DNA of 64,000 bases from Ruminococcus sp. (GTDB taxonomy: Bacteria > Bacillota > Clostridia > Oscillospirales > Ruminococcaceae). The notes beneath the pieces were generated by a model. The model did no database searches, had not been told where the DNA came from, and saw only the letters and a program-made list of their open reading frames with translations. The DNA is taken from the NCBI GenBank assembly GCA_017620025.1, contig JAFZRF010000041.1, positions 1 to 64,000 of the forward strand, given 5' to 3'. This document shows, piece by piece, positions 1-64,000 of the stretch (its first letter is position 1; each line of letters opens with the position of its first letter). Position numbers and translations under genes: made by a program.

Positions 1-200
1 AAAACAGTCCCCCGGACTGTTTTGGAATTCACCCCTTGCGAAGCGCCCTGCGGATAAATGCAGGGCGTTGCCCCAACCTAACCGGTCCGTCCCCTCTGTC
101 AGCTTCGCTGACATCTCCCCACACTGTGGGGAGTCACCCCACCAGGGGCTCTGCCTCTGGACTCCGCTAAAGGGGCGCAGCCCCTTTAGAATCCCAAACT
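1..200 (-). repeat. Hairpin-array repeat, copy A (cut by window start)
   Basis: This is the reverse-oriented relative of the elements at 2066-2244 and 58622-58798. Read on the minus strand it begins with the shared GGGATTCTAAAGGGGC hairpin and continues with the CCAGAGGC hairpin, the GGGGC-AAC-GCCCT hairpin and the ACAGTCC-GGG-GGACTGT hairpin at the window edge. It differs from the other copies by about 60 extra bases (77-136) that carry two more small palindromes, CCCCACAGTGTGGGG and GTCAGCGAAGCTGAC. The stop codon of the lipoprotein gene lies inside the first hairpin. Confidence 0.85.
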
Positions 201-541
201 AACGGCTCCCGCATCGGGAGCCGTCTTTTCTGTCCTTCGGTTGTGGCTGTTGTTCTTGTCTCTGTCCTGCCGTCAAGGCCGTCGATAATATCGCTTACGG
301 CGTCGCCTGCGCCCTCGATGATATCCTTTCCGGCATCCCCGGCACCGTCAACTGCATCGTCGATATGCTCCTTTGCAGTGTGGTCTCCGGGAAGCTCAGT
401 CACCCGGCTGTAGGCGTTGTCATCAACGACTTTGCCGTTCTCGGTGCTGTATTCTCCCTCGTGCTTCATACCCGAACCGCAGCTCGTCAGAGCAGCCGCA
501 GTGAGTGCAAGAGCAGAGGTTATTGCTAAAAACTTTTTCAT
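167..541 (-). CDS. Small secreted lipoprotein of unknown function
   Basis: This 124-residue protein has a lipoprotein signal (MKKFLAITS, then ALTSC with a lipobox cysteine near residue 21). It should be exported and lipid-anchored on the outer face of the membrane. The mature part is short, acidic and rich in Gly, Asp and Ala, with an imperfect repeat (DAVDGAGDAGKDIIEGAGDAVSDIIDG) that suggests an amphipathic helix. No known domain was recognised. A GAAGGGA ribosome binding site lies 9 bases before the ATG. The last about 20 residues are odd: they translate a GC-rich hairpin (201-223) and then the first hairpin of repeat copy A, ending in DSKGAAPL. The original stop codon has probably been lost and the repeat supplies the present one. 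Confidence 0.7.
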   Translation of the reverse strand: MKKFLAITSALALTAAALTSCGSGMKHEGEYSTENGKVVDDNAYSRVTELPGDHTAKEHIDDAVDGAGDAGKDIIEGAGDAVSDIIDGLDGRTETRTTATTEGQKRRLPMREPLVWDSKGAAPL

Positions 542-561
542 ACGATTTTATCCCTTCATAA

Positions 562-590
562 ATTATATTGTGGACAGGTTTTCCACAATA
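562..590 (-). promoter_or_regulatory. Probable promoter of the lipoprotein gene with embedded palindrome
   Basis: On the minus strand a TATAAT -10 (562-567) lies 17 bases from a weak TATTGT -35 (585-590). Between and over them is a perfect inverted repeat with arms TATTGTGGA and TCCACAATA (566-590, 7-base spacer). It resembles facing DnaA boxes, so DnaA or another dimeric regulator could control this promoter. Confidence 0.5.
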
Positions 591-770
591 CCTTTCTATT
601 GTTTACTCTTTTCCCCCTCTTATCCACCATTTTTTCAACTTCTATATGGTGGCAGAATGGGTAAAACAGGTGCGATTCCACACTTTCCACATGGTTTTCA
701 ACAAGTTTGCCGTTTCTCCAACAGGCTTTTCAACACGATGTTGAAAACTTATCGACAGCCGTGTGGAAAT
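566..770. other. Cluster of DnaA-box-like sites (origin-like intergenic region)
   Basis: The 250-base gap between two genes holds many near matches to the DnaA box TTATCCACA: TTTTCCACA (579-587), TTATCCACC (620-628), CTTTCCACA (683-691), TTATCGACA (749-757), and reverse-strand forms at 569-577 and 762-770. It also holds repeated TTTTCAACA at 695-703 and 727-735, the latter in a perfect 9-bp inverted repeat with TGTTGAAAA (739-747). This mix is typical of Firmicute oriC regions, but no site is a perfect box and no dnaA or dnaN gene is near. Its role is inferred. Confidence 0.5.
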
Positions 771-791
771 AAAAAGGGATAATATTGCCGC

Positions 792-1283
792 TCAGTCATC
801 ATCAATATCTGTCATTACGTTCCTGTGCTTTTCCTCATCAGACTGAATCCGCTCAATGATATTCTGAAACTCTTTCTTCTTCTCCCTGTTCATCATAATT
901 ATGTACAGCGGCAGCGGCAGCACCAGCATAAGTATTGCGATTATAACAAACGGCGCAAGGAAAGAGTACAGGTCATTTACAGGCACGATATGCACCATCA
1001 TATTGTAGAAGAATATCCCTCCGACGATGACTCTCAGTGCCTCACGGACACAGAAGAACCGTTTGCTGATGAATTCGATCACCAGCATCAGGACAAGTGC
1101 TATCAGAATATACCATACCCCGACGCCCGCAAGAACCCCTATCACTTCAGATACAGGCCATGTCATGTCTTTCTGGCCATGTCTCCAGTATCTTTCAATA
1201 AAAGTCAGAACAAGCATCAGGACTATGTTTACCGCCGGAAATATGCAGAGGATATGCCTTATCCTTTTTTCATTCTTTTCCAT
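792..1283 (-). CDS. Hypothetical four-helix membrane protein
   Basis: This is a 163-residue integral membrane protein of unknown function. The start chosen is the ATG reading MEKNEKRIRH, 10 bases after AAAGGAG; an upstream in-frame start would bury this site. About four hydrophobic segments can be seen (IFPAVNIVLMLVLTF, VIGVLAGVGVWYILIALVLML, a segment around GGIFFYNMMVHIVPV, and FVIIAILMLVLPLPLYIIM), with a charged Lys/Glu-rich cytoplasmic tail ending in ...MTDIDDD. No catalytic motif was seen. The next gene upstream is another small membrane-anchored unknown on the same strand. Confidence 0.65.
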   Translation of the reverse strand: MEKNEKRIRHILCIFPAVNIVLMLVLTFIERYWRHGQKDMTWPVSEVIGVLAGVGVWYILIALVLMLVIEFISKRFFCVREALRVIVGGIFFYNMMVHIVPVNDLYSFLAPFVIIAILMLVLPLPLYIIMMNREKKKEFQNIIERIQSDEEKHRNVMTDIDDD

Positions 1284-1319
1284 AAACCGAAAGCTCCTTT
1301 CACGGTATACTGTAATACT

Positions 1320-1348
1320 ATTATAACACATTTCCGCGGAGCTTTCAT
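1320..1348 (-). promoter_or_regulatory. Possible promoter of the membrane protein gene at 792-1283
   Basis: A TATAAT -10 is present on the minus strand at 1320-1325, about 35 bases before the start. The element 17 bases further (ATGAAA, 1343-1348) is a poor -35, so the promoter is weak or needs help. Confidence 0.4.
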
Positions 1349-1365
1349 TGATTATTTATGTACGG

Positions 1366-1902
1366 TCAGATATCGCTTATTCGTATCTCCTCGCCGCTGT
1401 AAAGCTCCGCTTCATCGCAGAGGGAATACTCCTCTTTGCCCTCCCTGACCGTAATATCATAGGTATATCTGCCGGACGATGTATCAGCACTGATATTGAG
1501 TTTTAAATCGGCAGTCTTCCAGCTGTCGGATAAAACTATCCTGACAGGGATTATTGCCGGCTCGGTCATTCCGGACGTCTGAAAACTGAGCTGGAACGGC
1601 TGGCCGCCGTACTGGCCGCCCCTGCAGCGGAATCTGCAGCCGTCCTCCCTGCTTCTGAAGAACGATACCTTGTTTACCTTATTATGCTTCATCATCAGCC
1701 CCTGTACGTTCTCTTTACCGAGCCGGCAGGGCTCGCCGTCTACAGTCAGGGTAACGGAGCAGCCCGTTTTTGAAAAGAAGTGCAGCCTGGAATACAGTCC
1801 GTAACCGATGCCTGTAGTCTTTGACAGAAGAGTCAGAAGCAGCCATATTACGACAACAGTCGTCGCTGCTATGATACCGAGTCTTATTTTCTTGTTTTTC
1901 AT
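1366..1902 (-). CDS. Hypothetical membrane-anchored extracellular protein
   Basis: This 178-residue protein has one N-terminal membrane helix (residues about 7-27, LGIIAATTVVVIWLLLTLLS) and a predicted external beta-rich region. The start (MKNKKIRLG) is chosen because AGGAGGT lies 7 bases upstream. The external part contains phrases such as CSVTLTVDGEPCRLGKENV and a later YTYDITVREGKEEYSL strand pair, which fit a small beta-sandwich. No family was recognised. It lies directly upstream of another membrane protein on the same strand and has its own operator-like palindrome (1925-1945), so it is probably regulated separately. Confidence 0.65.
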   Translation of the reverse strand: MKNKKIRLGIIAATTVVVIWLLLTLLSKTTGIGYGLYSRLHFFSKTGCSVTLTVDGEPCRLGKENVQGLMMKHNKVNKVSFFRSREDGCRFRCRGGQYGGQPFQLSFQTSGMTEPAIIPVRIVLSDSWKTADLKLNISADTSSGRYTYDITVREGKEEYSLCDEAELYSGEEIRISDI

Positions 1903-1924
1903 TTCAAGTACCTCCTGTGTGTTT

Positions 1925-1945
1925 TTGTTATACACAGTATAACAA
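1925..1945. promoter_or_regulatory. Operator-like palindrome before the gene at 1366-1902
   Basis: A perfect inverted repeat with arms TTGTTATAC and GTATAACAA around a 3-base spacer ends about 8 bases before the AGGAGGT ribosome binding site. On the gene strand it contains a TATACT -10 (1936-1941). Just upstream are three spaced copies of a TATGTCCTTT-like word (1951-1960, 1962-1971, 1984-1993). Binding of a dimeric repressor over the -10 is inferred. Confidence 0.55.
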
Positions 1946-2300
1946 GCCGGTATGTCTTTTATATGTCCTTTGTGGATCTTTTATGTGTCCTTTCCGGCAC
2001 ACTGGTACAAAAATGCCCCTGTTCTTCGCAGGGGGGAAGCTTGTTGAAAAAGCACTTTCTAAATCAGTTCGGGATTCTAAAGGGGCTGCGCCCCTTTAGC
2101 GGAGTCCAGAGGCAGAGCCTCTGGTGGGGTGTGGGGCAACGCCCCGCATTTATCCACAGGGCGCTTCGCAAGGGGTGAATTCCAAAACAGTCCGGGGGAC
2201 TGTTTTGGAAGAGGGGATGCCTTGCAAGTGAAGGCGTCCCCTGATAAAGCTTTGTTATTTGATGCTATGACGCCCCTGCAAAATACAGGGGCGCATAATA
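1946..2300. other. Intergenic region holding TATGTCCTTT repeats and hairpin-array copy B
   Basis: There is no gene here. The left part holds the TATGTCCTTT-like direct repeats and a small CCCCTG/CAGGGG hairpin (about 2016-2034). The middle is the hairpin-array repeat. The right end has another hairpin, GCCCCTG-N7-CAGGGGC (about 2272-2292), just past the stop codon of the AEC transporter gene, where it may act as a weak terminator. Confidence 0.7.
2066..2244 (+). repeat. Hairpin-array repeat, copy B (complete)
   Basis: This is a 179-base run of consecutive perfect or near-perfect hairpins with short loops. Stems are at 2077-2086/2090-2099 (CTAAAGGGGC, 10 bp), 2106-2113/2117-2124 (CCAGAGGC, 8 bp), 2133-2137/2141-2145 (GGGGC), 2180-2193/2197-2210 (TTCCAAAACAGTCC, 14 bp, GGG loop) and 2213-2223/2231-2241 (GGGGATGCCTT, one G-T wobble). 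It matches copy C at 58622-58798 over its whole length. Differences either fall in loops or keep pairing, so structure appears to be maintained. It encodes no protein. Confidence 0.9.
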
Positions 2301-3257
2301 TCATATATATCCGAGTGTCCGAAGCAGGAAGAGCCAGCCGGTGAGCGTGAAGGCGCTGCACAGCGTTGCAAGCATGACTGCAAAGGCAGTTATCATACCC
2401 TTGTGGCCGAGGTTCTTTGCCATTACGAAGCAGCTGCCGGTCGTGGCACTGCCGAGCATGACGAGTATCGCTATCAGCTTCTCTCCCCGGAAGCCGAACC
2501 ATACTGCTGCCGGAAGGAAGAGCGCACAGAACAGCACAAGCTTGATGAATACTATCCCGGCTGTTATCCGCAGACGTCCTTTTGCCTCCTGTGTGCGGAA
2601 GGAGGCGCCGAGTGCTATCAGCGAGAGCGGAGTCGCCATATTCGCAAGGTAGGAGACGGATTTCGAGAGTATCACGGGCTGCGGTATCTTCAGCACCGAC
2701 CACACGATACCGACGATGATGCCGATGATGATAGGGTTCGTGATTATGCCCTTTACCGTCTTCTTTATGACTGCACTTCTGCTGCCGGTGCTGTCCCGCT
2801 CAGGTGAGGTGAGCGAAAGCACGGTCACTGCGGCGATATTGTACAGCGGCACGGTGGTAACTATCATCAGCGCCGCCATGACGGATTCGCCGTAGATGTT
2901 CTTGACAAAGGCTATGCCCAGTATAGCGGCGCTGCTTCTGTATGCCGCCTGTATGATCTCGCCCCGCTCGCTCCTGTCCTTGTGCAGGAGTGAATAGAGC
3001 ACTGCGATGCCGATACTGAGGAGAGTTACAACAGCACAGAAGAGGACGAACCTGCCGTCCCATACCGACCGGAAATCGGCGGTGGAAAGGTCGCAGAAGA
3101 GGAGCGCCGGAAGCAGCATCCGGAAGGTGAAGCGGTTGAGCTTCGAGGTGGTGTGCTCATCGAGCATACCCGTCTTGTACATGACCCAGCCGAACACCAT
3201 TATCAGGAATACCGGTACCGTGGCATTCAGGCTGAACCGCAGATTATCGAGGAACAA
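2301..3257 (-). CDS. AEC family (auxin efflux carrier-type) permease
   Basis: This is a 318-residue inner-membrane transporter of the AEC family, whose bacterial members move dicarboxylates such as malate or other organic anions; the substrate cannot be read from the sequence. About ten hydrophobic helices occur in two halves, beginning VPVFLIMVFGWVMYKTGMLDE and ending with the typical LGSATTGSCFVMAKNLG stretch. Length is normal. Translation starts at a TTG codon (3255-3257), supported by AAAGGAG 6 bases upstream; no ATG fits. It stands alone downstream of the pot operon, with a GGACCGCC hairpin between. Confidence 0.85.
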   Translation of the reverse strand: MFLDNLRFSLNATVPVFLIMVFGWVMYKTGMLDEHTTSKLNRFTFRMLLPALLFCDLSTADFRSVWDGRFVLFCAVVTLLSIGIAVLYSLLHKDRSERGEIIQAAYRSSAAILGIAFVKNIYGESVMAALMIVTTVPLYNIAAVTVLSLTSPERDSTGSRSAVIKKTVKGIITNPIIIGIIVGIVWSVLKIPQPVILSKSVSYLANMATPLSLIALGASFRTQEAKGRLRITAGIVFIKLVLFCALFLPAAVWFGFRGEKLIAILVMLGSATTGSCFVMAKNLGHKGMITAFAVMLATLCSAFTLTGWLFLLRTLGYI

Positions 3258-3300
3258 TTTGTTCTCCTTTCATATATGTCCGCAGTGTATACAAATGCAG

Positions 3301-3319
3301 GGACCGCCAGAGGCGGTCC
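3301..3319 (-). terminator. Possible terminator of the pot operon
   Basis: A perfect 8-bp stem GGACCGCC/GGCGGTCC with a 3-base loop lies about 45 bases past the potD stop. It lacks a clear U-tract, so termination is only partly supported. Confidence 0.45.
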
Positions 3320-3362
3320 GCACTTGATGTGTTCTTTTAATGCAGGCTGTTCTCTGCCGCTG

Positions 3363-4640
3363 TCAGAATATATCCTTCTTGCTCTTGATATGCCTTCTGA
3401 CAAGGACTACTACCATAAGGATGATACTGAATATCAGGAACAGCGGAGCGAACCACTTGTTCGTGTTTTCGTCCTCTGCGGATTTCATCTCAGTCCAGAG
3501 GTTCTGCATGGTGAGATTTGCCTCATCGGAGAGGTTTACGAATACCGTAGTCTTGTCACGGACGAAGTCTGCGTCCGGATAGGATATGGGGCTCTGCTGA
3601 GTCTCCTCGTCGAGCATATCGTATGCGGCCTGATGCGGTGTGGAGTAGCAGATGTAGTCGATATTCGCAAAGGCTATATCCGGCTCACACATGAAGTTGA
3701 TATACATCTCTGCCGCTTCCTTCTGACGTGAGGCTGTGGGTATGCACATCGCATCGATGAAGCGGTTGGTGCCGCTCTTCGGTACGACGAAGCCGAGATC
3801 CTCGTTGTCATCAAGTATGGTGAGGGCGTCGCCTGCGTAGTAGGGAGCGATAAGGGCATCGCCTGCTCCCATCTTGTCGAATACCTCGTCCATGACGTAG
3901 CCCTGAAGGATGCGCTTCTGCTGTCTGAGCTTGAATGCAGCCTGCTCGAGCTCGTCCTTGTTCTCGGTATTGAGGGAGTAGCCGAGCATTATCTCAGCTA
4001 TCGCAAAGGCGTCACGGGGATTATCGAACATGAGTATCTGATCGGCGTAATCCTCGTTCCAGAGCAGATCCCAGTCGATCTCCTCCTCGGGTATGTCGAT
4101 CATGGTGGTGTCGTAGATGATGCCTACCGTACCCCAGGTGTACGGCACGGAGTAAGCGTTCTCCGGATCGTAGGCAAGGTTGCGGAAATCATCCATGATG
4201 TAGCGGAAGTTCGGGATGTTGTCCATATCGAGCTTCTGTATCATGCCCTCGCCGATCATCTTGGAGATCATATAGTCCGAGGGTATAATAACATCGTAGG
4301 AGGCAGCTCCGCCCTTGAGCTTGGCGTAGAGCTCCTCGTTGGTGGCGTAGTTGGTATAGTTCACCTTGATGCCGGTGAGCTTCTCGAATTCGCCGTTTAC
4401 GTCGAGAGTTCCCTCATCGGCGCCGTTGGAGATATACTCGCCCCAGTTGTAGACGTTGATGGAAATGCCCTTGCCCTTGAATTTCGTATAGTAATCGGGA
4501 TCCTCTATGGTGAGAGTCTGCGCTTCGGAGCTCTCCTCAGGCTCCTCCTCTGTTTCGGCAGGCTCAGCGGCACAGCCGGTCAGGAGGCTCATTCCCACAA
4601 GTGGAGATGCAAGGAGCGCAAGCAGCTTTTTCATATCCAT
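3363..4640 (-). CDS. potD: Spermidine/putrescine ABC transporter substrate-binding protein
   Basis: This 425-residue lipoprotein (lipobox LLTGC, Cys about residue 23) is the extracellular polyamine-binding part of the PotABCD importer. The mature protein starts with an acidic linker and then shows the PotD fold with NVYNWGEYIS, YATNEELYAKLKGG, DVIIPSDYMI and PYTWGTVGIIYD. It is longer than a usual PotD because of a C-terminal hydrophobic helix (WFAPLFLIFSIILMVVVLV) followed by the basic tail RRHIKSKKDIF. It may therefore be held in the membrane at both ends. Its ribosome binding site lies in the last codons of potC, 2 bases separate the genes, and it is the last gene of the operon. Confidence 0.93.
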   Translation of the reverse strand: MDMKKLLALLASPLVGMSLLTGCAAEPAETEEEPEESSEAQTLTIEDPDYYTKFKGKGISINVYNWGEYISNGADEGTLDVNGEFEKLTGIKVNYTNYATNEELYAKLKGGAASYDVIIPSDYMISKMIGEGMIQKLDMDNIPNFRYIMDDFRNLAYDPENAYSVPYTWGTVGIIYDTTMIDIPEEEIDWDLLWNEDYADQILMFDNPRDAFAIAEIMLGYSLNTENKDELEQAAFKLRQQKRILQGYVMDEVFDKMGAGDALIAPYYAGDALTILDDNEDLGFVVPKSGTNRFIDAMCIPTASRQKEAAEMYINFMCEPDIAFANIDYICYSTPHQAAYDMLDEETQQSPISYPDADFVRDKTTVFVNLSDEANLTMQNLWTEMKSAEDENTNKWFAPLFLIFSIILMVVVLVRRHIKSKKDIF

Positions 4641-4642
4641 GC

Positions 4643-5446
4643 TCAGCCCTCCTTTACCGCACCGCTCTTTGCGGCGGCCTTCTTCTCGATCGCATTCTTC
4701 ACGAGCAGCACTATTATTACTGCGATGAAGATGAGCGTTGAGAGAGCATTTATCTCCGGCGAAACTTTTCTTCTCGTCATGGAGTAAATTGTTATCGGGA
4801 GAGTCTGTGAGGTAGAGCCTGTGGTGAAGTAGCTGACAACGAAGTCGTCAAGTGAATAGGTGAATGACATCAGGAAGCCTGATACCACGCCCGGCATTAT
4901 CTCCGGGAGCACTACCTTGCGGAAGGCCTTTATCGGGCTGCATCCGAGATCCTGTGCCGCCTCGTAGATATGCGGATCCATTTGGTTGAACTTCGGCATT
5001 ACGTTGAGTATGACATAGGGCACATCAAAGGTGATGTGTGCGATGAGGAGGGTGCCGAAGCCGAACTCGAAGTTCATTCTTGCAGCGAAGAATACGAACA
5101 GCAGCATCAGCGATACACCGGTAACGATCTCCGGGTTGATGATAGGCATATTCGTTACGTTCATAACGACTGTCTTGGGTACCTTGCGCATACTGTTGAT
5201 GCCGATAGCGGCAAAGGTGCCGAGGACGGTGGATATGATACTTGCCGCAACTGCAATGAGTATCGTATTGATAAGCGAGGTGATGATTATGCGGTTATGG
5301 AAGAGACGCACATACCAGTCAAAGGTGAAGCCGCTGAAAACGCTTCTGCTCTTGGTCTCGTTGAAGGAGAACACGATCAGCACGAAGATCGGCACATAGA
5401 GGAAGAGCAGAACGAGTGCCATATAGATCTTACCGAGTTTTTTCAT
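4643..5446 (-). CDS. potC: Spermidine/putrescine ABC transporter permease PotC
   Basis: This 267-residue permease is one of the two membrane subunits of the polyamine importer. It has about six transmembrane helices and the binding-protein-dependent transport signature in the EAAQDLGCSPIKAFRKVVLPEIMPG loop (residues about 160-185), which docks with the PotA ATPase. The N-terminus (MALVLLFLYVPIFVLIVFSFN) and the SYFTTGSTSQTLPITIYS region are typical of PotC. It follows potB by 13 bases, which hold the AGGAGG ribosome binding site, and runs directly into potD. Confidence 0.94.
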   Translation of the reverse strand: MKKLGKIYMALVLLFLYVPIFVLIVFSFNETKSRSVFSGFTFDWYVRLFHNRIIITSLINTILIAVAASIISTVLGTFAAIGINSMRKVPKTVVMNVTNMPIINPEIVTGVSLMLLFVFFAARMNFEFGFGTLLIAHITFDVPYVILNVMPKFNQMDPHIYEAAQDLGCSPIKAFRKVVLPEIMPGVVSGFLMSFTYSLDDFVVSYFTTGSTSQTLPITIYSMTRRKVSPEINALSTLIFIAVIIVLLVKNAIEKKAAAKSGAVKEG

Positions 5447-5459
5447 ACGCTCCGCCTCC

Positions 5460-6266
5460 TTACATAAGTACCTGATCGTCAGGATCGAACTGGTTCATGA
5501 CGGTCATTATCACAAGTATTATCACCATCAGCACGAGGGATATAGCTGCGCCGAGGTGCGGGTTGTAGGCATTGCCGAGGAACTGCATCTCAATAAGGTC
5601 ACCGATGAGCAGATTCGAGCCGCCGCCGAGCATACGTGAGATGATGAAGGTCGATATCGCCGGAACGAATACCATGGTGATACCCGAGGTTATACCGGGC
5701 ACGCTGAGCGGTACGATGACTCTGACCAGAGTCTGGCGTGAGCTGCATCCGAGGTCTGAGGCGGCCTCAAAGAGTGAGTTGTCTATCTTCTCCATTACGG
5801 AATACAGCGGGAGTATCATGAACGGGAGATAGTTGTACACCATACCGAGGACTACTGCGCCGGAGGTGTTTATCAGCTTGAACGGTCCGAGGCCGACAAG
5901 TCCGAAGAGGTGGTTTATGATACCGTTGTTGCCGAGGAGAGTCATCCATGCGTAGGTGCGCAGGAGAAAGTTCATCCACATGGGGAGCATCACTATCATA
6001 AGCATCGTGCCCTGACGGTGCTTGTCCATGCGGGAGAGTATGAATGCTACGGGATAGGCGATGATAAGACATATCGCCGTCGCTATAAGTGCGAGCCATA
6101 TGGAGCGCACGAAGATATTGGCGTACTGTCCGACATCGCCGAGGTACTTTATCGTAAACTGGCCGTTGTCATTGGTGAGAGCAAAGTAGGCTATCATCAG
6201 CAGCGGCACGAGTATGAACACTACCATCCATACAAGGTAGGGAGCGGAGAAATACTTGAGCTTCAT
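5460..6266 (-). CDS. potB: Spermidine/putrescine ABC transporter permease PotB
   Basis: This 268-residue permease pairs with PotC to form the polyamine channel. Six helices are visible, beginning YLVWMVVFILVPLLMIAYFAL, and the EAA loop reads FEAASDLGCSSRQTLVRVIVPLSVPG (residues about 165-190). Its start ATG lies one base after the potA stop codon, and the GGAGGAA ribosome binding site is made by the last Glu codons of potA, so the two genes are translationally coupled. Length and motifs are normal for PotB. Confidence 0.94.
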   Translation of the reverse strand: MKLKYFSAPYLVWMVVFILVPLLMIAYFALTNDNGQFTIKYLGDVGQYANIFVRSIWLALIATAICLIIAYPVAFILSRMDKHRQGTMLMIVMLPMWMNFLLRTYAWMTLLGNNGIINHLFGLVGLGPFKLINTSGAVVLGMVYNYLPFMILPLYSVMEKIDNSLFEAASDLGCSSRQTLVRVIVPLSVPGITSGITMVFVPAISTFIISRMLGGGSNLLIGDLIEMQFLGNAYNPHLGAAISLVLMVIILVIMTVMNQFDPDDQVLM

Positions 6267-6267
6267 C

Positions 6268-7314
6268 TTATTCCTCCTCCGTCTTCTTCATGATATGTAT
6301 ATCAAACGGATCGAAGGTCATTCCTATCATGGCGCCGACGGGCTCTGCCTTGGTGGAGTGTATCACCCACTTGTGGTCAACGCCGTCAACTATCATCTCA
6401 TAGTGTACGCCCTTGAATACGACGGACTCAACTATGCCTGTGAGCTGTGCCTTGTCGGCGGGTATCACCTTTACGTCCTCAGGGCGTATAACTACGTCAA
6501 CGGTCTCATTCGGGCTGAATCCCCTGTCAACGCACTCGAAGCGGCGTCCGGTGAATTCTACCACACAGTCCTTTGGCATACAGCCGTTGACTATATTGCT
6601 CTCGCCGATGAAGTCCGCAACGAAGGCGTTCACGGGTTCGTTGTAGATATCCGTCGGAGAGCCTATCTGCTGGATGATGCCGTCCTTCATAACGACTATG
6701 GAGTCGCTCATGGTAAGAGCCTCCTCCTGGTCGTGGGTAACGTATACGAAGGTGAGCTCGAGCTCCTGCTGGATACGGCGGAGCTCTATCTGCATCTCCT
6801 TGCGGAGCTTGAGGTCGAGTGCGCCGAGAGGCTCGTCAAGGAGGAGAACCTTTGGGTGGTTTACAAGGGCACGGGCTATGGCAACTCGCTGCTGCTGACC
6901 GCCGGAGAGACGGTTCACGGTACGCTTCTCGAAGCCCATAAGGTTGACGAGCTCGAGCATCTCGCCGACTCTTTTGACTATCTCCTTCTCCGGTACCTTC
7001 TTTACACGCAGACCGAAGGCGATATTCTCATATACATTAAGATGCGGGAAGAGCGCATAGCGCTGGAATACTGTATTCACGTTTCGCTTATGAGGCGGCA
7101 CCCCGTTTATACGCTGACCGTCGAAAAATACGTCTCCGCTGGTCGGCTCAAGGAATCCGGCGATGATACGCAGGGTAGTGGTCTTTCCGCAGCCGGAGGG
7201 GCCGAGAAAGGTCACAAACTCCTTATCCTTGATATCGAGACTTATATTCTTGAGGATGCGCTCGGAGTCTTCGAACTCCAGAATGATGTTTTTCAGGCTT
7301 ACGATATTTTCCAT
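6268..7314 (-). CDS. potA: Polyamine ABC transporter ATP-binding protein PotA
   Basis: This 348-residue cytoplasmic ATPase powers uptake by PotBC. It has Walker [10 protein letters not shown] (residues about 38-46), the Q-loop around [20 protein letters not shown], the [15 protein letters not shown] signature, Walker [13 protein letters not shown] and the H-loop VTHDQEEAL. The C-terminal about 110 residues form the TOBE-type regulatory domain ([17 protein letters not shown]...). It is the first gene of potABCD and has a strong promoter at 7352-7380. The start ATG is preceded by GGGAGGT. Confidence 0.95.
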
Positions 7315-7351
7315 AGCGGTGGTACCTCCCTATCGGATAATGTGACTATTT

Positions 7352-7380
7352 ATTATACCATATTTGCGGCGGAAAATCAA
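7352..7380 (-). promoter_or_regulatory. Sigma-A-type promoter of potABCD
   Basis: On the minus strand a TTGATT -35 (7375-7380) is followed after exactly 17 bases by a perfect TATAAT -10 (7352-7357). It lies about 40 bases before the potA start codon. Confidence 0.85.
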
Positions 7381-7420
7381 TATATACAGCGAAATTTACA
7401 CGATGATGAAAGCTCTTTTT

Positions 7421-7459
7421 TCAAAAAACAAGGACAGCGCCTTATTTTGCGCTGTCCTT
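7421..7459 (-). terminator. Intrinsic terminator of the signalling operon
   Basis: A 10-bp perfect stem AGGACAGCGC/GCGCTGTCCT with an 8-base loop (7431-7458) is followed on the minus strand by TTGTTTTTTG. The stop codon of the hydrolase gene at 7442 lies in the loop, so translation ends inside the terminator. Confidence 0.85.
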
Positions 7460-8542
7460 CTTGTCATCTGAACGTATGGCACTCTTTGCAAGCTGCTTGA
7501 GTGCGTCCTTGAGCACTGTCTGCTTCTCCGGCGGCAGTTCGCGCAATGCACGGAACATGGTGGAGTAAGCAGCGAATTTGCCCTTGACTATCTCCTTCAT
7601 GGTCATCTTGTCGGGGGCTTCGAGCACACCGAATACGGCCTCGGTGAAGGTCTTTCTGTCCTCGTCCGAAAGATCCTCGAGCATACCGGATATCGCACGG
7701 TTCACAACAGCTCCCGAGCGGGAGAGCTTATCGGTGCGGGCGAATATCTTTCCTATGACCTCCCAGTTGTAGGCGAGGTGCTGGAGTATGCCGTTGACGG
7801 AGCTCTTTACCGTAACGTGCTCCGTATCGTTTTCAAGGAGCATACCCACAACGGAGGATTCCGGTATATAGCTGTGTACCAGCGGAAGTATCCTCTTGTA
7901 GTCGGCCGATTCCGTTATATCCTTCCTGAAGCCCGGGGCATCGTAGGAATAGATATCGGTTATCCTCTCCCGGAGCATCGGGTCACAGAACGCAGAAGCG
8001 TACACTGCGAAGTTTCCGCCCTTGGAGTGTCCGCCGACTCTCACCGGTCCGGTGCTGCCTGCAAGCCGTGTATTCAGATAGCTCATGGCGTAGGACTGGC
8101 CGGAGGTCTGATCGGAATAGCTGAAGGTGAAATCCTCCTTCCAGCCGACAACAGTGCCGTCTGTGCCGCGGAATGAAACGAAGGTCACTCCGTCATCCGT
8201 TACGCAGGTAACTGCGGAGAACTGGAACTCTGCCGCACGGCTGATGATGTTCACATATCCGGTGACACGCATATCCCCGAACCTGTCGGAGTTCGACATC
8301 AGCATCAGGAGACGGTTGTCGTACTCAAAGCTGAGTATCCTGTCCTTCTCATCAACAGCGGAGCTGTCATACCTCTTTGCTATCTCACGGATCGTAAGCT
8401 CCTCGCTGTAGCCGCCGGTGAAAACCTTCTCCATGGGAAGATAGCTGAACTCGGAGAGTATCAGTCCGTCCACCTCGTTGAAGGGAGATACCGAAAAGGG
8501 TACATCGCCCCGCCATATAAGGTAATCGAGTATATTAGCCAT
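7442..8542 (-). CDS. Mbeg1-like (DUF2974) alpha/beta hydrolase
   Basis: This 366-residue protein belongs to the Mbeg1-like/DUF2974 family of lipase-like serine hydrolases. The nucleophile elbow is GGHSKGGNFAVYA (residues about 180-192), and the preceding part reads VTFVSFRGTDGTVVGWKEDF, as in class 3 lipases. The start is MANILDYLIWRGD, 4 bases after the stop of the previous gene; a longer frame exists but overlaps that gene and lacks a ribosome binding site. There is no signal peptide, so it should be cytoplasmic. It is the last gene of the VWA/PP2C/kinase operon. The family's substrate is not known; a phospholipid or acyl substrate is an inference. Confidence 0.8.
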   Translation of the reverse strand: MANILDYLIWRGDVPFSVSPFNEVDGLILSEFSYLPMEKVFTGGYSEELTIREIAKRYDSSAVDEKDRILSFEYDNRLLMLMSNSDRFGDMRVTGYVNIISRAAEFQFSAVTCVTDDGVTFVSFRGTDGTVVGWKEDFTFSYSDQTSGQSYAMSYLNTRLAGSTGPVRVGGHSKGGNFAVYASAFCDPMLRERITDIYSYDAPGFRKDITESADYKRILPLVHSYIPESSVVGMLLENDTEHVTVKSSVNGILQHLAYNWEVIGKIFARTDKLSRSGAVVNRAISGMLEDLSDEDRKTFTEAVFGVLEAPDKMTMKEIVKGKFAAYSTMFRALRELPPEKQTVLKDALKQLAKSAIRSDDKKDSAK

Positions 8543-8546
8543 AGTC

Positions 8547-9473
8547 TTATCTGCCGGAAAGGCGTGCAAGAGCCTTCTTTGCGTTGCCGTTGCCTGCATC
8601 GGCGGCTCTGCGGTACCATTCAAGAGCATTCATGCGGCTCTCGCTCACGCCCATGCCCTTCTCGAAGCAGAAGCCGAGATTGTACATTGCGGAGGGGAAG
8701 CCCTTGTTGGCTGCCTTGCGGTAGTAATCCGCAGCCTTTGCCATATCCTTCTCTGTGCCGTGACCGTAGTAGTAGCAGCTTCCGAGAGCGTTTATCGCCG
8801 GACGATAGCCTCTTTCTGCGGAACGGAGATAGTACAGGAATGCGGCATCGTAGTCCTGCAGTGTGCCTGCGCCGTTCTCGTAGCAGTATCCTACATTGTA
8901 CTCAGCAGCGGCATTTTCCTTCTTTGCGGCACGGCAGAACCAGTCGAAGGCCTCGCTCTGGTTCTTGGGCACTCCTCTTCCGTAGAAGAAGCAGTTTCCG
9001 AGCTCGAGCATAGCGCCGGGATGGCTCTTCCATGCTGCCTTCTGCAGCCAGCTGTAGGCGATGGTGTAGTCCTGCTTTACGCCCTTGCCGTAGTAGTAGC
9101 AGCAGCCGAGGTTGTATTCCGCCGCATCGACACCCTGTTCAGCGGCTTTGGAGAACCATTTGAAGGCCTCCGGATAATTCTTCTCCACGCCCTTGCCGGT
9201 GTAGTAGCATCTGCCGAGCTCGTTCTGAGCCGGAGCATAGCCGTCCTCGGCGGAGCGTTTCAGATTCGATGCTGCAACGGCGGGATTGCGTTCATAAGCG
9301 CCCATCGCCGCCTCATACAGCAGCTTTGCATTCATATGTTTAAGCTCTTCCTCCGAGGCAAGCCCGAGGAAGCTTTCCTCCTCCGGCTTGTCAGGTTTCA
9401 GAGCATCGCATACCATACAGTTTGCCCATGAGTCCTCATTCGAGGTGGAACACATCGGACATACCCAGCTCAT
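8547..9473 (-). CDS. Zinc-ribbon and Sel1-repeat protein
   Basis: This 308-residue protein starts with a small zinc ribbon (CPMCSTSNEDSWANCMVCDAL, four Cys in two CxxC pairs) and then has about seven Sel1-like repeats of 36 residues (for example AQNELGRCYYTGKGVEKNYP and AEYNLGCCYYYGKGVKQDYT). Sel1 repeats are TPR-like helical scaffolds that bind partner proteins. There is no signal peptide, so it is probably a cytoplasmic adaptor. It begins one base after the kinase stop codon and ends 4 bases before the hydrolase, so it is tightly coupled to both. Scaffolding for the kinase-phosphatase pair is an inference. Confidence 0.85.
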   Translation of the reverse strand: MSWVCPMCSTSNEDSWANCMVCDALKPDKPEEESFLGLASEEELKHMNAKLLYEAAMGAYERNPAVAASNLKRSAEDGYAPAQNELGRCYYTGKGVEKNYPEAFKWFSKAAEQGVDAAEYNLGCCYYYGKGVKQDYTIAYSWLQKAAWKSHPGAMLELGNCFFYGRGVPKNQSEAFDWFCRAAKKENAAAEYNVGYCYENGAGTLQDYDAAFLYYLRSAERGYRPAINALGSCYYYGHGTEKDMAKAADYYRKAANKGFPSAMYNLGFCFEKGMGVSESRMNALEWYRRAADAGNGNAKKALARLSGR

Positions 9474-9474
9474 A

Positions 9475-11148
9475 TCAGCCTCCGTTCTTGACGGCGAGCT
9501 TCTGTATCACGGCCATTTCCGGACGTATGAAGCGGCAGCTGCCGTCAGAGGTGTAGAAGTTGTAGCCCTTGACTCCGCTCATCTCGGCACGCTCACAGCG
9601 TACATAGCCCTTGGCAGCCATGCCTTCCTCGCTGAATGTGATGCCGTGCTCCTCCCAGGGCTCTGCGATAGCGGGAGCTGCGGGCTCCGGAGGTGTCTCA
9701 GGTACGGGAGCAGCAGCCTCTGCGGGAGTCTCTGCTGCGGGTTCTGCTGCCGGAGCTGGCTCGGGCACAGGTGCTGCGGGTGCAGCCGGAGCAGGTGCCG
9801 GAGCTGCCGGTGCAGGTGCGGGTGATGCGGCTGCTGCCGGAGATGCACCCTTCACCGCATATTTCATTGCAAGGAGCATCTCCGGCTTGAAGAAGGAAGA
9901 GTTGGAGTCTGCACGATAGAGCTGATATCCCTTGATACCGCTCATTTCCTTCTGCTCGCCTGCCACGAAGCCTCTGCTGCGAAGCTTTTCCTGGTCGAAG
10001 GTGATGTCGTGCTCCGGCCAGGGTGCGCAGAAGCCTGTAGGCATAGCCGCAAGTGTATATCCTCCCGATATGAGTTCCTCACGGGAGGCTGTCTTCTTTT
10101 TGCCGTCGTTGAAGGTTATCTCGTAGTTCTTCACTCCGCCGGTGTTGGTCTTCTTGAGACCCATGATGCCGCCGGAGGAGAGCTTGTCACGGTCGAGCAC
10201 AAGACCGTGCTCCGGCCAGGGCTCTTCTATAACAGGCTCGGCCTCACGCAGGCGCTTGAGCACCTCAGAGGCAGTCGGACGCTTTGCGGGGTCCTTTTCG
10301 AGCATATCCCTTATCAGGTTGAGATACTTCGGGCTCGTTATCAGCGGGCTTATAGCAAGCTCGCATCCGCTGTTGAGTACTACCCAGCAGTATATTACCT
10401 TTCCCTTTGCCTTGCGCTTTTCAAGCTTGGGAGTAAGGGATACGGGCTCCGGAAGGCTTCCGGAGAGGTAGTAGTGGAATATGAGACCGAGAGAGAAGAT
10501 ATCTGTCTTCTCGGTTATCTTCTTTGCAAGCTCCTCACGCTCGTCCTCCGAATCGGCGTATTCACCGAGCTCGGGTGAGTAGTAATCGATAGTGCCTACT
10601 ATCTCATCGGGCTTGTCGTCAACGAAGTAGCTGCTGTCGAAGTCGATCAGCTTTGCTACATAGTTTCCTGTCTTGTTGCGTACAAGAAGGACGTTCTTGA
10701 GCTTGAGGTCGCTGTGTATGATGCCCTTGCTGTGTACGCTGAACAGAGCTCCGGCAGCGGTCTGCATGAGGAGCTTCTTAACGTCAACGGAAAGGGTGGA
10801 GAGAACTGTCTCCGTCTCGTCGTCGCTGATCGCACCGTCAACGAATTCGGCGGCCTCTACGTACTGGTTGCCTTCGATGAACTCATCGCAGGGGATAACT
10901 ATGTTTCCGCCTGTGCCGGCGATAGTCCTTATGGTCGTATTTACGCCCTTCCTCGTCTTGACGAAATTGGTGAAGAGCTCCTTGTTGTGCTGGAAGGTCT
11001 TGGCATCAAGGGTGCCGTTGTTGAGGGGCATAACAGGTGTCTGGTACTTCTTGAGGAAGTACTTTCTGCCGCCCTTTACTGCGGTTGCGGTCTGTCCGCA
11101 CTGACTGTTTTTCCAGTCGCTTATCAAATCATAGCCGTGGAATGACAT
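9475..11148 (-). CDS. Serine/threonine protein kinase with three C-terminal repeats
   Basis: This is a 557-residue cytoplasmic eukaryotic-type kinase. The kinase domain covers residues about 10-300: candidate ATP lysines in KYFLKKY, catalytic loop GIIHSDLKLKN (an HSD in place of HRD), metal site LIDFDSSYF (a DFD in place of DFG), and GTIDYYSPE as the activation-loop end. The usual Gly-rich loop is not obvious. After it come three copies of a domain of about 55 residues that start W-P/E-E-H and contain GVKNY, GIKGY or GVKGY; the last two are parted by an Ala/Pro linker of about 50 residues. There is no transmembrane helix. AGGAGG lies 6 bases before the ATG. It is encoded next to a PP2C phosphatase. 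Confidence 0.88.
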   Translation of the reverse strand: MSFHGYDLISDWKNSQCGQTATAVKGGRKYFLKKYQTPVMPLNNGTLDAKTFQHNKELFTNFVKTRKGVNTTIRTIAGTGGNIVIPCDEFIEGNQYVEAAEFVDGAISDDETETVLSTLSVDVKKLLMQTAAGALFSVHSKGIIHSDLKLKNVLLVRNKTGNYVAKLIDFDSSYFVDDKPDEIVGTIDYYSPELGEYADSEDEREELAKKITEKTDIFSLGLIFHYYLSGSLPEPVSLTPKLEKRKAKGKVIYCWVVLNSGCELAISPLITSPKYLNLIRDMLEKDPAKRPTASEVLKRLREAEPVIEEPWPEHGLVLDRDKLSSGGIMGLKKTNTGGVKNYEITFNDGKKKTASREELISGGYTLAAMPTGFCAPWPEHDITFDQEKLRSRGFVAGEQKEMSGIKGYQLYRADSNSSFFKPEMLLAMKYAVKGASPAAAASPAPAPAAPAPAPAAPAAPVPEPAPAAEPAAETPAEAAAPVPETPPEPAAPAIAEPWEEHGITFSEEGMAAKGYVRCERAEMSGVKGYNFYTSDGSCRFIRPEMAVIQKLAVKNGG

Positions 11149-11160
11149 GGTATCCTCCTT

Positions 11161-13230
11161 TTACAGATCCATATATTTCTCGTAGGTCTCGTCGTATTCT
11201 CCGAAGAGCTGTGACTGGAGCTCTGCCTTTGCCGGCAGCTCTCCTGCCTCCTCCTCGGATGCGGAAGCCGCTTCCTTTACAGCCTTCGTCATATCCTCCG
11301 GGAAGGAGGTATCTCCGGCGATGATCTTCTTTACTATATCAAGGGAATTGTTCTTCCAGTATTCAGCGGAGTACTTGTCCTGTGCCTCCTTGAGGAGCTG
11401 CTCCTCGAGGCTGCCGAGTTCCTCCTCCTGAGTGCGGACGATCTCGAGCATAGTCTCGAGTATCTGACGCTCGTCCTCGTCCATGGCGGACTTGTCGAGC
11501 GGGATCGCACCGCTTATAAGAGCCTCTGCGATGCGCTCGGCATCATCGGGGTATTTCTCGGCATACTTCCTGTTGCCGGAATCGTACTCAGTGCGCTTCT
11601 GCACTATACTGCGTACAGTAGGGTTCTTGCCGCTGCGGAGGCTTCCGAGGAAGCCGAACAGGCTCGCAACTGCCGCCTCGCAGCTTTTCAGCTCTGCAAG
11701 CTCATCGTCCGGGAAGGGCTTCATGCTCTCCGGTATGCCTGCGTCGCTTACTCTTGCTATCATATCCGAAAGCTGGCTCGCTGTCTCGCTTACAATATCC
11801 GACTGCTGACGGAGCTGCTTCAGGTAGCTGTCAGCGCTGCTGCGGTAATGCTCGCCGGCGGTCTGCACCTTTCCGGCAGCCGAACGGCGGTCGTCATCGG
11901 AGCTGTCGTCTGCCATGACGAAACCGGTGATATGCTTCTGTGCCTCACGGAGGATGTTTCTCCTTGCCTTTTCGGCCTTTTCACGTATCTCTGCGGCGGC
12001 ATCATCGAACTGATCCTTTGCTGCCTTGTGGCAGTACTCATCCACGCTCTCACGGCAGAAGCGGTCAACCGCTTCATTCTCTGCAAGCTCTCCGCAGAGT
12101 ACTGCAAGACGCTTCTCCTTGTCGGCGTTGAGCTGATCGAGCTCTGCGCCGTAGTCATGCTGAAGGAGGCCTTCAAGCTCTGAGAGGTAGTTCTTTTCTA
12201 TGAAGGCAAGACGCTCTGCTGCGGCCTTCTTGAAATCTGCGAAATCGCTGTAGCCGAAGAACTTCATAGCGATAGTGCTGCTGTCGTCGTGTCTGCCGTA
12301 CTCAAGGAAGAAATCGGTGAGCTTTGCCGACATCTCTTCGGGATCCTTCGATTCACCGGCTGTCTCGAGGAGAGTCTTCTCGAATGCCATCGGGTGGATG
12401 AAGTAGCCGGAATCAAAGCATCCGTCAGTAGAATTGAACAACACGCAGGGCTTTTTGAAGCTGAATGCCGAGCAGTCTATGGTGAAATCCGAGCCCTCGT
12501 CAGCACGGATATAGTTTGTCATTCCGCCGTCGGCACGTTCCTGATCGGCGATTATTTGGCAGAGACCGTCCTCCTTGTTCCATACGTAGGGGCGGGAGTC
12601 GCCTGCCGTAACGTAGAGAACGTCAACGGAATCCTTGTTCTCACGGTATATAGCGGCTGTAAGTGTAGTGCCGAGCAGGGCAAGTCCTGCGTATGCGCTC
12701 TCGTATACGATATTCGCTTTCTCAGCAGCCTTGCAGAGCTTTTCCTTTATCTCTTTCCTGAACCACTCGCCGAGCCCTTTGAGGAATTCCTCTCTCTTGC
12801 CGGCCTTTTCCTGCTTTTCAAGCTCTGTAAAAAGGTTCTCCGGCCTGAGATCGTTCTCAGTGAGGACGTTGTGGAGCACGATCGCCGAAACGATACGTGA
12901 AGCGAAATAGCCGCTCTTCTTGATATTATTAACGTTGTCGGTGTATATATCCTTCACCGAGCGCAGCTCGAAGAAGGAGTCCTTTACATAATCCTGAAAG
13001 GCCTTGTCCGAGATATCGTCCATAACTCCGCCGAACAGGAGCTCAGTCACCTTGTTCTCGTCGAAGAGTTCCGGGCTTATCTTGGTATGACGGATAGCCG
13101 CAGCTCCGCCGAGACCGTCCGCAGTCATGATAAGACTGCTGTCAACATACGGTCTTGCATCCTCGCCCTTGTAGACGACCGTGCCGTCAGGGCGTGTCTT
13201 GGAGGCCTGTCTGTATACAGTTAATTCCAT
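11161..13230 (-). CDS. PP2C-like protein phosphatase with long coiled-coil C-terminus
   Basis: This 689-residue protein has a PP2C-type Ser/Thr phosphatase domain in residues about 1-340. Metal-site motifs are visible: MTADGLGG (first Asp), VTAGDSRPYVW, SDGCFDSGYF-like region FNSTDGCFDSG, and HDDSSTIAM near its end. Residues about 340-689 are rich in Glu, Lys, Ala and Leu and predict long coiled coils, with no recognised domain. It has no signal peptide or membrane helix. It presumably reverses phosphorylation by the kinase encoded 12 bases downstream. AAGGAG lies 6 bases before the ATG, and a parS-like palindrome lies just upstream of that. Confidence 0.82.
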   Translation of the reverse strand: MELTVYRQASKTRPDGTVVYKGEDARPYVDSSLIMTADGLGGAAAIRHTKISPELFDENKVTELLFGGVMDDISDKAFQDYVKDSFFELRSVKDIYTDNVNNIKKSGYFASRIVSAIVLHNVLTENDLRPENLFTELEKQEKAGKREEFLKGLGEWFRKEIKEKLCKAAEKANIVYESAYAGLALLGTTLTAAIYRENKDSVDVLYVTAGDSRPYVWNKEDGLCQIIADQERADGGMTNYIRADEGSDFTIDCSAFSFKKPCVLFNSTDGCFDSGYFIHPMAFEKTLLETAGESKDPEEMSAKLTDFFLEYGRHDDSSTIAMKFFGYSDFADFKKAAAERLAFIEKNYLSELEGLLQHDYGAELDQLNADKEKRLAVLCGELAENEAVDRFCRESVDEYCHKAAKDQFDDAAAEIREKAEKARRNILREAQKHITGFVMADDSSDDDRRSAAGKVQTAGEHYRSSADSYLKQLRQQSDIVSETASQLSDMIARVSDAGIPESMKPFPDDELAELKSCEAAVASLFGFLGSLRSGKNPTVRSIVQKRTEYDSGNRKYAEKYPDDAERIAEALISGAIPLDKSAMDEDERQILETMLEIVRTQEEELGSLEEQLLKEAQDKYSAEYWKNNSLDIVKKIIAGDTSFPEDMTKAVKEAASASEEEAGELPAKAELQSQLFGEYDETYEKYMDL

Positions 13231-13247
13231 AGCTTTCTCCTTGGTAT

Positions 13248-13263
13248 AGTTTCACGTGGAACA
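13248..13263. other. parS-like ParB binding site
   Basis: Read on the minus strand the 16-mer is TGTTCCACGTGAAACT. It matches the Bacillus-type parS sequence TGTTNCACGTGAAACA at all fixed positions except the last. It lies in the 35-base gap between the small membrane protein and the phosphatase gene. In Firmicutes such sites recruit ParB/Spo0J and usually lie in the origin-proximal part of the chromosome. Confidence 0.7.
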
Positions 13264-13265
13264 TT

Positions 13266-13481
13266 TTATTCCCCGTTGCCGGAGTCGTTTTTATTCTTGT
13301 CGGCTGCCTTCAGGAGCTTCAGCTGTGAACTGCACAGCAACGCTCCGAGCATCGGGACAACAGCGAATCCCGGGCTTTTTTCACCGTGATTCAGTATCAC
13401 ATAGCCTGCGCCGATGACAGTGAGTATGACGAATAGTATATTTAATGCCAGGACAGCCTTGTATCCTATGCTGTGTCTCAT
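13266..13481 (-). CDS. Small two-helix membrane protein
   Basis: This 71-residue protein starts at MRHSIGYKAV, with AAGGAG 7 bases upstream; six upstream in-frame residues would overlap this site and were left out. It has two hydrophobic helices (VLALNILFVILTVIGAGYVIL and FAVVPMLGALLCSSQL) and a charged Lys/Asp-rich tail. No family was recognised. It sits between the VWA gene and the phosphatase gene in the same operon, so a role as membrane partner for that system is possible but not shown. Confidence 0.6.
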   Translation of the reverse strand: MRHSIGYKAVLALNILFVILTVIGAGYVILNHGEKSPGFAVVPMLGALLCSSQLKLLKAADKNKNDSGNGE

Positions 13482-13498
13482 GTTAAATCTCCTTATCA

Positions 13499-13534
13499 AA
13501 TGAAAAGACCGGTACAGAAGCTCTGCACCGGTCT
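13499..13534 (-). terminator. Terminator or attenuator after the VWA gene
   Basis: A 13-bp stem (13506-13518 with 13522-13534, one G-T wobble, 3-base loop) is followed on the minus strand by CTTTTCATTTG. It lies 12 bases after the VWA stop and before the rest of the operon, so it should lower downstream expression unless it is read through. Confidence 0.75.
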
Positions 13535-13545
13535 ATGTCAGTGTC

Positions 13546-14232
13546 TTAGAAAGAACCTACGACCAGGTCGATAGCAGACTGTATATCTACATCCGGGAGA
13601 CCTGTGCCTGCCGGTGAGAATGCCGGCCAGTATCTGTTCCATGCCTGAAGCTCAGTCCAGGGCTCTGCATTCGGAACGAAGGCAACAAGACGTCCAGCCT
13701 TTGCCTGATAGTTGCTTCCGAGAGTCTGGTCTGTAGCCTCCCACCATGCGCCGAGCTGAGCGATATCAGCGGGCATACCTGATGGGTAGGAAGAGGAAGT
13801 TGCTCTTGCGCCGAGCGGAAGAGCCGGTGCATCAGAGAATACGAGAACTACGTGACGGCGCTTAGCTCCGCCTGTTGTCCAGTCGGACTTGAGTGCGAGT
13901 GCGATAGCCTCAAGAGCGTTCTCGGGAGTATCTCCGCCGCCCTTGGCCTCGATGCCGTTTACAAATGCTCTGAACTCATCGTTGCCCTCGGGGAGGGTGA
14001 AGAACTGAGACTCTATCATAGGCTCGCTGTCGCAGCCATAGTCTCTGAAGGCGATAACCTTGATTCTCAGAGTTTCTACTTCCTTATCGTTCTCCTCCAT
14101 GGATTCTATGAACTTCTCATAGAAGGAGATTGCGTTTTTCTTTACTTCATCGATTATAGGAGCCATACTGCCTGTAGCGTCGATACACATAACGATGTCT
14201 ACGCAGTATTCGCCCATTCCCTGTCCTGCCAT
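13546..14232 (-). CDS. VWA-domain protein (TerY-like)
   Basis: This 228-residue protein is a single von Willebrand factor A domain. The MIDAS metal site starts DIVMCIDATGSM (residues about 12-23), continues with GGGDTPENALEAI and ends in LVFSDAPALPLG. There is no signal peptide, so it should act in the cytoplasm as a protein-protein interaction module. AGGAGG is 11 bases from the ATG, rather far. It is the first gene of an operon with a PP2C phosphatase and a Ser/Thr kinase, an arrangement known from comparative genomics as a TerY-P-type triad. A perfect-consensus promoter lies at 14280-14308. Confidence 0.85.
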   Translation of the reverse strand: MAGQGMGEYCVDIVMCIDATGSMAPIIDEVKKNAISFYEKFIESMEENDKEVETLRIKVIAFRDYGCDSEPMIESQFFTLPEGNDEFRAFVNGIEAKGGGDTPENALEAIALALKSDWTTGGAKRRHVVLVFSDAPALPLGARATSSSYPSGMPADIAQLGAWWEATDQTLGSNYQAKAGRLVAFVPNAEPWTELQAWNRYWPAFSPAGTGLPDVDIQSAIDLVVGSF

Positions 14233-14258
14233 TTTTCATTGATCCTCCTGTTATATCA

Positions 14259-14275
14259 TTACGGAAATACCGTAA
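14259..14275. promoter_or_regulatory. Operator-like palindrome at the VWA operon start
   Basis: A perfect inverted repeat TTACGG-N5-CCGTAA begins 4 bases downstream of the -10 box, where transcription should start. That position suits a repressor. Confidence 0.5.
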
Positions 14276-14279
14276 GAAT

Positions 14280-14308
14280 ATTATACCGCAATTTCCTGTG
14301 ATTGTCAA
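14280..14308 (-). promoter_or_regulatory. Consensus promoter of the VWA/PP2C/kinase operon
   Basis: On the minus strand a perfect TTGACA -35 (14303-14308) is 17 bases from a perfect TATAAT -10 (14280-14285). This suggests strong basal transcription that may be repressed through the palindrome just downstream. Confidence 0.9.
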
Positions 14309-14467
14309 TAGTCTGTAGATAAAATGGCATTATCACATTATTTATGTGGATGTTATATAAGAGGGCGCGGGCGGTGCAGTCTTGTCTCTTGTATTTTTCT
14401 CTGCGGATCATACGTGGGCAAAGTCGTTTCAGAAGTCCGTTCTGACTCTGGCGAGCCGGTATTTCAT

Positions 14468-14496
14468 TTGACTTTCCTCCCCGCTTCTGATAGAAT
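14468..14496 (+). promoter_or_regulatory. Promoter of the FliB-like gene
   Basis: TTGACT (14468-14473) and TAGAAT (14491-14496) are separated by 17 bases, about 25 bases before the start codon. Confidence 0.8.
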
Positions 14497-14520
14497 AATC
14501 TATAGAAAGGAGCTGAGTGC

Positions 14521-15537
14521 ATGATATTCCGTACACCCGGATATTACCGCAGATTCCGCTGCATTGCCGGCGACTGCCGTGACAGCTGCTGCATCGGCTG
14601 GGAGATAGATATAGACGAGGATACTGCCGCATACTACGGCAGCGTGGAAGGCGATTTCGGCAGCCGGCTGCGTGAGAATATATCCGGCGGCTGCTTCACT
14701 CTCGGAGAGGACGAGCGCTGCCCCTTCCTCAACTCACGCAATCTCTGCGATATCTATACCGAACTCGGTGAAGAACACCTCTGTCAGATATGCTCCGATC
14801 ATCCGCGCTTCTATGAATGGTTCGGCGATGTGAAGGAGGGCGGTATAGGACTTTCCTGCGAGGCCGCCGCCGCACTGATCCTCTCTGAGGATATGGTGCT
14901 TGCCGAAGAGGAGATACAGGAGGAGGCCTTCGGCGAATGTGACAGCGGGCTGCATTCTCTCCTGTGCTCTGCCCGTGAGGATATCTTCTTGCATCTTCAG
15001 AATGAAGACCTTCTTTCCGCTCTCTGCACTGCCCTTGACTATGCCGAAGCCTTACAGGAGAATATCGACAACGGCATTTATCAGCTTCCGGAATGGGAGG
15101 AGACCTCGGCTGCGGCTGTCCCCGATCACGCCGGAGTTATATGGTTCTATACCTCGCTTGAGCAGATAAGTCCGGACTGGGCGCCGGAGCTGAGAGCTTC
15201 TGCACAGCGCCCGGCAGCGGATCTCACAGCGGATGACATCACTATGCTCAGAAGGATAGCCGTATACTTCATCTACCGCTATTTCCTCAAAGGTGCACAC
15301 GACGGCGAGATACTTTCCCGTGTGAAGCTTGCGGCGGTAAGCGTATACATAATAGCACGTCTGCGCAGGCGCGGCGGGGATATGCTCCTTACGGCGAAGA
15401 ACTACTCCAAGGAGACGGAGTACTGTGAGGAGAATATTGAAGCTCTATGCGATGCCTTTTACGATACGGATATATTCACCACAAGCCATATAAAGGGACT
15501 TCTGCGGGAAGAGCTTGACCTTCCGGGAATATCGTGA
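14521..15537 (+). CDS. FliB-like lysine-N-methylase family protein
   Basis: This 338-residue cytoplasmic protein matches the flagellin lysine-N-methylase (FliB) family. The N-terminal Cys cluster CIAGDCRDSCCIGW, then CPFLNSRNLCDIY and HLCQICSDHPRF, is the conserved metal- or Fe-S-binding signature of the family. AAAGGAG lies 7 bases before the ATG. No flagellar gene is visible in the window, and family members are common in non-motile gut Firmicutes, so flagellin may not be its substrate. It may form a unit with the AlbA-like gene 46 bases downstream. Confidence 0.85.
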   Translation: MIFRTPGYYRRFRCIAGDCRDSCCIGWEIDIDEDTAAYYGSVEGDFGSRLRENISGGCFTLGEDERCPFLNSRNLCDIYTELGEEHLCQICSDHPRFYEWFGDVKEGGIGLSCEAAAALILSEDMVLAEEEIQEEAFGECDSGLHSLLCSAREDIFLHLQNEDLLSALCTALDYAEALQENIDNGIYQLPEWEETSAAAVPDHAGVIWFYTSLEQISPDWAPELRASAQRPAADLTADDITMLRRIAVYFIYRYFLKGAHDGEILSRVKLAAVSVYIIARLRRRGGDMLLTAKNYSKETEYCEENIEALCDAFYDTDIFTTSHIKGLLREELDLPGIS

Positions 15538-15583
15538 TATAATCAGTACATAAAGCTATACAGCGTAAAGCGAGGAAGAAATC

Positions 15584-16234
15584 ATGATAGATCTTTCCAA
15601 CATTGAAAAATACAAGGAGAACAACCGCATCGAAGCAAAGAAGGCCACAGGCGGACTTCCGAAGAGCTTATGGGAGACCTACTCCGCATTTGCCAATACT
15701 CTCGGCGGAGTCATACTTCTCGGTGTTGAGGAGTACCCCGACAAGACTCTTCATCCCGTTGATCTTCCCGATACCGACTGGATGCTCAGTGACCTCCGTG
15801 ACGGTCTCAGCGATCCGGCTGTTGTCAGTGTGAATATACTTTCGGAGGACGATGTGCAGGTGCAGACCGTAGAGGGCAAGCGTATCATCGTTATAACCGT
15901 GCCACGTGCCGCACGCAGTCAGAAGCCGGTATACATAGGCGGCGATCCCTACTCGGGCTCATATTTCCGCAACGGCGAGGGCGATTACCGCTGCACCGCC
16001 GAGGACGTACAGGCCATGCTCCGTGGGGCTTCCTCCGATCCGCACTACCATGCCGGCCCCGACGGCATAATCGACTGCCTGACGGAGAATGTCTCCGTAA
16101 CTCTCAGCGAGCTATCAAGGCTACTTGACCGTGATCCGAAGGCGCTCCGCCCGATACTTGCGCAGCTCCTTGACGAGAAGGTGATAGTCGAGGACGAGGA
16201 ACCCGGCGAGCCGATATACAGACTCAGAGCGTGA
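15584..16234 (+). CDS. AlbA_2/Schlafen-type putative DNA- or RNA-binding protein
   Basis: This 216-residue protein has an AlbA_2 (divergent AAA_4/Schlafen-like) domain in residues about 10-140. It is recognised by NRIEAKKATGGLPKSLWETYSAFANT and GGVILLGVEE, then YRNGEGDYRCTAEDVQ-like wording near the end of the domain. The C-terminal 60 residues look like a winged helix (VTLSELSRLLDRDPKALRPILAQL). Such proteins usually act as transcription regulators, but its target is unknown. GAGGAAG precedes the ATG. The gene ends at a strong bidirectional terminator. Confidence 0.8.
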   Translation: MIDLSNIEKYKENNRIEAKKATGGLPKSLWETYSAFANTLGGVILLGVEEYPDKTLHPVDLPDTDWMLSDLRDGLSDPAVVSVNILSEDDVQVQTVEGKRIIVITVPRAARSQKPVYIGGDPYSGSYFRNGEGDYRCTAEDVQAMLRGASSDPHYHAGPDGIIDCLTENVSVTLSELSRLLDRDPKALRPILAQLLDEKVIVEDEEPGEPIYRLRA

Positions 16235-16253
16235 GTGCGAACAGATAATACTG

Positions 16254-16300
16254 AAAACAGCCATAAGAAGCTACGACACTTCTTATGGCTGTTTTGATTT
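16254..16300. terminator. Bidirectional terminator between convergent genes
   Basis: A perfect 17-bp stem (16254-16270 with 16279-16295; 8-base loop) has A-rich and T-rich flanks on both sides. It serves the AlbA-like gene on the plus strand and the phosphofructokinase gene on the minus strand. A close relative of its stem occurs at 58555-58594. Confidence 0.9.
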
Positions 16301-17517
16301 TATTTGAGTACCGATTCGTGAAGCGCAAAGTGCTTCGGTATTCCCTGCTCTGTGATAAGGTTCAGATCACCCTGTATCAGCGGGAGGAAATAGCTGAGAG
16401 CAAAATCACGGATATTGTTTCCTGCGGAGTTGATGTACTTCTTCGGCAGGAATTTCTCCTTGTTTGCAATATCGGAGGCATCTGCCACTTCTATGGTAAC
16501 GGTATAGGGCATATCCTCAATGCGGCGGAATACCATCACCTTGCCTGTCTGTCCGCTGAGAGCGGTGCGTACACCTGCTGCACCGATAGCCTCCGCTTCG
16601 TCGATATCCGTGCGTGAGCCGAGGTGCGATGAGCAGCGCTGCATTACGTTGAGCTCGATGGATCTTACCTTGCAGCCGATCTCGCTGCGTACAACGTCCT
16701 CAAGGTACTTGCCGATGCCGGAGAGGTACTTGTGTCCGAAGTTGTCCACCAATCCGGACTGCACTCCCTCGGGCACTTCGATACCCTCGGATACTGCCAC
16801 GATAACTGCCTTGTGCTTTGAGAGCTGCTGACGTACATCATCGAGGAAGGATTCCTTGCTGAATTCTACCTCCGGCACGTATACCAGATGCGGAGCAGTC
16901 TCGCCCATAGCGTGGAGAACTGCGCTTGAGGCTGTGAGCCAGCCTGCATGACGTCCCATTATCTCGACGATAGTAACGGAAGGGATACTGTATACGATAC
17001 TGTCACGGGTGATCTCATGCATAGTTGTAGCTACATACTTTGCCGCAGAGCCGAAGCCGGGTGTATGATCCGTTATGCAGAGGTCGTTGTCGATAGTCTT
17101 GGGGATGCCGATGACCTTGATATCAAGCCCGGTATTTGCGAAATACTCCGACAGCTTGTTTACCGTATCCATTGAGTCATTTCCGCCGATGTAGAAGAAT
17201 GCACCGATATTACGCTGCTTGAGCGTGTTGACGATCTTCTTGTAGGTCTCGACGTCCTCGTTCCAGTCCGGCAGCTTGTATCTGCATGAACCGAGAACGG
17301 TGGAAGGAGTCTGTCTGAGCAGCTCCATGTCGTTGTTGCTGAGTATCGTGGTCTTGAGATCCACAAGGTGGTTCTCGATGATACCCTCGATGCCGTTGAT
17401 GGATCCGAAGATAGCATCTATCTCCGAAAACTTCAGTGCTTCCTTGAAAACGCCCACAAGCGAGGCGTTTATCGCACAGGTCGGGCCGCCCGACTGTGCA
17501 ACAGCGATGTTCATCAT
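16300..17517 (-). CDS. 6-phosphofructokinase, probably PPi-dependent
   Basis: This 405-residue cytoplasmic enzyme phosphorylates fructose 6-phosphate in glycolysis. The fold is clear from AVAQSGGPTCAINASL (residues about 5-20), FYIGGNDSMDTVNKLS, IGIPKTIDNDL, the TPGFGSAAKYVATT region and MGRHAGWLTA. PKTIDNDL and the absence of a GGDG motif point to the PPi-dependent type. GGND is found in a clostridial branch of these enzymes, where PPi-PFKs more often have GGDD. The start is MMNIAVAQ with GAGAGGG 9 bases upstream. A strong terminator follows directly. PPi use is inferred from motif knowledge. Confidence 0.9.
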   Translation of the reverse strand: MMNIAVAQSGGPTCAINASLVGVFKEALKFSEIDAIFGSINGIEGIIENHLVDLKTTILSNNDMELLRQTPSTVLGSCRYKLPDWNEDVETYKKIVNTLKQRNIGAFFYIGGNDSMDTVNKLSEYFANTGLDIKVIGIPKTIDNDLCITDHTPGFGSAAKYVATTMHEITRDSIVYSIPSVTIVEIMGRHAGWLTASSAVLHAMGETAPHLVYVPEVEFSKESFLDDVRQQLSKHKAVIVAVSEGIEVPEGVQSGLVDNFGHKYLSGIGKYLEDVVRSEIGCKVRSIELNVMQRCSSHLGSRTDIDEAEAIGAAGVRTALSGQTGKVMVFRRIEDMPYTVTIEVADASDIANKEKFLPKKYINSAGNNIRDFALSYFLPLIQGDLNLITEQGIPKHFALHESVLK

Positions 17518-17655
17518 TCCTGATTACCCTCTCATAGTTTATTCAGCCCTCCGGCTGTTGTGTTGTCAGAAGGGTTTTCCCGTCCCTCCTGAGCTCTGAG
17601 GTATTATCCCGCGGAAGTATGCGCCGCAGCGTACCTTCCATGTTTATAATTGTAA

Positions 17656-17690
17656 TATAAAAAGCACGAAAAGTCAAGGGCTTTTCGTGC
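17656..17690 (-). terminator. Terminator downstream of recQ
   Basis: A perfect 10-bp stem GCACGAAAAG/CTTTTCGTGC (17664-17673 with 17681-17690) is followed on the minus strand by a TTTTTATATT tract. Confidence 0.85.
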
Positions 17691-17792
17691 CTTATCAGCG
17701 TATATATGTGAATATACCGTAAATTTCCGTACTGTTATTATTGAGGTAAAACAATTTTGTGTACAACTTGGAATAAAAGTACGTTTCCAATC

Positions 17793-17820
17793 AGTGTGGG
17801 ATTCTGAAGGGGCTGCGCCC
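17793..17820 (+). repeat. Fragment of the hairpin-array repeat
   Basis: The words GTGTGGGATTCTGAAGGGG and GCTGCGCCC match the left end of the repeat up to the middle of its first hairpin, after which similarity stops 3 bases before the recQ stop codon. Confidence 0.75.
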
Positions 17821-17822
17821 AT

Positions 17823-19676
17823 TTATCCTCGCGGCTTATCGTCGTCGGGATGCGTACTGATATGCTCACTGATAAGCCGGCAGAACTCCTCGCCGTACTT
17901 CTCCGCCTTCTTTTTTCCTACGCCTGATACAGTAAGGAATACCGCCATGCGTGTCGGCCGCACCCTGCACATATCCCTGAGGGCGGCATCGGAGAACACG
18001 ATATAGGCCGGAACCTTTTCCTCGGCTGCCAGCTTTGCACGCAGCTTCCTGAGCTTCTCGAAGAGCTCGTCCTTTGCATAGAAGGAATCCTCCGCACGCT
18101 TTCTGCCCTGCGGGGGCTTTTCCTTCGGGAGGTTCATGCGTACCGTTATCTTGTCCTTTACTATCCTTGCGGACTGCGCTGTCAGCTCAACTACCGGATA
18201 CTCTCCGCCGGAAAAGCTGAGAAAGCCCTGCATGATTAGGTGATCGAGCTCGGCACGTATGCGCTGCACCGGGGTATCGCTCATCAGGCCGTAGGTCGAG
18301 AGCTTGTCGAAGCCGAGCGACCGCACTCTTTCGTTCCCGCTGCCGTGCAGTACGTCGATTACCATGCTCTTTCCGTAGTACCTGCCCTTCTGCTTGATGC
18401 GGAAAACACAGGAGACTATCTTCTGTGCGTCAACGGTGATATCGACCTCCTCGAAACCGTTCACGCAGGACGAGCAGTTTCCGCAGTAGGAGGGCGCCTT
18501 TTCGCCGAAATACCGGAGCATTGACTCACGCAGACAGCCGGAGGTGGTAGCGTAGAAGGTCATCTCTTTGAGACGCTGCCTGTCACGCTCGAGCATGATA
18601 TCCTTCTCTTCCTCGGAGAGATCGGTATTCTCCTCACGGCTCTTCTCTATCATGAATTCGTTTGTCTTTACATCCTTTCCGCTGTAGAGAAGTATGCACT
18701 GCGCCGGGCTGCCGTCACGTCCCGCACGTCCGGCCTCCTGATAGTAGCTCTCGATATTCTTCGGCATATTGTAGTGTATGACGTAGGAGACATCCGATTT
18801 GTCGATGCCCATGCCGAAGGCATTTGTAGCTACCATTATACGCCTGCGGTCGTAGATGAAATCCTCCTGATTTGCTATTCTCTCCGTGTCGGGAAGTCCG
18901 GCGTGGTATCTTGTGGCAGAGAAGCCGTCGGCGCAGAGCTTCTCGCAGACCTCCTCCACGCTCTTGCGTGAAAGGCAGTACACTATGCCGCATTTGTCGC
19001 CGAAGCCGCCGATGAGTCTGCGGAGCGCAGCGTACTTGTTGTCCGGGTTCATCACCGAGAAATAGAGGTTCGGGCGGTCGAAGCCGGTTATCAGGGAGAA
19101 GGGCTCACGCAGCCCGAGCAGGCGTATGATGTCCTGCTTGACCGTATCCGTGGCGGTCGCCGTGAATGCGCTTATCACAGGCTTCTGCGGCAGGCTCTCT
19201 ATGAACTCGGCGATATGCAGGTAGCTCGGGCGGAAATCCTGTCCCCACTGTGATACGCAGTGCGCCTCGTCTATCGTGACCATGGGTATCCTTACGGAGG
19301 ATACAAGGCGGTTCATCTCCTGCGTGCCGAGTCTTTCGGGGGCAACGTATATCAGCCGGAACTCCCCGCGGCAGGCACGGTACATCGTATCGGAATACTC
19401 CTCCGGCGTGAGGGAGCTGTTGATGCAGGCGGCGCTCACGCCCGAGGAGAGCAGTGCGCTGACCTGATCCTTCATCAGCGATATAAGAGGGGATATGACT
19501 ATGGTCGTGCCGCTGAGCAGCAGCGCCGGAACCTGATAGCACAGCGATTTTCCGGCGCCTGTGGGCATTATGCCGAGCACATCGCTGCCGGAGAGGATGT
19601 GGTCGATAAGCTCCTCCTGTCCCTTGCGGAATGCCCTGTGGCCGAAGAATTCATTAAGCACCGAAAGCTTGTCCAC
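17823..19676 (-). CDS. recQ: ATP-dependent DNA helicase RecQ
   Basis: This 617-residue helicase unwinds DNA in recombination and repair. Walker A is PTGAGKSLCYQVPALLL (near residue 40), motif II is IDEAHCVSQWGQDFRPSY, and the helicase C motifs include YHAGLPDTER and QEAGRAGRDGSPAQCILLY. The RecQ zinc site follows (CLRESMLRYF...CGNCSSC), then a winged-helix domain, and a C-terminal HRDC domain (FSDAALRDMCRVRPTRMAVF). The start is GTG at 19674-19676, 8 bases after AAAGGAG; the longer frame would place this site inside the gene. It is monocistronic. Confidence 0.95.
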   Translation of the reverse strand: MDKLSVLNEFFGHRAFRKGQEELIDHILSGSDVLGIMPTGAGKSLCYQVPALLLSGTTIVISPLISLMKDQVSALLSSGVSAACINSSLTPEEYSDTMYRACRGEFRLIYVAPERLGTQEMNRLVSSVRIPMVTIDEAHCVSQWGQDFRPSYLHIAEFIESLPQKPVISAFTATATDTVKQDIIRLLGLREPFSLITGFDRPNLYFSVMNPDNKYAALRRLIGGFGDKCGIVYCLSRKSVEEVCEKLCADGFSATRYHAGLPDTERIANQEDFIYDRRRIMVATNAFGMGIDKSDVSYVIHYNMPKNIESYYQEAGRAGRDGSPAQCILLYSGKDVKTNEFMIEKSREENTDLSEEEKDIMLERDRQRLKEMTFYATTSGCLRESMLRYFGEKAPSYCGNCSSCVNGFEEVDITVDAQKIVSCVFRIKQKGRYYGKSMVIDVLHGSGNERVRSLGFDKLSTYGLMSDTPVQRIRAELDHLIMQGFLSFSGGEYPVVELTAQSARIVKDKITVRMNLPKEKPPQGRKRAEDSFYAKDELFEKLRKLRAKLAAEEKVPAYIVFSDAALRDMCRVRPTRMAVFLTVSGVGKKKAEKYGEEFCRLISEHISTHPDDDKPRG

Positions 19677-19792
19677 CGGTCTGTCTCCTTTCCATGTAAA
19701 TATCATAGATAATTATAGCATTTCCGGCGCCGGCAGTCAAGGAGGACAACGATGTCAGCAACAGTTGTTTTGTGCAAATGGCAATATAATTC

Positions 19793-19822
19793 TTGACATT
19801 TTATGTGCATTTGTGGTATAAT
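19793..19822 (+). promoter_or_regulatory. Promoter of the BspA-like gene at 19897
   Basis: TTGACA (19793-19798) and TATAAT (19817-19822), both perfect, are separated by 18 bases. A leader of about 70 bases follows. Confidence 0.88.
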
Positions 19823-19896
19823 GTATCCACCATCATTGATATCCCGGAGGGCGAATATCCCGGGAATGCAAAATAATTATAAAGGAGTTGGTATTT

Positions 19897-22725
19897 ATGA
19901 AAAACAAGCTATTGAAAAAGCTGTCGGCAGTGCTGCTGTGTACGGCTGTGCTGGGCGTCGGGATGCCTGTTCTGGCTGCTGACAAGCCGGTCTCTGACTG
20001 CGCTGTCACGGCGGAGGCCGCAGATTACGGCTTCACGTATGACAGGAATCTGGGAGTCCTCACACTAACCGGCCCCCTTAACGTGTCTATGATGCGAAAC
20101 TATATCAGGGATGATTACCCGGTATACAGCATTATCGCAGCGGAGGGTGCCGTTCTTCCTGAGGACTGCGACGGTCTCTTCTCCGGCTTCAGGCTGGTGG
20201 AGACGATCGATCTTACCAAGGCTGACTGCTCGGCGGTCACAAGTATGTGCTGTCTGTTCCAGGACTGCGCTAAACTGCGTACAGTTGATATGTCAGGGCT
20301 GAAAACAATCAACGTTACAGACATGAGCAGTATGTTCCAGTACTGTGATAAGCTGGAGACAGTCAATCTTTCAGGTATGAAGACTTCAAAGCTCAAGCGC
20401 ATGGACTATATGTTCTATGGCTGTGAAGCACTGAAAAATGTAGATTTCACCGGCTGGGATACTAAAAATGTCACTGATATGAGCTATATGTTCTGTGAAT
20501 GTACTTCCCTTGAGGTGCTCGATATCACGCCCTTCAATACTGCAAGGGTAGAGGATATGAGCTATATGTTCGCAGAGGACAGTTATCTGAAAGTAATATA
20601 CGCCGGCTACGACTGGACGACCGAAAGATTAAAAGACGACGGCGATCATCTGATGTTCCTCGACTGTACCTCTCTCATGGGCGATAACGGCACAACGGTA
20701 AGAGATACCGGCAAGAAGTATGCCAAGATCGACGGCTTTGATCAATATTACGGCTATTTCTCCGACAAGAACTGGGATCCGGTGAATCATGTACTCTATC
20801 TCAGGGGCAATGTAAAATATGATGCCGTCCGTCAGTATGCTAATGATAATGATGTAATGTATGTCTATGCTGAAGAAGGCGCAGTGCTTCCTAAATATTG
20901 CAGATTTTTGTTTGCAGATTTCAAAGCTATACAGATAGGGCTCTTTAATGCCGATGCTTATAATGTCACCGATATGAGGTATATGTTTGAAGGGTGCATT
21001 AATCTGTATAGGGTTGATCTGTCAGGGCTAAATGCGATACAAAACACAACAACAAATTGTATGTTTGCTAATTGTAAGAGCCTGAAATTTATCAATCTGA
21101 AAGGCTTTTATACAGGCCGTGTTACAAACATGGACTGTATGTTTATGGACTGCGAATCATTGGTCGATCTTGATCTGAGCGGATTGGTCACAACAAGAGT
21201 TACAACTATGGATGGTATGTTTGCTCGTTGCAAATCATTGAAAAATCTTAATATCAGCGATCTGAATACACAAAGTGTTACAGATATGGCTGGAATGTTC
21301 ATGAACTGCGAATCATTGGCTTCGCTCGATCTCAGTAGCTTCAATACAGCAAAAGTTACGGATATGGGGGAGATGTTCGATAGCTGCAAATCATTGAAAA
21401 CACTGGATCTCAGCAATTTCAATACCGCAAATGTTGAATCGATGAAATGGATGTTCAGTGATTGCAGTTCACTGACTGATGTGAATCTCAGCAGTTTCAA
21501 TACCGCAAAAGTTACAGATATGGAGCTTATGTTCTCACAATGCAAAAAACTTACTTCACTGGATCTCAGCAGCTTTGATACTTCCAAAGTAACAAATATG
21601 TATGGTATGTTCAGCGGCGATACAGCGCTTAAAACGATCGTTGCATCAGATAAGTGGAAAACAGGCAGCGTAACAAAATCCGGCGCTATGTTCAATCAAT
21701 GTACTTCCCTTGTCGGCGGCAACGGCACTACGTATTATGACGGCCATACCGACAAGGCATACGCCGTTTGCGACAAGACAAAGCATCCCGGCTATCTGAC
21801 CTACAAGGAACCGGATTTCAAGACCAATTCCATGACGCTCGGCGGCGCTATCAGCCTCAACTTCTATATTGATCTCTCGACCGTCCCCGAGGCATGGCGC
21901 AGCTCGACCTATGTGACATTTGAAGTCAACGGCAAGAAGTATAACGTTAATTTCGATCCGAACAGGATGAACAGCAAAAAGATATACTATGGCTTCAACT
22001 GCCCGCTCAATTCCGTATCAATGGCCGATAATGTAAAGGCTACTCTCCATTACCTCGATTACGACGGCGACGAGGCAGTGAAAACAACGGTATCCACAGC
22101 TGAGACATATCTCAGGAAATTCAATTCCAGCGATACTGAAAAGACATGGAACCTTATCAAGGGTATAAACGATTTCGGATACTATATGCAGGAATACCTC
22201 AGCAAGCGTTCCTCAAAGCCCTGGACTCTCGGCGTTGATCACGTCAAGATGCAGCAGTACTTCATGTCAACAGGCGCATTTCAGGGAAATAAATCCGCCT
22301 ATCTCACAGCGCTTGAACCCTACAAGAAATCGGTAAGCCTTAAGACGAGCGATATCAAAGCGGTGAATTACTCGCTCGTTCTCGATTCGGAGACAAATAT
22401 CAACTTCAAGATAAGGAAGGCTGACGGCTACAAGGGAACAGTCAAGGTCAAGGTGGACGGCATTTCGGTTACTCCGACAACCCTCACCGACGGCAGACTG
22501 CAGGTATCGGTAAAGAATATCGCCGCACATAAGCTCGGCGAAACGCATACCGTAACGATCACAACTTCCTCCGGCACATCAACATTCAAGGCATCCGCAC
22601 TCTCCTATGTATATGAGTGTATCAAGGCGCCTAAGACCACGGATGACGATCCGAAGGGATACCTGGAGTCAAATGCCATGAGCGCCATGTATGAATACTA
22701 CAAGGCAGCAATGGCTTACAAATAA
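19897..22725 (+). CDS. BspA-type repeat surface protein with shared C-terminal domain
   Basis: This secreted 942-residue protein has a signal peptide (KKLSAVLLCTAVLGVGMPVLAA, cleavage near residue 28). Residues about 45-620 are built from 25-26-residue BspA/DUF285 repeats of the type NVTDMSYMFCECTSLEVLDI and FNTAKVTDMGEMFDSCKSL. The block is doubled: a lead-in segment ending EEGAVLP/AEGAVLP and about 20 residues around it occur twice, near residues 65-95 and 305-335. The last about 310 residues form two beta-rich units (GGAISLNFYIDLS... and SLVLDSETNINFKIR...) and end ALSYVYECIK...MYEYYKAAM. That region is homologous to the C-terminus of the protein at 54734. Start ATG chosen from AAAGGAG 9 bases upstream. 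Role probably adhesion or binding. Confidence 0.85.
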   Translation: MKNKLLKKLSAVLLCTAVLGVGMPVLAADKPVSDCAVTAEAADYGFTYDRNLGVLTLTGPLNVSMMRNYIRDDYPVYSIIAAEGAVLPEDCDGLFSGFRLVETIDLTKADCSAVTSMCCLFQDCAKLRTVDMSGLKTINVTDMSSMFQYCDKLETVNLSGMKTSKLKRMDYMFYGCEALKNVDFTGWDTKNVTDMSYMFCECTSLEVLDITPFNTARVEDMSYMFAEDSYLKVIYAGYDWTTERLKDDGDHLMFLDCTSLMGDNGTTVRDTGKKYAKIDGFDQYYGYFSDKNWDPVNHVLYLRGNVKYDAVRQYANDNDVMYVYAEEGAVLPKYCRFLFADFKAIQIGLFNADAYNVTDMRYMFEGCINLYRVDLSGLNAIQNTTTNCMFANCKSLKFINLKGFYTGRVTNMDCMFMDCESLVDLDLSGLVTTRVTTMDGMFARCKSLKNLNISDLNTQSVTDMAGMFMNCESLASLDLSSFNTAKVTDMGEMFDSCKSLKTLDLSNFNTANVESMKWMFSDCSSLTDVNLSSFNTAKVTDMELMFSQCKKLTSLDLSSFDTSKVTNMYGMFSGDTALKTIVASDKWKTGSVTKSGAMFNQCTSLVGGNGTTYYDGHTDKAYAVCDKTKHPGYLTYKEPDFKTNSMTLGGAISLNFYIDLSTVPEAWRSSTYVTFEVNGKKYNVNFDPNRMNSKKIYYGFNCPLNSVSMADNVKATLHYLDYDGDEAVKTTVSTAETYLRKFNSSDTEKTWNLIKGINDFGYYMQEYLSKRSSKPWTLGVDHVKMQQYFMSTGAFQGNKSAYLTALEPYKKSVSLKTSDIKAVNYSLVLDSETNINFKIRKADGYKGTVKVKVDGISVTPTTLTDGRLQVSVKNIAAHKLGETHTVTITTSSGTSTFKASALSYVYECIKAPKTTDDDPKGYLESNAMSAMYEYYKAAMAYK

Positions 22726-22732
22726 TACAAAC

Positions 22733-22765
22733 GAAGGGAGCCTCCGCAGGAGACTCCCTTTTTTT
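22733..22765 (+). terminator. Terminator of the BspA-like gene
   Basis: An AAGGGAG-type stem pairing with CTCCCTT, with an inner TCC/GGA pair, is followed by seven Ts on the plus strand. Confidence 0.85.
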
Positions 22766-22782
22766 CGTATGTGTATCGTTTA

Positions 22783-24519
22783 TCAGAACAGATCTTCAAG
22801 TCCTTCCAGACCGGCGAGACCGCCGAGATCCAGGTCTTCACCGAACAGCTCTTCAAGAGTGCCGGTATTTACAGATCCATAGAGGTTTTCTGCTATTACG
22901 TAGAGATCAAGATCCTTGTCTGCCTTGCCGTCCTTGACTGTGAAGGAGATCTGATCGGTCCTTACGCTGTTGTAGTCCTCGGCAGGCTTTGCAGCCTTGA
23001 ACTCGTCGCCCGTTGCTGACATCAGGTTTATGCCCTGATAGCCTTTTTTGTAGCACTCAAGGATGTTGAGTGCTGCGGTGTAATCGCCGTCGGGAAGTGA
23101 GAACGCTTCTCCTGCCTTGAGGTCTCTTGCAACTCTCTGGGAAAACGGATCATCGTTATCGTAATAAATGTCTATTGTGCAGAGGTCGTTGAAGAGAGCA
23201 CAGTTATCGTCCCAGTTGTAGATGTTTACGTTGATGTTCTTTTCCTCTGTAACGGGAGTAAAGTAGTATATGTACTCCTGAGAGTAGCCGTATACGAATC
23301 CGTAGCCGACATTATCAGAGCCTGATCCGGTATAGCCCTCGGGAGGACTGTCTACCTGTATCCTGTATGCGGGTTTTCTCACGCAGGTACGTGTGAGGCC
23401 TGTAATGGTCTCAGGACCGTCCGCTGAGGATGTCCATGTCTTAAATACCTTTGCGTACTCGTCGGGAGCTTCGATGATGGACAGCTTTGCGCCCTCAACA
23501 GGCTTGCCTGTGTATGCATCGATACATGATACAACAACTTCGTTTTCCATGCCGTCGATCGGGCCGAGGTCGAAGCGGGGGTCGCCTGTAATCTGGCCGT
23601 CCTTTACTGTGAAGTCGATGCCCTGGGTGCAGTTCCGGAAATCAGCATCAGGGAAAAGCTCCTTCAGCTCGTCGGCGAACTCTCCGTCAGGATCGAGGAA
23701 ACTAACCGGCATTCCGGTCAGCTTCAGATTTGCGTGATAATCACCGTCCGGGAGAGCGAAATCACAGAAATCAGCGAGGTTGGGGTAGTACAGGTTTCCG
23801 TCCTTGTCGGTTATCTCGATCAGGCCGGCGCCGGTCCTGTTCTCGCCGTTTGTCCAGTCGAGAAGGTCGATGCTGAGGGGCTTCTCTTCATCTTCCTTAA
23901 TAAGTCTGACAACGAGCTCCTTGTCTTCCTCGTTCTCACCGAAGCTGAACTCTGTGCAATTCCAGCCGCCGTAGTAGAATTCGTAGCCCTCGGGAACAGT
24001 CAGCAGCTCCAGGAGATAGTTGTATTCGTCATCGGTAGGAAGTCCGAAGAAGTTTATATCTTCTCCGCTGGCTGCCCACTCGCCGAGAGCGAGACTGTAT
24101 TCTTCACCTTCGTAGTCATATAAGGTGTGGAGCATGAATTCTGCGCCGTCGAGAGGCTCGCCTGTCATCATATCCACGAACTTTATCGTGAGCTTTGCGC
24201 CGTCGGGCTTCTCTTCGCCGGTGACAACCTTTCTGAGCTTTACGAAATCGAAGATGTCGATATTATCATCAACGACTAAATCAGCGTTTCTCCAGCGGCC
24301 GAGCTCATCGCTCTGACCGAGCAGGTATCTCTGGAGCTGGACTGCATCGGCGATACCGATCTGTGCATCGTCGTTTACGTCGCCGAACATCGAAACGATG
24401 TCAGCGGGTACCTCCAGAACGAGATCCTCTGCCTGTGCGGCAGGGATACATACGGACATGGAAGCAGCTGCCGTTGCTGCTGCCATGATTAAAGCTTTGA
24501 TGCGTGTGATTCTGTTCAT
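22783..24519 (-). CDS. Secreted dockerin protein with CnaB/SpaA-like domains
   Basis: This 578-residue protein has a signal peptide (residues 1-30, ending AAQA). It is followed at once by a type I dockerin-like module with two calcium loops, GDVNDDAQIGIADAVQLQRY and ADLVVDDNIDIFDFVKLRK (residues about 45-105). The rest has three or more prealbumin-like CnaB/SpaA domains, each opening with phrases such as VDMMTGEPLDGAEF and IDAYTGKPVEGAKL. There is no LPXTG anchor, so attachment should be through the dockerin to a cohesin scaffold. An N-terminal dockerin is less common than a C-terminal one. AGGAGGT lies 7 bases before the ATG. It has its own promoter (24573-24601). Confidence 0.82.
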   Translation of the reverse strand: MNRITRIKALIMAAATAAASMSVCIPAAQAEDLVLEVPADIVSMFGDVNDDAQIGIADAVQLQRYLLGQSDELGRWRNADLVVDDNIDIFDFVKLRKVVTGEEKPDGAKLTIKFVDMMTGEPLDGAEFMLHTLYDYEGEEYSLALGEWAASGEDINFFGLPTDDEYNYLLELLTVPEGYEFYYGGWNCTEFSFGENEEDKELVVRLIKEDEEKPLSIDLLDWTNGENRTGAGLIEITDKDGNLYYPNLADFCDFALPDGDYHANLKLTGMPVSFLDPDGEFADELKELFPDADFRNCTQGIDFTVKDGQITGDPRFDLGPIDGMENEVVVSCIDAYTGKPVEGAKLSIIEAPDEYAKVFKTWTSSADGPETITGLTRTCVRKPAYRIQVDSPPEGYTGSGSDNVGYGFVYGYSQEYIYYFTPVTEEKNINVNIYNWDDNCALFNDLCTIDIYYDNDDPFSQRVARDLKAGEAFSLPDGDYTAALNILECYKKGYQGINLMSATGDEFKAAKPAEDYNSVRTDQISFTVKDGKADKDLDLYVIAENLYGSVNTGTLEELFGEDLDLGGLAGLEGLEDLF

Positions 24520-24572
24520 TGTAATTACCTCCTGTCATTTTTTACGGGCATTCCCTGTGCCCTGTTGATTAA

Positions 24573-24601
24573 ATTGTAACACATTGCCATATGGAAGTCA
24601 A
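24573..24601 (-). promoter_or_regulatory. Promoter of the dockerin/CnaB gene
   Basis: On the minus strand TTGACT (24596-24601) and TACAAT (24573-24578) are 17 bases apart. Confidence 0.8.
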
Positions 24602-24714
24602 TAATTTCAGAAAAAATCGTCAATTAAGTTATATTGCCGGCAGAAAGATAAATACATATTTGTGCATGATGCAGTATCAGTGTATATTGCGATATATCGG
24701 TGATTATCGTTGTT

Positions 24715-27144
24715 TCAGCTTTCGGCAACCTTCCTTCTCAGCGCTACCAGATCGAAGGTATCTGTCCTGCCGTCGAAGTTGAGGTCAGAGAGTGCTTCGC
24801 TGCCCTCATCGAGCCCTCCCTTGCCGAGGAGGTAATTGCTCATGCTCACGAGGTCGGCCACGTTCTTTCCGCCGTCCTTGTTTACATCCCCGACGGAATA
24901 GCTGCATTTCGGAACGCTGTCAAAGCACTGCTTATGCAGGGAAGAGGTGACCTGCGATTTCCATGAAGCATGGCTGCCGCCTTCCGCTTTCAGTTCATCA
25001 TCGGATTTGAGGAACCAGTAATATCCTATCTTGTCGCCGTCATCCCATGTGGTATCAACATGGAAGTACTGATCGCCTATCCTTACTATGTTCCATTCGT
25101 GATCGGTGCTGCTTACACAGCATGAATCCACACCAGCCTCCTGAAGCAGAAGGTCAAGCGCTCTCGCATAGCCCTCGCATACCGTCACGCCTCTGAGAAA
25201 TACCGATATGTCCGCATGGTTGAGCTTGTCACTCGGATCAATGGTGTCATATTCCGCATTTCTGCATACCCAGTCGTGAAGAACACGCACCTTTTCTATA
25301 TCCGTCATATCATCAGTAATGCATTCGGCAACAACTGCTTTTACTCTGTCCTGTACGTAGAGATTGATGAAGCCGACATCATTGGATCCGGCGAAGTGCT
25401 TGTAGACTAAATCGGCACAATCAGGATTGAATTCTTTCTTTTCGGTATCGTAGGCGTCCACACCGTTTATCTTGTACAGCGAAGGACATTCCATGAACGA
25501 ATGCCTTGAGGTCACGTCTGCTCCTATATAAACATTCTCGAGCGCCGTGCAGTCTTCAAAAGCCTTGTCGAGCAGAACGGTCTTTCCGTTCAGTTCGGCG
25601 CTTTTGAGCCCGTAACATCTCTGGAAGGCACTCTCGCCGATCGTTGAATCATTGACTGTTACCTCAGTCATATCCTTGCAGCCGCTGAAAGCATAGGCAC
25701 CGGCTTTCCAGTTTTCGAGCACCGGTGACTGCAGACCTGTTTCGGCAAAGGCACGGCTCTCGGTGTATACCGAGAAGAGCTTTCCGAAGTCTCCGAGCTC
25801 TTTCAGAGAAGTGCAGCCGTCAAAGGCGTTCATCCTTATATCGGCGGAGGTACAGTTATCCGGCAAGTCAACAGCCGAGAGCGAAGTACAGTCCATGAAG
25901 GCGCTGTTCTGTATGCGGAAATCACTATCGCCGCTTATGTAGGTCACCGTTTGCAGCCTGGAGCAGTTTTTGAACATATTTGCCGATACCTCAAATCCGC
26001 CCGAATCGACGGAGAAACCTGATATGACCGCTTCCTCTATCTTCGAGCCGGCGAAGCGTCCGCTGATACCGGTATCGCCGCCCTTCATTATCAGCTTCTT
26101 GAGTGATTGATCAGAAAGCTTGCTGACATTTATCTCACGGATCGTATCAGGTACGGTAAGAGAATCCACGCAGTCAGGAAGATCGATGATACAGCCGTAT
26201 ACCTCTGAGTTATTGAGAGTTGTCGGAAGCACAAGATCTGTAGCCTTGCCCGTATACTTTGTAAGGATCATACAGGATGAGCCTTTTATATTGTTAAAAG
26301 CGTATCTCCAGTTGTCGGCGGTACCGGTCTGATCTGTGTCCTGTGAACTGCCGACGCCGAAGAGCAGCTCCTCATATTCCTCCGACAGCCTGAACGGACA
26401 TCCGCTGAATGCCTCGGGATCTATCCTTGTGATATTCTCATGCAGCCCGACCTTTTCAAGCTGAGTGCATTTATAGAAAGCCTGCTTCGGTATGACGTAC
26501 AGATGCTGCGGTATGTTGACGGAACTCACAGACGAGCAGCAGAAAGCCTTACTTCCCATAGAGTAAACAGTATCCGGCAATGAGACATCGCTGATATACT
26601 GGTTGTTTTCAAATGCGCTCTCAGAAATACCGGTAACGGTCATGCCGTCTACCGTCTCCGGAACGACGATATCGCCGACAGCATAGCAGGCGACAAGTGA
26701 AAGCTCGTCCTGCACCTTTGGATTCTTCTCGAAGACAAGACCGTCAACAGCTGCTTCACACATCTCGAAGCGGATAGGAAAGTTTGTGTTTTTGGATATC
26801 TCCTCCAGATCCTCCTCGCTGATGCCTGTACTGCGCGGGATCCAGACACACGCGGCAGCCCCGTCAGGGGAGCGGAATGCAAGGGGATCGATGGAAGTTA
26901 CCTTTGCATCTCCCACTACTCCCGGAACAAAGGCCATTGGCTCATACGGGCTGTCTTCCGTCTTCTCCGGCAGCTCGCATTCCATAAGACGCAGCTCGGT
27001 CTTTGCAGCGTCGGTGAATTCGAAGTACATATTGTCGATTTTTGGAAAAGCTACCTCACCGCTGAGTGCTCCAGCGTAATAAGGCGCAGTTACGGCAGCA
27101 GTCACGACCAGTGCCGCTGCTGTAAAAAGATGATTATGTCTCAT
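24715..27144 (-). CDS. LRR protein with transglutaminase-like and dockerin domains
   Basis: This 809-residue secreted protein starts at MRHNHLFTAAAL, 8 bases after GGGAGG; the longer frame has no such site. After the signal peptide come LRR_5 repeats (residues about 130-590; for example YNNQYISDVSLPDTVYSMGSKAF-type units). A transglutaminase-like domain follows at about 620-720 with a possible catalytic triad: Cys in GVTVCEGYARAL, His in TDHEWNIV and Asp in FHVDTTWDD. The C-terminal 60 residues are a dockerin with loops GDVNKDGGKNVADLVSMSNY and SDLNFDGRTDTFDLVALRR. It should be displayed through a cohesin. The domain may be a protease or crosslinking enzyme; the substrate is unknown. It may act together with the neighbouring surface proteins. 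Confidence 0.85.
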   Translation of the reverse strand: MRHNHLFTAAALVVTAAVTAPYYAGALSGEVAFPKIDNMYFEFTDAAKTELRLMECELPEKTEDSPYEPMAFVPGVVGDAKVTSIDPLAFRSPDGAAACVWIPRSTGISEEDLEEISKNTNFPIRFEMCEAAVDGLVFEKNPKVQDELSLVACYAVGDIVVPETVDGMTVTGISESAFENNQYISDVSLPDTVYSMGSKAFCCSSVSSVNIPQHLYVIPKQAFYKCTQLEKVGLHENITRIDPEAFSGCPFRLSEEYEELLFGVGSSQDTDQTGTADNWRYAFNNIKGSSCMILTKYTGKATDLVLPTTLNNSEVYGCIIDLPDCVDSLTVPDTIREINVSKLSDQSLKKLIMKGGDTGISGRFAGSKIEEAVISGFSVDSGGFEVSANMFKNCSRLQTVTYISGDSDFRIQNSAFMDCTSLSAVDLPDNCTSADIRMNAFDGCTSLKELGDFGKLFSVYTESRAFAETGLQSPVLENWKAGAYAFSGCKDMTEVTVNDSTIGESAFQRCYGLKSAELNGKTVLLDKAFEDCTALENVYIGADVTSRHSFMECPSLYKINGVDAYDTEKKEFNPDCADLVYKHFAGSNDVGFINLYVQDRVKAVVAECITDDMTDIEKVRVLHDWVCRNAEYDTIDPSDKLNHADISVFLRGVTVCEGYARALDLLLQEAGVDSCCVSSTDHEWNIVRIGDQYFHVDTTWDDGDKIGYYWFLKSDDELKAEGGSHASWKSQVTSSLHKQCFDSVPKCSYSVGDVNKDGGKNVADLVSMSNYLLGKGGLDEGSEALSDLNFDGRTDTFDLVALRRKVAES

Positions 27145-27266
27145 GTCACAGTCCTCCCTTACTGTAATCATTTCTGTCAATGTCATTTCGCCGGAGCATC
27201 ATGCTGCAATAATCCTTTTTTGTATGTAGCGGATTTTCAGGCATCCATAACGCTCCTGTCAAGGAT

Positions 27267-27296
27267 ATTATATCATACAATAGCACAATATGTCAA
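27267..27296 (-). promoter_or_regulatory. Promoter of the LRR-transglutaminase gene
   Basis: On the minus strand a perfect TTGACA (27291-27296) is 18 bases from a perfect TATAAT (27267-27272). The leader is about 115 bases. Confidence 0.87.
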
Positions 27297-27345
27297 TGAA
27301 ATTAAACATTATGCGGACGTTATACCAAAGAATTGATAAACTGAA

Positions 27346-27367
27346 GGGGCGCACCAGAGTGCGCCCC
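27346..27367 (-). terminator. Hairpin after the MerR gene, probable terminator
   Basis: A perfect 9-bp stem GGGGCGCAC/GTGCGCCCC with a 4-base loop is followed on the minus strand by TTCAGTTTATC. Confidence 0.7.
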
Positions 27368-27392
27368 GTGCTTGCCGTTACAGACAGCGGTA

Positions 27393-28124
27393 TTATTTAT
27401 CAGAGCAGTAAACCGCAATAGCATCAGCAGCGAATACTGCCGTCCCCTCGCCGCCTGCCTTGTCGATATTCTCGGTGAACTCGCCGCCGGCTGCATACAT
27501 CTTCCCGAGACCTGCGAGTATCTCGTTCGTGCAGTTGTACATATTATCCGTTATATAGTCCTGCAGCTTCTTTACCTGCGCCTGAGCCTCGGGTGAATCC
27601 GGCTTTCCGGACTTCATCGTGCCGAACTCTGCGAATATGGCCATGATACCCGCCGCAAGAGAATCTCTTTCCTCCGCTGTGCGGCCTGCGTCCTTCTTCT
27701 CGAACTCCTTATATGCCTCTGTATCGCCCCATTCCTCACGGGCACGCTTTGAGTATTCCTCTATCTTTGATCTGTCAAATGCCTTGAAATCCATAGCTTT
27801 CGCTCCTTTATCCTTTATTTCACGGGCAAGGTCTATTATCTCACCGAGCCTCTGCCGTTTCAGTTCAAGCAGCTCTATCTGCTGGCTGAGCGCTTTCTGC
27901 CGGTCGAAATCCGGACTGCTGAGTATGCGGACGATGTCTGCAAGCGGGAATCCGAGCTCCCTGAACAGAAGTATCTGCTGAAGACGCTCCATAGCCGTAT
28001 CGTCATACAGCCTGTAGCCCGCCTCTGTGCGCACAGAGGGGCTCAGCAGCCCTATGCTGTCATAGTAGCGGAGAGTGCGTATACTCACTCCCGTCAGCTC
28101 GCTCACCTGTTTTACCGTCATCAT
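27393..28124 (-). CDS. MerR family regulator with TipAS-like ligand domain
   Basis: This 243-residue transcription regulator has an N-terminal MerR winged helix (MTVKQVSELTGVSIRTLRYYDSIGLL), a coiled-coil dimer helix (QQIELLELKRQRLGEIIDLA), and a C-terminal domain of about 120 residues (REEWGDTEAYKEFEKKDAGR...) like the antibiotic-sensing TipAS domain. The start MMTVKQ has AGGAGGT 7 bases upstream. Its promoter has the 19-bp spacer typical of MerR-controlled promoters, so it probably regulates itself. No efflux or resistance gene lies next to it, so its targets and ligand are unknown. Confidence 0.9.
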   Translation of the reverse strand: MMTVKQVSELTGVSIRTLRYYDSIGLLSPSVRTEAGYRLYDDTAMERLQQILLFRELGFPLADIVRILSSPDFDRQKALSQQIELLELKRQRLGEIIDLAREIKDKGAKAMDFKAFDRSKIEEYSKRAREEWGDTEAYKEFEKKDAGRTAEERDSLAAGIMAIFAEFGTMKSGKPDSPEAQAQVKKLQDYITDNMYNCTNEILAGLGKMYAAGGEFTENIDKAGGEGTAVFAADAIAVYCSDK

Positions 28125-28151
28125 ATCAATGACCTCCTTCCGTGTAACTAC

Positions 28152-28182
28152 AGTATAAACCATGACGTAAGTGGAGAGTCAA
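28152..28182 (-). promoter_or_regulatory. MerR-type promoter with 19-bp spacer
   Basis: On the minus strand TTGACT (28177-28182) and TATACT (28152-28157) are 19 bases apart, 2 bases more than optimal. MerR activators correct such spacing by bending the DNA. The spacer holds a weak dyad, CCA-N9-TGG. Confidence 0.75.
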
Positions 28183-28597
28183 TAGTTTTTCGTATAATTG
28201 TAGATTTGCACAAATCTGCAGGCTCTATTGTGTGCATTTCAGACAAGGGGTGCTTCGGTGTCTGACTGAGAATTATTTATTATCAAAGTCAGTGATTTAA
28301 ATTAACCGCCGGAGCAGCTGCCGGGCTCTCCAAAAAAATGGAACGCATTATACACCTTGCGGGGGAGAATGTCAACAGGTCTCTTGTAAAGCACATGATT
28401 ATTCTTGTAAAGCAAGATAGTTCAAGCAATATAATCTGTATTTTGTAAAAGAATATTACGCGTTTGATGATCAGGTTTTACTGTAATTAATATGCTACAA
28501 AACAAAATGATTTGTATTGCCGGCGAAAATGCGTTGTAAATACTGACAGAGAAACTGATGGTTTCCTTAGTAATAATCACGAAATGAATGAAAGGTG

Positions 28598-28626
28598 TTG
28601 ACATATTGCATAAACGGAGCTATAAT
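28598..28626 (+). promoter_or_regulatory. Perfect-consensus promoter of the gene at 28833
   Basis: TTGACA (28598-28603) and TATAAT (28621-28626) are 17 bases apart. A leader of about 200 bases follows before the start codon. Confidence 0.9.
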
Positions 28627-28689
28627 ATATTTCGGAGCATACAGTAAATGTCATAATACAACTTTTTTGTTCTGAATTGAACAATTGTG

Positions 28690-28719
28690 CCGCGAGCATT
28701 CCGGAAAAGGCTTGCGGCT
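28690..28719 (+). promoter_or_regulatory. Leader hairpin upstream of the gene at 28833
   Basis: The arms GCCGCGAGC and GCTTGCGGC form a 9-bp stem (one G-U) with a 12-base loop in the transcribed leader. It may stabilise the mRNA or regulate translation; it lacks a U-tract. Confidence 0.5.
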
Positions 28720-28832
28720 ACAAAAACGACAGCAGGGATATCACTGTATGTGTGTTGCTTATTATACTAAATATTGCTCCGCACTAATATTTCAGCAATC
28801 ATTCTTACTAAAGATCCAGGAGGATATAAATC

Positions 28833-29681
28833 ATGAAAAAGTCTATTAAGGCTATCACAGCAGCTATTTCAGCAGCAGTTCTCGCTGCACTTCCGATGAG
28901 CACTCTCACAGCAGGTGCATTCGACGGTACACACATGGACAGAACATACGTGTTCTCCACACAGGCAAGACCTTCCTACACTGAGGAGATCCAGTGCCAG
29001 ATCGGCAGAAAGGGCGCTCTCCACGAGTTCTCCTATGACCTCGGCACAATGGGCGGTTCATTCGGCGAGCCTCATGGCAACGGCGGACAGACATTCACTG
29101 TTCTTAACGTTCCGTTCATCCCCGGCTCAAACGGTCTCAAGCGCGGAATCATGATGAATTTCACAAACTACACATCAAACAGCTCTCTTCCTGAGAATCT
29201 GCTCAACTCTATGCGTATGTACAGATTCACATCTACAGGTACAGAGGATGTTGCTAACACAGCTTCTATAACTGTTCGCTGCGGTGATATAAGCGGTTAC
29301 CTCAATCAGAATGCAAGCCTCGTTTATGACGGCCTCACAGCCGGCGATGCTGCAAGAGTTGCATACCTTATCAACGCATTCGGCAAGAAGCACACTGAGG
29401 CTGGCTACAGCGGCTACAGCAAGTGCATCAATCTCCAGGATGATTACTTCGGCAAGTACACATGGTCCTATGTAAACGGTACTTCAAAGAAGAAGATCGA
29501 CGGTACATACTACAAGCTCAAGAAGATCACTATGGCTCTGCTCGCAGCTGATATCAACGGCGACGGCTGGGTAACACCTGCTGATTCTGCAGCTATCATG
29601 CTTCTCGGTGCAAATCCTGATGCTTACCCGAACTTCCTTGAGTTCAACCAGATGCCTGATGAGGATATCAACAACCTTTAA
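28833..29681 (+). CDS. Secreted protein with a single dockerin-like calcium loop
   Basis: This 282-residue protein has a signal peptide (residues 1-28, ending ALPMSTLTAGA). The mature domain (FDGTHMDRTYVFSTQ... to about residue 225) is not recognised; it contains a Gly-rich stretch and alternating polar segments. Near the C-terminus is one calcium loop, ADINGDGWVTPADSAAIMLL, matching the first half of a type I dockerin; the second half is missing or degenerate. AGGAGG lies 7-8 bases before the ATG. The perfect promoter and the long leader suggest high expression. It could be a small fibre-binding or structural protein; no catalytic motif was seen. Confidence 0.75.
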   Translation: MKKSIKAITAAISAAVLAALPMSTLTAGAFDGTHMDRTYVFSTQARPSYTEEIQCQIGRKGALHEFSYDLGTMGGSFGEPHGNGGQTFTVLNVPFIPGSNGLKRGIMMNFTNYTSNSSLPENLLNSMRMYRFTSTGTEDVANTASITVRCGDISGYLNQNASLVYDGLTAGDAARVAYLINAFGKKHTEAGYSGYSKCINLQDDYFGKYTWSYVNGTSKKKIDGTYYKLKKITMALLAADINGDGWVTPADSAAIMLLGANPDAYPNFLEFNQMPDEDINNL

Positions 29682-29730
29682 TTCCTTTGAAAGATCATAA
29701 AAAACCCTGACATATCCTAAGATATGACAA

Positions 29731-29762
29731 GACGGGGCTGCGCCATCGGTGCAGCCCCGTTC
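29731..29762 (+). terminator. Probable terminator of the dockerin-like gene
   Basis: A strong GC-rich stem (ACGGGGCTGC with GCAGCCCCGT) lies 50 bases past the stop codon. It has no long U-tract. Confidence 0.6.
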
Positions 29763-29886
29763 GTCGTATCTGATGAACAGCGGACAGAAGCGGCCGTCTA
29801 TTAAATGCGGAATTCCGCATTGCCCCCAGTCTCTCAGATAATTATGAATTATGAATTAGCGTTGCCGCTTTGTCCGTACATAATTT

Positions 29887-29922
29887 AAAATGCGGTATCT
29901 CAGAGGGAAGATACCGCATTTT
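29887..29922. terminator. Bidirectional hairpin, probable terminator
   Basis: A perfect 14-bp stem AAAATGCGGTATCT/AGATACCGCATTTT with an 8-base loop has A/T-rich ends on both strands. It lies between convergent genes. Confidence 0.7.
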
Positions 29923-30050
29923 ATGAGGGATGATTGTAGATTTCAATAGTTCTGAGCGAGACCGTTCCGCCGCATCAACCCAAAAGACACGGCGAAATGC
30001 AAGATCTCTCTGATTTGTCCTTAACCCTTACAATTAAGTTCTTTATTGAA

Positions 30051-30080
30051 CTGCCGGACGATGTGCAGATTGTCCGGCAG
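30051..30080 (-). terminator. Hairpin after the xylanase gene
   Basis: A perfect 9-bp stem CTGCCGGAC/GTCCGGCAG with a 12-base loop lies about 60 bases beyond the stop codon on the minus strand, followed by TTCAATAAAG. Confidence 0.6.
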
Positions 30081-30137
30081 GATCAATCAATTATGGCCTG
30101 TGATGTTCCTTTTTGCTTTTTGCCTGTGATTTATGGC

Positions 30138-33100
30138 TTATGAGAAGAACCAGTAATCAAGCTCAACGTCACCGCTTGCGATGAGGTAGATATCCTTGGA
30201 GCCTGTTATGCTCTCCTTAGCGGGAAGTGTGGACTCGTCGCCGGAACCGTCGAGGTTGATGTAACCGATTACTGTACCGTTTACAGAGCCTGCACAGATC
30301 TTGATAACGCCTGTGCCCTTGCCCTTACCTGTGATAGAGTCAACGCCCTTGCTGAGGTCTACGCCGGAAACCTTGATCCATTCGCCCTTCTTCATGACTA
30401 CTGTTGTGTTGCCGACACCGTTTACGCTTATGTTCTTGGACTGGTTGGACATTGTCTCAGCCTGTACGGTCTCGTATGCGTTGAGCTTCTCGATCTGGCT
30501 TACACCGGTCTGTGAACCGCTGCATGAGAGCTTACCGCCGTTTAAAGTTGCCTTATCGATACAAGGTGATCTGTAGTTCTGACCTCTGCCGCCGTTAACG
30601 CCCATACGCATCTCAAGCTGACGTGAGTGGTAAAGTACATAGTAGCTGCCCTTGAATTCGATGATTGAGTGGTGGTTGTTACCGCCGTTGTCAAGTCTCT
30701 GTGAGCCTGTATTCTGGAATACAACGCCCTGGTACTCGTAATCAGCGAGCGGATTCTTTGATGTCATGTAACCGATATCAGCATTGCTGAATGAATGGCC
30801 GTTTACATTTGCGCCGCCGGGAACATCCCAGTTGTGGCAGAATGAATAGTACCATGTATCGCCGATCTTGATCATGCTGGAGTCCTCAAAGAGGTAAGGT
30901 GTACCGGGATCGATAGGTGTACCTACGATGGAGATCATGTCTTCGCCGAGCTTAGCGATACGTCCCTGCTTTGTCCATGCTTCCTGTCCCTTGTTAACAC
31001 CGCCGCCGTATGCGATGATACCTGTATCTGTATCAGGATCGTAGTAAACGCCGGGATCGAAGAGCCATACTACATTACTGTTAGGTGTGTTTCTGGAAAT
31101 GAGCTCGTGTCCGAGAGGATCTCTTACATTCTTTGTGAATGTCGGGTCATCAGCTGTAAGAACGCCGATACCTGAACCGTTGTTTGCGAAGTAGAGGAAG
31201 AACTTGTCCTGTCCGCCGATATTCTTCCATGCAGCATCAGGAGCCCATGCGTTATTAGCCCATTTTGCAATAGCGCCGGTTGTTCTTGTCTTTGCAACAG
31301 GGATCTGACCGTGGTCTGTCCAGTTTACAAGGTCTGCTGTTGATAAGCAGTTGATGTAACCTGAAGAGTAGTCGTTTTCAACGATTCCGCCGTTCTTGTA
31401 TACGAATTCGTCAGCTGTTGTGTAAACGTAGAGTCTGCCGTCATATACGAGCCAGCCGGGATCTGCGCCGAAACGCTGAGTATAGATCGGGTTGTTCTCG
31501 GTCTCCTTCTTGAAGCTTTCTGCGAGCTGAACGCCGCTGAACTTAGCCTCGAGTGCATCGAAGTCAACGGGAGGAGTTACCTTCGGGAATGTATCGATCT
31601 TGCCGAGGAGAAACTCGTCGATGAGTACGAGGTCGTTTACTTCGTACTTGCCGCTCTTGTCAACGTCTGCTGCCTTCTTCATCATATCGTCCTCAAAGTT
31701 GCCTGATACGACATACTTACGTGCCAGAGGCATATCGAATGCGTCGCATACACCGTCGAAGTTGAGGTCGCCGGGTGTAACCTTCTTGACCTTGGCTACG
31801 CCTGCGCCGGAGTGTGCTGTGCCTGCTGTTGAAGCGTACATATCATCGATGTAGAAATCGTTGATGGAATCCTCAGTCTCTACATAGATCTGGATATCGG
31901 AAGCTCCTGCAGGGATCTTGTAGTTTGTATTTGCAAGCTGTCCCCATGCACCTGCCGGGATATCACCGCTTGCAACTTCATCGTACTGTGTATCTGTTCC
32001 GTCAGAGTACTGAATCTTCATCATGTAATGTACAGGATCAGTAGAAGCTGTTGTGTGCATTACGTTTACTGAGAAGCTGTACTCCTCGCCGGGCTTGAAG
32101 TATAAGGTGCTGAGTGAGTGCTGAGCACCGTTCCATGCAGACTCTCTGCCGGATACGTAGAGTGACTTGCTGCCCTCATAGTGCTGGCTGCCGGAAGTAT
32201 CTACTGTAGCTACTCTTCCTGACCAGCCGTCGACTGAAGACTCGAAAGTGCTGTGGAAGTAGTTGCCGTCCTCGTCGGGGAGAGTTACAACGGGAGTTGT
32301 GCCGCCGTCGCCGGAATACTCGCTTCCGTTGCCCCACGGCTGAGGAATGATGCTTGTGATAGCTGTATATGCAGCCTTGGGCTGGTTGCTTCCGTCATAG
32401 AGGAGAGGAGCATTGCTTCTGCCGCTCTGCTTGTCGGTGGCTACCCAAGAGTTGTTGTCGTTAGGACCCCATACCTGAACAAGTGTTACCTTGCCTGCGT
32501 ACTTGCCGCTTGTATTTACGTCAACAGCGTGCTGGAAGATAGCCTTGTACTTGGTAGCCTGATCCTGTAATGAGAACTTTCCGCCCTCTGTGGAGATATC
32601 AAGCTCAGTTACCTGAACATCAATACCGAGTGAGAGGTATTCATCCATTGCAGCGAGGTATGAAGGAGTTCCGCCCCAGTCATACTGACCTGAAGCTGCA
32701 CTTACGTGCGACTGCATACCCATACCGTCAATAAGACCCTTTTCCTTGAGAGGCTTGAGGATCGTATTGATTATACAGGACTTCTTATCGCCTGCGAACT
32801 CGTTATAGTCATTGTAGAAGAGCTTACAGCCTGCCGGAGCATACTTTCTTGCATATGTGAAAGCCTTCTCAACGAAGCTGTTGTTGCCGTAAACTCTTAC
32901 CCATGCAGATGATCCGTTCTGACCGTTTGTACCGTTTGTAGGTCTGAGACCGCCCTGGCTTGCAGTGCCGTCGTTGATTACCTCGTTACATACGTCATAA
33001 GCGAAAAGATTCAGTGTAGGATACTGCGTAGCGTAAGCAGCGAACATATTCTTGATGTAGCTTTCCATACGCTGATCCATTGTTGCTGAATTAACGTAGC

Positions 33101-33974
33101 TGCCGTCGTTGCTGAAGCCTTCCTTGAAGAACCATTCAGGAGTCTGGCTGTGCCATACAAGAGTATGACCTCTGAAAGCGATTCCGTTCTCTGCAGCAAA
33201 GTCACATATAGCAGCACATCTGCTGAGTGATACCTTTACGTTGGTATTGGAAGAGCCGTTCTGAACGATAGTAGCATCCGGCTTTGTCTCGTTCTCACAC
33301 TCGATAGCGTTGTGATCCTTGAGGATGATGCCCTTGATACCGGAGTTGTTGACTGTACTGCCGTTGAGGATATTACCTACACGGAAATAATCAGCGAACT
33401 CGTCCTTGAGTCCCTGCTCGGCAGCCTCAGCTGTGATACCTGAGCTGCCCTCTACTGTGAAATCGTCGAATGCGAAATCCTCAGTAGAATCTGTAGTGAT
33501 GACAACCTCGAATTCAGCTGAATCCTTTGGAGCCTTGTAGGAGGCTGAGAGGTCTGTCCACTCGCCGCCCTTTACAGCCTTGTCAACGAGCTTTACGATG
33601 TTCTCTTCGCCGGTGTTCATATCAACGGTGCGGAGAGTGATGTGGAAAACATCGTCCTTCTCGGTGTAGACCTTTACGCTGTAGTTGTACTTGACGCCGC
33701 CCCAGAGGTATAAGCCCTTGGATGAAGCAGCACCCTGATCAGCGGAGGTTCTTTCAGAAATGACCATGCCTCGTGATCCTTCGAAACCAGCGCCGTTCTC
33801 TGCGTGCATGTCAACGTCGTTGTCTGTGCCGTGCCAGCCGCCGTAGGTCTGCTCGAAACCGTTATAAACGATCTCAGATGCATTTGCCTGACCGATCGAC
33901 TGCGGCATAACAGCGAACGTGCTTGTCACGCACGCCGCAGCTGTTATAGCTGCATAGATTCTTTTCTTTGTCAT
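30138..33974 (-). CDS. Bifunctional cellulosomal xylanase/arabinofuranosidase-type enzyme (CBM22-GH10-CBM22-dockerin-GH43-CBM6)
   Basis: This 1278-residue secreted enzyme degrades xylan. Order: signal peptide (1-33), CBM22 (about 34-175), GH10 xylanase (about 185-560), second CBM22 (about 570-720), dockerin (about 735-800; loops GDLNFDGVCDAFDMPLARKY and ADVDKSGKYEVNDLVLIDEF), GH43 (about 830-1150) and a C-terminal CBM6 (QAETMSNQSKNISVNGVGN...). GH10 catalytic glutamates lie in YDVCNEVIND (acid/base) and VTELDIS (nucleophile). GH43 shows FGADPGWLVYDG, AWAPDAAWKN and FEDSSMIKIGDTWY, which hold the family's Asp and Glu positions. An internal dockerin is unusual. It is divergent from an AraC regulator. 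GAGGAGA precedes the ATG by about 11 bases. Confidence 0.93.
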   Translation of the reverse strand: MTKKRIYAAITAAACVTSTFAVMPQSIGQANASEIVYNGFEQTYGGWHGTDNDVDMHAENGAGFEGSRGMVISERTSADQGAASSKGLYLWGGVKYNYSVKVYTEKDDVFHITLRTVDMNTGEENIVKLVDKAVKGGEWTDLSASYKAPKDSAEFEVVITTDSTEDFAFDDFTVEGSSGITAEAAEQGLKDEFADYFRVGNILNGSTVNNSGIKGIILKDHNAIECENETKPDATIVQNGSSNTNVKVSLSRCAAICDFAAENGIAFRGHTLVWHSQTPEWFFKEGFSNDGSYVNSATMDQRMESYIKNMFAAYATQYPTLNLFAYDVCNEVINDGTASQGGLRPTNGTNGQNGSSAWVRVYGNNSFVEKAFTYARKYAPAGCKLFYNDYNEFAGDKKSCIINTILKPLKEKGLIDGMGMQSHVSAASGQYDWGGTPSYLAAMDEYLSLGIDVQVTELDISTEGGKFSLQDQATKYKAIFQHAVDVNTSGKYAGKVTLVQVWGPNDNNSWVATDKQSGRSNAPLLYDGSNQPKAAYTAITSIIPQPWGNGSEYSGDGGTTPVVTLPDEDGNYFHSTFESSVDGWSGRVATVDTSGSQHYEGSKSLYVSGRESAWNGAQHSLSTLYFKPGEEYSFSVNVMHTTASTDPVHYMMKIQYSDGTDTQYDEVASGDIPAGAWGQLANTNYKIPAGASDIQIYVETEDSINDFYIDDMYASTAGTAHSGAGVAKVKKVTPGDLNFDGVCDAFDMPLARKYVVSGNFEDDMMKKAADVDKSGKYEVNDLVLIDEFLLGKIDTFPKVTPPVDFDALEAKFSGVQLAESFKKETENNPIYTQRFGADPGWLVYDGRLYVYTTADEFVYKNGGIVENDYSSGYINCLSTADLVNWTDHGQIPVAKTRTTGAIAKWANNAWAPDAAWKNIGGQDKFFLYFANNGSGIGVLTADDPTFTKNVRDPLGHELISRNTPNSNVVWLFDPGVYYDPDTDTGIIAYGGGVNKGQEAWTKQGRIAKLGEDMISIVGTPIDPGTPYLFEDSSMIKIGDTWYYSFCHNWDVPGGANVNGHSFSNADIGYMTSKNPLADYEYQGVVFQNTGSQRLDNGGNNHHSIIEFKGSYYVLYHSRQLEMRMGVNGGRGQNYRSPCIDKATLNGGKLSCSGSQTGVSQIEKLNAYETVQAETMSNQSKNISVNGVGNTTVVMKKGEWIKVSGVDLSKGVDSITGKGKGTGVIKICAGSVNGTVIGYINLDGSGDESTLPAKESITGSKDIYLIASGDVELDYWFFS

Positions 33975-34048
33975 AACAATTTCATCTCCTCATTAAATTT
34001 GATTTATTTGATTTTGAATTATTATGCTTTTCTATTCTCATCTGCTAC

Positions 34049-34054
34049 ATTATA
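34049..34054 (-). promoter_or_regulatory. -10 box of the xylanase promoter (weak -35)
   Basis: TATAAT is present on the minus strand about 75 bases before the start codon. The sequence 17 bases upstream (CGATAG) is a poor -35, so activation, perhaps by the divergent AraC protein, is likely. Confidence 0.6.
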
Positions 34055-34093
34055 GCAAAATCTGACTTACACTATCGTGCTCTGACCGCAACT

Positions 34094-34110
34094 TTTGAAT
34101 AGACTTCAAA
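34094..34110. promoter_or_regulatory. Operator-like palindrome between xylanase and AraC genes
   Basis: A perfect inverted repeat TTTGAA-N5-TTCAAA lies 40 bases upstream of the xylanase -10 box, a suitable place for an activator. Confidence 0.5.
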
Positions 34111-34167
34111 TATTGCGATGTGGTAAAATAAAGATAACCAGAAATTACAGAAACGGAGTTGATAATC

Positions 34168-34968
34168 ATGCGAATGGACGACATCGGATTCAATCACAAA
34201 CATGACAAATCATTTATCGTAGACCGTCCCAACGGCACCGAGGACTGGCTTATGCTTATTGTAAGGACCAGGGCTGTTTTCCGTGAGGGCTGCAATGATA
34301 TATCCTGTTCACCCGGAGCTTTCATAATCTATACCCCGGGCAGTCCGCAGTACTATCATGCAGACAATACCGAATATGCCGACGACTGGATCCATTTCTG
34401 GCCAGATCCTGATGAAGAGGAGCTTCTCAAGGCTCTCAACATACCGCTCAACCGCATCACACCTCTGCCGGATATTTCTTCCGTTACCGGTATAGTAAGA
34501 GATATGTGTCATGAGCACTATTCTGCTAATCCCTATCGCAGGGAATCCGTAACTCTCTGCTTCCGCCTGCTGCTTTACAAGCTGAGCGAGTGTCTGATGA
34601 ACCGCAGCACTGTATCGCCTTCGGAAGTGCTTTATCACGACAAACTGCAATGGCTGCGGGACTGCATTTATCGCTGGCCTTCAAGGGACTGGAACGTGGA
34701 TGATATGGCAGCTGAGATATCCCTGAGCCGTTCAAGGCTCCAGCATCTATATTCTGCCGCATTCCGCACAAGCATATCACGCGATGTGATAACCAGCAGG
34801 ATGGACAAGGCTGCCGAGCTTCTGAGGGATCCGGATATGCCTATACATCAGATCGCCTCAACGGTTGGCTGCAGTACTCCTTCTTATTTTAACAGACAAT
34901 TCCGTGCTGCTTTTGGTAAAACTCCGACTCAGTTCAGAAATGAATATCTGTCCGCCCAGAAGAAATAA
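34168..34968 (+). CDS. AraC family transcriptional regulator, probable xylanase regulator
   Basis: This 266-residue regulator has an N-terminal cupin-type ligand domain (residues about 15-150, with SPGAFIIYTPGSPQYYHAD) and a C-terminal AraC pair of helix-turn-helix motifs. The first is around NVDDMAAEISLSRSRLQHLY, the second around IHQIASTVGCSTPSYFNRQF, ending FGKTPTQFRNE. The start is the ATG at 34168, 9 bases after CGGAG; a TTG three codons earlier is also possible. The gene is divergent from the GH10/GH43 gene across about 190 bases that hold a palindrome, so it most likely senses a xylan-derived sugar and activates that gene. This role is inferred. Confidence 0.88.
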   Translation: MRMDDIGFNHKHDKSFIVDRPNGTEDWLMLIVRTRAVFREGCNDISCSPGAFIIYTPGSPQYYHADNTEYADDWIHFWPDPDEEELLKALNIPLNRITPLPDISSVTGIVRDMCHEHYSANPYRRESVTLCFRLLLYKLSECLMNRSTVSPSEVLYHDKLQWLRDCIYRWPSRDWNVDDMAAEISLSRSRLQHLYSAAFRTSISRDVITSRMDKAAELLRDPDMPIHQIASTVGCSTPSYFNRQFRAAFGKTPTQFRNEYLSAQKK

Positions 34969-35141
34969 GTTGTCAGCCACGATTCGTTATCTTAATTATA
35001 CATAGTTCATATTTCATTAACAACCCACAAAATAAATATTTGGTGCACAAAATAAAGAATCACCGTAAAAACTGGTAATATCTTTATTGGGCAAAATGCC
35101 CGATGTATCGCACAATGCGAAAAACCGACAAAAAAACAGAA

Positions 35142-35173
35142 AAAAATCCCTGTCAGAAATGACAGGGATTTTT
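35142..35173. terminator. Terminator after the AraC gene
   Basis: A perfect 14-bp stem AAAAATCCCTGTCA/TGACAGGGATTTTT with a GAAA loop ends in five Ts. The stem is symmetric enough to work on both strands. Confidence 0.9.
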
Positions 35174-35324
35174 AGTCATTTGTTGCGGTACATCAAGCGG
35201 AAACTTACCAAAAATAGCGGACAAAGGATAAACAACTTGTTATGTACATTTCAGAAGTTGTCTGCACCAAAATTGGAATTGTATGTCTCTGTCAGCACGA
35301 TTCTGCTGAAAAGTTGTACTTTTC

Positions 35325-35353
35325 TTGACAAATCATACAAAAGATGATAGAAT
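35325..35353 (+). promoter_or_regulatory. Promoter of the polysaccharide locus
   Basis: TTGACA (35325-35330) and TAGAAT (35348-35353) are 17 bases apart, with about 55 bases of leader before the DUF4214-like gene. Confidence 0.88.
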
Positions 35354-35412
35354 AACCTTGAATGTATCATCGTCCGGAGACGGTATATACTATTATAAAA
35401 AGGAGAAACGCT

Positions 35413-35898
35413 ATGAACGATCAGGAAATGTATTCGTCCATATACGACATCGTACAGAAAAACGCCGTGGATGCGGGCAGCGAGCTCGAGACCTCAAAGG
35501 ACTGCTTTCTGTGTATTACCGCCTCGGAGCCCTCGAGAGTGGACGTGCTGAAGCTCTCGGAGGAGAAGGACAACATGACCTTCCTCAGAAAAGCATATAT
35601 ATGTATGCTCAAGCGCATAGTAGACCCTGCCGCACTTGAATCATGGAAGCTCAGCGCAGACCTTTCGCCTGAGGAATTCCAGCTTCGCTGCGTGAACGGC
35701 CTCAAGCTCTCGGAGGAGTTCTTCCTTACTCACGTAAAGCTCGAGAACAATATCTACGCCACAAACAACCCCGTGACAGGCGCACCCGCCGCCGCTCCGG
35801 GTTCGAGTGTGACCATGCCGGAGAAGCTTATGAGAATGTACCGCAAGATGCCTGATTTCATGAAGAAGGCCGCAAGACGTGTAATGGGCGTCAGGTAA
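35413..35898 (+). CDS. DUF4214-like protein of the polysaccharide locus
   Basis: This 161-residue cytoplasmic protein has in its middle (residues about 55-105) a stretch like the DUF4214 repeat: FLRKAYICMLKRIVDPAALESW, then PEEFQLRCVNGLKLSEEF, matching the family's pattern of R-D-G-W and S-E-F residues. The C-terminus is basic (MPDFMKKAARRVMGVR). DUF4214 domains often occur beside glycosyltransferases of surface glycans, and here the gene is followed 15 bases later by one. The exact job is unknown. The ATG follows AAAGGAG by 6-7 bases; a longer frame would begin in the leader. Confidence 0.65.
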   Translation: MNDQEMYSSIYDIVQKNAVDAGSELETSKDCFLCITASEPSRVDVLKLSEEKDNMTFLRKAYICMLKRIVDPAALESWKLSADLSPEEFQLRCVNGLKLSEEFFLTHVKLENNIYATNNPVTGAPAAAPGSSVTMPEKLMRMYRKMPDFMKKAARRVMGVR

Positions 35899-35913
35899 CG
35901 AAAGGAATGCATT

Positions 35914-38352
35914 ATGAAAATATACATTGACCTCTCAAACCTTATGCTGGTTGATTTTGTTACGGGTATACAGCGTGTTGTCAGAGAGATAACCGCCCGT
36001 ATCGTAAGCAGCCCTCAGCACGAATTCGTGCTCATGACGTATTCCTTCCGAAAGAACGCCTTCATGAAGCTCGACAACGACCTCTTCCGCAGGTACTTCA
36101 CCGGTGAGGACCTCGAGAAGGAGGTAATATATACCCAGGAGGTAGTGGATATAGACTCCATCCCCTGCGGCGCTGTATTCTTCGATATCGACAGCGTATG
36201 GAACTCCCGTCTCAACAGAAGCTGGCTTTTCCCGAAGCTCAAGAAGAACGGCGTAAAGATCGTGACGGAGCTCTATGACCTTATCCCGATTACTCATCCG
36301 CAGTTCTGCCATTCGAGCACGACTGCGAATTTCATGGCCTATGTCGGCGCAAACCTGAAATATGCCGACCTTATCATAACCAATTCCAACGCCACTGTAC
36401 AGGCACTCAACGACCTGACCGACAAGCTCGGCATGGAGCGTAAAAAGGCTATAGTTGTGCCGCTGAGCAGTGATTTCACCAACAACGGCTCTGCCTCCTC
36501 AAAGAACGAGGTGGATCCGGAGGTCAAGGAGATAGCCGATGCGGGCAAATACCTCCTCATGCTCGGTACCATCGAGCCGAGAAAGAACCACAGCCTTGTC
36601 ATCGACGCCCTTGAATCAGGCCTTGCCGAAGCCGGTATGCGTGCGATATTCGCCGGGCGCATAGGCTGGAACGTTGATGAGCTCGAGGAGAGGATGAAGA
36701 ACCATCCCCTCTACGGACAGAGCCTTTTCTTCGTTGAAAAGCCTGACGACTCCACAGTCGATTACCTCTACAAGAACGCCTTTGCGGTCGCCTTCCCGAC
36801 CTTCAACGAGGGCTTCGGTCTCCCGCTGATAGAGTCCTTCATGAGAGGCACTCCCGTAGTGGCTTCGGATATAACCGTTCTTCATGAGGTAGCCGGCGAC
36901 TATGCCGATTACTTCGACCCGAACGACAAGGATGATTTCACCCGCTGTGTAAAGGCACTCATGGACGATCCCGCACTGTATGAGCAGCGCCGTGAGAGGC
37001 TCAGATCATACGTTCCCTACACCTGGGATGAATCCGCAAGGGATATGCTGAGCGCCATAGAGACCATAGACGTTACAGCAAAGAAGGTGCCGGATGATGC
37101 AAAGGTAAAGCAGCTCGTCTGTCTCACTGCAAGAAACGACGATATGCTCGCCACCCTTCCTTATATAGAGGAGTTCATGCCTTTCATCACCGAGGTGGTC
37201 CTTATGACTCCCGACAAGAACGTTGAGGAGCTGAAGAACAGCTATCACGGCAGGCTCGAGCTGAAGTTCCTGACCGACAGCGAGATCCTCGGGGGAAACA
37301 AACTGCCGGAGGATCACTCCACACGTAACTTCTTCCTGCGCTGTCTTGCGCTGAAGAACCCTGTATTCGATGATGTCTTCATCATGACCGATGACGATTA
37401 CCGCCCCCTGAGAACTATTGATCAGGAGGTATTCATAAAGGACGGCGCATACAATTCATACTACTGCTACGACCTTCCGAGATGGAGAGGCACCTACAGC
37501 CGCCCGACCTCCTTCGATGTCTGTCAGCGCAAGACTCTTGCATGGCTCCGTGAGCAGGGCTTCCCGACAAAGATGTACGCCTCACATCAGATGCAGGTTA
37601 TCGACAAGAGGATATTCAACGAGATGACGGAGAAGTATCCTGAGATCATCGACAAGGGTATGTGCGAATGGTCGACCTACTTCAACTACGGCGCCGCACA
37701 CTATCCCTCCATGTTCCGCCATGTTCCGTATGTGGCAATGGGCTGGCCGGGCGTAAGGAGCGACTGGTATGTCGATGTTGTGCCGGAGGAATTCCTCTTC
37801 GAGAACCACTACAGCTTCCTCTACACAAAGGGACAGGTATTCGACGGTCTCAGCGAGGAGCTCTGTGAGAAGACCCGTGAGGAGAACGTCATCAAGTGCT
37901 GCCGCTTCGCAAACGAGCTGAGAAAGCAGCGTGAAGCAAGAGCGGTATACGATTCCTACAGCCAGAGCTACTGGGTGCAGTACCGTGAAATACCCTCGTT
38001 CAGCCTCATACCCGTAAAGGGTGAGGAAGAGCAGGACGGCATAGCCATATCCGCCCCTGCCTACTATCAGGCGAAGATCAGCGAATGGACAAGGATACCG
38101 TTCAATGTGGACAAGAGCATATTCACAATCTTCGGAACAAAGGACATAGAGCTCAGCTACTGGTTCAGCGACGAGGACGGACTGAAGCTCACCAGTGCCG
38201 GAAGGATGAAAATAGATCCGGATGATCTGTCGTTCCTGCTGCCGGTGTTCAGTCCCTCGTGTCCGGAGCGCTGCGTCCTCAATATCAAGGCGATACTTGA
38301 GGAAAAGGATATAGCCGCCTCCGTTGCGGTAAGGGCAAATATTATCGGATGA
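35914..38352 (+). CDS. Two-domain glycosyltransferase of a surface polysaccharide
   Basis: This 812-residue cytoplasmic protein joins two putative glycosyltransferase parts. Residues about 1-390 are a GT4/GT-B enzyme: IYIDLSNLMLVDFVTGIQRV at the N-terminus, LMLGTIEPRKNHSLVIDAL, and the donor-binding FPTFNEGFGLPLIESFMRGTPV. Residues about 410-680 look like a separate GT-A-type or Stealth-like sugar-phosphate transferase: FLTDSEILGG, EDHSTRNFFLR and FIMTDDDYRPLR, the last a likely DxD metal site. The last about 130 residues form an unrecognised beta-rich tail. It sits between the DUF4214-like gene and the export permease, so it likely builds the exported glycan. The second assignment is tentative. 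Confidence 0.78.
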   Translation: MKIYIDLSNLMLVDFVTGIQRVVREITARIVSSPQHEFVLMTYSFRKNAFMKLDNDLFRRYFTGEDLEKEVIYTQEVVDIDSIPCGAVFFDIDSVWNSRLNRSWLFPKLKKNGVKIVTELYDLIPITHPQFCHSSTTANFMAYVGANLKYADLIITNSNATVQALNDLTDKLGMERKKAIVVPLSSDFTNNGSASSKNEVDPEVKEIADAGKYLLMLGTIEPRKNHSLVIDALESGLAEAGMRAIFAGRIGWNVDELEERMKNHPLYGQSLFFVEKPDDSTVDYLYKNAFAVAFPTFNEGFGLPLIESFMRGTPVVASDITVLHEVAGDYADYFDPNDKDDFTRCVKALMDDPALYEQRRERLRSYVPYTWDESARDMLSAIETIDVTAKKVPDDAKVKQLVCLTARNDDMLATLPYIEEFMPFITEVVLMTPDKNVEELKNSYHGRLELKFLTDSEILGGNKLPEDHSTRNFFLRCLALKNPVFDDVFIMTDDDYRPLRTIDQEVFIKDGAYNSYYCYDLPRWRGTYSRPTSFDVCQRKTLAWLREQGFPTKMYASHQMQVIDKRIFNEMTEKYPEIIDKGMCEWSTYFNYGAAHYPSMFRHVPYVAMGWPGVRSDWYVDVVPEEFLFENHYSFLYTKGQVFDGLSEELCEKTREENVIKCCRFANELRKQREARAVYDSYSQSYWVQYREIPSFSLIPVKGEEEQDGIAISAPAYYQAKISEWTRIPFNVDKSIFTIFGTKDIELSYWFSDEDGLKLTSAGRMKIDPDDLSFLLPVFSPSCPERCVLNIKAILEEKDIAASVAVRANIIG

Positions 38353-38409
38353 TCCTAAGATAATCAGGCTCCCGATGACGTATAATGAGTGAAAGGAAAG
38401 AATAGCATA

Positions 38410-39198
38410 ATGCTTGATGCTGTCAGGAATCAGATAACACAGCTCAAAAGACACAAGTTCCTCTTTGAGGAGCTTGTAAAGCGAGATTTCAAGAAAAAGT
38501 ACAAGAGGACCGCTCTGGGCATGGTATGGAGCCTTATCTCCCCGCTCATGCAGCTCCTCATAATGAGTATAGTATTCACCAACTTCTTCGGAAGAGACAA
38601 GCCGCACTACACCATATACCTCTTCGCCGGCAATCTAACCTACTCCTTCTTCAAAGATTCCACCTACGGAGGAATGAGTTCACTGATGGCGAATGCGGGT
38701 ATCATCACCAAGATAAACCTTCCGAAGTATATGTTCCTGCTGTCGAAGAATGTCGCCTCGATAATAAACTTCGGACTGACGCTCGTGATATTTTTCATAT
38801 TCACGGCCGTGGACGGCATAGCCTTCCACCCGAGGTTCCTGATGCTGGTATACCCGATAATCACGCTTATACTATTTAATATAGGCTGCGGCTTCATTCT
38901 CTCGGCACTGTTCGTCATCTTCAAGGATATACAGTACCTCTACGACATCTTCACACTGATGCTGATGTATCTCTCGGCTATATTCTATTATACCGACGAT
39001 TACTCGGAGACAGTACAGAAGCTGTTCTATCTCAACCCCTTGTATGTATATATCACCTATATACGCCACATCGTTATAGACGGCTACATCCCCGCATGGC
39101 CGACACATCTGCTGTGCCTGGTGTATGCCCTTGCAGCGCTCGGGGTAGGTGCGCTGATCTATAAAAAGTACAACTATAAATTCCTTTACTATATGTAA
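38410..39198 (+). CDS. ABC-2 polysaccharide export permease (Wzm/TagG-like)
   Basis: This 262-residue membrane protein is the channel half of a polysaccharide or teichoic-acid ABC exporter. It has about six helices and the typical start LFEELVKRDFKKKYKRTALGMVWSLISPL, then FVIFKDIQYLYDIFTLMLMY near residue 175. It should pair with the ATPase at 43795. The ATG at 38410 has GGAAAG 9 bases upstream; a GTG seven codons earlier has no ribosome binding site. It follows the glycosyltransferase by 57 bases. A short group of hairpins comes after it. Confidence 0.9.
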   Translation: MLDAVRNQITQLKRHKFLFEELVKRDFKKKYKRTALGMVWSLISPLMQLLIMSIVFTNFFGRDKPHYTIYLFAGNLTYSFFKDSTYGGMSSLMANAGIITKINLPKYMFLLSKNVASIINFGLTLVIFFIFTAVDGIAFHPRFLMLVYPIITLILFNIGCGFILSALFVIFKDIQYLYDIFTLMLMYLSAIFYYTDDYSETVQKLFYLNPLYVYITYIRHIVIDGYIPAWPTHLLCLVYALAALGVGALIYKKYNYKFLYYM

Positions 39199-39210
39199 GG
39201 AGCCGGAATG

Positions 39211-39321
39211 CCGGAAAGAATTTTCCGGGGAAAACAGGCGGAGGATATCCGCCCGGGCACATAACAGAGTATCACAGGCAGATAAGAGGGACGCCGGCCC
39301 GACGCCGGTGCTCTGCCTGTG
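39211..39321 (+). other. Three consecutive hairpins after the permease gene
   Basis: Stems are CCGGAAA/TTTCCGG (39211-39228), GGCGGA/TCCGCC (39237-39253) and CACAGGCAGA/TCTGCCTGTG (39273-39321, 29-base loop). Together with the new promoter at 39351 they may end or damp transcription from the upstream genes. Confidence 0.6.
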
Positions 39322-39350
39322 CATCCCCGGATACCGGCGGACAGGCTCTT

Positions 39351-39378
39351 TTGCTTTTATGTAGGGGAAAATTATAAT
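39351..39378 (+). promoter_or_regulatory. Promoter of the LRR-dockerin genes
   Basis: TTGCTT (39351-39356) and a perfect TATAAT (39373-39378) are 16 bases apart, 41 bases before the start codon. Confidence 0.7.
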
Positions 39379-39418
39379 ATTATCACACTATATTTCATCA
39401 TGTAGGGAGGACAAAAAC

Positions 39419-42400
39419 ATGAAAGCAAAAAGGATCATCGCTGCGGCAGCAGCACTCTGTCTCACATCAACATCATTCATCCCGGCAGCGTACTGTATCG
39501 TGCCTGTATCAGTACCTGCAATCACAGCATCAGCAGCACAGCCTCCGTACGACGGCGACACGGTCTATGAGGGCGATATGACATTCCGTGTCTTTGAGGA
39601 TCATGCCGAGCTCGACAGGTATTCAAGACTTGCCGAGGGCGATGCCGTTATCCCGTCCGAGATAAACGGGGTACCTGTTACGGTCATCAGACGCAATGCT
39701 TTCACAGAATGCGACAAGCTCAGCTCCGTTACCATCCCCGACACCATAACAGTGATCAGGGAGGATGCGTTTGCCGGTTCGGGAATGACAAAGATCGTGT
39801 TCCCCGAGAACTTCACGGACTTCAGCGTTGAATCACTGCGTGATTCCGCATGGCTCGAAGCAAGAAGAGAAGAATCACCGTTCGTTGTAGTGAACGGCGT
39901 CCTGGTAGATGCTGCGACCTGCAAGGGCGATGCAGTGATCCCCGATACCGTTAAGTATATAGGCGATATGGCCTTCAGTGAATGCTCGGATATGACCTCT
40001 GTGACCATTCCGGAAAGCGTTACAGAGATCAGAGATCTGGCCTTTACCGGCTGCAGCGGTCTTGAGGAGATCGTTGTCCCCGACAGTGTTGCAAGCATCG
40101 GCAGCATGGCTTTCATGGGGTGCGAAAACGTCAGAAAGGTCACACTGCCTGCCGGTCTCAAGAGCATAACCAAGTATATGCTGGACGGCTGTATAAAGCT
40201 TGAATCTGTTATCCTGCCTGAGACGCTGACAGAGATAGGCGCTTCGTCTTTCTATCACTGTGACGCCCTGACGGAGATCAGCATACCGGCAAGCGTAACG
40301 ACGATTGGCGACAATGCGTTTGAATTCAGCGGCTTAAAGAGCTTTACTCTGCCCGGCACTGTGGATTATGTCGGTGCCGGCATACTGGCAAACTGTGAGA
40401 GCCTTGAAGAGATCACACTTCCTGACGGCCTCATTAAGATAAGCGCAGATATGCTCAGAAACTGCCCGAAGCTTGAAAAAGTAGTTATCCCCGACAGCGT
40501 TGAAGAGATCGACATATCCGCATTCGATTACTGTACCGGCCTGAAGGAGATAACAATCCCCGCAGGCGTGAAGAAGATCGGAGAATATGCCTTTGCAGGC
40601 TGTCCTCTGGTCTCTGTTGAGCTGCCCGACAGCGTTGAGGAGATAGGCGAATCTGCATTCTCTGAATGCGAGATGCTGAAAACTCTCAGGCTTTCCGAAA
40701 AGCTTTCAAGCATCCCGAAGAATCTCTGCTTCAGCTGCAAGAGCCTTGAAGAGATCACTATACCGGCAGGCGTTACCATGATCGGCAGCGGTGCGTTTGA
40801 CAGCTGCAGGAAGCTCACATCAGTGGTAATCCCCGAAGGCACGGTGGTGCTCGATGACGGTGTGTTCAGAGACTGTGCAAGTCTTACAGATATAACCATC
40901 CCCTCTTCTGTGCAGTCGATAGGCGGCGAGACATTCTGGAATACTCCCTGGCTCAAGGAGCAGAGGAAGCAGAATCCTTTCGTTATCGTGAACGGCATCC
41001 TTATAGACGGTCTGAAATGCAGCGGAGACGTTGTGATCCCCGAAGAGGTGACTGCCGTTGCAAGGTACGCATTCAGCGACTGTGACAATATGACCTCCGT
41101 TGTAATACCCGCAAGCGTAAAGAAGATCGGCGATAGGCCTTTCTACGGCTGTGATCAGCTTGCATGGGCTGCTTTACCGGTTGATTTCGTTATAGACGGA
41201 CATATGTTCAGCAACTGTCAGGTGCTCACCGATATCTACTACGCAGGCACAAGGGATCAGTGGGAGCAGCTCGGTGAGAGCAGCATAATCGGCGACCTCG
41301 ATCATCCGATGCCTGATATACACTACGGAACATCAGGCCCGGGCACAGGAGCAGCAGTTACTCCTGAAGAGGTCGTTGTGGAAGGAATGACCTTCGATCT
41401 GTACGACAATTACGCAGTACTCAGGAAGGCATCTGCAGATATTACCGGAAAGGTCGTTATCCCTTCAAAGGTCAAGGGCTTACCCGTTAACACGATCGCA
41501 GATCTTGCATTCCAGGACTGCGACAAGATGACTGAAGTCAATATCCCCGACAGCGTAGTATGGATAGGCGATTACGCATTCAATAACTGCAGCGGTCTGG
41601 AGGATATCACCTCGATAACGATACCCGGCAGCGTAATCCATTTCGGCTTCGATGCCTTTGCCGGTACGAAGTGGCTGGAGCTTAGAAGAAAGGCTGATCC
41701 GCTGGTCATCGTAAACAGTATCCTTATCGACGGACGTGCCTGCAAGAACGGTGCCAAGATACCGCACGGTATTACAGCCATCGGACAAGGCGCATTCTAC
41801 GGATGCAAAGACCTCACAACAGTTACTCTCTCCGATACCGTTATTGAAATCGGCAAGGAGGCTTTCTCCGGTTGTGAGAAACTCGAGTCAGTCGGTTTCT
41901 CCGAAGGCCTGATCACGATAGGCGACTATGCGTTCGACGGATGCACTGAGCTGCTCGAGATCAGGATCCCCGAAGGCGTGTCAGAGATAGGTATTCGTGC
42001 ATTCAAGGATACTGGCCTTACAAAAGTGACGATCCCCGGAACGGCAAGTATATTCGGCGATGAGATATTCCTCGGCTGCAGCCGTTTGCAATACGTGACA
42101 CTGGAACAGGGCATCGAGGAGATACCCGAGCTCATGTTTGAATACTGCACGAACCTCAAGGAAGTTACCATACCCGACAGCGTGAAGAAGATCGGCACAG
42201 GCGCATTCGGCTTCTGTAAATACATCACAGAGATAAAGCTGCCGGACAGCGTTGAGGAGATCGGCAATGCAGCGTTTGTGGAATGCAGGCGCCTTGAATC
42301 CTTTACCATACCCGAAGGCGTAAAGAATATAGGTGATCGTCTGTTCACAGGCTGCTCAGGACTCAAAGAGATATACATACCGGCAAGTGTGAAGAAAGTC

Positions 42401-42784
42401 GGTAAAGATGCCTTTGACCGCTGCGACCAGCTTACGTATGTATGCTATTACGGCACACCGATGACCTGGAACGAGCTGGAGAAAAACAGCGAGACTGAAG
42501 GAAACGAGGCTCTGTTCAAAAAGGCGTCAGTTTATTTCAAGACAGCCGGAACAGAGATTCCCGCCGGCAAGTACGGCGACGCAAACGGCGACGGAAAGAT
42601 AACCGTAGCGGATGCAGTTGCAGTGCTCCAGTATATAGCCAACAAAGATAAATACCCGATATCAGAGGAATCCCTGCTATACGCAGACTGCGACGGAGAA
42701 GCAGGCATCACAGGCGGCGACGCAATAATGATACAGAAATATGATGCAGGAATAATCGATAAATTCCCTGCTGAGGAAGTATAA
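39419..42784 (+). CDS. Large BspA-like LRR_5 surface protein with C-terminal dockerin
   Basis: This 1121-residue secreted protein has a signal peptide (residues 1-40) and about 30 LRR_5 repeats of 23 residues, such as VTIPDTITVIREDAFAGS and VELPDSVEEIGESAFSECEM. Three times the ladder is broken by a segment of the type WLxxxRxxxPFVIVNGILIDG. Near the middle (TGAAVTPEEVVVEGMTFDLY) a second block begins, like the protein's own N-terminal EGDMTFRVFEDHAEL, so the ladder is doubled. The last 70 residues are a dockerin (YGDANGDGKITVADAVAVLQ and ADCDGEAGITGGDAIMIQKY). It should be displayed on a cohesin scaffold as a binding protein. GGGAGGA precedes the ATG. Confidence 0.88.
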   Translation: MKAKRIIAAAAALCLTSTSFIPAAYCIVPVSVPAITASAAQPPYDGDTVYEGDMTFRVFEDHAELDRYSRLAEGDAVIPSEINGVPVTVIRRNAFTECDKLSSVTIPDTITVIREDAFAGSGMTKIVFPENFTDFSVESLRDSAWLEARREESPFVVVNGVLVDAATCKGDAVIPDTVKYIGDMAFSECSDMTSVTIPESVTEIRDLAFTGCSGLEEIVVPDSVASIGSMAFMGCENVRKVTLPAGLKSITKYMLDGCIKLESVILPETLTEIGASSFYHCDALTEISIPASVTTIGDNAFEFSGLKSFTLPGTVDYVGAGILANCESLEEITLPDGLIKISADMLRNCPKLEKVVIPDSVEEIDISAFDYCTGLKEITIPAGVKKIGEYAFAGCPLVSVELPDSVEEIGESAFSECEMLKTLRLSEKLSSIPKNLCFSCKSLEEITIPAGVTMIGSGAFDSCRKLTSVVIPEGTVVLDDGVFRDCASLTDITIPSSVQSIGGETFWNTPWLKEQRKQNPFVIVNGILIDGLKCSGDVVIPEEVTAVARYAFSDCDNMTSVVIPASVKKIGDRPFYGCDQLAWAALPVDFVIDGHMFSNCQVLTDIYYAGTRDQWEQLGESSIIGDLDHPMPDIHYGTSGPGTGAAVTPEEVVVEGMTFDLYDNYAVLRKASADITGKVVIPSKVKGLPVNTIADLAFQDCDKMTEVNIPDSVVWIGDYAFNNCSGLEDITSITIPGSVIHFGFDAFAGTKWLELRRKADPLVIVNSILIDGRACKNGAKIPHGITAIGQGAFYGCKDLTTVTLSDTVIEIGKEAFSGCEKLESVGFSEGLITIGDYAFDGCTELLEIRIPEGVSEIGIRAFKDTGLTKVTIPGTASIFGDEIFLGCSRLQYVTLEQGIEEIPELMFEYCTNLKEVTIPDSVKKIGTGAFGFCKYITEIKLPDSVEEIGNAAFVECRRLESFTIPEGVKNIGDRLFTGCSGLKEIYIPASVKKVGKDAFDRCDQLTYVCYYGTPMTWNELEKNSETEGNEALFKKASVYFKTAGTEIPAGKYGDANGDGKITVADAVAVLQYIANKDKYPISEESLLYADCDGEAGITGGDAIMIQKYDAGIIDKFPAEEV

Positions 42785-42815
42785 CAGACCGGAAGCGGGA
42801 AAACGGGGAGATCCT

Positions 42816-43775
42816 ATGAAAGTAAAAAAAGCGATTGCCGCCGCAGCATCACTTTGCATAGCATCGGCATCATTTATACCGGCAGCGCACAGCGGGCTTT
42901 CCGCTGTGCCTGTTCTTTCAGCTTCGGCAGAGGACGGAACACACAGCCTTTCGGAAATGTCCGAGGTCTCGTTCATACCGTATCAGAAACAGAACGGTCT
43001 GACGTTCAATGTGTACAGCGACCGTGTTATTGCTACAGGCGGCGACAAGGATATCATGAAACAGTATCCCGGTGATATCAGGATACCTCCGGATATAGGC
43101 GGCATACCGGTAATACGCATCTGCGAAGGTGCTTTTGAAGGTAATGATCATATCACCTCTGTCATCATTCCCGAAGGCGTTGCGGAGATAGGTTATTTTG
43201 CGTTTGACAACTGCTATAAGCTTACAGATGTCAGCCTTCCGTCCAGCCTGAGGATAATAGGTAAGGATGCGTTCTGCGGCTGCGCCGGCCTGGAAGCAAT
43301 GATTATTCCTGACGGCGTCACGGATATCGGTGTCGAGGCATTCTTAGACTGCTTTAACCTGAAAGAAGTCAGCATACCGGCAAGCGTTACGACAATAGGA
43401 CGTGATGTTTTCGGGCTCTGTGAAATGCTGACCGACATATATTACGGCGGCACCGAGGAGCAGTGGGAGGCATTGAAAGAGGTAAGTCATCCGGAGGACA
43501 ATGATGAGATGTTTGAAAAGGCGATCGTGCATTACGGGGCTGACAGCGCAGGAAAAGTGATGTACGGCGATGCAAACGAAGACGGAAAGATAACCGTAGC
43601 GGATGCAGTTGCAGCGCTCCAGTATATAGCCAACGCAGAAAAATATCCTCTTACGGAAACCGGAGCAGTGAACGCAGACTGCGACGGCGAAAAAGGCATC
43701 ACAGGCGGCGACGCAATAATGATACAGAAATATGATTCAGGCGTAACAGACACATTCCCCGCAGAGGGAAAATAA
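42816..43775 (+). CDS. Short BspA-like LRR_5 protein with C-terminal dockerin
   Basis: This 319-residue secreted protein is a short paralog of the preceding gene product, with a closely similar signal peptide (KKAIAAAASLCIASASFIPAAHS). It has about five LRR_5 units (VIIPEGVAEIGYFAFDNCYK, VSLPSSLRIIGKDAFCGCAG and others), a YYGGTEEQWEAL linker typical of these proteins, and a dockerin nearly identical in key words to its neighbour's (YGDANEDGKITVADAVAALQ). It lies 31 bases after that gene and 19 bases before the exporter ATPase, so it is in one transcript with them. It probably arose by tandem duplication. Confidence 0.87.
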   Translation: MKVKKAIAAAASLCIASASFIPAAHSGLSAVPVLSASAEDGTHSLSEMSEVSFIPYQKQNGLTFNVYSDRVIATGGDKDIMKQYPGDIRIPPDIGGIPVIRICEGAFEGNDHITSVIIPEGVAEIGYFAFDNCYKLTDVSLPSSLRIIGKDAFCGCAGLEAMIIPDGVTDIGVEAFLDCFNLKEVSIPASVTTIGRDVFGLCEMLTDIYYGGTEEQWEALKEVSHPEDNDEMFEKAIVHYGADSAGKVMYGDANEDGKITVADAVAALQYIANAEKYPLTETGAVNADCDGEKGITGGDAIMIQKYDSGVTDTFPAEGK

Positions 43776-43794
43776 ACCCGCAGAAGGAGCGGAC

Positions 43795-44601
43795 ATGAAG
43801 AAGATCGAACTCAACGATGTCTCGGTTTCCTATATCGTAGGAGATTTCTCCAACGTAGGACTGAAGGACGTCATCATCCAGAAGCTTAAAGGCACATACA
43901 CCGCAAAGGAATTCACAGCAGTCAAGCACGTATCTTTCTCCCTTGAGGAGGGCGAACTGCTCGGCATAGTCGGCTCGAACGGCGCCGGAAAATCCACCCT
44001 CCTAAAGGTGATATCCGGCATCATGCGCCCGACTGAGGGCACTATGGCAGTGCGGGGCAGCATAGCCTCCCTGCTCGAGCTCGGCACGGGCTTTGACGGC
44101 GACCTCACGGTAAAGGAGAACACCTTCCTCCGCGGTGCCATGCTCGGATATACCCGTGAATTCATGAATGACACCTATAAGAGCATAATTGAATTTGCGG
44201 AGCTGACTGAATTTGAGGACAGAAAGTTCTCGCATCTTTCATCAGGTATGAAATCGAGGCTTGCATTCTCGATAGCCTGTCTTGTCAATCCGGAGATACT
44301 GATACTTGACGAGGTACTCTCGGTCGGTGACGGTGCATTCCGCAAGAAGAGCGAGAAGAAGATGCTCGAGATAATCAAGGGCGGAGCAACGACTCTGCTC
44401 GTCTCACATTCGCTCGGACAGATACGCCGCCTTGCGACAAAGGTGCTCTGGCTTGACAAGGGCGAGCAGGTGGCATTCGGTGATCCGAAGGAGATATGCG
44501 ACAGGTATGAGGCCTTCCTTGCAGGAAAGCAGGCAGAAGCGGCGCAGCAGCCGCAGCCTCAGCCTCAGCCGGAAGGGATTGATGAAGACGATGATGACTA
44601 A
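43795..44601 (+). CDS. Polysaccharide export ABC ATPase (Wzt/TagH-like)
   Basis: This 268-residue ATPase drives export through the permease at 38410. It shows Walker A GSNGAGKSTLL (residues about 60-70), the LSSGMKSRLAFSIACLVN signature, Walker B EILILDEVLSVGDGAF and the switch VSHSLGQI. As in TagH/Wzt proteins the domain starts IELNDVSVSYIV. The extra C-terminal sugar-binding domain of many Wzt proteins is missing; instead there is a short Pro/Gln tail and an acidic end (GIDEDDDD). AGGAGCGG precedes the ATG. Its separation from the permease by two LRR genes is unusual. Confidence 0.9.
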   Translation: MKKIELNDVSVSYIVGDFSNVGLKDVIIQKLKGTYTAKEFTAVKHVSFSLEEGELLGIVGSNGAGKSTLLKVISGIMRPTEGTMAVRGSIASLLELGTGFDGDLTVKENTFLRGAMLGYTREFMNDTYKSIIEFAELTEFEDRKFSHLSSGMKSRLAFSIACLVNPEILILDEVLSVGDGAFRKKSEKKMLEIIKGGATTLLVSHSLGQIRRLATKVLWLDKGEQVAFGDPKEICDRYEAFLAGKQAEAAQQPQPQPQPEGIDEDDDD

Positions 44602-45196
44602 GTATCAGATACTTCTTGCGCTCTGCTCCTATCTTTCAGAGGAGCTTAACCGTGACGGCGAAAAGGGCAAGGAATACAGGGACTTCCTCGCCGGAGCCGA
44701 AGCGCTCGGTACGGATGAGGGTACGGCTGATCCCGAGATATACGAAGAGTTCATGCGCATAGCAGATGAGGTGATAGAGGGCGATACCTGCACCGTATCA
44801 GAGGGCTGGTATTTTGCCGGACGCTACCTTTATGAGCTCAGCTGGTCGGGCAGGGATATGGACGAGGTGCTTGCTGTATTCAGCGGCTGCACCGAGGATG
44901 AATGGGAGGATACCGTCCTCCGCCTCAGCGGCAGAAGGACAGGCCTTTTCCGATGCCCGTGCTGCGGCTGCTATACCCTTGAGGAGGGCAGCGGCAAGTA
45001 CGATATCTGCGAGGTCTGCGGCTGGGAGGATGACCCTGAGCAGCTTCGTGACCTTGATCTTGCAGGCGGCGCAAACGACGTGAGCCTGAACGAGGCAAGG
45101 GAGAATTATCTTCGCATGGGAGCTTCCTGCGAGGCCGACCTTGATAATGTCCGCCCACCTACGGAGGAGGAGCTCAGCGGCATAACCGCTGACTGA
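44582..45196 (+). CDS. CPCC-domain (cysteine-rich) protein
   Basis: This 204-residue cytoplasmic protein starts inside the end of the ATPase gene (20-base overlap) at MKTMMTKYQILLAL; an upstream open frame runs through the ATPase gene but is not credible. The N-terminal about 120 residues are acidic and helical. Near residue 128 is a CPCC-type zinc-ribbon motif: FRCPCCGCYTLEEGSG, then DICEVCGWEDDPEQ, four or more metal-binding Cys. The family is small and of unknown function, often found in toxin-immunity or housekeeping contexts. A GC-rich terminator follows. Confidence 0.72.
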   Translation: MKTMMTKYQILLALCSYLSEELNRDGEKGKEYRDFLAGAEALGTDEGTADPEIYEEFMRIADEVIEGDTCTVSEGWYFAGRYLYELSWSGRDMDEVLAVFSGCTEDEWEDTVLRLSGRRTGLFRCPCCGCYTLEEGSGKYDICEVCGWEDDPEQLRDLDLAGGANDVSLNEARENYLRMGASCEADLDNVRPPTEEELSGITAD

Positions 45197-45215
45197 TCTC
45201 CGGCTGCATATAAAA

Positions 45216-45251
45216 CGACCGCCCCCGGATAACGGGGGCTTAGTCGCTTTT
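45216..45251 (+). terminator. Terminator of the polysaccharide locus
   Basis: A perfect 7-bp GCCCCCG/CGGGGGC stem (45221-45239), extended by CGAC/GTCG outside, is followed by CTTTT. Confidence 0.8.
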
Positions 45252-45322
45252 GCGATAAATAAGAAATAACAGAGAAGAAAGAATAAATAATAAAAGTGGT
45301 ATCGCCTGCGGCGATGTATATA

Positions 45323-45377
45323 TTAAGACAATCTTAAGAAATACCACAGGCAAATAATAAGTTTCCCCTGATAGAAT
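45323..45377 (+). promoter_or_regulatory. Promoter of the two-component genes with TTAAGA-N5-TTAAGA box
   Basis: Two TTAAGA words (45323-45328 and 45334-45339) are spaced one helical turn apart, as in PhoB/OmpR-type response regulator sites. The -10 is TAGAAT (45372-45377) and the -35 place holds only GGCAAA, so activation by the response regulator encoded downstream is likely. Confidence 0.65.
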
Positions 45378-45400
45378 GATAATGGAAGGAGTGAGAGAGA

Positions 45401-46111
45401 ATGGACAGGACAGAAAATGCTTCCATCCTCGTAGTGGATGACGATCACGATATAGTCAATGCCATTGCCATGCTGCTCGAAAAGGAGGGCTACCGCATAT
45501 ACAAGGCATATAACGGCCTTGAGGCACTTGACGCTGTCACGATGTACGACATCCAGCTGATACTCATAGACGTCATGATGCCGAAGCTGGACGGCCTCTC
45601 TGCTATGATGAGGATACGTGAGAAGAAGAATATCCCGATCATAGTGCTGAGCGCCAAGTCCGAGGACAGCGACAAGATACTCGGCCTTTCCATGGGAGCG
45701 GACGACTATATCACCAAGCCCTACAATCCGGCGGAGCTTGCCGCAAGAGTGCGTGCGAGCCTGCGCAGATACCTTTCGCTCGGCGCCGCAGACAGCGCAG
45801 TCCGCAGCGATACGGTCAAGGTGGGCGGTCTCGTTCTCGACAAGGCGGCACGCCAGCTCTATGCGGACGGAGAGCCTGTACGTCTCACTGCTACCGAATA
45901 CAAGATAACCGAGCTGCTCATGGAGAATGCCGGAAGGGTCTTCTCCGCAGAGGAGATATATTCCCGTGTATGGAACGAGGATTCCTTCTCCGTGGAGAAC
46001 ACCGTAATGGTACATATCCGCCATATCCGTGAGAAGATAGAGATCAATCCCGGCGACCCCCGCTACCTCAAGGTCGTATGGGGGATAGGATACAAGATCG
46101 AAAAGCTCTGA
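45401..46111 (+). CDS. OmpR/PhoB-family response regulator
   Basis: This 236-residue regulator has a receiver domain (residues about 7-118): acidic pair VVDDDHD, phospho-acceptor Asp in LILIDVMMPKLDG, Ser in IVLSAKSED, and Lys in YITKPYNPAEL. The winged-helix DNA-binding domain spans about 135-235 (VRLTATEYKITELLMEN, then EEIYSRVWNEDSFSVENTVMVHIRHIREK). The histidine kinase gene follows 20 bases later. The direct repeat upstream of the gene suggests that it regulates its own operon. The wider targets are unknown. Confidence 0.95.
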   Translation: MDRTENASILVVDDDHDIVNAIAMLLEKEGYRIYKAYNGLEALDAVTMYDIQLILIDVMMPKLDGLSAMMRIREKKNIPIIVLSAKSEDSDKILGLSMGADDYITKPYNPAELAARVRASLRRYLSLGAADSAVRSDTVKVGGLVLDKAARQLYADGEPVRLTATEYKITELLMENAGRVFSAEEIYSRVWNEDSFSVENTVMVHIRHIREKIEINPGDPRYLKVVWGIGYKIEKL

Positions 46112-46131
46112 TTCTTTCAGGAGGGATCATT

Positions 46132-48597
46132 ATGAGAAGAAAAGGGATACGCATCGCCGCATTCCTTGCCGCCTGCACCCTTGCGGGAATATGCGGCTAC
46201 AATGTATGTGCGCTTTATCTCGATCATCCGTCGATGTACGATTACAATGCGAACGAGAATTCAAAGCTTATGACCGAAACGGCACATGAAGCCGGCGAGC
46301 TCGAGGCAAGGCTCTGGACTGTCGGAGTAATGTATCTGCGCAACCTTGACAAGAACGGCAAGCTCACCGGTACAAAGGAATTCAGACAGCATACCGAGGA
46401 GGAGATGCAGCGTCTCGGTCTTATGGATTCCGGCGGAAATATCACCATAGGTGATTACAGCAACTTCGACTACTACGTATCATGGGACGGCAACGAGATA
46501 TCAAGCACAGGAAAGTCACTCGATGCGATAAAAACTACAGACTCGTTCATCATCGAAAACGGCGAACACGACTTCACTTCCGATCTGCCGGTATCAGTGG
46601 CATCTATCGAGGCCTATGACGCAAGCTACGGCGCACACATCTATGTGTTCGGCGGCCATATGCCCTGCCGCCGTTCCATAGTCTATGACTTCGATACTAC
46701 AGGGCTCCCGTCATGGTATGTGGATGATGCGAAGTACTACTACAAGACCGACGGCACCACTCTCGTGCCCGATGACTACGTAAAGAGAAACGGTGATTAT
46801 GACAGCGACCTCGGTTCATGGTATGACAGCGAGGGCAGATATCACTACACCTATGTGGGACAGAACGGCTCTTTATATGAAATGATGGATCCGGGCAACG
46901 GGGATTACGTCGAGGTGCAGAGAGCGACCGACAGCTCAAAGACATCATCACAGGTAGACATCTATGACTACTACTCCGTTACGGAGAACAACAGAAAATT
47001 CGTCAATACTCCCGTGAATACATATCCGCTGACTGTCTGCATAACCCCGAAGGCGGAATTTGCAGACACACTTGAAAGCCTGCGCAAAACAGAAAAGACT
47101 GAGGAGGAGAACATCGTCCACCGCCTTGTTGAGACACTGCCGTTTGCAGCCGGCTTCGTTATCCTTGCCTTATATCTGATGTGGGCAAGCGGATATAACA
47201 GGAAGGAAAAGAAGTATGTCCCCGGAGAAGCGGACAAGCTCTTCGCAGAGCTGCCGCTGCTGCTCCTGATAGCTGCCCCCGTAGGCATCATCGGACTGAT
47301 AACGCCGGATGTCTTCAAGGAGCTTTATAAATTCTTCGTGCAGTACTACAAGAGCGGATATATGCCGGCATTCTATGCCGCTGCAGAAAGCATCATGGCG
47401 GGAGTATTCCTTGTCTCACTGATGACGCTGATGACAAGGCTCAAATGCCGCACTCTTCTGAAAACCACGCTCTGCGGCAGGATAGCGGGAGCGCTGTGGA
47501 ACAGGACAAAGAATGTCTGCACAAAGGCCGCAAACAGATTAGCACTCAGAGAGCAGCTGCGGGATGACCGTATGTCAAGGCGCTTCATCATCCGCTCGGC
47601 AGCCGCAACGGTCTTCGGCCTCTTCTTCTGCGGTATGCTGCTGGCTATGAACTCCCTGCCCGGTGCACTGATACTTGCAGTGATCATCATCGGCGCATAC
47701 GTCTACTTCAATCTCCGTGACCTCAGTGCCTATACGGAACTCAGCAGCCATATCACAGCCATGAACGGCGGCGACTACAGCAGGCGTGAGGTACCTGTGA
47801 CTTCTCCGGTATACGGACAGACGGAAAAGCTCAACAGCATATCCGACGGACTGCAGACCGCTGTTGAGAAGCAGCTCAAATCCGAGCGAATGAAGATAGA
47901 CCTCGTTACCAACGTCTCACACGACCTCAAGACTCCCCTTACCTCCATAATCAGCTATATAGACCTGCTCGCACAGGAAGACCTCAAACCGGAGGCAAGG
48001 GATTTCGTTACAATCATACAGCAGAAGGCGGAGCGCCTCAGGACAATGGTATCCGATGTGTTCGACCTTGCAAAGGCAACGAGCCGCACGGATATGGCGC
48101 TTGAACGCATCGATGCCGTGATACTCACCGGACAGGTGCTCGGCGATATGGAGGACCGGATAAAGAGCTCCGGCAGGGAGGTGCGTTCCTCGCTTGAACT
48201 CACGTCAGCTCCCGTGAACGCCGACGGAAAGAAGCTCTACCGTGTCTTCCAGAACCTTATCGACAACGCACTGAAGTACTCCCTTGAGGGTACGAGGGTA
48301 TGGCTCGCGCTGAAGGAGCAGGCCGGATACGCCGTGTTCACCGTGAAGAATACCGCATCCTATGAAATGAACTTCACGCCGGAGGAAATAACAGAGCGCT
48401 TCGTCAGAGGCGACGAATCACGAACCTCTGAGGGCAACGGCCTCGGTCTCTCCATAGCAAAGAGCTTCACGGAGGCCTGCGGAGGAAAGTTCCGTGTCAT
48501 TATCGACGGCGATATGTTCGGAGCGGAGGTAAGCCTGCCGCTGCTTGAGGAGCAAGCCTCAGCAGAGGAAGCCGTCTCCGTAAACGGTGAAGAGTAA
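46132..48597 (+). CDS. Sensor histidine kinase with large extracellular domain
   Basis: This 821-residue membrane kinase should phosphorylate the response regulator encoded upstream. One helix lies near the N-terminus (IRIAAFLAACTLAGICGYNV), then an external domain of about 310 residues with Tyr/Asp-rich segments. Further helices lie around LPFAAGFVILALYLMW, LPLLLLIAAPVGIIGLI, an AAAESIMAGVFLVSLMTLM segment, and two near 485-530. The catalytic part has the H-box LVTNVSHDLKTPLTSIISYI (phospho-His near residue 617), the N-box FQNLIDNALKYS and G-box NGLGLSIAKSF. The external domain was not recognised. AGGAGGG precedes the ATG. The larger upstream open frame is rejected. Confidence 0.9.
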   Translation: MRRKGIRIAAFLAACTLAGICGYNVCALYLDHPSMYDYNANENSKLMTETAHEAGELEARLWTVGVMYLRNLDKNGKLTGTKEFRQHTEEEMQRLGLMDSGGNITIGDYSNFDYYVSWDGNEISSTGKSLDAIKTTDSFIIENGEHDFTSDLPVSVASIEAYDASYGAHIYVFGGHMPCRRSIVYDFDTTGLPSWYVDDAKYYYKTDGTTLVPDDYVKRNGDYDSDLGSWYDSEGRYHYTYVGQNGSLYEMMDPGNGDYVEVQRATDSSKTSSQVDIYDYYSVTENNRKFVNTPVNTYPLTVCITPKAEFADTLESLRKTEKTEEENIVHRLVETLPFAAGFVILALYLMWASGYNRKEKKYVPGEADKLFAELPLLLLIAAPVGIIGLITPDVFKELYKFFVQYYKSGYMPAFYAAAESIMAGVFLVSLMTLMTRLKCRTLLKTTLCGRIAGALWNRTKNVCTKAANRLALREQLRDDRMSRRFIIRSAAATVFGLFFCGMLLAMNSLPGALILAVIIIGAYVYFNLRDLSAYTELSSHITAMNGGDYSRREVPVTSPVYGQTEKLNSISDGLQTAVEKQLKSERMKIDLVTNVSHDLKTPLTSIISYIDLLAQEDLKPEARDFVTIIQQKAERLRTMVSDVFDLAKATSRTDMALERIDAVILTGQVLGDMEDRIKSSGREVRSSLELTSAPVNADGKKLYRVFQNLIDNALKYSLEGTRVWLALKEQAGYAVFTVKNTASYEMNFTPEEITERFVRGDESRTSEGNGLGLSIAKSFTEACGGKFRVIIDGDMFGAEVSLPLLEEQASAEEAVSVNGEE

Positions 48598-48607
48598 CGA
48601 AAACCAA

Positions 48608-48631
48608 AGTCCGGAGGCAGAGCCTCTGGGG
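48608..48631 (+). repeat. Solitary hairpin 2 of the dispersed repeat
   Basis: The word AGTCCGGAGGCAGAGCCTC and following CTGGGG match the second hairpin of copies B and C, with CCGGAGGC in place of CCAGAGGC. It lies 10 bases past the kinase stop codon. Confidence 0.7.
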
Positions 48632-48760
48632 ATAACTATGTTCAATTGGCAAGCGGGTACACATTGTGCGCCCGCTTTGCCGATGATATCAGCTGACAGC
48701 ACTTCTTTTTCATCCTTCCGTTTGTCAGCCGGTATGAAAAAGTAAAATATACCATTATTG

Positions 48761-48789
48761 TTGACAAAACGGCAACTTTGAGGTATAAT
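48761..48789 (+). promoter_or_regulatory. Distal promoter of the NagZ-like gene
   Basis: Perfect TTGACA (48761-48766) and TATAAT (48784-48789), 17 bases apart, about 215 bases before the start codon. Confidence 0.85.
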
Positions 48790-48900
48790 ATTTAATAGAT
48801 TACCCTGTTTAGTGTACATAAGGCACTTTAAACAGCCGGTTTTCGTTATTTTGCAGTAATTTACAACGTGAAAGATTAATAATTTATTTACCGATTTCTA

Positions 48901-48929
48901 TTGAAATGAGCATCACCATGTGTTATAAT
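48901..48929 (+). promoter_or_regulatory. Proximal promoter of the NagZ-like gene
   Basis: TTGAAA (48901-48906) and TATAAT (48924-48929), 17 bases apart. Confidence 0.75.
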
Positions 48930-49005
48930 GATAGTTCAAGAAAGAGTGAGCAGGTATCTCGGCCTGTCTCACCTGCCAAAGCAATAAGCTGGAGGTAGAT
49001 CATTT

Positions 49006-50604
49006 ATGAAGGATGGATCAAGGAGGATACTTGCTGCAGCGGCCGCTCTTGTCATGGCGCTGAGCAGCTGCGGTGTCGTTGAACAGTTTACTCCGTCTGA
49101 TCCGCTCTCCCCCGGAGAGACTCAGACAGTCACGCTGGAGGCGACCAAACCCGAAGATGATGGCGGCGGAGAAGAGAACGCATCTTCAACTGCCGGAAAG
49201 AGCAGCTCGGGAAGCAAGCATACAAAGACTACGGCAGCCGCAGACAGCGGCAATGATACGGTTACTACCGCAAAGGTTTACAACCCGCCTGCCAGTCAGG
49301 ACGTAAGAACCAACAGCGGCGGAAGCAGCAGCGGAGGAGGACACACCTCCGTGACTCCCTCGGGCGGCGGACATTCCGGCGGCAGCAGCGGAGGAAGCTC
49401 AGGCGGCAGCTCGGGCGGAAGCTCCGGCGGCAGCCATTCATCGGGCGGCGGAAGCTCACACAGCACTACCTCTGCTTCCGAATCCAAAACTACAACTACT
49501 ACGGCAAAGACAACCGGTACAGACGAAAAGACGGCTACTACAGTGACTACTGCGCAGCCCCTTCCGAAGAACGCAACTCCCGGTGAGATGCTTGAGGCAA
49601 TGTCCCTCAGACAGAAGGTGTACCAGATGTTCATTGTTGATCCGGAGCATCTTACAGGCACCGGTACAGTCACAAGCGCCGGCGAGGTAATGAAGGACGC
49701 TCTTGCGGAATACCCTGTGGGAGGCGTGATCCTCTTTGCGTCGAACCTTGAGAGCAAGGAGCAGACCAAGCAGCTGCTTGCGGATATGCAGGCATTCAGC
49801 GAGGTCGGCCTCTTCACGGCAGTTGACGAGGAGGGCGGCACGGTCGCACGCTGCGCACAGAAGCTCGGAACGACAGCGTTCAGTAACATGGCTTCCTACG
49901 GTGAGTTCAACGATTCCGATACAGCCTACAGCATAGGCGAGACGCTCGGCATCGATCTCAGGGATCTCGGTTTCAACCTCGATTTTGCGCCCGTAGCGGA
50001 TATCAATATCGATCCCGCAAACGAGCTCGGATCACGTATATTCAGCAGCGATCCCGGAGTTGTGGCAAATATGGCTACATACGTGGCACTCGGCCTCCAG
50101 AGCCAGGGTGTGAGCGCAACAGTAAAGCACTTCCCCGGTCTCGGTGCAGAGTCCGGTAATACACATACCGATTCGTTCGTTACCATAGACAGATCTGTCG
50201 ATGACCTCCGCAGCGAGGAATTCATCCCCTTCTCCGCCGCAATAGGCGCAGGCGTTGAGTTCGTGATGGTCGGTCATCAGATAACCACAGGCTTCGGAGA
50301 CAATCTCCCGGCCGATCTCTCCCGTGTTGCAGTTACCGACTACCTGAGAGGAGAACTCGGATTCAACGGTATAGTTATCACGGATGCTCAGCAGATGAAC
50401 ACCATCGTCAATGTCTACGGTGCAGGCACAGCGGCAGTAATGTCGGTGCAGGCAGGCGTTGATATCGTGCTTATGCCGGCTGATATAAATGCAGCTGCAG
50501 AAGCTGTCATTGCTGCAGTAGAGAACGGTACAATATCCGAGGAGCGCATCAACGAGAGCGTTTACAGGATACTCAGCAGGAAGTACGAAAAGGGACTTCT
50601 CTGA
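49006..50604 (+). CDS. NagZ-like GH3 beta-N-acetylhexosaminidase lipoprotein
   Basis: This 532-residue lipoprotein (lipobox LSSCG, Cys near residue 24) carries a GH3 domain in residues about 195-530. NagZ-type enzymes remove N-acetylglucosamine from cell-wall muropeptides or related glycans. Hallmarks are FTAVDEEGGTVARC, FAPVADINID, the KHFPGLGAESGNTHTDS loop with the His/Asp acid-base pair, and IVITDAQQM with the nucleophile Asp. Between anchor and enzyme is a spacer of about 150 residues rich in Gly, Ser and Thr (SGGSSGGSS runs), which should hold the domain away from the membrane. Two promoters precede it and a good terminator follows. Cell-wall recycling outside the membrane is inferred. 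Confidence 0.9.
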   Translation: MKDGSRRILAAAAALVMALSSCGVVEQFTPSDPLSPGETQTVTLEATKPEDDGGGEENASSTAGKSSSGSKHTKTTAAADSGNDTVTTAKVYNPPASQDVRTNSGGSSSGGGHTSVTPSGGGHSGGSSGGSSGGSSGGSSGGSHSSGGGSSHSTTSASESKTTTTTAKTTGTDEKTATTVTTAQPLPKNATPGEMLEAMSLRQKVYQMFIVDPEHLTGTGTVTSAGEVMKDALAEYPVGGVILFASNLESKEQTKQLLADMQAFSEVGLFTAVDEEGGTVARCAQKLGTTAFSNMASYGEFNDSDTAYSIGETLGIDLRDLGFNLDFAPVADINIDPANELGSRIFSSDPGVVANMATYVALGLQSQGVSATVKHFPGLGAESGNTHTDSFVTIDRSVDDLRSEEFIPFSAAIGAGVEFVMVGHQITTGFGDNLPADLSRVAVTDYLRGELGFNGIVITDAQQMNTIVNVYGAGTAAVMSVQAGVDIVLMPADINAAAEAVIAAVENGTISEERINESVYRILSRKYEKGLL

Positions 50605-50623
50605 TAAGGCATACAGAATACAG

Positions 50624-50655
50624 GTCCGCAGGCAATACCGTCTGCGGACTTTTTG
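50624..50655 (+). terminator. Terminator of the NagZ-like gene
   Basis: An 8-bp GTCCGCAG/CTGCGGAC stem (50624-50631 with 50642-50649) is followed by TTTTTG. Confidence 0.87.
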
Positions 50656-50683
50656 CATCTGCAGAACCGGCGCAATCTTTGAC

Positions 50684-50712
50684 TTGACAGAATATTCATA
50701 TGCGGTTATAAT
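50684..50712 (+). promoter_or_regulatory. Promoter of the membrane protein gene at 50740
   Basis: Perfect TTGACA (50684-50689) and TATAAT (50707-50712), 17 bases apart, 28 bases before the start codon. Confidence 0.9.
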
Positions 50713-50739
50713 TAAAAGTCGGAAAAGGAGGATCAGACC

Positions 50740-51366
50740 ATGCACAGAATTTTCACAGGCCTTGCAGCAGTAGCAGCTGTTCTTGCTGCAGCGTCATTCG
50801 CAGTATTGTATAAGCATCTTATAGAGATACCGGAAAAGTATACCACCGCCGCTATTTTCTCTATGTCGGGATTTGCCCTGCTCGGAGTTATCTTCTTCTA
50901 CATAGGTTCTGCCATACAGCAGAGAGGAAGATTCCGCAATACGGACAATACAGCTACCGGACCGATCCCTGCGGCTGAGGGGAACGAAAACTACAACACG
51001 TTCAGAAATGATAAATATACCATCAATCAGATCAATATCTACCGCGGAAAGGTCATAGGCATTTTCGGCCGCGCCGTTGTGGCTGCGGGCATTTCATGGT
51101 TCCTCGGCCTCAGGGAGAATCCGCTCGTATTTCTGCCGATGTACATCCTTGTATCGTATTGCTGGGTATTCATAAAGGCAACACGCAATTATATCATCGG
51201 AATCCTTGCTTTTGTGGTGCTTTTCTTTGCTGTTGATGCGTTTGCCGATAAGCTGCAGGGCAACATTAAGACGCTTGTCCTTGCTGCTTTCCTCTTCGGT
51301 ATAATTATCATCGATATCATCAGCATCTCACGCTATATCATGCTCAAGCTAAGAATAAACCTGTAG
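50740..51366 (+). CDS. Hypothetical multi-pass membrane protein
   Basis: This 208-residue protein has about six hydrophobic helices: FTGLAAVAAVLAAASFAVLY, AIFSMSGFALLGVIFFYIGS, a polar loop of about 50 residues, then VIGIFGRAVVAAGISWFL, PLVFLPMYILVSYCWVF, YIIGILAFVVLFFAVDAF and TLVLAAFLFGIIIIDIISI. No family or catalytic motif was recognised. A strong AAAAGGAGGA ribosome binding site, a perfect promoter and a terminator make it a single-gene unit. Confidence 0.7.
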   Translation: MHRIFTGLAAVAAVLAAASFAVLYKHLIEIPEKYTTAAIFSMSGFALLGVIFFYIGSAIQQRGRFRNTDNTATGPIPAAEGNENYNTFRNDKYTINQINIYRGKVIGIFGRAVVAAGISWFLGLRENPLVFLPMYILVSYCWVFIKATRNYIIGILAFVVLFFAVDAFADKLQGNIKTLVLAAFLFGIIIIDIISISRYIMLKLRINL

Positions 51367-51372
51367 TTCGGA

Positions 51373-51408
51373 AAGCCGGGTGAGGAAAGATCCTCTGCCC
51401 GGCTTTTT
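51373..51408 (+). terminator. Terminator of the membrane protein gene
   Basis: A GCCGGG/CCCGGC stem with an inner GAGGA/TCCTC pairing is followed by TTTTTCTTTC. Confidence 0.87.
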
Positions 51409-51417
51409 CTTTCACTG

Positions 51418-51446
51418 TTGCCAATAATGCAAAACTGTGGTATAAT
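51418..51446 (+). promoter_or_regulatory. Promoter of the gene at 51483
   Basis: TTGCCA (51418-51423) and a perfect TATAAT (51441-51446) are 17 bases apart. Confidence 0.8.
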
Positions 51447-51482
51447 GGTTTTTGACCAAGTAAAATCAGAAAGGCAGATACT

Positions 51483-52757
51483 ATGAACAGGAATATATCA
51501 GCTATATACAACTTTCCGCCGGAGCTCATGAAGCTCGCAGAGCAGGCAGAGGAGAACTGTCAGGCGGCCTTCCGCCGTATCGAGGGCGTTGCGGAATACT
51601 GCGGCGCAAAGGTGCTCAAGGCCTTCTCGGATAACCGTGTCAGCGAGCCCTGCTTCTACGGCTCTACTGGCTACGGCTACGGCGATATCGGCAGAGAGAC
51701 CATCGACAAGGTATTCGCACAGGTGCTCGGCACTGAGGACGCACTCGTCCGCTTCAATTTTGTATCCGGCACACACGCACTCTCAACCGCCCTCTTCGGT
51801 GTGCTCCGCACCGGCGACAGACTTGTTGCAGTCACAGGAAAGCCTTACGATACCCTCGAGGAGGTCATCGGCATTGCAGGTGAGCCCGGCAACGGCTCTC
51901 TGAAGGACTACGGCGTTGAGTACTCACAGGTAGACCTGCTTCCGGACGGCACTCCCGACTACGACCGCATCACTGAAGCGGTAAAGGGCGCAAAGGTCGC
52001 TTACATACAGCGCTCCCGCGGCTATTCTCTCCGCCCGGCTTTCACTGTGGCAGACATAGAGAAGATGGTGCAGGCGATAAGAAAGGGCAGCTCCGATGCC
52101 GTTATCATGGTGGATAACTGCTACGGTGAGTTTGTGGAGGAGCGTGAGCCTACAGAGGTCGGCGCAGATATCATCATCGGCTCACTTATCAAGAACGCCG
52201 GCGGCGGCATCGCACGTACAGGCGGATATATCGCAGGCCGTGCAGACCTTGTGGAGCTCTGCTCCTACAGGCTGACCTGCGTGGGTATGGGCAAGGAGGT
52301 AGGCTGCACTCTCGGTATGAACCGTGAGATGCTCCTCGGACTTTTCTTCGCTCCGGACGTAGTTGCCGCAGCCCTCAAGACCTCAGCCTTTGCAAGCGAG
52401 CTGTTCAGCCTTATGGGCTTTGAGTGCTCTCCCCGCAAGGACGACCCGAGAGGCGATATCATAACGGCAGTATGTCTCCGTGACGAGCAGCGTCTTACAG
52501 CCTTCTGCCGCGGAATACAGAAGGGCGCTCCCATAGATTCATTCGTTACCCCCGAGCCCTGGGATATGCCGGGCTATACCGACCAGGTAATCATGGCAGC
52601 CGGAGCTTTCACTATGGGCGCTTCCATAGAGCTCTCCGCAGATGCTCCTATCCGCGAGCCCTTTGCAGTATGGATGCAGGGCGGCATAACCTATACAAGC
52701 GGCAAGCTCGGTGTTATGCTTGCGGCACAGGAAATGACCGAAGCCGGTCTGGTGTGA
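51483..52757 (+). CDS. Methionine gamma-lyase-family (aluminium resistance-type) PLP enzyme
   Basis: This 424-residue cytoplasmic protein belongs to the PLP-dependent family annotated as methionine gamma-lyase-like or aluminium resistance protein (YnbB type). Conserved words are FYGSTGYGYGDIGRETIDKVFAQVLG, FVSGTHALSTALFGVLRTGD, MVDNCYGEFVEEREP with the cofactor-binding Asp, and SLIKNAGGGIARTGGYIAGR with the likely Schiff-base Lys. The exact reaction is unknown. It has a promoter and a weak AAAGG ribosome binding site. The HydF gene follows after 9 bases, so they are probably co-transcribed. Confidence 0.9.
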   Translation: MNRNISAIYNFPPELMKLAEQAEENCQAAFRRIEGVAEYCGAKVLKAFSDNRVSEPCFYGSTGYGYGDIGRETIDKVFAQVLGTEDALVRFNFVSGTHALSTALFGVLRTGDRLVAVTGKPYDTLEEVIGIAGEPGNGSLKDYGVEYSQVDLLPDGTPDYDRITEAVKGAKVAYIQRSRGYSLRPAFTVADIEKMVQAIRKGSSDAVIMVDNCYGEFVEEREPTEVGADIIIGSLIKNAGGGIARTGGYIAGRADLVELCSYRLTCVGMGKEVGCTLGMNREMLLGLFFAPDVVAAALKTSAFASELFSLMGFECSPRKDDPRGDIITAVCLRDEQRLTAFCRGIQKGAPIDSFVTPEPWDMPGYTDQVIMAAGAFTMGASIELSADAPIREPFAVWMQGGITYTSGKLGVMLAAQEMTEAGLV

Positions 52758-52766
52758 GGTGATACC

Positions 52767-53966
52767 ATGTCCCTGAATGATACTCCCTCCGGTGAGAGGG
52801 TGCATATAGGCTTCTTCGGCAGAAGAAATGCCGGCAAATCGAGCCTTGTGAATGCTGTCACAGGCCAGGAGCTCGCAGTTGTCTCCGATGTCCTCGGCAC
52901 TACCACAGATCCTGTCTACAAGGCCATGGAGCTTCTCCCGCTCGGTCCTGTCGAGATAATAGATACGCCCGGCTTCGATGATACCGGCGCTCTCGGCGAG
53001 CTGAGAGTAAAGAAGACAAGGCAGATACTTGCAAAGACCGATATAGCTGTGCTTGTAGTCGATTCCGCAGACGGCCTCACCGCCTGCGACCATGAGCTCA
53101 TTGACCTCTTCCGTGAAAAGGAGATACCATACATAATAGCTTTCAATAAATCCGATGCCGCACAGCCGGAGCTTCCGGAGAACGGCATAGCCGTTTCCGC
53201 CCGTGACAAGGCCAATATCCACGAGCTCAAGGAGCGCCTTGCGGCAATGGCAAAGGATACCGGCACGGAGCGGCGCATAGTGGGCGACCTGCTCTCTCCG
53301 GGAAGCGTTGTTGTGCTTGTTACCCCCATAGATGCCGCTGCTCCCAAGGGCAGGATGATACTTCCCCAGCAGCAGACTCTCCGTGACGTGCTCGATGCCG
53401 ATTCTGTTGCCTTTGTTACAAAGGAATTCCAGCTTGAGCAGACCTTGAACAGTCTTGCAGCACCTCCGGCTATGGTCATAACCGACAGTCAGGCGTTCGG
53501 CATGGTAAGTAAGATAGTTCCGGAGGAAGTGCCGCTCACTTCCTTCTCGATACTCATGGCGCGCTACAAGGGCTTTCTCCGCACGGCAGTACACGGCGCT
53601 GCGGCGATACGCAAGCTGAACGACGGCGATACAGTCCTTATATCCGAGGGCTGCACCCACCACAGACAGTGCGGCGATATCGGAAGCGTGAAGCTGCCGA
53701 AGCTCCTTGAAAGGACTACCGGAAAAAAGCTGAATATCGAGCTCTCCTCCGGCCGTGACTTCCCGCAGGACCTTACAAGGTATGCACTTGTGATACACTG
53801 CGGCGGCTGTATGCTCAACGAACGTGAGATGGTGAGCCGCAGAAAGACGGCAGAATCGCAGGGCGTACCGTTTACGAACTACGGTATAGCGCTTGCTTCA
53901 ATGAACGGCATACTGCGCCGCAGCCTGAGCGTATTCCCCGACCTTATGAAGGAGGCGGAGGAATGA
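52767..53966 (+). CDS. hydF: [FeFe]-hydrogenase maturation GTPase HydF
   Basis: This 399-residue protein is the scaffold on which the H-cluster 2Fe precursor of [FeFe]-hydrogenase is assembled by HydE and HydG. The N-terminal GTPase has G1 GRRNAGKSSLV (residues about 18-28), G3 IDTPGFDDTG and G4 FNKSDA. The C-terminal domain has the cluster ligands CTHHRQCGD and, about 50 residues later, HCGGCML. Length is normal for HydF. It shows that the organism makes hydrogen. HydE, HydG and the hydrogenase are not in the window. It starts at 52767 after GAGGTG and overlaps the next gene by 4 bases. Confidence 0.96.
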   Translation: MSLNDTPSGERVHIGFFGRRNAGKSSLVNAVTGQELAVVSDVLGTTTDPVYKAMELLPLGPVEIIDTPGFDDTGALGELRVKKTRQILAKTDIAVLVVDSADGLTACDHELIDLFREKEIPYIIAFNKSDAAQPELPENGIAVSARDKANIHELKERLAAMAKDTGTERRIVGDLLSPGSVVVLVTPIDAAAPKGRMILPQQQTLRDVLDADSVAFVTKEFQLEQTLNSLAAPPAMVITDSQAFGMVSKIVPEEVPLTSFSILMARYKGFLRTAVHGAAAIRKLNDGDTVLISEGCTHHRQCGDIGSVKLPKLLERTTGKKLNIELSSGRDFPQDLTRYALVIHCGGCMLNEREMVSRRKTAESQGVPFTNYGIALASMNGILRRSLSVFPDLMKEAEE

Positions 53967-54349
53967 AAAGCCGTCTGCCTTATATCGTCATATTCCTGAT
54001 ACTCCTCGGCGTGGAGGTGCTGATAGCGCTCTTCGTGGACGACAGGATAATCCGTCCCTTCGGCGGCGACGTTATAGTAATATGGGTGGTATACTGCTTC
54101 GTGCAGGCGATACTCGGCGGAAGGAACAACCATTACAGGGTCGCCGGCGGAGTACTGATATTCGCCTTTATCGTTGAGCTTTTGCAGTACATACATATCG
54201 TTGATATCCTCGGACTGCGGGATATAGCCTTCTTCCGTGTGCTCATCGGAACGAGCTTTTCGTGGATCGATATGCTCTGCTATGTGATCGGAGCAGCGGT
54301 GTGCTGGGCAGGGATATGGATCTTCAGGCGGAGGAATAGAGTGGATTGA
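53963..54349 (+). CDS. DUF2809 family membrane protein
   Basis: This 128-residue protein has four hydrophobic helices and matches the DUF2809 family: FGGDVIVIWVVYCFVQAIL and FRVLIGTSFSWIDMLCYVIG are its typical wording. The start overlaps the hydF stop (ATGA), so it is translated together with HydF. The family has no known function. Whether it is linked to hydrogenase maturation is unclear. Confidence 0.85.
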   Translation: MKSRLPYIVIFLILLGVEVLIALFVDDRIIRPFGGDVIVIWVVYCFVQAILGGRNNHYRVAGGVLIFAFIVELLQYIHIVDILGLRDIAFFRVLIGTSFSWIDMLCYVIGAAVCWAGIWIFRRRNRVD

Positions 54350-54360
54350 ATATGGGTATA

Positions 54361-54388
54361 AAGAGGCGGCCGGGGCTGCCTCTTTTTC
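54361..54388 (+). terminator. Terminator after the DUF2809 gene
   Basis: A 10-bp stem AAGAGGCGGC/GCTGCCTCTT (one G-U) with a CGGG loop ends in a run of five Ts. Confidence 0.88.
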
Positions 54389-54452
54389 ATGCAGAGTCAT
54401 TGTTTGGCTCATGGGCGTTAAAAGAAAAATATCAAAAAATATTCATAATCTA

Positions 54453-54481
54453 TTGATTTTTTAATGCCGATGTGTTAAAAT
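54453..54481 (+). promoter_or_regulatory. Promoter of the beta-helix surface protein gene
   Basis: TTGATT (54453-54458) and TAAAAT (54476-54481) are 17 bases apart; a 250-base leader follows. Confidence 0.65.
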
Positions 54482-54733
54482 AATAATGTATAGGTCGGTC
54501 ACAGATAGGCAACGATAAATATATAATAGAAATTCATACAGATTTAAAAAATATTGCAGCAACAAATTTCACGCATAGATATAGCGATAAGGCTGATTTA
54601 AGCCAGATATAGAATAATATGGCAGATTCAGATACAGAAACAGATACATAATTGCTTATTGTATTATGTTTAACCTCCTAATCCGTGATCGGGCGGAATG
54701 ATACAGATATTCATTTAACAGGAGGGACTAAGG

Positions 54734-56929
54734 ATGAAAATGCAAACACGGAAACGAACGCCGATGACGAGAGCGTTCGGAATTATCTTGTCGCTGGCCA
54801 TGGCAGCAGCGATATTCCCCGGCACAGCCCCGCTGAGAGCAGCGGCGGAGGGAGAGACAACTGAAATCACGACAGAAGCAACTGTCACAACACAAGCGGT
54901 TTCGTCGTGGGATCAGCTCAGTAGTGCTGTTTCAAATGCTGCAATCAATGTTTCTACAACGATATCAATTGAGGATGATATTACAGTCCTCGAACAGATG
55001 GAGATATCAAGCGGAAAAGATATAACCATTAAGCTGAACGGGCATACACTTGACGCAAATGATCAGTGTCGGTTGTTTTCTGTAGAAAGCGGCGGACAGC
55101 TTACTATCATAAGTTCGTCTTCTGAAAAAGGCACTTTAAAAGATGGTAATGCAGGCAGTTCTTCCGGCGGCGGAGCGATTGATAATAGCGGTAATATTAC
55201 AATTGAGAATGTGATAATCACGAAGAATTCGGCAGAATATGGCGGTGCGATTAATAATGAAACCAATTGCGAAGCCAGACTCACTAACGTTGAAATTACT
55301 GATAATACGACAACTGAAAATAGCGGTGGCGCTATAGACAACAAAGGAATACTTACTCTTAATCACTGTACTATTTCACAAAACACAGCACAGAGATATG
55401 GCGGCGGAATTTATAATACAGGCCAACTGAACATAATCGGCGGATCAATTACAAGAAACGAATCGGGTATGTATAACGGAGGCGGCATTTACAATGCAGA
55501 TTATAATGCAAAAATCTATCTAAAGGGAAATATTGCCATTAATTCTAATCACCATGGTGATAATAATGATGATCTTTATAGAGGCGACGGATCAATAATA
55601 ATCAACGGAAATATAGAAAGTGGATCCGAGATATATGTTTCATCACTTTATTTACCATTAGAGATTCCTTGCGAAGGTAGCACAACAGAAATTCCTGATA
55701 ATGCCTTCTATGCTGATAGTAGTGATTGCGGTATTGAAATCGATGATAGTACCAAAAGCGTATGGCTTCGTAGAAAATGTCAGATAGATTTTAATTCGGG
55801 ACAGAATAACGGCGGTACAATGAAGCCGGATTATGTTTTCGAGGGTGAAGATTATACGCTTCCTGAATGCGGATTTACTCCGAAAGAGGGGTTCTTCTTT
55901 GCGGGCTGGCAGATTGGATATAATGAATCCGATTTAAAACAGCCCGGCGATGTGATGAATAGTGTTTACTCCGGTTTCTGTGCTACGGCTGTCTGGAAGG
56001 AAGGCAGCTGTGTCACCGCAGCAAGTTTGACATTAAGTGACGATATCGGAGTGAATCTGTATTTTCAGGTTGCTGATTCGCTGGCTAATGATCAAAATGC
56101 ATATATGACGATCAAAGGCCCGAACGATGCTGATCCTAAAAGGTTTCCTCTCAACACACTGGAAAGAAGAGGCGACTGTTATGTTGCAAAGATCAGTGTG
56201 AATTCAGCACAGATGGCCGCGGAGATCACATATAAGCTCTTTGACGGAGACGATAAACAACAGACTATCTGGTTTTCAGACAGGCAGGCTTCTATCCAAA
56301 CATTTACTTATTCTGTAAACGATTATATAAATGCTGTAAAAAAGATACATGATGAGCAACAGAATGTAATTACAGATAAGCATTATAATATTGTAACAGC
56401 AATGCAGAATTACGGTGCTTGGGCAAGGCAGTATCTGATCAACAGAGGACAGATATCCTCGAACATACCTTCGATACTACCAAATGAGTTAAGTGACATT
56501 GAAGGCGTGGATTCATCAACACTATTGAAATATGCCGCGACAAAGACCGAAGGCTTTGATGTTCCCGGTCTGACTATGACTTTATTACTTGAATCAAATA
56601 ATTCTATAAGATTGTATTATTCAGGAAATCAGATCACAGTTTCTGAGGCTAATAACAGCGATAATGTGAAGCAGGAGATAAAAGGCGATAAAAACTATGT
56701 TAAGATAACTGACATTGCTGCACAGGATCTTGATAAAGTGTATAAAATAGAATTTGCAGGTCATGGATCGATCAGTGTCTGTGCTTTATCGTATGCATAT
56801 AATATTTTGAAAACATATGAAAACGATGACAATAAATCGGATATCTGCAATACTGTCAAGGCTCTGTATAAATATTACCTGGCAGCAAATGATTATTTTG
56901 ACTCACAATCAGGGGGGCAGGGAACATGA
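54734..56929 (+). CDS. Secreted beta-helix protein with InlB-like repeat and shared C-terminal domain
   Basis: This 731-residue protein has a signal peptide (ends near AAAEGE, residue 37). Residues about 60-310 form a right-handed beta-helix with polymorphic-membrane-protein-type repeats (GGAIDNSGNITIENVIITKN, GGAINNETN, GGGIYNTGQL). Residues about 350-425 resemble an InlB/Flg_new repeat (GTMKPDYVFEGEDYTLPECG then FFAGWQIGY). The last 300 residues are homologous to the C-terminus of the protein at 19897: ASLTLSDDIGVNLYFQVADS, later TLLLESNNSIRLYYSG, and the end CALSYAYNILKTY...ALYKYYLAAND. Codon use is more A/T-rich than in its neighbours. AGGAGGG precedes the ATG. Its last codon overlaps a 37-residue peptide gene. 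Confidence 0.83.
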   Translation: MKMQTRKRTPMTRAFGIILSLAMAAAIFPGTAPLRAAAEGETTEITTEATVTTQAVSSWDQLSSAVSNAAINVSTTISIEDDITVLEQMEISSGKDITIKLNGHTLDANDQCRLFSVESGGQLTIISSSSEKGTLKDGNAGSSSGGGAIDNSGNITIENVIITKNSAEYGGAINNETNCEARLTNVEITDNTTTENSGGAIDNKGILTLNHCTISQNTAQRYGGGIYNTGQLNIIGGSITRNESGMYNGGGIYNADYNAKIYLKGNIAINSNHHGDNNDDLYRGDGSIIINGNIESGSEIYVSSLYLPLEIPCEGSTTEIPDNAFYADSSDCGIEIDDSTKSVWLRRKCQIDFNSGQNNGGTMKPDYVFEGEDYTLPECGFTPKEGFFFAGWQIGYNESDLKQPGDVMNSVYSGFCATAVWKEGSCVTAASLTLSDDIGVNLYFQVADSLANDQNAYMTIKGPNDADPKRFPLNTLERRGDCYVAKISVNSAQMAAEITYKLFDGDDKQQTIWFSDRQASIQTFTYSVNDYINAVKKIHDEQQNVITDKHYNIVTAMQNYGAWARQYLINRGQISSNIPSILPNELSDIEGVDSSTLLKYAATKTEGFDVPGLTMTLLLESNNSIRLYYSGNQITVSEANNSDNVKQEIKGDKNYVKITDIAAQDLDKVYKIEFAGHGSISVCALSYAYNILKTYENDDNKSDICNTVKALYKYYLAANDYFDSQSGGQGT

Positions 56930-57039
56930 AAAAGGATTATATCATACCGGATATGGAAATCACAGAATTTGAGACAGAGGATGTAATAACTGGATCAATC
57001 CAATATGATTCATATGAATTAGAAGGAACCAATATTTAA
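56926..57039 (+). CDS. 37-residue peptide, possible RiPP precursor
   Basis: This short frame reads MKKDYIIPDMEITEFETEDV, then an ITGS-containing tail ending LEGTNI. It overlaps the stop codon of the beta-helix gene (ATGA) and has a strong purine-rich site (GGGGGGCAGGG) 5 bases upstream, so it is very likely translated. Small peptides with this KK-Y-PEMEI-EFETEDVIT pattern are frequent in Ruminococcus-type bacteria, and the acidic leader-like half is compatible with a modified-peptide precursor. The core has no Cys and few Ser/Thr, so the modification is unclear. A PqqD-like carrier gene follows 114 bases later. Its function is unknown. Confidence 0.6.
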   Translation: MKKDYIIPDMEITEFETEDVITGSIQYDSYELEGTNI

Positions 57040-57051
57040 AGCTAAAACCTT

Positions 57052-57080
57052 ACAGGCGGCTCACAGCCGCCTGTTCTCAT
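57052..57080 (+). terminator. Hairpin after the small peptide gene
   Basis: A perfect 10-bp stem ACAGGCGGCT/AGCCGCCTGT with a 3-base loop is followed by TCTCAT. It is a likely terminator, but the U-tract is poor. Confidence 0.65.
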
Positions 57081-57092
57081 ATCCTCCCCCTA

Positions 57093-57121
57093 TTGCAATC
57101 CCATGCGATATCTGCTATAAT
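57093..57121 (+). promoter_or_regulatory. Promoter of the PqqD-like gene
   Basis: TTGCAA (57093-57098) and a perfect TATAAT (57116-57121) are 17 bases apart. Confidence 0.8.
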
Positions 57122-57153
57122 GAAAATATACTAACAAGAAAGGCGGGCAAACC

Positions 57154-57417
57154 ATGAAACTCAATCCGAAATTCGTAACCCATGTGACCAAGGGCGAGCA
57201 CTACATGATCTCCACGGCTGATACCAGATTCAAGGGCATCGTGAAAAACAACGAGACCGCTGCATTCATCATCGAATGCCTGAAGAAGGATACCACCGTG
57301 AGCGAGATCACAGATAAGCTCCTTTCCGAATACAAGGGCGTGGAGCGTCCTGCCGTTGAGCGTGATGTGGAGCGCATAATCGACCGCCTCCGTTCGATCG
57401 GTGCTGTTGAGGAATGA
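57154..57417 (+). CDS. PqqD-like peptide-recognition protein
   Basis: This 87-residue protein has the PqqD/RRE fold: a beta-hairpin start (PKFVTHVTKGEHYMISTADTRF) with a short helix-rich end (NNETAAFIIECLKKDTTVSE... AVERDVERIIDRLRSIGAV). PqqD-type proteins bind the leader of a precursor peptide and present it to a modifying enzyme. No radical SAM enzyme is present here. The next gene overlaps its stop codon by 4 bases. Its partner may be the 37-residue peptide upstream. AAAGGCGGG precedes the ATG. Confidence 0.83.
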   Translation: MKLNPKFVTHVTKGEHYMISTADTRFKGIVKNNETAAFIIECLKKDTTVSEITDKLLSEYKGVERPAVERDVERIIDRLRSIGAVEE

Positions 57418-58523
57418 ACGCTTACTTCAATGACCTGATATACCTGCTGTCCTGCGCTGTGAACGGCGATACTCCCGATGCGGAGCGTACTGCGGCAATG
57501 GATACGGAAAAGCTTTATGGCCTTGCGAAATACCACTCCGTCCGTTCTGCGGTGTGTATCGCACTTGAACGTGCCGGGATCGTGGATGCGAAATTCCATG
57601 ACGCCATGAAGAAGGCCGTCCGCAAGAACATCTATCTTGATACGGAGCGGCAGGCTATATCGGAAGAGTTTGAACGTCACGGCATATGGTATATGCCTCT
57701 CAAGGGTGCAGTGCTGAAGGATATCTACCCGGAAAACGGTATGCGTGAAATGGCGGACTGCGATATCCTGTACGACAGCACGAAGCAGGAAGAACTCAGG
57801 GAGATCATGCTCTCCAAAGGCTATACTGCCGAGAGCGTGGGCAAGATACATCATGATATCTACCACAAGCCGCCTGTGCTGAATTTCGAGATGCACACCG
57901 TTCTTTTCGGAGATTCGCACGCTGAAGATCTGCGCCGCTATTACAGCGACCCGATGCGGATGATGATAAAGGATTCTGACAATGACTTCGGGTATCACCT
58001 TAATGACGAAGATTTCTACATATACATGACCGCTCATGAGTATAAGCATTATTCGCTGAGCGGTACGGGTATACGCTCTCTCCTCGACTGCTATGTCTAT
58101 GTCAAGGAGAAGGGCGATGCGCTCGACTGGAGCTATATCAGGAAGCAGACTGATGAACTGGGCATAACCGGTTATGAACAGCAGCGCAGAGAGCTTGCCG
58201 TGAAGGTATTTTCTTCGCCTGAGCTGCCCGTACTGAATGATGCCGAAAAAGAACTCCTGACAGGCTTCCTTACAGCGGGTACCTACGGCACGTTTGAGAA
58301 CTCGGTTAAGAAGAAACTGGAAGGCCAGTCAAAGGCGGGATATATCCTGCGCAGTATGTTCCCGGACGTTGAGTATATGAAGGTGTCCGTTGACTTTGTG
58401 AACAGGCATCCGGTGCTGTATCCGGTCGGTATCGTTTACCGCTGGGGACGTATCATCAAAAAGCGCAGGAATTATATTGCATCGATCATGAAGGTTATGA
58501 AAGAGAATAAGAATGCAAAATGA
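57414..58523 (+). CDS. Nucleotidyltransferase-family protein (NTP_transf_5 type)
   Basis: This 369-residue cytoplasmic protein matches the uncharacterised nucleotidyltransferase family often found beside PqqD-like genes in peptide-modification clusters. Its signature is GIWYMPLKGAVLKDIYPENG followed by REMADCDILYD, with the two metal-binding Asp of the polymerase-beta fold, and then a TVLFGDSHAEDL-like stretch. The C-terminal half is helical. In lasso-peptide and related clusters such enzymes may phosphorylate or nucleotidylate a peptide; this link is inferred. It overlaps the PqqD gene by 4 bases and ends before a strong terminator. Confidence 0.82.
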   Translation: MNAYFNDLIYLLSCAVNGDTPDAERTAAMDTEKLYGLAKYHSVRSAVCIALERAGIVDAKFHDAMKKAVRKNIYLDTERQAISEEFERHGIWYMPLKGAVLKDIYPENGMREMADCDILYDSTKQEELREIMLSKGYTAESVGKIHHDIYHKPPVLNFEMHTVLFGDSHAEDLRRYYSDPMRMMIKDSDNDFGYHLNDEDFYIYMTAHEYKHYSLSGTGIRSLLDCYVYVKEKGDALDWSYIRKQTDELGITGYEQQRRELAVKVFSSPELPVLNDAEKELLTGFLTAGTYGTFENSVKKKLEGQSKAGYILRSMFPDVEYMKVSVDFVNRHPVLYPVGIVYRWGRIIKKRRNYIASIMKVMKENKNAK

Positions 58524-58554
58524 CGGTGAGCGATGCTGACCGCTATCTGAACGG

Positions 58555-58600
58555 AAACAGCCATAGAGGAGCGACTGCTTCTTTATGGCTGTTTAGTTTA
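58555..58600 (+). terminator. Terminator related to the one at 16254
   Basis: The stem AAACAGCCATA/TATGGCTGTTT, with a further GAGGAG/CTTCTT pairing, gives 17 pairs and is followed by AGTTTA. The outer stem is the same as in the terminator at 16254-16295. Confidence 0.8.
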
Positions 58601-58621
58601 TCAGGAACCGCTTTTTCAAAT

Positions 58622-58798
58622 AGTTTGGGATTCTAAAGGGGCGCGCCCCTTTAGCGGAGTCCAGAGGCAGCGCCTCTGGTGGGGTTTGGGGCAACGCCCC
58701 ACAATATCCGCAGGGCGCTTCGCAAGGGGTGAATTCCCAAACAGTCCGGGGGACTGTTTGGGAAGAGGGGACGCCTTGCAAGTGAAGGCGTCCCCTGA
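58622..58798 (+). repeat. Hairpin-array repeat, copy C (complete)
   Basis: It matches copy B from end to end. Changes keep pairing: the 14-bp stem reads TTCCCAAACAGTCC with GGACTGTTTGGGAA (58734-58747/58751-58764), an A-T to C-G double change from copy B; the last stem is GGGGACGCCTT/AAGGCGTCCCC with no wobble. Loops differ (GC in place of CTGC in the first hairpin, AGC for AGA in the second). Confidence 0.9.
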
Positions 58799-58854
58799 CA
58801 GGATGACCGAAAAGCAGCTGTAGAATCAGGTTGTTTTACAAGGCCTAAAATGTA

Positions 58855-58937
58855 GGGAACGCCTTTGGCGGGCCGCTTGGTAACATTTGTTATGAACCTG
58901 CGGTCTGCCGGAGGCAGCCCCTTTAGAATCCCGAACC
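58855..58937 (-). repeat. Divergent reverse relative of the hairpin-array repeat
   Basis: The right end CCCCTTTAGAATCCCGAAC is the reversed left end of copy B. The rest is a different set of small palindromes: GCCTTTGGC (58861-58869), TAACATTTGTTA (58881-58892) and CTGCC-GGA-GGCAG (58905-58917). It faces copy C about 55 bases away. Confidence 0.65.
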
Positions 58938-59004
58938 TGTTGGAGTTGTACATGTGCCCTGATTATATACTCTGCCGTTCCTGTACTCCGGTGTCATATT
59001 ACTC

Positions 59005-59033
59005 TTGAATTTGTGAAGATATTATGTTATAAT
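59005..59033 (+). promoter_or_regulatory. Promoter of the M42 peptidase operon
   Basis: TTGAAT (59005-59010) and a perfect TATAAT (59028-59033) are 17 bases apart, 40 bases before the start codon. Confidence 0.85.
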
Positions 59034-59072
59034 ATATAATGACGAATTATACATACTGAAAGGACGATCCAG

Positions 59073-60083
59073 ATGGATATAAAAGACACAGTTATCAGGC
59101 TGTCCGAGGCCTATGGAGCCTCCGGCAGGGAGGACGGAGCTGCTCAGCTCGCTCTTGAGATGCTGAGGGAGTACTGCCCGGACGCTGAATATATAAACGG
59201 CAACGTAACAGGATTTACCGGAAAGCGCCGTGAGGGGAGACCGCTCCTCGTCCTCGACGCTCATCTCGATCAGATAGGCTTCATCGTGACCGCAGTAACG
59301 GATGACGGCTTCGTGAAGTTCTCCAACCTCGGCGGCATCGACCGCAGACTTCTCCCCGCTCAGCCCGTAGTGATACACGGCACAAGACCGGTCAGCGGCG
59401 TTATCTGCTCCATTCCTCCCCACCTCTCAAAGGGCGGTGCGGGCGTACCGGAGTATGACGATACTGCCATAGACACAGGCATGACCGGCGAGGAGCTCCG
59501 CAGTATCGTATCTCCCGGCGATGCAGTGACCTTCGATGTGAAGTGCGCTTCCCTTGCCGGAGAACGCCTCACAGGCGGCGCACTTGACGACCGCTGCGGC
59601 ATGGCTGCGATACTCTATGCACTCGACTTGCTTAAAGGTTGCCCGACGAAGTACGATGTGGCAGTCATCTTCTCCGCACAGGAAGAGCTCGGCGAGAGGG
59701 GCGCTGCGATAGGCGCTTACGCCCTCGATGCAGATATCGCCCTTGCCGTTGATGTGAGCTTTGCAACTGCACCCGGCGAGGACCCGGAGAAATGCGGAGT
59801 TCTCGGAAAGGGTCCGATGATAGGCATTTCTCCGTCGCTCTCCCGTGAGGTGACGAATGACCTTATTGATACAGCAAAGACAGCAGGCATCCCGTGGCAG
59901 CCGGAGGTCATGAACGGCCTTACCTCCACGAATGCCGACAGGTATTCCGTTGCCCGTGAGGGCGCGAAGACCTGCACCGTCTCCATTCCCCTGCGTAATA
60001 TGCACACTCCCGCAGAGGTCATCGACCTGACTGATGTGGAGCTCACCGGCAGACTTATCGCAGAGTACATAAAGGAGGCGTAA
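59073..60083 (+). CDS. M42 family glutamyl/aminopeptidase, first of pair
   Basis: This 336-residue cytoplasmic metallo-aminopeptidase cuts N-terminal residues from short peptides in large tetrahedral complexes. Metal-ligand and catalytic motifs are present: VLDAHLDQIGFIV (first His), GALDDRCGM (bridging Asp), SAQEELGERG (Glu pair), LAVDVSFATAPGEDPEK (Asp) and IPLRNMHTPAEVIDLTDVE (last His). It is of normal length. AAAGGA precedes the ATG. The second M42 gene starts 2 bases after its stop codon. It presumably helps to use peptides from the gut. Confidence 0.93.
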   Translation: MDIKDTVIRLSEAYGASGREDGAAQLALEMLREYCPDAEYINGNVTGFTGKRREGRPLLVLDAHLDQIGFIVTAVTDDGFVKFSNLGGIDRRLLPAQPVVIHGTRPVSGVICSIPPHLSKGGAGVPEYDDTAIDTGMTGEELRSIVSPGDAVTFDVKCASLAGERLTGGALDDRCGMAAILYALDLLKGCPTKYDVAVIFSAQEELGERGAAIGAYALDADIALAVDVSFATAPGEDPEKCGVLGKGPMIGISPSLSREVTNDLIDTAKTAGIPWQPEVMNGLTSTNADRYSVAREGAKTCTVSIPLRNMHTPAEVIDLTDVELTGRLIAEYIKEA

Positions 60084-60085
60084 AT

Positions 60086-61114
60086 ATGGAACAGCTCAGA
60101 ACACTTCTCCGCAGCCTCTGTGCCGTGAACGGCGTTTCCGGCGACGAGAGCGCAGTGAGAGAGGCTGTAATAAAGGAAATAGACGGTCTCTGCGAATACC
60201 GCACAGACCCGCTCGGCAGCCTTATCTGCTTCAAGAAGGGCAGGAAGACACCGGAGAAGAAGCTGATGATATGCGCCCATATGGACGAGGTCGGCTTCAT
60301 CATAACATACATAAGAGACGACGGCACTCTTGCCATAGCGCCCGTCGGCGGTATAGACCCGATGGTCGCGATAGGCCGTCAGGTACGTGTCGGCAGTGCC
60401 GCAGTACCCGGAGTCATAGGCTCAAAGGCGGTGCACAACCTCTCAAAGGAAGAGCGTGAAAAGGCACCCGAATGGGATGCGCTGTATATCGACATCGGTG
60501 CTGACAGCCGTGAGGAGGCAGAGAAGTATGTCGCCATAGGCGACTGCGCTTACTTCCTCCCGGATTTCACAGAGCTCGGAGAGAGCAGGGTGCGTTCAAA
60601 AGCCATCGACGACCGTGCCGGCTGTGCCATGATGATACGCATGATACAGGAGGGCGTTGAGTACGATACCTGGTTCGTATTCAACGTGCAGGAGGAGATA
60701 GGTCTCCGCGGCTCAAGAGCCTCCGCATTTTCAGTTGACCCTGATTTCGCACTTGTTCTCGAATCCACAACGGCCGGAGATATTGACGGAGTATCAGGAC
60801 AGAAGAGGGTATGCGCCCTCGGAAAGGGCCCTGTGGTAGGCTTCATGGACAGGAGCACCGTATACGACAGGGAGCTTTACCGCCTTGCATTTGATACAGT
60901 GGAAAAGGCAGGACTCCCCTGCCAGACCAAGACAATGATAGCCGGCGGCAACGATGCCGGCGCAATACACATCACACGGGGCGGCATACGCACTCTTGCG
61001 GTATCGCTGCCTTGCAGATACCTCCATTCCGCCTCCTGCGTGATAGATACGGCAGACCTTGAGAGCTCCTACAGGCTCGTGAGACTGCTGTCAGAGAAGG
61101 TACAAGAAGCATGA
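60086..61114 (+). CDS. M42 family peptidase, second of pair
   Basis: This 342-residue paralog of the preceding protein also keeps the metal site: MICAHMDEVGFIIT, KAIDDRAGCAM, NVQEEIGLRGSRA, LVLESTTAGDI (a Glu where its neighbour has Asp) and LPCRYLHSASCVID. The residue after the metal-binding Glu pair and the substrate-side loop differ, so it may have another specificity, or the two may form mixed complexes as known for M42 pairs. The ribosome binding site AGGAGG lies in the end of the first gene. It overlaps the GNAT gene by 4 bases. Confidence 0.92.
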   Translation: MEQLRTLLRSLCAVNGVSGDESAVREAVIKEIDGLCEYRTDPLGSLICFKKGRKTPEKKLMICAHMDEVGFIITYIRDDGTLAIAPVGGIDPMVAIGRQVRVGSAAVPGVIGSKAVHNLSKEEREKAPEWDALYIDIGADSREEAEKYVAIGDCAYFLPDFTELGESRVRSKAIDDRAGCAMMIRMIQEGVEYDTWFVFNVQEEIGLRGSRASAFSVDPDFALVLESTTAGDIDGVSGQKRVCALGKGPVVGFMDRSTVYDRELYRLAFDTVEKAGLPCQTKTMIAGGNDAGAIHITRGGIRTLAVSLPCRYLHSASCVIDTADLESSYRLVRLLSEKVQEA

Positions 61115-61920
61115 TAAAACTGATACAGAACGAAAAGGAGCTCGACCGGGAGCTGCTGATGCAGACTCTCTCCGGACGCAAGATGCTCGCATATATGAAG
61201 GCCTACGGCCCCGGCTACGATTTCTGCCGCTTCTTCAAGGTGACGGACAACGAGCGCCCGGGCTGTGCGGGGTATATGTTCATCATCAACTCCACGCTGA
61301 TAATATGTGCGGACGGCTATCTCGGGGCGACCGAGGAACTCCAGATATTCATAGAGATGAACCAGCCCTTCCGTATAGAGGGAGATCAGAAGATACTGAA
61401 GGGCATAAAGAAGGGCGACCGGTATCAGGAGCTGAACCGCACCGTATTCGAGCTCGTCCCGGACGAGAACAGCTACAAGTTCGCAGAGGAGTATGTGGAC
61501 TTCGATCCCTACCTCCCGGACGTATACAAGATACTCAGCGAGGGCTTCCCGAATATAGCGGATTTCTCGCTGTGGTACACTGATACCTCCCACCGCTGCC
61601 GCCACGGCATAAGCCGTGTGTTCACCTACCGGAACAGCACGACGGCATCAGTGGTATTCGATATCGGCAATGAGGTGCTCATAGGTCAGGTAGCTACCAA
61701 GGCGGCTGCGAGGGGAAGCGGCTACGCAAGGGAGTTCCTGAAATGGCTCGCATTGTTCCTCAACAATCTCGGCAAGAGGGCATTCCTGCTCGCACTCGAT
61801 GTGCGTGTCAGCTTCTACCGGGAGATAGGCTTCCGTGAGGTGCTGAAGGAGATAGTCCTTGAACGTATCGATGTTGACAAGGACAGCATCTCAAAGGGCC
61901 GCCTTGCAGACAATAATTAA
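61111..61920 (+). CDS. GNAT family N-acetyltransferase
   Basis: This 269-residue cytoplasmic protein carries a GNAT acetyltransferase domain in the C-terminal half: VLIGQVATKAAARGSGYAREFLKWLA is the acetyl-CoA loop, followed by FLLALDVRVSFYREIGFREV. The N-terminal about 125 residues (MIKLIQNEKELDRELLMQTL...) form a second, more diverged GNAT-like or related alpha/beta region. Its acceptor is unknown. The start overlaps the stop of the second M42 gene, so these three genes form one operon. Confidence 0.85.
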   Translation: MIKLIQNEKELDRELLMQTLSGRKMLAYMKAYGPGYDFCRFFKVTDNERPGCAGYMFIINSTLIICADGYLGATEELQIFIEMNQPFRIEGDQKILKGIKKGDRYQELNRTVFELVPDENSYKFAEEYVDFDPYLPDVYKILSEGFPNIADFSLWYTDTSHRCRHGISRVFTYRNSTTASVVFDIGNEVLIGQVATKAAARGSGYAREFLKWLALFLNNLGKRAFLLALDVRVSFYREIGFREVLKEIVLERIDVDKDSISKGRLADNN

Positions 61921-62238
61921 CGCTACAGAATAAGCAGTATCAAAGAGACTTTTCCGCACAGTGCCTTCGGGACATATGGGTCTGTGCGGTGTCTGATTGA
62001 ACATAATTCACAAAACGGCAGATGCGCATTTAGTCATTCCTACAAAGTTGAAATCGACTTTAAGAAAAACTCCGCACATCTGCCGTTTTGCGTCGTTTAA
62101 TAATATGAGAGAGTCTTTATGTTCCAGCATATTTTGAATAGAGAGAAATACAGGTTAGCAACGCAGAGAACCGCTGTTGGTCAGGCGGAAAAATACAGAT
62201 GAGCAGTGCTTGCCGGAAAACTTAGGAGGGAAATTATT
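61921..62238. other. Intergenic region with two hairpins
   Basis: There is no gene here. A hairpin CCGCACAG...CTGTGCGG (about 61955-61988) follows the GNAT gene and may terminate. Then comes a long-loop inverted repeat (62011-62090). No clear promoter for the next gene was found; only an AT-rich stretch lies at about 62098-62150. Confidence 0.6.
62011..62090. repeat. 80-base element with 14-bp terminal inverted repeats
   Basis: The arms CAAAACGGCAGATG (62011-62024) and CATCTGCCGTTTTG (62077-62090) are perfect reverse complements, and pairing continues two more bases past a mismatch. The 46-base middle contains an imperfect AAAGT...ACTTT dyad. It could be a large terminator hairpin or a miniature transposon-like element. 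Confidence 0.55.
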
Positions 62239-64000
62239 ATGAAACACAGAAGACTCGCAGCTGCGGTAACGGCAGCTGCAATGGCACTCACCGCCATGTC
62301 TGTTGCTGTGCCTGCAGCAACAGCGACAGATGATCCGTATGGAAAAGAAATGTTCTACGTTGATGACGACGGCAGATATATCAGCTATAACGGAATGCTG
62401 TTTGAATACTCCAAAGAGAACGGTGTGGACTATGCGACCTGTGAGGGTATGAAGTACAGATTAGAGGACGGCCATGCTGTACTTGTATCGGCAAGAGCAA
62501 ATGATTTTGTATATCTTCCGGCAATGATCCCGCTTCCGGTACCTAAGGGCATGATAGTTGATGAATTGCCCTTAGCCGAACTGTGGGAGATCGAGGACGA
62601 AGTATTCATGGGAAACTGCAGTATCAGGTCGGCATCTCTGCCGTACACCGTAAGAAGAGTCGGATACAAAGCCTTCTATGGCTGCGAGAGCCTCGAGTAC
62701 GTTGACTATCCCGATACTCTTACGGATATCGGAGGATACGCCTTTGCCTGTACTCCTTTTGCCGATATTACCACGAAGTATGACAGCGCTCTTGTCATCA
62801 ACGGAACAGCAGTATCGTTCCGCAACGGTCCGATAGTCATTCTTCCGGAGGGTACAAAGAGAATAGCAGACCGCTTCGCAGAGGGCAGCAATATAGAGTA
62901 TATCGGAATGCCTGAGGGTGTTGAGGAGATCGGAGAGAACGCCTTTAAGGACTGTCAGTATCTCAGCGACATCTGCCTGCCGAAGTCTCTTGAAAAGATC
63001 GCAGACAATGCTTTCTACCACAGCTATCACAGGAATATCTACTATGCGGGCACGAGTGTGGATTTTGCCAGGATCGAGATCGGCGAGGGCAATTCATTCA
63101 TTGATAATGGTTATCCCATTGACTATGCAAAGCCGTTCCCGATCAACAAGCATGACAATAACGGGCTCATATACAACACCTACGGCTTCAAGGCAGGCGT
63201 TGCATACTGCGATCCCGAGGTCCTCGGCGAGGTGGACATACAGGAGTACTTCTACAAGTTCGAGGAGCAGGCGGTATACACTACCAGCATCGAGGATTAT
63301 GCCTTTGACGGATGCAGAAGCATGGTATCCGTAAGAATACCGCACATGGTGGACAGTATAGGAGTGCACGCCTTCAATGGCTGCACGGCTCTGACTGATA
63401 TCTACTATGACGGCACGAAGGACAAATGGGACAAGATGCTGAGCAAGCCCATACTTAACGACAGAGTGACAATCCATTTCTCAGATATGCGTTATTCTGA
63501 TTCGGAGCTTTACGGCTATGACGGAGAACTGAGCGACGGCCGTGACAGCTACGGAGAGGTATATATCGGCAAGGATTTCAAGAAGATCAAAAAGAGTGCC
63601 TTTGAGGGCAACAGGGATATAACCTCCGTTACGATCAGCCAGTCGATGACTGAGATCGGTGACAGAGCCTTTGCAGACTGTGTAAACCTGAAGGAGATAA
63701 CCTTCACGAAAAGTGTTACACGGTTCGGCAAGGAGGTGTTCGACGGATGCAGGAAACTTACCGATGTATGGTTCAGCGGCTCCGAGGAGGACTGGAACGC
63801 CATAAAGGACAGCGTTGCTCTTCCGGACAAAGCGTCTGTTCATTTCATTGCGGAGCTGAAGGAGAACCAGTCTCTGGTTATAGAGAATAACGTGCTTGTC
63901 AACGGTTCCAAGGCCAAGGGAGTGATCGTCATCCCCGACGGAGTAAAGGAGATCGGCGTTGATGCTTTCAGGAACAATAAGGATATCACCTCGGTAACGA
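62239..64000 (+). CDS. BspA-like LRR_5 surface protein, cut by the window end
   Basis: This frame is open from the ATG at 62239 (TAGGAGGG ribosome binding site 9 bases before) to the window end, at least 587 codons. It starts with a signal peptide (MKHRRLAAAVTAAAMALTAM, cleavage near residue 30). LRR_5 units follow, such as IGMPEGVEEIGENAFKDCQY and VTISQSMTEIGDRAFADCVN, with DIYYDGTKDKWDKML and VWFSGSEEDWNAI linkers like those of the dockerin proteins at 39419 and 42816. The C-terminus is missing, so a dockerin or other anchor cannot be judged. Spacers of the type VIENNVLVNGSKAKG near the end match the recurring NGILIDG segment of the protein at 39419. Confidence 0.88.
   Translation, partial: MKHRRLAAAVTAAAMALTAMSVAVPAATATDDPYGKEMFYVDDDGRYISYNGMLFEYSKENGVDYATCEGMKYRLEDGHAVLVSARANDFVYLPAMIPLPVPKGMIVDELPLAELWEIEDEVFMGNCSIRSASLPYTVRRVGYKAFYGCESLEYVDYPDTLTDIGGYAFACTPFADITTKYDSALVINGTAVSFRNGPIVILPEGTKRIADRFAEGSNIEYIGMPEGVEEIGENAFKDCQYLSDICLPKSLEKIADNAFYHSYHRNIYYAGTSVDFARIEIGEGNSFIDNGYPIDYAKPFPINKHDNNGLIYNTYGFKAGVAYCDPEVLGEVDIQEYFYKFEEQAVYTTSIEDYAFDGCRSMVSVRIPHMVDSIGVHAFNGCTALTDIYYDGTKDKWDKMLSKPILNDRVTIHFSDMRYSDSELYGYDGELSDGRDSYGEVYIGKDFKKIKKSAFEGNRDITSVTISQSMTEIGDRAFADCVNLKEITFTKSVTRFGKEVFDGCRKLTDVWFSGSEEDWNAIKDSVALPDKASVHFIAELKENQSLVIENNVLVNGSKAKGVIVIPDGVKEIGVDAFRNNKDITSVT

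Follow-up and report, generated by a model that had tools for sequence, protein, structure and literature searches.

REP elements and BIMEs, which are associated with RAYT transposases, are high-copy extragenic palindromes that occur in arrays, as does the element that we describe here. REP/RAYT systems are defined by a GTAG-type foot beside the palindrome. In contrast, our element has no GTAG-type foot at its core ends (none in alignment A1, see below), its ends are inverted repeats of the DDE type, and the REP-like TGTAGGGGC hairpins near it are separate neighbours. Group IIC introns insert beside terminator hairpins. Unlike these introns, our element is too short for a ribozyme and a reverse transcriptase, and it has inverted ends and a target duplication. 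BOX elements have a modular anatomy, and we know of no terminator targeting by them. Like our element, the BOX elements of Streptococcus pneumoniae are interspersed repeats with extensive secondary structure, and they are thought to be parasitic (PMC3049150, in excerpt). They belong to another genus and are set apart here by description.

The IS1182 family is already known for palindromic targets (excerpts of PMC5678879) and for derived MITEs (excerpts of PMC3852290). In Methanosarcina the MITEs derived from ISMac2 are short and non-autonomous, as here (160 and 169 bp, with 14 and 7 copies). However, the excerpts describe neither a hairpin-array core nor a hairpin-length duplication, and by this description the Methanosarcina MITEs are set apart from ours (PMC3852290).

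In Staphylococcus, IS1182/IS1272 elements share the transposase family with our element and also insert at stem-loops, in many cases gene terminators, with hardly any preference for primary sequence (excerpts of PMC5678879 and PMC4923244). Five target hairpins were confirmed as terminators by RNA-seq, and hairpin deletion without duplication is reported for IS1272 and TnSha1 (Furi et al., PMC4923244, in excerpt). The two staphylococcal elements delete the target stem-loop wholly or in part (PMC5678879, PMC4923244), whereas here the whole stem-loop is duplicated. Wan et al. draw whole-stem-loop duplication as a hypothetical pathway b, and IS1272 follows pathway a, replacement (PMC5678879, in excerpt). 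In the literature searched, partly as excerpts, we met whole-stem-loop duplication only as this hypothetical pathway. The Ruminococcus elements look like the missing case of pathway b, with a cruciform that we infer.

A hairpin core and its copies

The window is the whole 64-kb stretch of DNA that was analysed. It is part of one contig (C51) of a Ruminococcus draft genome (G000; 2.71 Mb, 70 contigs, 76% complete), whose copies of the element we call own copies.

The core is 171 bp long and consists of six short-loop hairpins (H1 to H6). In copy 1 it lies at 2071..2241 on the forward strand, as do all parts of this copy, and matches our covariance model R1 with 203.1 bits (E 2.6e-53; this copy is one of the sequences in the model). 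Changes on both sides of a pair (double changes) were counted in alignment A1, which holds this copy and has 32 sequences, eight from the window genome and 24 from relatives. H1 (2077..2099) has 10 pairs with double changes at 8, H2 (2106..2124) 8 pairs with double changes at 4, and H3 (2130..2148) 8 pairs with double changes at 5. H4 (2161..2169), with 3 pairs and then the conserved GCAAGGGGTGAATT, is invariant in A1; this stretch is also the search motif, and its conservation in A1 is partly by choice. H5 (2180..2210) is the 14-bp stem, with double changes at 3 of its 14 pairs. H6 (2213..2241) has 11 pairs, with double changes at 1 pair in A1 and at 7 in the model-fitted alignment A2.

Copy 1 stands between two terminator-like hairpins (a hairpin and then T's, judged by eye). 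The stem of the 5' hairpin T1 (2015..2034), CCCCTG/CAGGGG, is common to the 3' hairpin T2 (2271..2293, CGCCCCTG/CAGGGGCG); both are readings of the sequence. Between T1 and the core lies a decayed left terminal inverted repeat (TIR; 2038..2053), recognised by eye from its likeness to TCAGCTTGTCAAAAAAG, the form that intact copies of the sister genome G104 have. On the other side, the right linker with a decayed right terminal repeat fills 2242..2270 (linker identity 0.43 over 53 copies).

A preliminary description of this DNA listed two full copies, a partial reverse copy and three fragments, and all of them are present. The core of copy 2 lies at 58627..58795 on the forward strand (190.5 bits, E 6.9e-50; this copy, too, is one of the sequences in R1), and the stretch 58614-58798 aligns with part of 2040-2270 at 93% identity. 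We read a T1 hairpin of this copy at 58557..58593 (forward strand). Copy 3, at 1..195 of the partial reverse copy 1-200, is the same kind of element on the reverse strand. It is truncated by the start of the contig, so its 3' end is missing (R1 108.7 bits), and it holds an extra 59-bp B module with two hairpins between H2 and H3 (76..134, reverse strand). A further hairpin, again a sequence reading, adjoins its 5' end (202..226, reverse strand). The fragments are a decayed remnant of linker and H1 start (17775..17825, forward strand; 82% identity, E 3.5e-9), an inverted piece of the 5' core end (58914..58936, reverse strand; 100% over 23 nt) and a mere 22-nt match at 48608-48629 (E 2.7e-4). 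Two base changes between the full copies had also been read correctly: the 14-bp stem changes A-T to C-G on both arms, and the wobble in the last stem becomes a Watson-Crick pair, U-G to C-G.

An extra module between H2 and the rest of the core occurs in at least 15 of 98 places with a 5' anchor, typically as 59 bp with two hairpins, and in relatives it is found at other core positions. The 59-bp module (ACTCCCCACAGTGTGGGGAG...; window 76-134 on the reverse strand, L133, L126, L123, L156) differs in its position within the core between genomes, as if it were independently mobile.

A 24-nt core motif with up to three mismatches has 108 matches in the window genome (49 forward, 59 reverse) and none when the pattern is read backwards. 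The stretch 2040-2270 folds with -106.5 kcal/mol (z -6.3; z -6.5 for the opposite strand). The motif counts and this fold exclude chance. A 37-nt motif from the other core end has 85 matches in the same genome, and several copies, including the one at the start of the window, sit at contig ends.

Beyond this genome, an exact 22-nt motif occurs in 10 named stretches, all from Ruminococcus MAGs. Of 125 genomes in the genus, 30 contain a 21-nt motif with up to one mismatch; the count is highest in the window genome (108), and the two that follow have 14 each. Within the family, model R1 (E 1e-6) matches 95 of 396 genomes and 35 of 126 genera. No more than seven candidates were scored in each of these genomes, which makes the copy numbers lower bounds, and the model E-values are rough. 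Among 299 genomes sampled from the phylum the only R1 core match is the window's own (0 of the 298 others). The plasmid search gave no match to the element. A phage record from human faeces (MT837043.1:7214-7277) has a stretch like H1-H2, 88% identical over 66 nt of the core; it is the sole phage match, and partial.

That no named element has this layout, as had been supposed, agrees with Rfam: at the gathering score there is no match in the window, and the best match below threshold has E 1.5 (over 1960-2330). Among the matches listed from searches of open-licence PMC papers there was no publication on the element. As far as these searches go, the family-wide six-hairpin core is new.

Element ends, target hairpins and a transposase

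In G104 and in other Ruminococcus the core boundaries can be inverted repeats (TCAGYYTGTCAAAAA). This motif has 70 exact sites in G104, and the reversed pattern has none. Many G104 elements stand directly against a hairpin, and several stand between two copies of one hairpin. Counting ends with the TIR motif, 55 of 75 are immediately adjacent (zero spacing) to a palindrome of six or more outer pairs. The same holds for 264 of 3998 positions taken at random and for 55 of 740 taken further upstream.

When both ends are recognised, the hairpin is duplicated at full length in 8 of 23 elements (17, 19, 21, 22, 22, 25, 26 and 36 bp; six exact, two with 1 and 2 mismatches). These eight keep a full-length hairpin on both sides, unlike the stem-loop replacement of IS1272. 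Core-bearing elements among them have the whole hairpin on both sides, over 17-25 bp and with 0-2 mismatches. One of the 23 has a short duplication, and 14 have none by the criterion used, including one without a flank (L259) and three whose matching hairpins have diverged, by eye (L036, L150, L178). Core-bearing both-ended elements from Ruminococcus measure 233-306 bp, with the 416 bp of L035 spanning two neighbouring elements. Because 233-306 bp is too short for a transposase, they hold none.

Hardly any TIRs survive in the window genome (14 sites with up to one mismatch, four of them exact), and own copies have traces of inverted repeats in their diverged linkers. Across the genus TCAGNNTGTCAAAAAA occurs in 40 of 125 genomes, with some matches falling in genes by chance; the reversed control totals 6 matches. 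A core with TIR and duplicated hairpin is also present, by eye, in another genus of the family (L295).

Some elements of 50-52 bp (L235:1501-1550, L242:1501-1551, L249:1465-1516) consist of two inverted ends and little else, and are candidates for the smallest mobile derivatives. The flanking hairpins of L235 and L258 are unrelated to each other, which could mean recombination between two copies.

At L239 an exact TCAGCTTGTCAAAAAAG end stands against a hairpin, and immediately within this end is a transposase gene. Its frame runs off the contig, and its protein belongs to the IS1182 family (NF033551, E 5.5e-123; DDE domains). The exact TCAGCTTGTCAAAAAAG is common to this IS1182 end and to the G104 MITEs. 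The protein has matches in 27 of 125 genomes. Insertion sequences with both ends, 1514-1540 bp long, are present in three sister species (G045, G081 and G036) and account for three of the eight full-length hairpin duplications; their transposases are 66-67% identical to the L239 protein, and they lie between exact hairpin duplications of 26, 36 and 21 bp, respectively. Their ends read TCAGYCTGTCGAAA, one base off the MITE ends (TGTCG for TGTCA). The G036 transposase is matched in two pieces, and its frame may be broken. An element in G075 has unrelated hairpins at its sides, and a full-length relative in G120 has a 6-bp duplication only. At E 0.001 no IS1182 transposase is matched in the window genome (76% complete) or in G104 (95%).

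Another candidate partner, L244, was rejected. What is left there is the N-terminal part of an IS1182 transposase (54 aa matched), fused to a dockerin-like frame. This part lies next to its TIR, and at L244:294-692 it runs on into a frame for dockerin type I; recombination may have produced the remnant.

The ends, an insertion sequence that has these ends, the precise abutment on hairpins and the whole-hairpin duplication are direct observations. Since the ends are nearly those of elements with an IS1182 transposase, and the exact hairpin duplications are alike, we take the element to be a non-autonomous IS1182-type transposable element (MITE) of about 230-250 bp. With a probability of roughly 0.8, its cargo is the 171-bp array of six palindromes, and it was inserted at terminator-like hairpins, at gene 3' ends, by an IS1182-family DDE transposase acting in trans. 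A non-autonomous mobile element was among the options offered before; TIRs, 108 motif matches, hairpin-length target duplications, an empty orthologous site (see below) and an IS1182-type partner in sister species speak for it. The feature is real, and it is mobile DNA and not a proven RNA.

Transposases normally cut with a fixed stagger. A DDE enzyme with a fixed stagger would not yield what is seen in the eight clear cases, where the duplication is as long as the palindrome, 17-36 bp. We propose that an IS1182-family DDE transposase recognises the TCAGYYTGTCAAAAA ends, presumably in trans, while the target hairpin would be extruded as a cruciform. Both strands would be joined at the feet of the two cruciform arms, points that lie close together whatever the arm length. 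Gap filling would then copy the arm, and the duplicated length would be the hairpin length. Each neighbouring gene would retain a terminator, making the insertion nearly harmless. Duplications of 17-36 bp that each equal one hairpin are the pattern expected if an enzyme acts at the base of a cruciform, and such action would make cruciform extrusion in vivo testable by sequencing insertion sites. Within the literature searched, and as far as the searches go, a hairpin-length duplication in natural IS and MITE copies is new.

Insertion history and gene context

At one own locus (L063) the orthologous gap in G104 holds a single hairpin and no element, an empty site. The orthologous gap of a second locus (L064) is also without the element. 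Five other compared loci have the element in both genomes, with an identity between the two of 92-98% for cores, 55-90% for linkers and 66-92% for gene flanks. At these five loci 35, 8, 44, 9 and 44 of 51 own paralogues are as close to the own core as its orthologue, or closer. That the orthologous core is not the closest points either to homogenisation between copies or to a shared sequence under strong constraint.

Own cores are about 95% alike while the ends and the duplicated hairpins have decayed, and transposition appears to be old in the window genome. The flanking hairpins still match within the locus (score of at least 12) at 9 of 63 own loci, against 0.4% of between-locus pairs; 63 of 64 loci were counted, with L119 left out as an artefact.

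Only one of 70 full own copies overlaps an ORF of at least 200 aa. Of the own copies, 57 are flanked by an ORF on each side; these neighbours are convergent at 33 copies, tandem at 12 in one direction and at 11 in the other, and divergent at 1. The corresponding numbers for 52 copies in relatives are 18, 17 and 16, and 1. These genes are mechanical ORFs, and some copies in relatives are orthologous to own loci and hence not independent. Between tandem genes we found no orientation bias (29 versus 27 of 56). Terminator targeting predicts this placement, which has no orientation preference.

Covariation and upkeep of the core

In A1, 99.2% of 1719 cells are paired, and both-sided changes occur at 21 of 54 pairs. 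Double changes fill 128 cells, compared with 27.0 in shuffles and 3-18 with the partner slid. In A2, which was fitted to the structure, they fill 298 cells versus 63.4. So the compensatory pattern seen between two window copies holds across the genus. The loops do not vary freely, as had been claimed from these two copies: over 53 own copies, identity is 96% in stems, 92% at unpaired core positions, and 36% and 43% in the flanking linkers.

Strong covariation in both alignments is what a structured RNA (a 3'-UTR or small RNA) would bring, if it had a cellular role and were selected for folding of the forward strand, with mobility secondary. The conserved loops fit such an RNA, as does a core retained at orthologous loci while linkers decay. 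RNA-level selection would favour G-U intermediates and, in the case of a cis-acting RNA, one orientation as well. By cells the strand comparison is suggestive: G-U outnumbers A-C by 23 versus 4 in A1, 34 versus 13 in A2 (40 rows, after 6 of 46 with weak or partly paired matches were dropped) and 24 versus 8 at the inner pairs of A2. By distinct inner positions, however, the count is 11 versus 7 (p 0.48). G-U pairs are also rare (34 of 1992 cells), leaving stems that are near-pure Watson-Crick, and in own copies 6 different changes lead to G-U and 5 to A-C, excluding an H3 pair whose commonest state is U-G. Because orientation shows no bias in the counts from own copies and relatives, and the stems are almost pure Watson-Crick, the RNA option of the preliminary description is not supported; with no Rfam family matching either, we consider it unlikely. 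Near-pure Watson-Crick stems agree with palindromes kept by mutation alone, where template switching perfects imperfect palindromes and makes double changes without structural selection. In own copies, single-step forms are absent or scarce beside some double changes (at one H3 pair the second type is in 20 copies versus 0 single-step forms, at one H5 pair in 7 versus 3), and template-switch repair of palindromes is a described origin of double changes (PMC8794818, in excerpt). Yet mutation alone does not account for loops that are conserved, for a hairpin order shared by 35 of 126 genera or for a core far better conserved than the linkers, and we find it doubtful as a full explanation. Since loops are conserved, copies look homogenised and template-switch repair can make double changes, the earlier conclusion of selection on folding rather than on sequence is not established.

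Alternatively, the core may be a mobile module of its own, REP- or BOX-like, with the IS1182 ends as just one vehicle. Among the 52 cores in relatives, 35 have no recognisable TIR, and the core may hence have additional ways of moving or of being retained; in some genomes it adjoins other repeated hairpins, and in G104 the same ends carry another cargo. Against this, intact-ended copies in G104 have hairpin duplications, as does L295 by eye, and no second pair of element ends has been proven. We hold such a module to be possible, at odds well below even. Stems of near-pure Watson-Crick pairs can fold on both strands. This good folding of both strands, together with the pooled placement of 109 copies, 51 of which have convergent neighbours and 2 divergent neighbours, would also suit a bidirectional insulator that was domesticated between convergent genes. 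But an insertion preference for terminators would already predict this placement, and IS1182 is among the families generally over-represented between convergent genes (PMC9208149, in excerpt). Domestication as an insulator seems improbable.

Conserved loops, and a hairpin order that is conserved over 35 genera, indicate that mutation is not all that maintains the core; the transposition machinery may take part, or a role as a barrier in both directions. We think that the palindromes are kept at the DNA level, where copies exchange sequence and imperfect palindromes undergo template-switch repair. Selection for a barrier between genes that acts both ways possibly contributes. Tentatively, and with somewhat more doubt than belief, we suggest a hitherto undescribed, family-wide palindrome-array element (35 of 126 genera sampled) that is kept as DNA structure by concerted evolution. 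In this reading, IS1182-type transposases would integrate at cruciform four-way junctions and read the duplication length from the hairpin of the target, so that it is not fixed by the enzyme. The core covaries, is common in one bacterial family and is absent from Rfam; covariation can thus mark palindromic mobile DNA and not an RNA gene.

Other repeats occur around cores and ends. REP-like TGTAGGGGC...GCCC hairpins are frequent neighbours (L161, 3' of the core; L193; window 58848-58900), and they are also a second cargo of IS1182-type MITEs in G104. Further variants of the ends, TCAGCGTGTCAAAAAA and TCAGAGTGTCAAAAAA, are numerous in G087 and G055, where they carry a different cargo (L232, L245). 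In G101 (L155, L157, L158, L159) a shared hairpin of CCTCCGGACTCAGTCCGGACGCA type stands 3' of the core, where other genomes have the TIR.
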